Source: Falciphora oryzae
Lineage: Eukaryota; Ascomycota; Sordariomycetes; Magnaporthales; Magnaporthaceae
Assembly: GCA_000733355.1 (NCBI GenBank)
Contig: JNVV01000040.1
Coordinates: 340,836 to 354,293 of the forward strand
Reading direction: 5' to 3'
Length of the DNA: 13,458 bases
The notes under the pieces were generated by a model. The model was not told the DNA's origin. It made no database searches and worked only from the letters and a program-made list of their open reading frames with translations. This document shows, piece after piece, positions 1 to 13,458 of the stretch. The position numbers were made by a program, and so were the translations under genes. Position 1 is the first letter of the stretch, and each line of letters starts with the position of its first letter.

Positions 1-695
1 TCAACGCACAAAATGGTGGCCGCTACGGCACCGCTCTCCAAGCCGCTTCAGTGGGAGGCCACACGGACATTGTGCAACTACTGCTGGACAAAGGAGCCGA
101 CGTCAACGCACAAGGTGGCCGCTACGCTACCGCTTTCCAAGCTGCCTTGGAAGGAGGCCACACGGACATTGTGCGATTGCTGCTGGACGCGGGAGCCGAC
201 GTCAACGCACAAAATGGTGGCCGCTACGGCACCGCTCTCCAAGCCGCTTCAGTGGGAGGCCACAAGGACATTGTGCGACTGCTGCTAAACGCGGGAGCCG
301 ACGTTAACGCAAAAGGTGGCTGCTACGTCACCGCTCTCTATGCTGCTTTGGAAGGAAGCCATACGGACATTGTGCGACTGCTGCTGGACGCGGGAGCCAA
401 CGTCGACGTACAAGGTGGTGGCCGCTACGTTACCGCTCTCCAAGCCGCTTCAGTGAGAGGCCACAAGGACGTTGTGCGACTGCTGCTGGATAAAGGAGCC
501 GACGTTAACGCATAAGGTGGTGGCCGCTACGCTACCGCTCTTTTGGAAGGAAGTCATACGGACATTATGCGATTGCTGCTGGACGCGGGAGCCAACGTCG
601 ACGCACAGGGTGGTGGCGGCTACGACACCGCTCTTTATATTGCCGTAGAGCGAGGCAATAAGGATATTGTGCAACTCCTCGAAAAAAAAGGATGC
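1..695 (+). repeat. Tandem ankyrin-coding repeats with a two-repeat higher-order unit
   Basis: Seven repeat units can be aligned on the 'gac att gtg' core at 66, 165, 267, 366, 468, 561 and 663. Spacing alternates 99/102 nt except for the 93-nt unit that carries a 9-nt deletion. Two repeat types alternate: one with A-A-S-V-x-G-H-K/T and one with A-A-L-E-G-G/S-H-T. This makes a dimeric unit of about 201 nt; bases 1-72 match 202-273 almost perfectly. Identity falls towards the 3' end, where the last unit is clearly diverged. Confidence 0.85.
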
Positions 696-701
696 CAATA
701 A
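3..701 (+). pseudogene. Ankyrin-repeat protein, C-terminal part, with premature stop
   Basis: An open frame entering from the left edge encodes ankyrin repeats of the G-H-T/K-D-I-V-R-L-L-L-D-x-G-A-D-V-N-A type. It stops at TAA 513-515, but the same frame continues after the stop with two more ankyrin repeats and ends at TAA 699-701. At the stop, the equivalent codon in sibling repeats is CAA (Gln), so one C-to-T change explains it. The repeat after the stop also lacks 9 nt present in its siblings. Fungal proteins of this kind are often C-terminal sensors of NACHT-ankyrin receptors, but no NTPase domain lies in the window, so the receptor assignment is inference. The upstream part may still be translated as a protein ending at 512. 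Ankyrin identity is firm; pseudogene status is likely. Confidence 0.75.
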
Positions 702-2191
702 ACTATCGCGAAAGCGGCGCGACTCACCCACTTCGACCAATGTGGGGTACGCCAGCGCGTTACTAAGATGGTCGGGAGGGTGCGCTAGGACTACTTGCCT
801 GATTCCCTCCTGGGCAGGCGGGCGGAATTTGGTCTTTGGGTCCAGGAGCAGGCGGAAGGAGATGGGTTGGTGGTGGCGGTAGCGGAGGGCGAGTCCCGTC
901 GACGGCTTCTGCTGCTGTTCCTGGTCCTCCTCGGTAAAGCGGAAAACCAGCCACCAGCAGTAGTGCTCGGCGTCGTGGATGCAGCCTTCGGCCCGGGGCG
1001 TTAGGAAGGCCGGGTCCTTGGGCCCGCCGAGCAGCATGACGAGGCGCCGGATGCGCTTTGTCAATCGCCGCTTGTCGTCGAAGGTGATGTCGCGGTCAAA
1101 GTCTTTGCGCTCGAGCAGGAACAAGGCGCTGCTGCCGTCGCCGGCGCCGCCCTTTTTCTTCTCGACGAGGAACCGCGGCAGGCGCGCGAAGCCGTCCGGC
1201 AGGGCAAAGTCTGCGAGGCGCAGGCTGCAGGCAGAAGCGGCGGCGGCGGCAGTGGCGGCGGCGGGCTGTGGCGGCGACGGTGGTGGTAATAATGAGGCAG
1301 TCGGCCAGGGCAGGCCGGCCGAGATGGCCTTGCGCTCGATACCGGAGCGCAGCAGAGGAGTTGAGGCCGAGGAGGCGCCCGCGACGGCGGAGCGGACGAG
1401 ATCGATGGGCTCGCGGTCAACGGCGCTGCCGACGACGACAATGCTGACGCGCACGTCGTTGGCGTCGGCCCCTGGCCAAGCGGGGTGGTGGAAGGACGAC
1501 TCGGCCAGTAGCTGGTTTAGGCGCGTAACGTGCGCCGCCAGCTCGGCCACCAGCGCCTTAAACTTGGCGAGGTCCAGGATCGACCAGCGGATTTTGTTCC
1601 ACGTGCTCGTCTTTCTGCGCATGCGGCCGGGCTCGGCGGCGGCGTCTCTAACGGTCTCGGCCTTTTCGGGACCTTCCCCCTCGTCTTCTTCCATGTCGGG
1701 CTCTTCTTCGTTTTTGTTTTTGTCTTCGTTCTCCCTTCCGCCTTGCCACGGCGCTTGTTGCGTCGAAATGAGCGCTGCATTCAGGCGACCAGTTCGACGA
1801 GCTTGTCCGACCTAGTGGGCTCCTCGGTCGTCGGCTCGAGACCGTACCTGTCGCTTAGCGCTTCGTGCTTTCGAAATAAAAGCGGCGCCAAACGCGGGAG
1901 CAGGCGGGCCTGCTGCTCCTGCTGCATTTTGGCCGCGCTGCTGCCATCATCCCTTTCACTTTATGTCTCTTCCCTGTCCTCCCCGCCATTAGGCGCCGTG
2001 TTGGTGGTGAGCGCAGTGCCCAGGCCGCAGTTCTCCCCCCACATTTACAGGCGGAAGCGCTCGACCTCGAGCCGGAGGACCAGCCGCTCGGCGTCGCGGC
2101 TGAAGCCGAATCCCCTGCGGAACGCCTTGACCGCGAAGACGGCGGACTGGAAGGCCACGCCGGCGATGGTCAGGTACGTGCCGGGATCCAT
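701..2191 (-). pseudogene. Decayed HeLo-domain gene (prion-inhibition and propagation type), possibly with kinase-like C-terminus
   Basis: The minus strand starts at ATG 2191-2189 with a typical HeLo N-terminus (MDPGTYLTIAGVAFQSAVFA, then an L-R-L-E-V-E-R-F-R-L helix followed by M-W-G-E-N-C-G-L). Further on come R-Y-G-L and, in another frame, K-I-R-W-S-I-L-D-L-A-K-F-K-A-L-V, the usual end of a HeLo domain. Lesions: TAA at 2047-2045 inside the conserved WG helix, TAA at 1963-1961, TGA at 1783-1781, and a one-base shift just upstream of that TGA into the frame that stays open from about 1789 down past 700. Residues resembling the degenerate kinase-like region of HeLo-kinase proteins follow (L-L-G-G-P-K-D-P-A-F, later R-P-P-A-Q-E). 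Similarity fades where the convergent ankyrin gene begins; below 701 the frame only reads antisense ankyrin repeats. An acidic, lysine-rich linker lies near 1690-1740. HeLo identity is strong, the kinase-like part tentative. Confidence 0.7.
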
Positions 2192-2471
2192 TTTGTTGCT
2201 GGACAAGGAAGCGATCGATACTTTCTCTTTTGGGCTTGATTGGAGGGCAGCAATTTGGTGAGCGCGGCTTTTTTTCGAAAGCTGTCAGGCTGATACGCTG
2301 TCGGCTGTTATGGTACATTAGCGCCAGGCACACGCACAGCCCCCGGGAGTCCCTTTTGAGGTCCTCGAATGTCGTCGCAGCTTACGGGCTGTGGCATTTT
2401 GCCCCCTACGTTATTCGCAAGCGTGCGGCTGAGCCGGCAACCAGCTCCCTGGTTAGGGAGGCTTACATCAC

Positions 2472-2570
2472 ACCGTGGTCAAAATCAATTGATAGTATGC
2501 TAGCTATGCATACGTATGGTGTATATTGCAGGCGATTTATCGAGTAAATTCCCAATTGAATAAAATAATA
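2472..2570 (+). repeat. AT-rich dispersed repeat, copy 1
   Basis: Aligns in direct orientation with 5734-5843. Both start with ACCGTGG, share AAATYAATT and TACGTAWGGTG, then a GGCGRTTTAT block, and end with GAATAAAATA. The copies are diverged by substitutions and small gaps. It could be a solo terminal repeat, a small non-autonomous transposon or an old duplicated spacer; no target-site duplication was found by eye. Confidence 0.6.
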
Positions 2571-2761
2571 GGTGAGGATGTGGGAGGGAGAACCTTTCAC
2601 CCTCTTCAATTACATACCCAAAGCATTTTTACTGCGATGACTGACTCCCCTAGGCTTCGGTTGGGGGTCTCAGCCCCTGTAATGACATCACACAACCTGG
2701 GCGTCAACGTCGAAACTGACTTGGACTTATACAGGTTAGCTCTACAGGCCCAGCCACCGGA

Positions 2762-2769
2762 TTTATAAG
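2762..2769 (+). promoter_or_regulatory. TATA-like box of the HET gene
   Basis: TTTATAAG lies about 170 nt upstream of the HET start codon in a GC-balanced stretch without open frames. The distance is reasonable for a fungal core promoter; only the motif supports the call. Confidence 0.35.
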
Positions 2770-2940
2770 GGCAGCGCCTGATGGGTAGGGGGCAGCAGAG
2801 ATTTCAAGCGGACGCATCAACAATCAAGCATACCAGAGGCACATATTCCTGTTCTGACCGTTCAGATCCGGTGACCCTTATTTGATCCATGCGGTCAAGC
2901 CTGGTCTGCGCAACGGTTCCCCGACACCCCACGGCCCACG

Positions 2941-5556
2941 ATGCTCTGCGGCGCTTGCGAGGAGATATTCTCGAGGCCGCGGGAACTCACATACGGGACC
3001 CCGTATCAATGGCGGCACACGAGATATTCGTACCGCGATGCTCTCGAGGCCGGCTGCCATCTCTGTAATCTCGTCGAGGCACACAGAATCACTGGGCCGA
3101 GGACGCGCAGATTCCCAGAAAAGTTCACCTATTGTTTCAAGGTCCTCGACGAGACATGGGCCAGAACAGGTTACGGGCCAAAATGGCTAGTTCCCCGCGA
3201 AGAAGGCGACATCGACTGCGAACAGTATTTCCAGTTGGTGAATCGAGACCCCACGTCGTACGGCTTGTCCAAGTTCCTTGCGGCCGATTCGGACGAGTTT
3301 CTGGCCAAGGGCAGGGAATTTTGGTTGCTTCTCGAGATTTACGGACCCGACGAACACCTCGTGTTGCATTTTGAGCTCGGTCGAGGTGTGTGTGCAGCGT
3401 CTTGCCCCTTTACCATACCCCTCCTCGACACCGGCTGACATGGGGCAGAGAGCGAGGCCGAGGACCTTGCCCAAGCCCGCCTCGAGCAGCAGGCGTCGAC
3501 CGGATCGCCGGAAAGCTTACGTCTCGCAAGCCATTGGCTCAACAAATGCCTACTCAATCACCCGGGGTGCGGCGTGGTCGGGGAGGCGGCCTGGCGCCCA
3601 AGCAGACTCCTTGACGTTGGCTCGCCTGACCAGCCTTGCCTTCGCCTTGCCCTGCGGCCTTCCCTGCGTGACGAAGCTCGTTACGTGGCGTTAAGCCATC
3701 GCTGGGGCGTCATCAAAGATTTTATCCTGACTTCGACAAACTTGGCAAGCTACCAAGTAGGAATACCCCAGTCCAGCCTCTCTTCAACCATACTCGATGC
3801 GATCCATGCCACCCGAGCGCTTGGCTGCCAATACCTTTGGATAGACTGCATGTGCATCGTTCAAGATGACTCCGACGACTGGCTTCGAGAATCTGCCGAG
3901 ATGTCGAAGGTGTACAAGCACGCGACCCTCACCATCACGGCGGCAAACAGCGGGTCGGCCGACGGAGGATGCTTCGTCACTCGGAACCAATACCGCGTGC
4001 GGCCGTGCAGGCTGCCCAACCCCTTCAGCCACGACTCGAAGACGCTGTTCTTCTATTTACGATCGCCGCATCTCAACGAGTCCTACCGGGGAGAGGTGCA
4101 GGAGTCCGTCTGGTACCGCCGCGGCTGGGTGTTTCAGGAGCGGACGCTGTCCCCGCGGCTGCTCATCTTCGGCAAGAGCCAGATCCTCTGGGCCTGCCAG
4201 GAGATACAGGCATCAGAGGGGTGGCCGGACGGCAAAACCAGCAAGTTCTTCATCGACAGATTCGAGAGCTTCGAGATCGAGAAAGCGCGCTTTCGGGCGT
4301 TGATGGACGGCCCGACAGACATGGATGCGATGTGGTGGGAGTTCATCCGCAACTACACGCTCGCCCAGTTAACCCACATGTCCGACCGGTTGGTCGCGCT
4401 ACAGGGATTGGTCGCGGAAATCGAACTGGCCACCAACCGGCGGCACTGCGAGGGGTTCTGGGTCTGCTCGTGGCCAGAGTCGTTAATATGGACGGCCGAG
4501 ACCCCGGTCATGCCCAGACCGATGGACTGCCGAGCCCCGACATGGTCGTGGGCATCCATCGACGGCCCCGTCAAGCCTAACGGCGGCCGATACCGCGGTC
4601 TCCCAGTGATGGAGATTACCTCGACGACTCCCGTTGCAGTCCAGTCGCTCCCACGTGGGCCTCCCGGCACCGCTCATAGCCCAAGAGCAACTTTGACAGG
4701 GCTGCGAGTTTCTGGGCAGCTCTACCTACTGGAAACAGCGCCAGGATTATCATGGAGTGCGGAATTTGGATCCGGAAGGGGCACGGCTCCGAGGATAACG
4801 CTGATGATCAAAGGCACTCCTCCAGGAGACGGGGTTGCTCCGAGCCACGAGCCTCACCAAGGAGAAAACGCTCAGATGTCACCGGGGTCGGCCACGGATA
4901 CGGATACAATAGCAGCAGCCCTCGAAAGCTTGGCTCTTGGTGATGAAGCAACCAAGGAGCGAGTCGAAAAACAGCCTGTAGGGAAAGAAATGCTGCTGGT
5001 TTCGCGCCAGCCCTACTTCCTACGCCCGCGCCCTAGTCTTGCCCGGAGATATTACCACCGGATTCGGTACAGGATATTACGGTCGTACCCCGCTCGCGGT
5101 CTCGGGCTCGGCAGGCAGCTCGGCAGGCAAGCCGTAAAGCGATGCCGTCAATGGAGAGAATACCGGCGCGATATTAGTGTCGGTTTGCGTAAGCTCATTA
5201 CCGGCAATCCCAGCTACTGCTACTTGGAGGAATTCGAGGACCGAAACAGATGGAAAATGATTCCGGCCAAGCAGCCCATGCCACCATCCCGCACCCCGGA
5301 ATCGCGCGTGGATCTGCTACCGAAGACCCGAGATCTCGACGCCGACTGCCACTTTGATTCCGTACCGCCTGCGAGCGGCACCCAGGTCTTCGTCTTGCCG
5401 ATGCTCCAGGGAGAGACGGTATCTGGCCTCCTCATCACCCCAGTGCGCAAGTCCTCGGGCATATATCAAAGGATTGGGGCTTTCGAAATGCGTCGAGGCG
5501 GATTTAAACGGCTCCAGGATGAAGAGCCGGCTGGGTCAACACTGACACTCGTCTAG
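2941..5556 (+). CDS. HET-domain protein (heterokaryon incompatibility type), two exons
   Basis: Gene model join(2941..3385, 3449..5556), 850 aa, stop TAG. The start ATG has A at -3 and opens directly onto the N-terminal C-x-x-C (3-6) and G-C-H-L-C (38-42) cysteine pairs common in this family. The HET domain follows: Y-V-A-L-S-H-R-W-G (227-235), L-W-I-D-C-M-C-I-V-Q (278-287) and R-G-W-V-F-Q-E-R-T-L-S-P-R (373-385). The C-terminal half has no named domain but ends in the frequent pattern with Y-Q-R-I-G-A-F. HET proteins trigger cell death when different fungal individuals fuse; the domain is related to TIR folds. Here it is a stand-alone HET protein with no attached NACHT or WD40. The gene looks intact once the in-frame TGA at 3436-3438 is placed in the intron. 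Its partner is unknown. Two AT-rich repeat copies flank it. Confidence 0.88.
3386..3448 (+). other. Intron of the HET gene
   Basis: Donor GTGTGT at 3386, branch point CTGAC at 3435-3439 and acceptor CAG ending at 3448; 63 nt. Its length is a multiple of three, so the frame runs through it except for a TGA that is part of the branch point. Removing it joins the two halves of an otherwise continuous HET protein with a split GAG codon. Confidence 0.8.
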
Positions 5557-5733
5557 GTCGGGAGCCAGTCTGGGTGTGACGAATCCGACAGCAACACCTA
5601 GATTTTCACAGAGATCCCTGTTCTCTGCTTCAAACTGCTGTATCACATCTGCCGCCTCCTTCTGGATCTCGTCTGCCCTCACCCCGATTATGGCATCGAG
5701 TCTGGAGATTTTAGCACATTGGCTGTGTATCGT
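5536..5733 (-). pseudogene. Short protein remnant, unassigned
   Basis: A minus-strand frame ending at TGA 5538-5536 reads like real protein: a charged amphipathic helix (RADEIQKEAADVIQQFEAEN) followed by L-G-V-A-V-G-F-V-T-P-R-L-A-P-D-L-D-E. It has no ATG of its own. Upstream it runs into the AT-rich repeat copy at 5734, where the protein-like character stops. Its 3' end overlaps the last codons of the HET gene in antisense. The composition suggests the C-terminal stub of a lost gene. I do not recognise the family, and chance coding on the antisense strand remains possible. Confidence 0.3.
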
Positions 5734-5843
5734 ACCGTGGGCGAAATTAATTTGTAATATGTAGGATTATGTGCTATAAATACGTAAGGTGCAAATTTTG
5801 GGGGCGGTTTATTAGGCAAGTTAACTATTAATCGAATAAAATA
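5734..5843 (+). repeat. AT-rich dispersed repeat, copy 2
   Basis: Direct repeat of 2472-2570, with shared ACCGTGG start, TACGTAAGGTG core, GGCGGTTTAT block and GAATAAAATA end. It is followed by a very AT-rich tail (GTTAATTAATTAAATAAG). About 3.26 kb separates the copies, which bracket the HET gene. Confidence 0.6.
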
Positions 5844-7131
5844 GTTAATTAATTAAATAAGCCATGTCAATTCATTCTTCGTTACGCTGCGCGACACATG
5901 TATAGTTCGTCACCCGCCGGGGCCCACGAGGCGACGATGTCGAGGTCTCCCGCAGCTGAAGGGAGCAGTGCGGCTGAGGCTACTCCGCGAGACCAGCTGC
6001 AATAGCTGCAATAAGGAACCCCGCGATGGCTACAGAGCGAGTGAGTGAGTTTATTTAACGTCGGTAAAGTCGGGATCTACCAGTCCCTGCCTCCCAGGCG
6101 GCATACGACGTGGTAGCGCTACCTAAGCTTATCTACACCAGGCTATAGCGCTGCTATCAAGGCGGCTAACAAATTAAACCCGAAGGCACACGGAGGTCGG
6201 GCCGCATTCCGGCGCTCCTTGTTGGTGAGCGGGCAATCGGCAGTATGGCGTAAAAACGCCGGGGCGTTGTAAGCGCAGCGGGTGGTAGTAGTGCTATCGG
6301 CCGGTGAGTGTACCGGAAAGGGGTAAGGCCGGGTTTGGGCGGAGGGGACCTCGGGACCACCCCTGGGCCCGGCCGTGGTGTGGGGGAACAACGAGCCTAC
6401 TGTTGGTCTGGTCGCGCCACGTCCGGAGGGGTAGTGATACGTCAGGTTCAGTCGCCGTGCAAAATATGGGAACGCAGAGACACCCATCCTGGCAGAGCAA
6501 GGCGAGGCTTCGGACGAAGTCTGCAGATGAAGCTACTGCACCAACAGGCGGCCTCATTCCTTGCGCTGTTAATTGAAGATCTGCATGGCTCTGCAAATAT
6601 CGGACGATATCTACAGGATGCAGCTATCCAATGGAGCAGCTGCGCCAATCGTAAATCAGCTAAAGTGCCAAATCCGCCCTCACCCTCCATTTCCTTCTCC
6701 CTTGTCGCCAATGGTATACAGAAGTTCCATGCAGGTGCATGGTCAAGTGAGGTGGAACAAATGCCGCAAATTCTGGATTGCTTCAAAGCGGGCGGTGGCT
6801 GCAGTCCCGTGGTCCCTATCAATCACTTTCGTGCAATAAGAACAGGTGATACCACCTTTTCCCCAATAGGAACAACAGAAAGTAATGCAGAGCAACGACA
6901 AGCGTTTTCAGGATGTGGTTGGGGATGGCCAAACTCGCACAACGGAGCTGCGTGCATCGCCCCCAATAGTCGCCCGGATCTAACGCAAAGACAGATGTCT
7001 CCCACCACCCGCCAGACTTTGGTTTGACCGCGCTCTGCCTCTCCGAACAGCTGAATTCCGTGCTTTGTCGGCGTGGCAGCTTGACACGCCAGTCACAAGT
7101 ACGCGACACATCGTCCAAATGCGCCTGCCTT
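5844..7131. other. Gap without a recognised gene
   Basis: Begins AT-rich, then changes near 6040 at a GAGCGAGTGAGTGAGTTTAT stretch into a GC-rich block (about 6170-6420). A minus-strand frame of 114 codons (6487-6143) crosses this block, rich in Pro, Thr and Arg, with no family motif. The abrupt base change and the short GAGT repeats would suit an old transposon end, but nothing seen proves it. From about 6500 to 7131 the sequence is of mixed composition and is probably the upstream region of the HeLo effector gene. Confidence 0.4.
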
Positions 7132-7328
7132 CAAGCTCCCTCCAGACAGCACAGCACCCTCTCAGCCCCCCCGCAATGGCGTCCGGTGATGTTGTCAAGG
7201 ACGTTTCCCGTCTGGCCAGACTCTTCAAACAAGCTCCCTCCAAACAGCACAGCACTCCTAATCAGCCCCCCGCAATGGCGTCCGGTGATTTTGTCAAGGA
7301 CGTTTCCGGCCTGGCCAGCCTTTACAAC
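7132..7328 (+). repeat. Tandem duplication of the 5' end of the HeLo effector gene
   Basis: Copy 1 (7132-7229) and copy 2 (7230-7328) share CAAGCTCCCTCCA, the CAGCACAGCAC and CAGCCCCCC leader segments, the start codon (ATG at 7176 and 7275, 99 nt apart and in frame) and about 15 codons (M-A-S-G-D-V/F-V-K-D-V-S). A small indel in the leader is the only length difference. Confidence 0.85.
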
Positions 7329-8074
7329 AACGTCATTGACAGTTTCAAGCATGTTCAGATCGCGTCCGGCCGGAACCTCGCGACGTCCGTGCTGAAGCTG
7401 GACAACGCACAGCTGAGACTGTCAAGATGGGGCGACGCCTTGGGTCTGAGCGGCGGCCACGTTGACGAAGAGACGGCTTTGCCACCAGACGTCTGGTCCG
7501 AAACGGCCAAACGCGAGGCGGGAGAGAAGCTCGGCCAGATTCTGGAGAGTTTCAACACGGCCTGGAAGAATTCGGACAGAAGCGCTCCGGTAATCGACGA
7601 ACACAGCGGCTTGGACCTGATGACGCGGTCACTCCACGAGAAAATGCGAGAGCTTTCGGGGAAGCGGATGAACGGGGCATCCCGAACCAAGAAGCCCAAG
7701 TTTGTTCTCTCGGAGGAGCGCCTGCAGAGCTTGGTCGGCGGCATCACAGAGCGAACGAACGAGCTTGTGGCTCTTGTTCCCGCTCAAGAGGCCAAAGAGT
7801 CAGAGCTCGCTGCCCGCGAAGTGTCCGACTTCAGTGCCCCTTTCCGGGTTTTGAATCAGGCCGCAACTGGGCAGGATGACTTTTTGGTGTCAGCGCTGGA
7901 AAAGATTCTTAAGCCAGCAGTAAGTCCCGTTCATACATTCCATTGTTACGTACACCGCCGCTTACGCACCCATAGGATAATACCATGACCTTTAACACAA
8001 AAGGGAGCAGTGTCCAAAAGATGGGGCAGGATACGGGAGGGCGCTACGAAATGACAATCACGTCACGGCAGTAA
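7275..8074 (+). CDS. HeLo-domain cell-death effector with C-terminal amyloid-like motif
   Basis: Gene model join(7275..7919, 7976..8074), 247 aa. Residues 1-170 match the HeLo domain of HET-S type proteins: S-L-Y-N-N-V-I-D-S-F-K-H-V-Q (15-28), L-K-L-D-N-A-Q-L-R-L-S-R-W-G (40-53), L-G-Q-I-L-E-S-F (86-93) and K-P-K-F-V-L-S-E-E-R-L-Q-S-L-V (140-154). HeLo domains insert into membranes and kill the cell when a C-terminal prion domain folds. Here a 56-nt intron (donor GTAAGT at 7920, acceptor ATAG ending 7975) precedes a 32-residue final exon rich in Asn, Thr, Gln and Gly, with core FNTKGSSVQKMGQDTGGR. The layout equals HET-S but the motif differs. The second of two duplicated ATGs is chosen because the family start aligns there; the copy at 7176 would add 33 residues. 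Without splicing the frame ends at 7988 and lacks the motif. HeLo identity is firm; the motif's amyloid nature is inferred. Confidence 0.85.
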
Positions 8075-8470
8075 TAGGAGGGCGTTTTAAACGGTTGACA
8101 TGTTTCGTTAAACGTTGAAGGGTGCGTTATCACAGGCGTAATGGAGTGCTTCATGTCACTTACCTTTTAGTACTCCAGCCTGGACGCATGTCTTTATGTT
8201 TTCGATAATTATAACCTTGAGCTTAGGGGAGGGTCCTCGATTTGCTTTGGGTATTAGATGAAATGGGCTATCGATCTATTAGCAAATTCCACTGGCCTTG
8301 GAAATCGTTCTCTCGATTCGGCTGTGCATGTAGATGACTTTCCTCCGCCGGGCGACAACCCGCTATTCTAAATATTGCCACTCCGTCAGCTAGGTGCGTA
8401 GGTGTGTTGGATTTTCTGGAGTGGGGTGTGACGCGGATCGAGAAGACGCGAGTCTGGGAGCCATAGATGG
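7909..8470 (+). repeat. Segmental duplication, copy A (motif exon and 3' flank)
   Basis: Aligns with 9195-9762 over its whole length: the last codons of exon 1 (C-C-A-G-C-A), the intron, the motif exon, the TAATAGGAGGGC after the stop, and about 390 nt of 3' flank (shared CACAGGCGTAATGGAGTGCT, GCTTTGGGT, GACGCGGA). Divergence is low in the exon and grows in the flank. Confidence 0.85.
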
Positions 8471-9022
8471 TGTGTCACGTATCACGTGTCTGCACCGGCC
8501 ACCGTAGACGTGCATTTAGTCCCGGAAGTGTCGCGGCCCTACGTGGCTCGGCTTCCTTTAGAATCCACGCACACTTTTCCGTCACCGCACACAGATGGCA
8601 ATCTGTGGGTGTTCAGGGACTGGAGAAGTCCCTGCTATCTGCGGGCCAGGCAGCCAAGGTCTAGTCTAGGTGGGCCACATAGCCCGTGCAGTGGTGCCTG
8701 AGGCCGTCACACACAATGCGACATGCGGGGAATGATTGGTATGTAATTGAGGGTCACCAATGCACGAACCGGATCCAAATGCAATACGCCACAACCGCGC
8801 CTTCCAGCGGTGTCACCACTGCGGAAGGCGCCTCGTGCCGGAACTGATTGGTGGTTCTATCTTGGACCACCGCCGGCAAACTCTGCCGGCAGCGGCCCGA
8901 GGGCTAGACTACGAAGTGTGCGCCGCACAGACCACGGCCACACGTGACAACCAACATATACGTAAAATCGACACCTGAACAAGAAACGTGTGGATTATTG
9001 CGGCGACAGTGGCGGACACCGA
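8471..9022. other. Spacer between the two effector genes
   Basis: No recognised gene. It follows the duplicated 3' flank and would hold the promoter of the small effector. A GCCGGC-bearing inverted repeat (CCGCCGGCAAACTCTGCCGGC, near 8870-8892) could form a small hairpin; no function is assigned. Confidence 0.4.
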
Positions 9023-9365
9023 ATGACAATACCAATGTCAAACAGCAATCTTTCCCAGTCAGACATTATCGCCATCGCTGTCGGCATTCCGGGAGGTCTG
9101 GGTGGAATCATTTCTCTGTATCTTGTATTGAGGAAGTGCCGGAGATCGGAGCCTCAGCCTCCGCCACCTCCACCTCAGCCTCAGCCTCCGCAACTTCAGC
9201 CAGCAGTGAGCACGCCCATATATTCCAGTGTCGTTGTGTACACTGATTCTCACGTATTCATAGGACAATCCTATAACGACCTTCAACACCGAAAATAGCA
9301 CTGTGCAGAAGATGGGGACGGATACGGGAGGGCGCTACGAGATGACAGTCACATCACGGCAGTAA
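9023..9365 (+). CDS. Small membrane-anchor protein with the same C-terminal amyloid-like motif
   Basis: Gene model join(9023..9205, 9264..9365), 94 aa; a start at 9035 (90 aa) is equally possible. Residues 15-36 are hydrophobic and glycine-rich (IIAIAVGIPGGLGGIISLYL), followed by R-K-C-R-R, which fits a single membrane span with a basic stop-transfer end. A proline/glutamine linker follows (44-60). The 58-nt intron (donor GTGAGC at 9206, branch CTGAT at 9243-9247, acceptor ATAG at 9263) leads to a 33-residue exon, F-N-T-E-N-S-T-V-Q-K-M-G-T-D-T-G-G-R-Y-E-M-T, a paralogue of the HeLo effector's last exon. The gene therefore joins the same signalling motif to a different N-terminus and may be a second executor, a membrane anchor or a modulator. 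The motif exon and intron are well supported by the paralogue; the first exon rests on the open frame and hydrophobic pattern. Unspliced, the frame ends at 9298 without the motif. Confidence 0.7.
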
Positions 9366-9762
9366 TAGGAGGGCATTCCAGACGGTCAACATGTTTCGTT
9401 AAACGCTAAAGAGTGCGTTATCACAGGCGTAATGGAGTGCTTCATGTCACTTCATCTTCGAGTAGTCGATGCAAGTCATGTTCTCGACAGTTGTGACTTG
9501 AGCTTGGGGGAGGGTCCCCGATTTTGCTTTGGGTGGTATTAATGAAATTGGCTTGTAACCGATTACCAAGCTTGGCTCTTTCAAGGAGCCTAAGAATCGA
9601 TCTCTTGCCTTACGAAGCTGCTGTGCATGTCGAAGACCTCTTTTGGGCGACGTAACGCTAAGTCAGCATGCTGCCGTAACTGGGCGCGTGGATGTGTTGG
9701 CTTTTCTAGAGCGATCGTGACGCGGACCGAGAAGGCGCGAGCTTGTGGGGGCCACAGATAGT
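9195..9762 (+). repeat. Segmental duplication, copy B (motif exon and 3' flank)
   Basis: Partner of 7909-8470, same orientation, 1.29 kb downstream. The left breakpoint lies a few codons before the exon 1/intron junction, so the first exons of the two genes are unrelated while intron, motif exon and 3' flank are shared. Confidence 0.85.
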
Positions 9763-10918
9763 GGCAATCACATCTCCCGCCAGCAGACAACCTGGCCGGA
9801 TTTTTGCTTCAGGCCCAAAAAGCCGGTCATTGACAGCCCAGAGTGGAGGCTAGGAGCGACTCCAGACCTCAAATCCGGTGCCCCAAATTGGCCGCCTCCC
9901 GGGCTGTTCGCACGGCGCAGGCTGCACCATACTCCCGTGAATACAGATGGATGGTGAGAGCCCAACCTTGATTCCCGCGGAGGCAGAGAAATGCACAATT
10001 GCTGCGTGGACGAAAACATTGGTGCCTGTCGGAGCTCTCACTGGAATTGGAGCGGGTGATCAAGCAAGCCACGTCACATCACATCGCACCCACGGCCAAT
10101 GGATTCTACATGTTGGCTCAGGGCTGCAACAAGTAACACCGCGGTCGCGCCGGTCATTTTTCTACTGCAAAACTAAGCAGTGAGCGGCGCGAAACGCGGC
10201 AACTGATGAAATGTTCCGGACATATCTTGTCCAGTCCGACACGGCAGATCAACACAGCGTTTGGTCGCGTCGAGTCCGGAGAAACGGCACTGTTTCAGCA
10301 GCGTCTTGGTCCCATAGTCCCAATCGCGTCGACGCGAGACAGCGCACGATCACGAGCAAAGGCACGCTTGAACGTCAACGGAGTCAAGTACCGTCCACAG
10401 TGCTGTTTGCTGTGGCGGGCGTGTCAAGCCGACGTTTTGGTGTACGGCGTCTCCATGCTCCACCCAGACGATGACCGCGAGGAAAGCAAAACTGCCGACG
10501 CGTCGCAGCCCGACGACGAGGAGCTGCTGTCGTTCTTTCCCATTCTTTCACGGATTTCGTGGCAAATAAGTTGCTCGGCTGGCTTGGGCGTGACAGCTGC
10601 ACATCTACCATTGGCCGAGAACGCCGTGTGTATGCGTTCAGCTTCTGCTTCTCAGTCAGTTCACCCGCGCGTGGAAGCTTCTCCGCTTCGAAGTTCGGCG
10701 TGCACACTATCATAAACCAGTTCTCTTGGACGAATCAGAAGCGTTTACAGCGTAAGAGTGGCTGTGCCAGTATCCTGCCGCAGCTCCCTTGGCAACACAG
10801 CCTTACGTACAGCGCGTAGTTTGTCGTGGTACATCACGTCTTCTGAACCCGCGACAGAAGGTCTGCACCAAACAGGACCGTCTCAGACGCACATTGACTA
10901 CGGTGTTCAATAGCAAGC
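9763..10918. other. Gap without a recognised gene, upstream of the NLR
   Basis: Overlapping frames on both strands (for example 10206-10715 plus, 10713-10384 minus) show no family motif, no splice-supported extension and an irregular composition (Ser/Arg-rich in all frames), so none is called. The right part up to 10918 is the presumed promoter of the NLR; no clear TATA box was seen. Confidence 0.4.
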
Positions 10919-13458
10919 ATGGCTAATACCGACAATTATCACTGGAGCACCGATAAGTCTATCATAGCTATACAGGGAAATGCGCCTCACTCGTAGGAGC
11001 TTCTTTTCCTCTCCGATTGTCCTCTCTCAATTCTATGATACTTTGGACGATGCCCTCGCCTAACTCCTTATCTTAAAAACAGGCGTGTGACGCAGAATAT
11101 TTATCCTCCTGCCGAAGGTGTGTACCAAGAGATCGCGCCTATCTCTCTACGCTTTTAGCAATTCCAATCTGACGTCGAACCGTGCAACATGAAGGCCGAC
11201 AAAGCAAGGATCGCTTCCTCGACTACCTAGGAGTGACTGATCCGGACGACGTCCGGACCCGCATCCATCAGGCAAGAGGCGCCGTGCTCGAGGAGTCGTA
11301 CCGCTGGGTCCTCGACCATCCCGACTACCAACGTTGGCGCAACCACGAAGACAGCCGGCTGCTTTGGATCAAAGGCGATCCCGGCAAGGGCAAGACTATG
11401 CTGCTCAGCGGCATCATCGACCAGCGACGCCCTGCCACGACGCTCCTGTCCTTCTTCTTTTGCCAAGCTACCGACACCAAGCTCAGCAACGCTCATGCTG
11501 TCCTGCGCGGTCTGATCTACATGGTCGTGAACAAGCAGCAACCGTCGCTTCGCTCGCACGTGCGGGACAAATTCAAAGACACAGGGGAGCCGCGCTTTGG
11601 AGATGCGGAAGCATGGGCTGCATTGTGCAACATCTTTTTGAGAATCCTGAGGGATCCGGACCTGGAAAAGATCATTGTCGTCATTGATGCTCTCGACGAA
11701 TGCGTGGAGGACCAAGACAAACTTCTGAAGTTCATTCTCCACGAAGCGAATTTGCCGCGCGTTAAGTGGATCATTTCCAGCCGGAACCACATTGAGCAGC
11801 GTACACGGCTCGAACATTCGCAATCGATCCTGAGCTTGGAGTTGCAGCAGAACGAAAATTCCGTCTCTCGGGCCATCGAAGCTTACATTGCCAACAGGAC
11901 ATCGCAAATCCAATCTCTGCAAAACGACCGTTCACTGCAGGACCACGTTCGACAGGTCCTCCGCGAAAAAGCCGAAGGAACGTTCCTTTGGGTGGCTTTC
12001 GTCGTCCAGGAAGTGGAAACCGTTGAATCCTGGGAGGTGCGACAGGTGGTCGATAACGTACCAAAAGGTCTTGATGATCTGTATGCGCGGATGATAGACC
12101 AGATTGGACGGCTGGAGAGCACAGATACAGAGCACTATCGGCTAGTCCTTTCGGCGGCTACACTGGCTTACCGCCCGCTCCGGCTGCTTGAGCTAGGCGC
12201 AGTGTCCGGGCTTCCAGACGCGATTTCCGGCAACGTCGGGAACATTCAAAAAATTGTCAAAAAGAGCGGCTCCTTCCTCACAGTTCGCGACGAAGCTATC
12301 TACTTCGTGCATCAGTCTGCCAAGGACTACCTGGTAGGAAAGGCCCCAGCCATCTTCCCCTCTGGTTCTGCAGCTGCCCACCGGGCCATCTTCACGCAGT
12401 CGCTGTATGTTATGGGAAAGACGCTACGGCGCGATATATACGGCCTGCGCGCTCCTGGCACTCCTATCGACCAGGCCAAGCAACCTGAGCCAGATCCGCT
12501 AGCAGCAGCGGGTTACTCGTGTGTCTACTGGGTAGACCACCTGGAAGAGAGTATCGAGGTCGACACCCCTCCGCGAACGCCACACCTCCACCGGCGGCAT
12601 CGGTTTAGGTTTTCCCCGGGTCTCTTAAAAAAATTCCCTCTGTTTGCAAAACTCGGCGCTTTATCTCAGGTAAGCCCTTTTATAATACCCTTTTAAGCTT
12701 CTTCTAACATTATTGCAAGGGGAGAGCCGTGACATCTGGATTATGCGAAGACCTCCAGGACGGCGGCGCCGTCCATTCGTTCCTGCAAGGCCGATACCTC
12801 TACTGGCTCGAGGCACTTAGCCTTCTCCGAAGCATGACAGAGGGGATCATGTCGGTACAAAAACTCGAGCGCTTGCTACAGGTACGTTTTAGCTGCTACT
12901 TCTTTTAAATACTATCCTAACTCTACTGTAGGGGCGAGCAGGAGCATTTGGATTAAGCGATTTGGTCCGCGATGCGCACCGATTCATGCTACACCACAGA
13001 GGACCAATCGAGAACAGCCCCCTCCAGACATACGGTTCAGCACTTGTGTTTAGCCCATCCCGCAGTATCGTAAAAGAGCTATTCCAACAAGAGGTGGAAT
13101 GGATTACGACCCAGCCAGTAATGGGAGATAACTGGGACGCGCACAGCGGCGCGTGCCTGCAGACGCTCGAGGGCCACAGCGGCTGGGTCAGCTCGGTCGC
13201 GTTCTCGCACGACGGCCGCCGCATCGCTTCCGGGTCGGGCGACCGAACCGTCAAGATCTGGGACGCGGCCAGCGGCGCGTGCCTGCAGACGCTCGAGGGC
13301 CACCGCAGCTGGGTCAACTCGGTCGCGTTCTCGCACGACGGCCGCCGCATCGCTTCCGGGTCGGGCGGCCCATACGGGTCGGGCGACGGAACCGTCAAGA
13401 TCTGGGACGCGGCCAGCGGCGCGTGCCTGCAGACGCTCGAGGGCCACCGCGGCTGGGT
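10919..13458 (+). CDS. NACHT-WD40 receptor (STAND/NLR type) with N-terminal amyloid-like segment, 3' incomplete
   Basis: Proposed model join(10919..10992, 11083..11117, 11195..12669, 12720..12881, 12932..>13458). The large exon has no usable ATG before the NTPase, so upstream exons are needed; this start (A at -3, G at +4) restores the frame. Residues 5-32 form a short Asn/Ser/Ile segment resembling the effectors' motif. Then come D-R-F-L-D-Y-L-G-V-T-D-P-D-D (pre-NACHT linker), Walker A GDPGKGKT (97-104), Walker B VVIDALDE (to 205), W-I-I-S-S-R-N sensor, winged-helix region with Y-F-V-H-Q-S-A-K-D-Y-L (406-416), the Y-L-Y-W-L-E-A-L-S-L-L segment, S-A-L-V-F-S-P, and near-identical WD40 repeats to the window edge. 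Such receptors bind a ligand through the WD40 propeller, oligomerise and seed amyloid folding of a partner effector. Two candidate effectors lie upstream on the same strand. NACHT-WD40 identity is near certain; the first two exons are inferred. Confidence 0.85.
10993..11194 (+). other. Two proposed 5' introns of the NLR and the 35-nt exon between them
   Basis: Intron 1, 10993-11082: donor GTAGGA, branch CTAAC at 11060-11064, acceptor ACAG. Intron 2, 11118-11194: donor GTGTGT, branch CTGAC at 11169-11173, acceptor GAAG. Together they join an ATG-initiated 25-residue segment in frame to the NACHT exon and bypass stops at 10995-10997 and 11170-11172. The GTAGGA donor and AAG acceptor are weaker than usual. 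Confidence 0.5.
12670..12719 (+). other. NLR intron before the Y-W-L-E-A-L-S-L exon
   Basis: Donor GTAAGC, branch CTAAC at 12704-12708, acceptor CAAG; 50 nt, phase 0. Without it the frame stops at 12696; with it the expected region between NACHT and WD40 continues. Confidence 0.85.
12882..12931 (+). other. NLR intron before the WD40 exon
   Basis: Donor GTACGT, branch CTAAC at 12917-12921, acceptor GTAG; 50 nt, phase 0. Joins L-E-R-L-L-Q to G-R-A-G-A-F-G-L-S-D-L-V-R-D-A and then the WD40 repeats. Confidence 0.85.
13136..13458 (+). repeat. Near-identical WD40-coding repeats
   Basis: CTGCAGACGCTCGAGGGCCAC recurs at 13157, 13283 and 13427: one unit of 126 nt (42 residues, the normal WD40 length) and one of 144 nt, which carries an 18-nt insertion at 13367-13384. 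Outside the insertion the units differ at only a few bases (G-H-S-G-W-V-S-S versus G-H-R-S-W-V-N-S versus G-H-R-G-W; G-D-R-T versus G-D-G-T). The array continues beyond the window. Confidence 0.9.

Follow-up and report, generated by a model that had tools for sequence, protein, structure and literature searches.

In a 13,458-nucleotide stretch of the Falciphora oryzae genome (the window), we find a gene cluster that has about an even chance of being an NLR-effector amyloid-signaling module. On our best reading, the motif of this module belongs to no described family with which it was compared, namely, the Pfam models, one PP tail, and the PUASM-like NLRs. The motif forms the C-terminal tail of two effectors. 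It is likely to relay a self-copying amyloid signal to them from the receptor, because similar tails are found at the end of HeLo proteins in other fungi and look like the N-terminal segments of related Aspergillus/Penicillium receptors.

Three genes, read from open reading frames and splice sites, lie on the + strand within positions 7275–13458: HeLo-1a (7275–8074), TM-1a (9023–9365), and NLR-A (from 10919). Exon 1 of HeLo-1a (7275–7919, 215 codons) encodes a HeLo domain (PF14479, E = 1.8e-18; solved HET-s HeLo chain 2wvn, E = 9.9e-14) and is followed by a GT-AG intron (7920–7975) and by exon 2 (7976–8074), which encodes a 32-residue C-terminal motif, DNTMTFNTKGSSVQKMGQDTGGRYEMTITSRQ. Immediately upstream, a 99-bp in-frame copy of the HeLo leader and start (7176–7274, + strand) supplies an extra ATG at 7176, and a further in-frame ATG lies at 7119. 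TM-1a, which encodes a small protein, is built similarly. Its first exon (9023–9205) specifies one predicted membrane segment followed by RKCRR and by a linker rich in Pro and Gln; a GT-AG intron (9206–9263) and a second exon (9264–9365) encoding a 33-residue motif, DNPITTFNTENSTVQKMGTDTGGRYEMTVTSRQ, come next. In NLR-A, a candidate N-terminal motif exon (10919–10992) precedes a NACHT exon (11205–12669; NPHP3_N, E = 1.5e-36; NACHT, E = 6.5e-13), a predicted third exon (12720–12881), and a fourth (12932–13458) that carries WD40-type repeats, read in translation, and runs into an assembly gap. All three reading frames are open wherever they can be read. Thus, the effector genes adjoin the NLR gene, as in NLR-effector amyloid signaling, and the HeLo domain and the NACHT domain with its WD40-type repeats bear out the initial annotation of two effectors upstream of a same-strand NLR.

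The two effectors do end in the same exon, as had been claimed. Their motif exons are near-identical (23 of 28 residues), and each is preceded by an intron that begins directly after P-A codons. The likeness extends beyond the motif exon, with 595 aligned columns (7908–8472 against 9194–9763, both + strand) being 73% identical. TM-1a thus has its motif exon in common with HeLo-1a through a 595-bp DNA duplication, so that both tails go back to a single exon and do not count as separate lines of evidence, a point that the initial annotation had missed in taking them as a shared motif. Of 29 codons, 6 differ silently and 5 by replacement between the two exons, which suggests constraint, although the sample is small. 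The tail is present at seven places in the F. oryzae genome. Among 28 HeLo homologues found, it also forms the C terminus of 6, from other fungi (Purpureocillium, Diplogelasinospora, Byssothecium, Alternaria, and Fusarium), which is the occurrence at effector C termini that the initial annotation had proposed to look for. An effector domain (PF14479) is therefore joined to a conserved C-terminal motif, as expected of this class. A protein search with the motif alone returned no candidate.

By profile comparison, a homologue of the tail sits at the N terminus of the NLRs closest to NLR-A, those of Aspergillus and Penicillium. Against these N termini, the effector profile aligned over 24 columns with no gaps (E = 1.2e-4), in agreement with the proposal that the receptors of such systems carry a homologous segment. 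None of 400 column shuffles matched the effector-NLR score, the reversed profile gave E = 0.74, and the comparison with the PUASM-like NLR group gave E = 0.72. The hhalign probability of the match was 55% (41% in the first version). When 124 N termini were ranked with the effector HMM, the top 11 were all Aspergillus/Penicillium-type receptors, the best at E = 0.086. The species that yielded effector tails are not those that yielded the matching NLRs. Among five tails scored singly against the receptor profile, only that from Fusarium did well (p = 0.0003 and 0.0005); those of HeLo-1a, TM-1a, HeLo-2, and Purpureocillium gave p = 0.09–0.56, and the profile match was weaker when the Fusarium tail was left out (E = 0.0056).

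For the NLR-A exon itself, the comparisons support, if weakly, the presence of the motif or of its first half. Among the GT-AG splices enumerated, only two, from donors 10956 and 10992 to acceptor 11205, lead into the NACHT frame without a stop. Of these donors, 10992 alone retains the whole of exon 1, which is open and reads MANTDNYHWSTDKSIIAIQGNAPHS followed across the junction by KDRFLDYLG. This splice puts K at residue 26, so the R26 that had been aligned with an effector arginine is absent. The gapless alignment of NLR-A with the effectors fares no better, since the direct comparison does not rise above chance: the best ungapped score against four own-genome tails had p = 0.34 when judged by 2000 shuffles and p = 0.24 when judged by 6000 protein windows, and against ten tails p = 0.27 and 0.17. 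A proof from the window alone, resting on own-genome tails, was dropped as evidence given these values of 0.24–0.34. Against five tails from other species, NLR-A gave p = 0.0095 and 0.0052. Against a joint profile of effectors and Aspergillus/Penicillium NLR N termini, with NLR-A itself left out, it gave p = 0.0013 and 0.0005 and ranked first of 100 NLR N termini; since multiple profiles were tried, these p-values bear a multiple-testing cost. NLR-A matched the effector profile at E = 0.059 and the Aspergillus/Penicillium receptor profile, in the same register, at E = 0.0024. In the effector HMM scan it scored E = 29, and the second half of the motif is absent from it.

These results leave some room for a reading that we consider possible, though less probable than a signaling module, in which the tail serves HeLo proteins as a conserved amyloid or oligomerization motif, the NLR-A exon is unrelated to it, and their proximity is a coincidence within an incompatibility-type cluster. 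NLR-A has no significant match to its own effectors, and incompatibility-type genes, among them one with a HET domain, are found in the vicinity. NLR-B, which adjoins HeLo-2, differs from NLR-A at its N terminus and has no in-register match to the tail. Likewise, a NACHT copy on contig C12 is 91% identical and has a longer and quite different N terminus, so N termini have been exchanged in this NLR group. Against a coincidence speak the tail homologue in the nearest NLRs and the in-register match of NLR-A to them.

It is useful to contrast the putative module with known amyloid-motif systems, of which three to five families are counted in the accounts of PMC5485727 and PMC12261475. The Pfam amyloid-motif models matched none of nine segments, whereas the tenth, a PP-type control tail, matched Ses_B (PF17046) at 7e-07; the motif thus matches none of the Pfam models for HET-s, sigma, and PP, in line with what was first stated. 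The faint RHIM/PP likeness also suggested was not detected against one PP tail (E = 0.48 for the effector profile and 0.25 for the NLR profile). As predicted, the gene layout is that of HET-S/NWD2 and HELLP/SBP/PNT1. In HET-S/NWD2 of Podospora anserina (HRAM), as outlined in PMC5485727, a HeLo effector with a C-terminal motif adjoins a NACHT-WD40 NLR that starts with a short segment of its own, just as in the window. However, HRAM effectors have two 21-residue repeats and a Pfam HET-s motif match, whereas the window effectors have one tail copy and no such match, the HeLo N terminus is charged, and a second, predicted membrane-anchored protein is present. HELLP/SBP/PNT1 of Chaetomium globosum (PP) likewise combines one NLR with two different tail-sharing proteins, according to the descriptions in PMC5485727 and PMC7885112, but its second protein is a lipase rather than a predicted membrane anchor, and neither the NxGxQxGxN core nor a PF17046 match was found in the window motif. 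The sigma system of Nectria haematococca (Het-eN/SESA/SESB) is described in PMC5485727 as an NLR with two motif-sharing proteins; its motif is described as ∼40 residues long with threefold submotifs, whereas the window tail spans ∼27 with no submotifs seen and no match to NACHT_sigma (PF17106). Finally, PUASM and the provisional GDQN family were, as presented in PMC9815663 and PMC12261475, also proposed from co-occurrence at NLR N termini and effector C termini. They have other consensus sequences and effectors (PNP_UDP and SesA, respectively); the PUASM pattern FxGxGxQxxGxGxF is absent from the window, where the effectors are HeLo and TM proteins.

It therefore seems unlikely to us that the motif has diverged from one of the described families (PP/RHIM, sigma, HRAM, or an unnamed NLR motif of PMC9815663) and that the locus is an ordinary known system, given the Pfam results and the E-values against the PP tail. 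In favor of such kinship, the related HeLo protein P0021 carries in the corresponding place a tail of PP type (PF17046), which aligns with the window motif in the same register, and PMC9815663 names additional NLR motifs, such as NLR34, one of which may be the window motif.

If the locus is a signaling module, the analogy with HET-S/NWD2 suggests receptor clustering, amyloid nucleation, templating, and a cell-death output. We predict that the N-terminal exon of NLR-A nucleates an amyloid fold, which would then be copied into the homologous tails of HeLo-1a and TM-1a. HET-S toxicity depends on the region of the N-terminal helix (PMC3531502, PMC7885112). In HeLo-1a, residues 5, 8, and 9 of this segment are charged and two residues are deleted, features present in 0 of 24 relatives, and hydropathy over residues 1–22 is 0.32 versus 1.34–1.40 in the six relatives with the tail. 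The hydrophobic N-terminal helix of HET-S-type pore-forming HeLo proteins thus looks defective here. From the three charges and the deletion, HeLo-1a is predicted to be HET-s-like, that is, non-lytic; inserting poorly into membranes, it would carry or spread the fold rather than kill. TM-1a, with a hydropathy of 1.98 across 19 residues starting at residue 18, is predicted to be a single-pass membrane protein and would recruit the polymer to a membrane. Both the apparent helix defect and the membrane nature of TM-1a went unremarked in the initial annotation.

A further step, which we regard as improbable, would be that a HET-s-like state arose in nature a second time at this locus, where a HeLo killer was turned into a non-lytic fold carrier and a TM protein that had captured the motif exon by duplication became the output. 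Receptor, prion carrier, and membrane anchor would then be three separate proteins joined by the motif only, with an amyloid-motif family of their own. It is similarly doubtful that the cluster is decaying and no longer signals, with the HeLo-1 membrane helix lost and TM-1 a by-product of duplication: the charged and shortened HeLo-1a N terminus, the 99-bp duplication, a frameshift in the copy on contig C9, a truncated HeLo-2 on C9, and a decayed NLR-A exon on C104 would fit, but the window genes are open where readable and the codon differences between their motif exons suggest constraint.

A module of this kind may be relevant in several ways. First, a further motif family, at HeLo C termini of five genera and at Aspergillus/Penicillium NLR N termini, would widen the known set and provide an independent receptor/effector pair for cross-seeding. 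Second, a membrane protein with a HeLo motif exon would show how a receptor can gain new outputs when a single exon is copied. A search of article records found no fungal protein that crosses the membrane once and carries a motif of this kind, and the main texts of PMC9815663 and PMC12261475 do not contain the word "transmembrane." Finally, with a HeLo protein next to an NLR and its membrane helix degraded, the origin of prion alleles such as HET-s would become testable outside Podospora, where PMC3531502 (2012) saw no sign of an incompatibility system of this type.

The C9 paralogue was ruled out as independent support because it is too similar to the window copy (98.6% in NLR-A intron 1 and 95.7% in HeLo exon 1). 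A co-variation between HeLo-2 and NLR-B (ATVMKMG versus ATTMHAG), though appealing to the eye, was rejected, the own-tail score being at chance level (p = 0.16–0.32). Against tails of other species, NLR-B ranked 3–4 of 100 (p = 0.02–0.08, E = 0.04), with the match in a different register, on the HYEIR/RYEM stretch. Exon 1 of TM-1a was found in only two copies in the F. oryzae genome, and the N terminus of NLR-B matches that of a Chaetomium globosum NLR at E = 3.8e-7.

Three plus-strand genes of the window form a candidate amyloid-signalling module: a HeLo gene, HeLo-1a (exon 1, 7275-7919; exon 2, 7976-8074); a small gene, TM-1a (9023-9205 and 9264-9365), whose product has a single hydrophobic segment; and a NACHT-WD40 NLR, NLR-A (predicted exons 10919-10992, 11205-12669, 12720-12881 and 12932 onward). 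HeLo-1a matches PF14479 (E = 1.8e-18) and 2wvn, the HET-s HeLo chain of known structure (E = 9.9e-14), and NLR-A matches NPHP3_N (1.5e-36) and NACHT (6.5e-13). As the initial annotation proposed, the two putative effectors share their C-terminal exon, 23 of 28 residues being identical from T-F onward. At the DNA level the similarity reaches the intron on one side and several hundred bases of 3′ flanking sequence on the other (434 identical columns in an alignment of 595); on this sequence evidence the motif exon evidently passed between them, or reached both from a third copy, by DNA duplication. The two exons differ by six silent and five replacement changes over 29 codons, a small sample that hints at constraint. 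In TM-1a, a single hydrophobic stretch (hydropathy 1.98 across 19 residues, starting at residue 18) is followed by RKCRR, a Pro/Gln-rich linker and the motif. Under the positive-inside rule the motif would face the cytosol. The N-terminal part of TM-1a has only two copies in this genome, in the window and on contig C9.

Searching the genome (50.2 Mb, 123 contigs) with the tail alone (E up to 10) returned seven sites: two in the window, two on C9, one on C117 and two on C92. The genes and their closest relatives mark the genome as fungal. The window cluster has a close counterpart on C9, with a frameshift near the end of its HeLo exon 1. A second HeLo type, HeLo-2, occurs on C117, C92 and C71, and the tail of the C71 HeLo gene is more diverged. 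One HeLo-2 copy (L042, C9:1182644-1182850) lacks its middle, the domain start being fused to the tail end, and another (L035, C71:69736-70359) extends beyond the motif, adding a second motif-like exon that is degenerate. Among 28 HeLo homologues obtained from public proteins (E up to 1), six have the same tail (two from Purpureocillium lilacinum, one each from Diplogelasinospora grovesii, Byssothecium circinans, Alternaria atra and Fusarium oxysporum). Four more (P0015, P0018, P0019, P0022) have a partly similar tail of type TTFNNNNSKIVNQAASMAIHGGQTIN, possibly a sister motif, which matches the effector-tail profile at E = 0.0021 (15 columns) and the NLR profile at E = 0.17; P0021 has a PP-type tail. 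The other 17 of the 28 show no such tail, and several of these, by eye, read into an apparent intron at the same point.

On the receptor side, the initial alignment of the NLR-A N-terminus with the window's own effectors proved no better than chance. An NLR search found 3150 proteins; among the best 120, which were examined, 16 carry [QHR]-[WF]-[DE] near the start and, about eight residues on, [VI]-Q-x-[QE]-G, and P0034 carries a looser variant. Of these 17 within the best 120, 16 come from named Aspergillus or Penicillium species and P0039 has no species name. An HMM of eight effector tails ranked Aspergillus/Penicillium-type N-termini 1-11 of 124, each individually weak (E 0.086 to 9.6); NLR-A gave E = 29 and the best reversed control E = 14. 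Profile-profile comparison of the eight tails with 14 of the 17 N-termini (omitting P0031 and P0043, whose second half is missing or diverged, and the looser P0034) gave E = 1.2e-4 over 24 ungapped columns (probability 55%). None of 400 column shuffles was as good, and the reversed control gave E = 0.74; an earlier 16-row version gave E = 2.9e-4 (probability 41%; 0 of 60 shuffles as good). The register was unchanged without the Fusarium tail (E = 0.0056) and with only the three own-genome tails (E = 0.019). When five tails were scored one at a time against the receptor profile, a strong result came from the Fusarium tail alone (p = 0.0003 and 0.0005; 0.09-0.56 for the others).

NLR-A itself matches the receptor profile in the same register (E = 0.0024, 17 columns), over the first half of the motif only; for the effector profile the value is E = 0.059. 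Against a joint profile built without it, NLR-A came top among 100 NLR N-termini (p = 0.0013 and 0.0005, values bearing a multiple-testing cost because several profiles were tried). A decayed copy of its exon 1 (MANTNNYHWSTKSG, then a stop) lies on C104 at about 13.4 kb (L059), and the NACHT gene downstream of it is more distant.

No Pfam model matched the own, Fusarium or Purpureocillium tails or the NLR segments, while a PP-type control tail did match; the initial annotation likewise saw no match to HET-s, sigma or PP motifs. The motif differs from the patterns printed for PUASM (PMC9815663) and the provisional GDQN motif (PMC12261475). Since PMC9815663 lists further unnamed NLR motifs with no consensus printed there, the receptor-side segment may be one of them. 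Compared via Pfam models and printed patterns, the module appears to be a variant of a known system type, outside HRAM, PP, sigma and PUASM. The model for it is the HET-S/NWD2 paradigm, as outlined in PMC5485727 and PMC9815663. By analogy, a ligand would cluster NLR-A, whose N-terminal segments would then adopt an amyloid fold and act as a seed that templates the HeLo-1 and TM-1 tails. The gene anatomy and the homologies are observed directly; the seeding and templating steps, the topology and the output are inferred.

Adjacency alone does not define an effector/NLR pair in this genome, because a second NLR type, NLR-B, lies beside HeLo-2 and mismatches the tails, and because a C12 copy has a different N-terminus. 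NLR-B adjoins HeLo-2 on C117 (L017) and a HeLo-2 remnant on C9 (L012, NLR from about 1184011). In profile comparison its N-terminus gave no in-register match to the effector tails; it matches that of the Chaetomium globosum NLR CHGG_08852 (FDIQAPVQHAGPAYN, E = 3.8e-7). Its N-terminal exon, HY[ED][IV]RATTMHAGPS, a second candidate NLR motif, has no further copy in the genome beyond these two loci. The C12 NLR (L058, C12:12801-14000) has a NACHT 91% identical to a query built from this group and a longer, different N-terminus, a sign of N-terminal exchange among these NLRs. N runs break up the WD40 repeats of NLR-A and the C9 NLR copies, so their repeat numbers are unreadable; the assembly becomes N just past 13458, inside NLR-A, and the C117 NLR-B is free of N.

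HeLo-1a itself may be a weakened killer. An alignment of its exon 1 product included 24 of the 28 homologues (omitting the near-duplicate P0016 and the partial P0025, P0027 and P0028). D5, K8 and D9 stand at positions where none of the 24 has a charged residue, and two residues are deleted where none of the 24 has a gap. In the 2wvn alignment the missing pair falls just ahead of G-R-D, whose G is numbered 35 in PMC3531502, so by count it corresponds to residues 33 and 34. Over residues 1-22 the mean hydropathy is 0.32, versus 1.34-1.40 in the six tail-bearing relatives, with HeLo-2 proteins intermediate (0.92-1.02). Because HET-S toxicity has been linked to the predicted N-terminal membrane helix and residue 33 (PMC3531502, PMC7885112), HeLo-1a, with these charges, the deletion and the low hydropathy, is predicted not to permeabilise membranes. 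The same changes occur in the C9 HeLo copy. The leader and start of HeLo-1a are duplicated in frame (99 bp), and the extra upstream ATG makes its true N-terminus uncertain. Elsewhere in the window are a minus-strand HeLo remnant with internal stops (about 1497-2155), a plus-strand open frame encoding a heterokaryon incompatibility (HET) domain (3439-5553; PF06985, E = 1.8e-31) and, at the window start, a plus-strand ankyrin-repeat frame (3-512).
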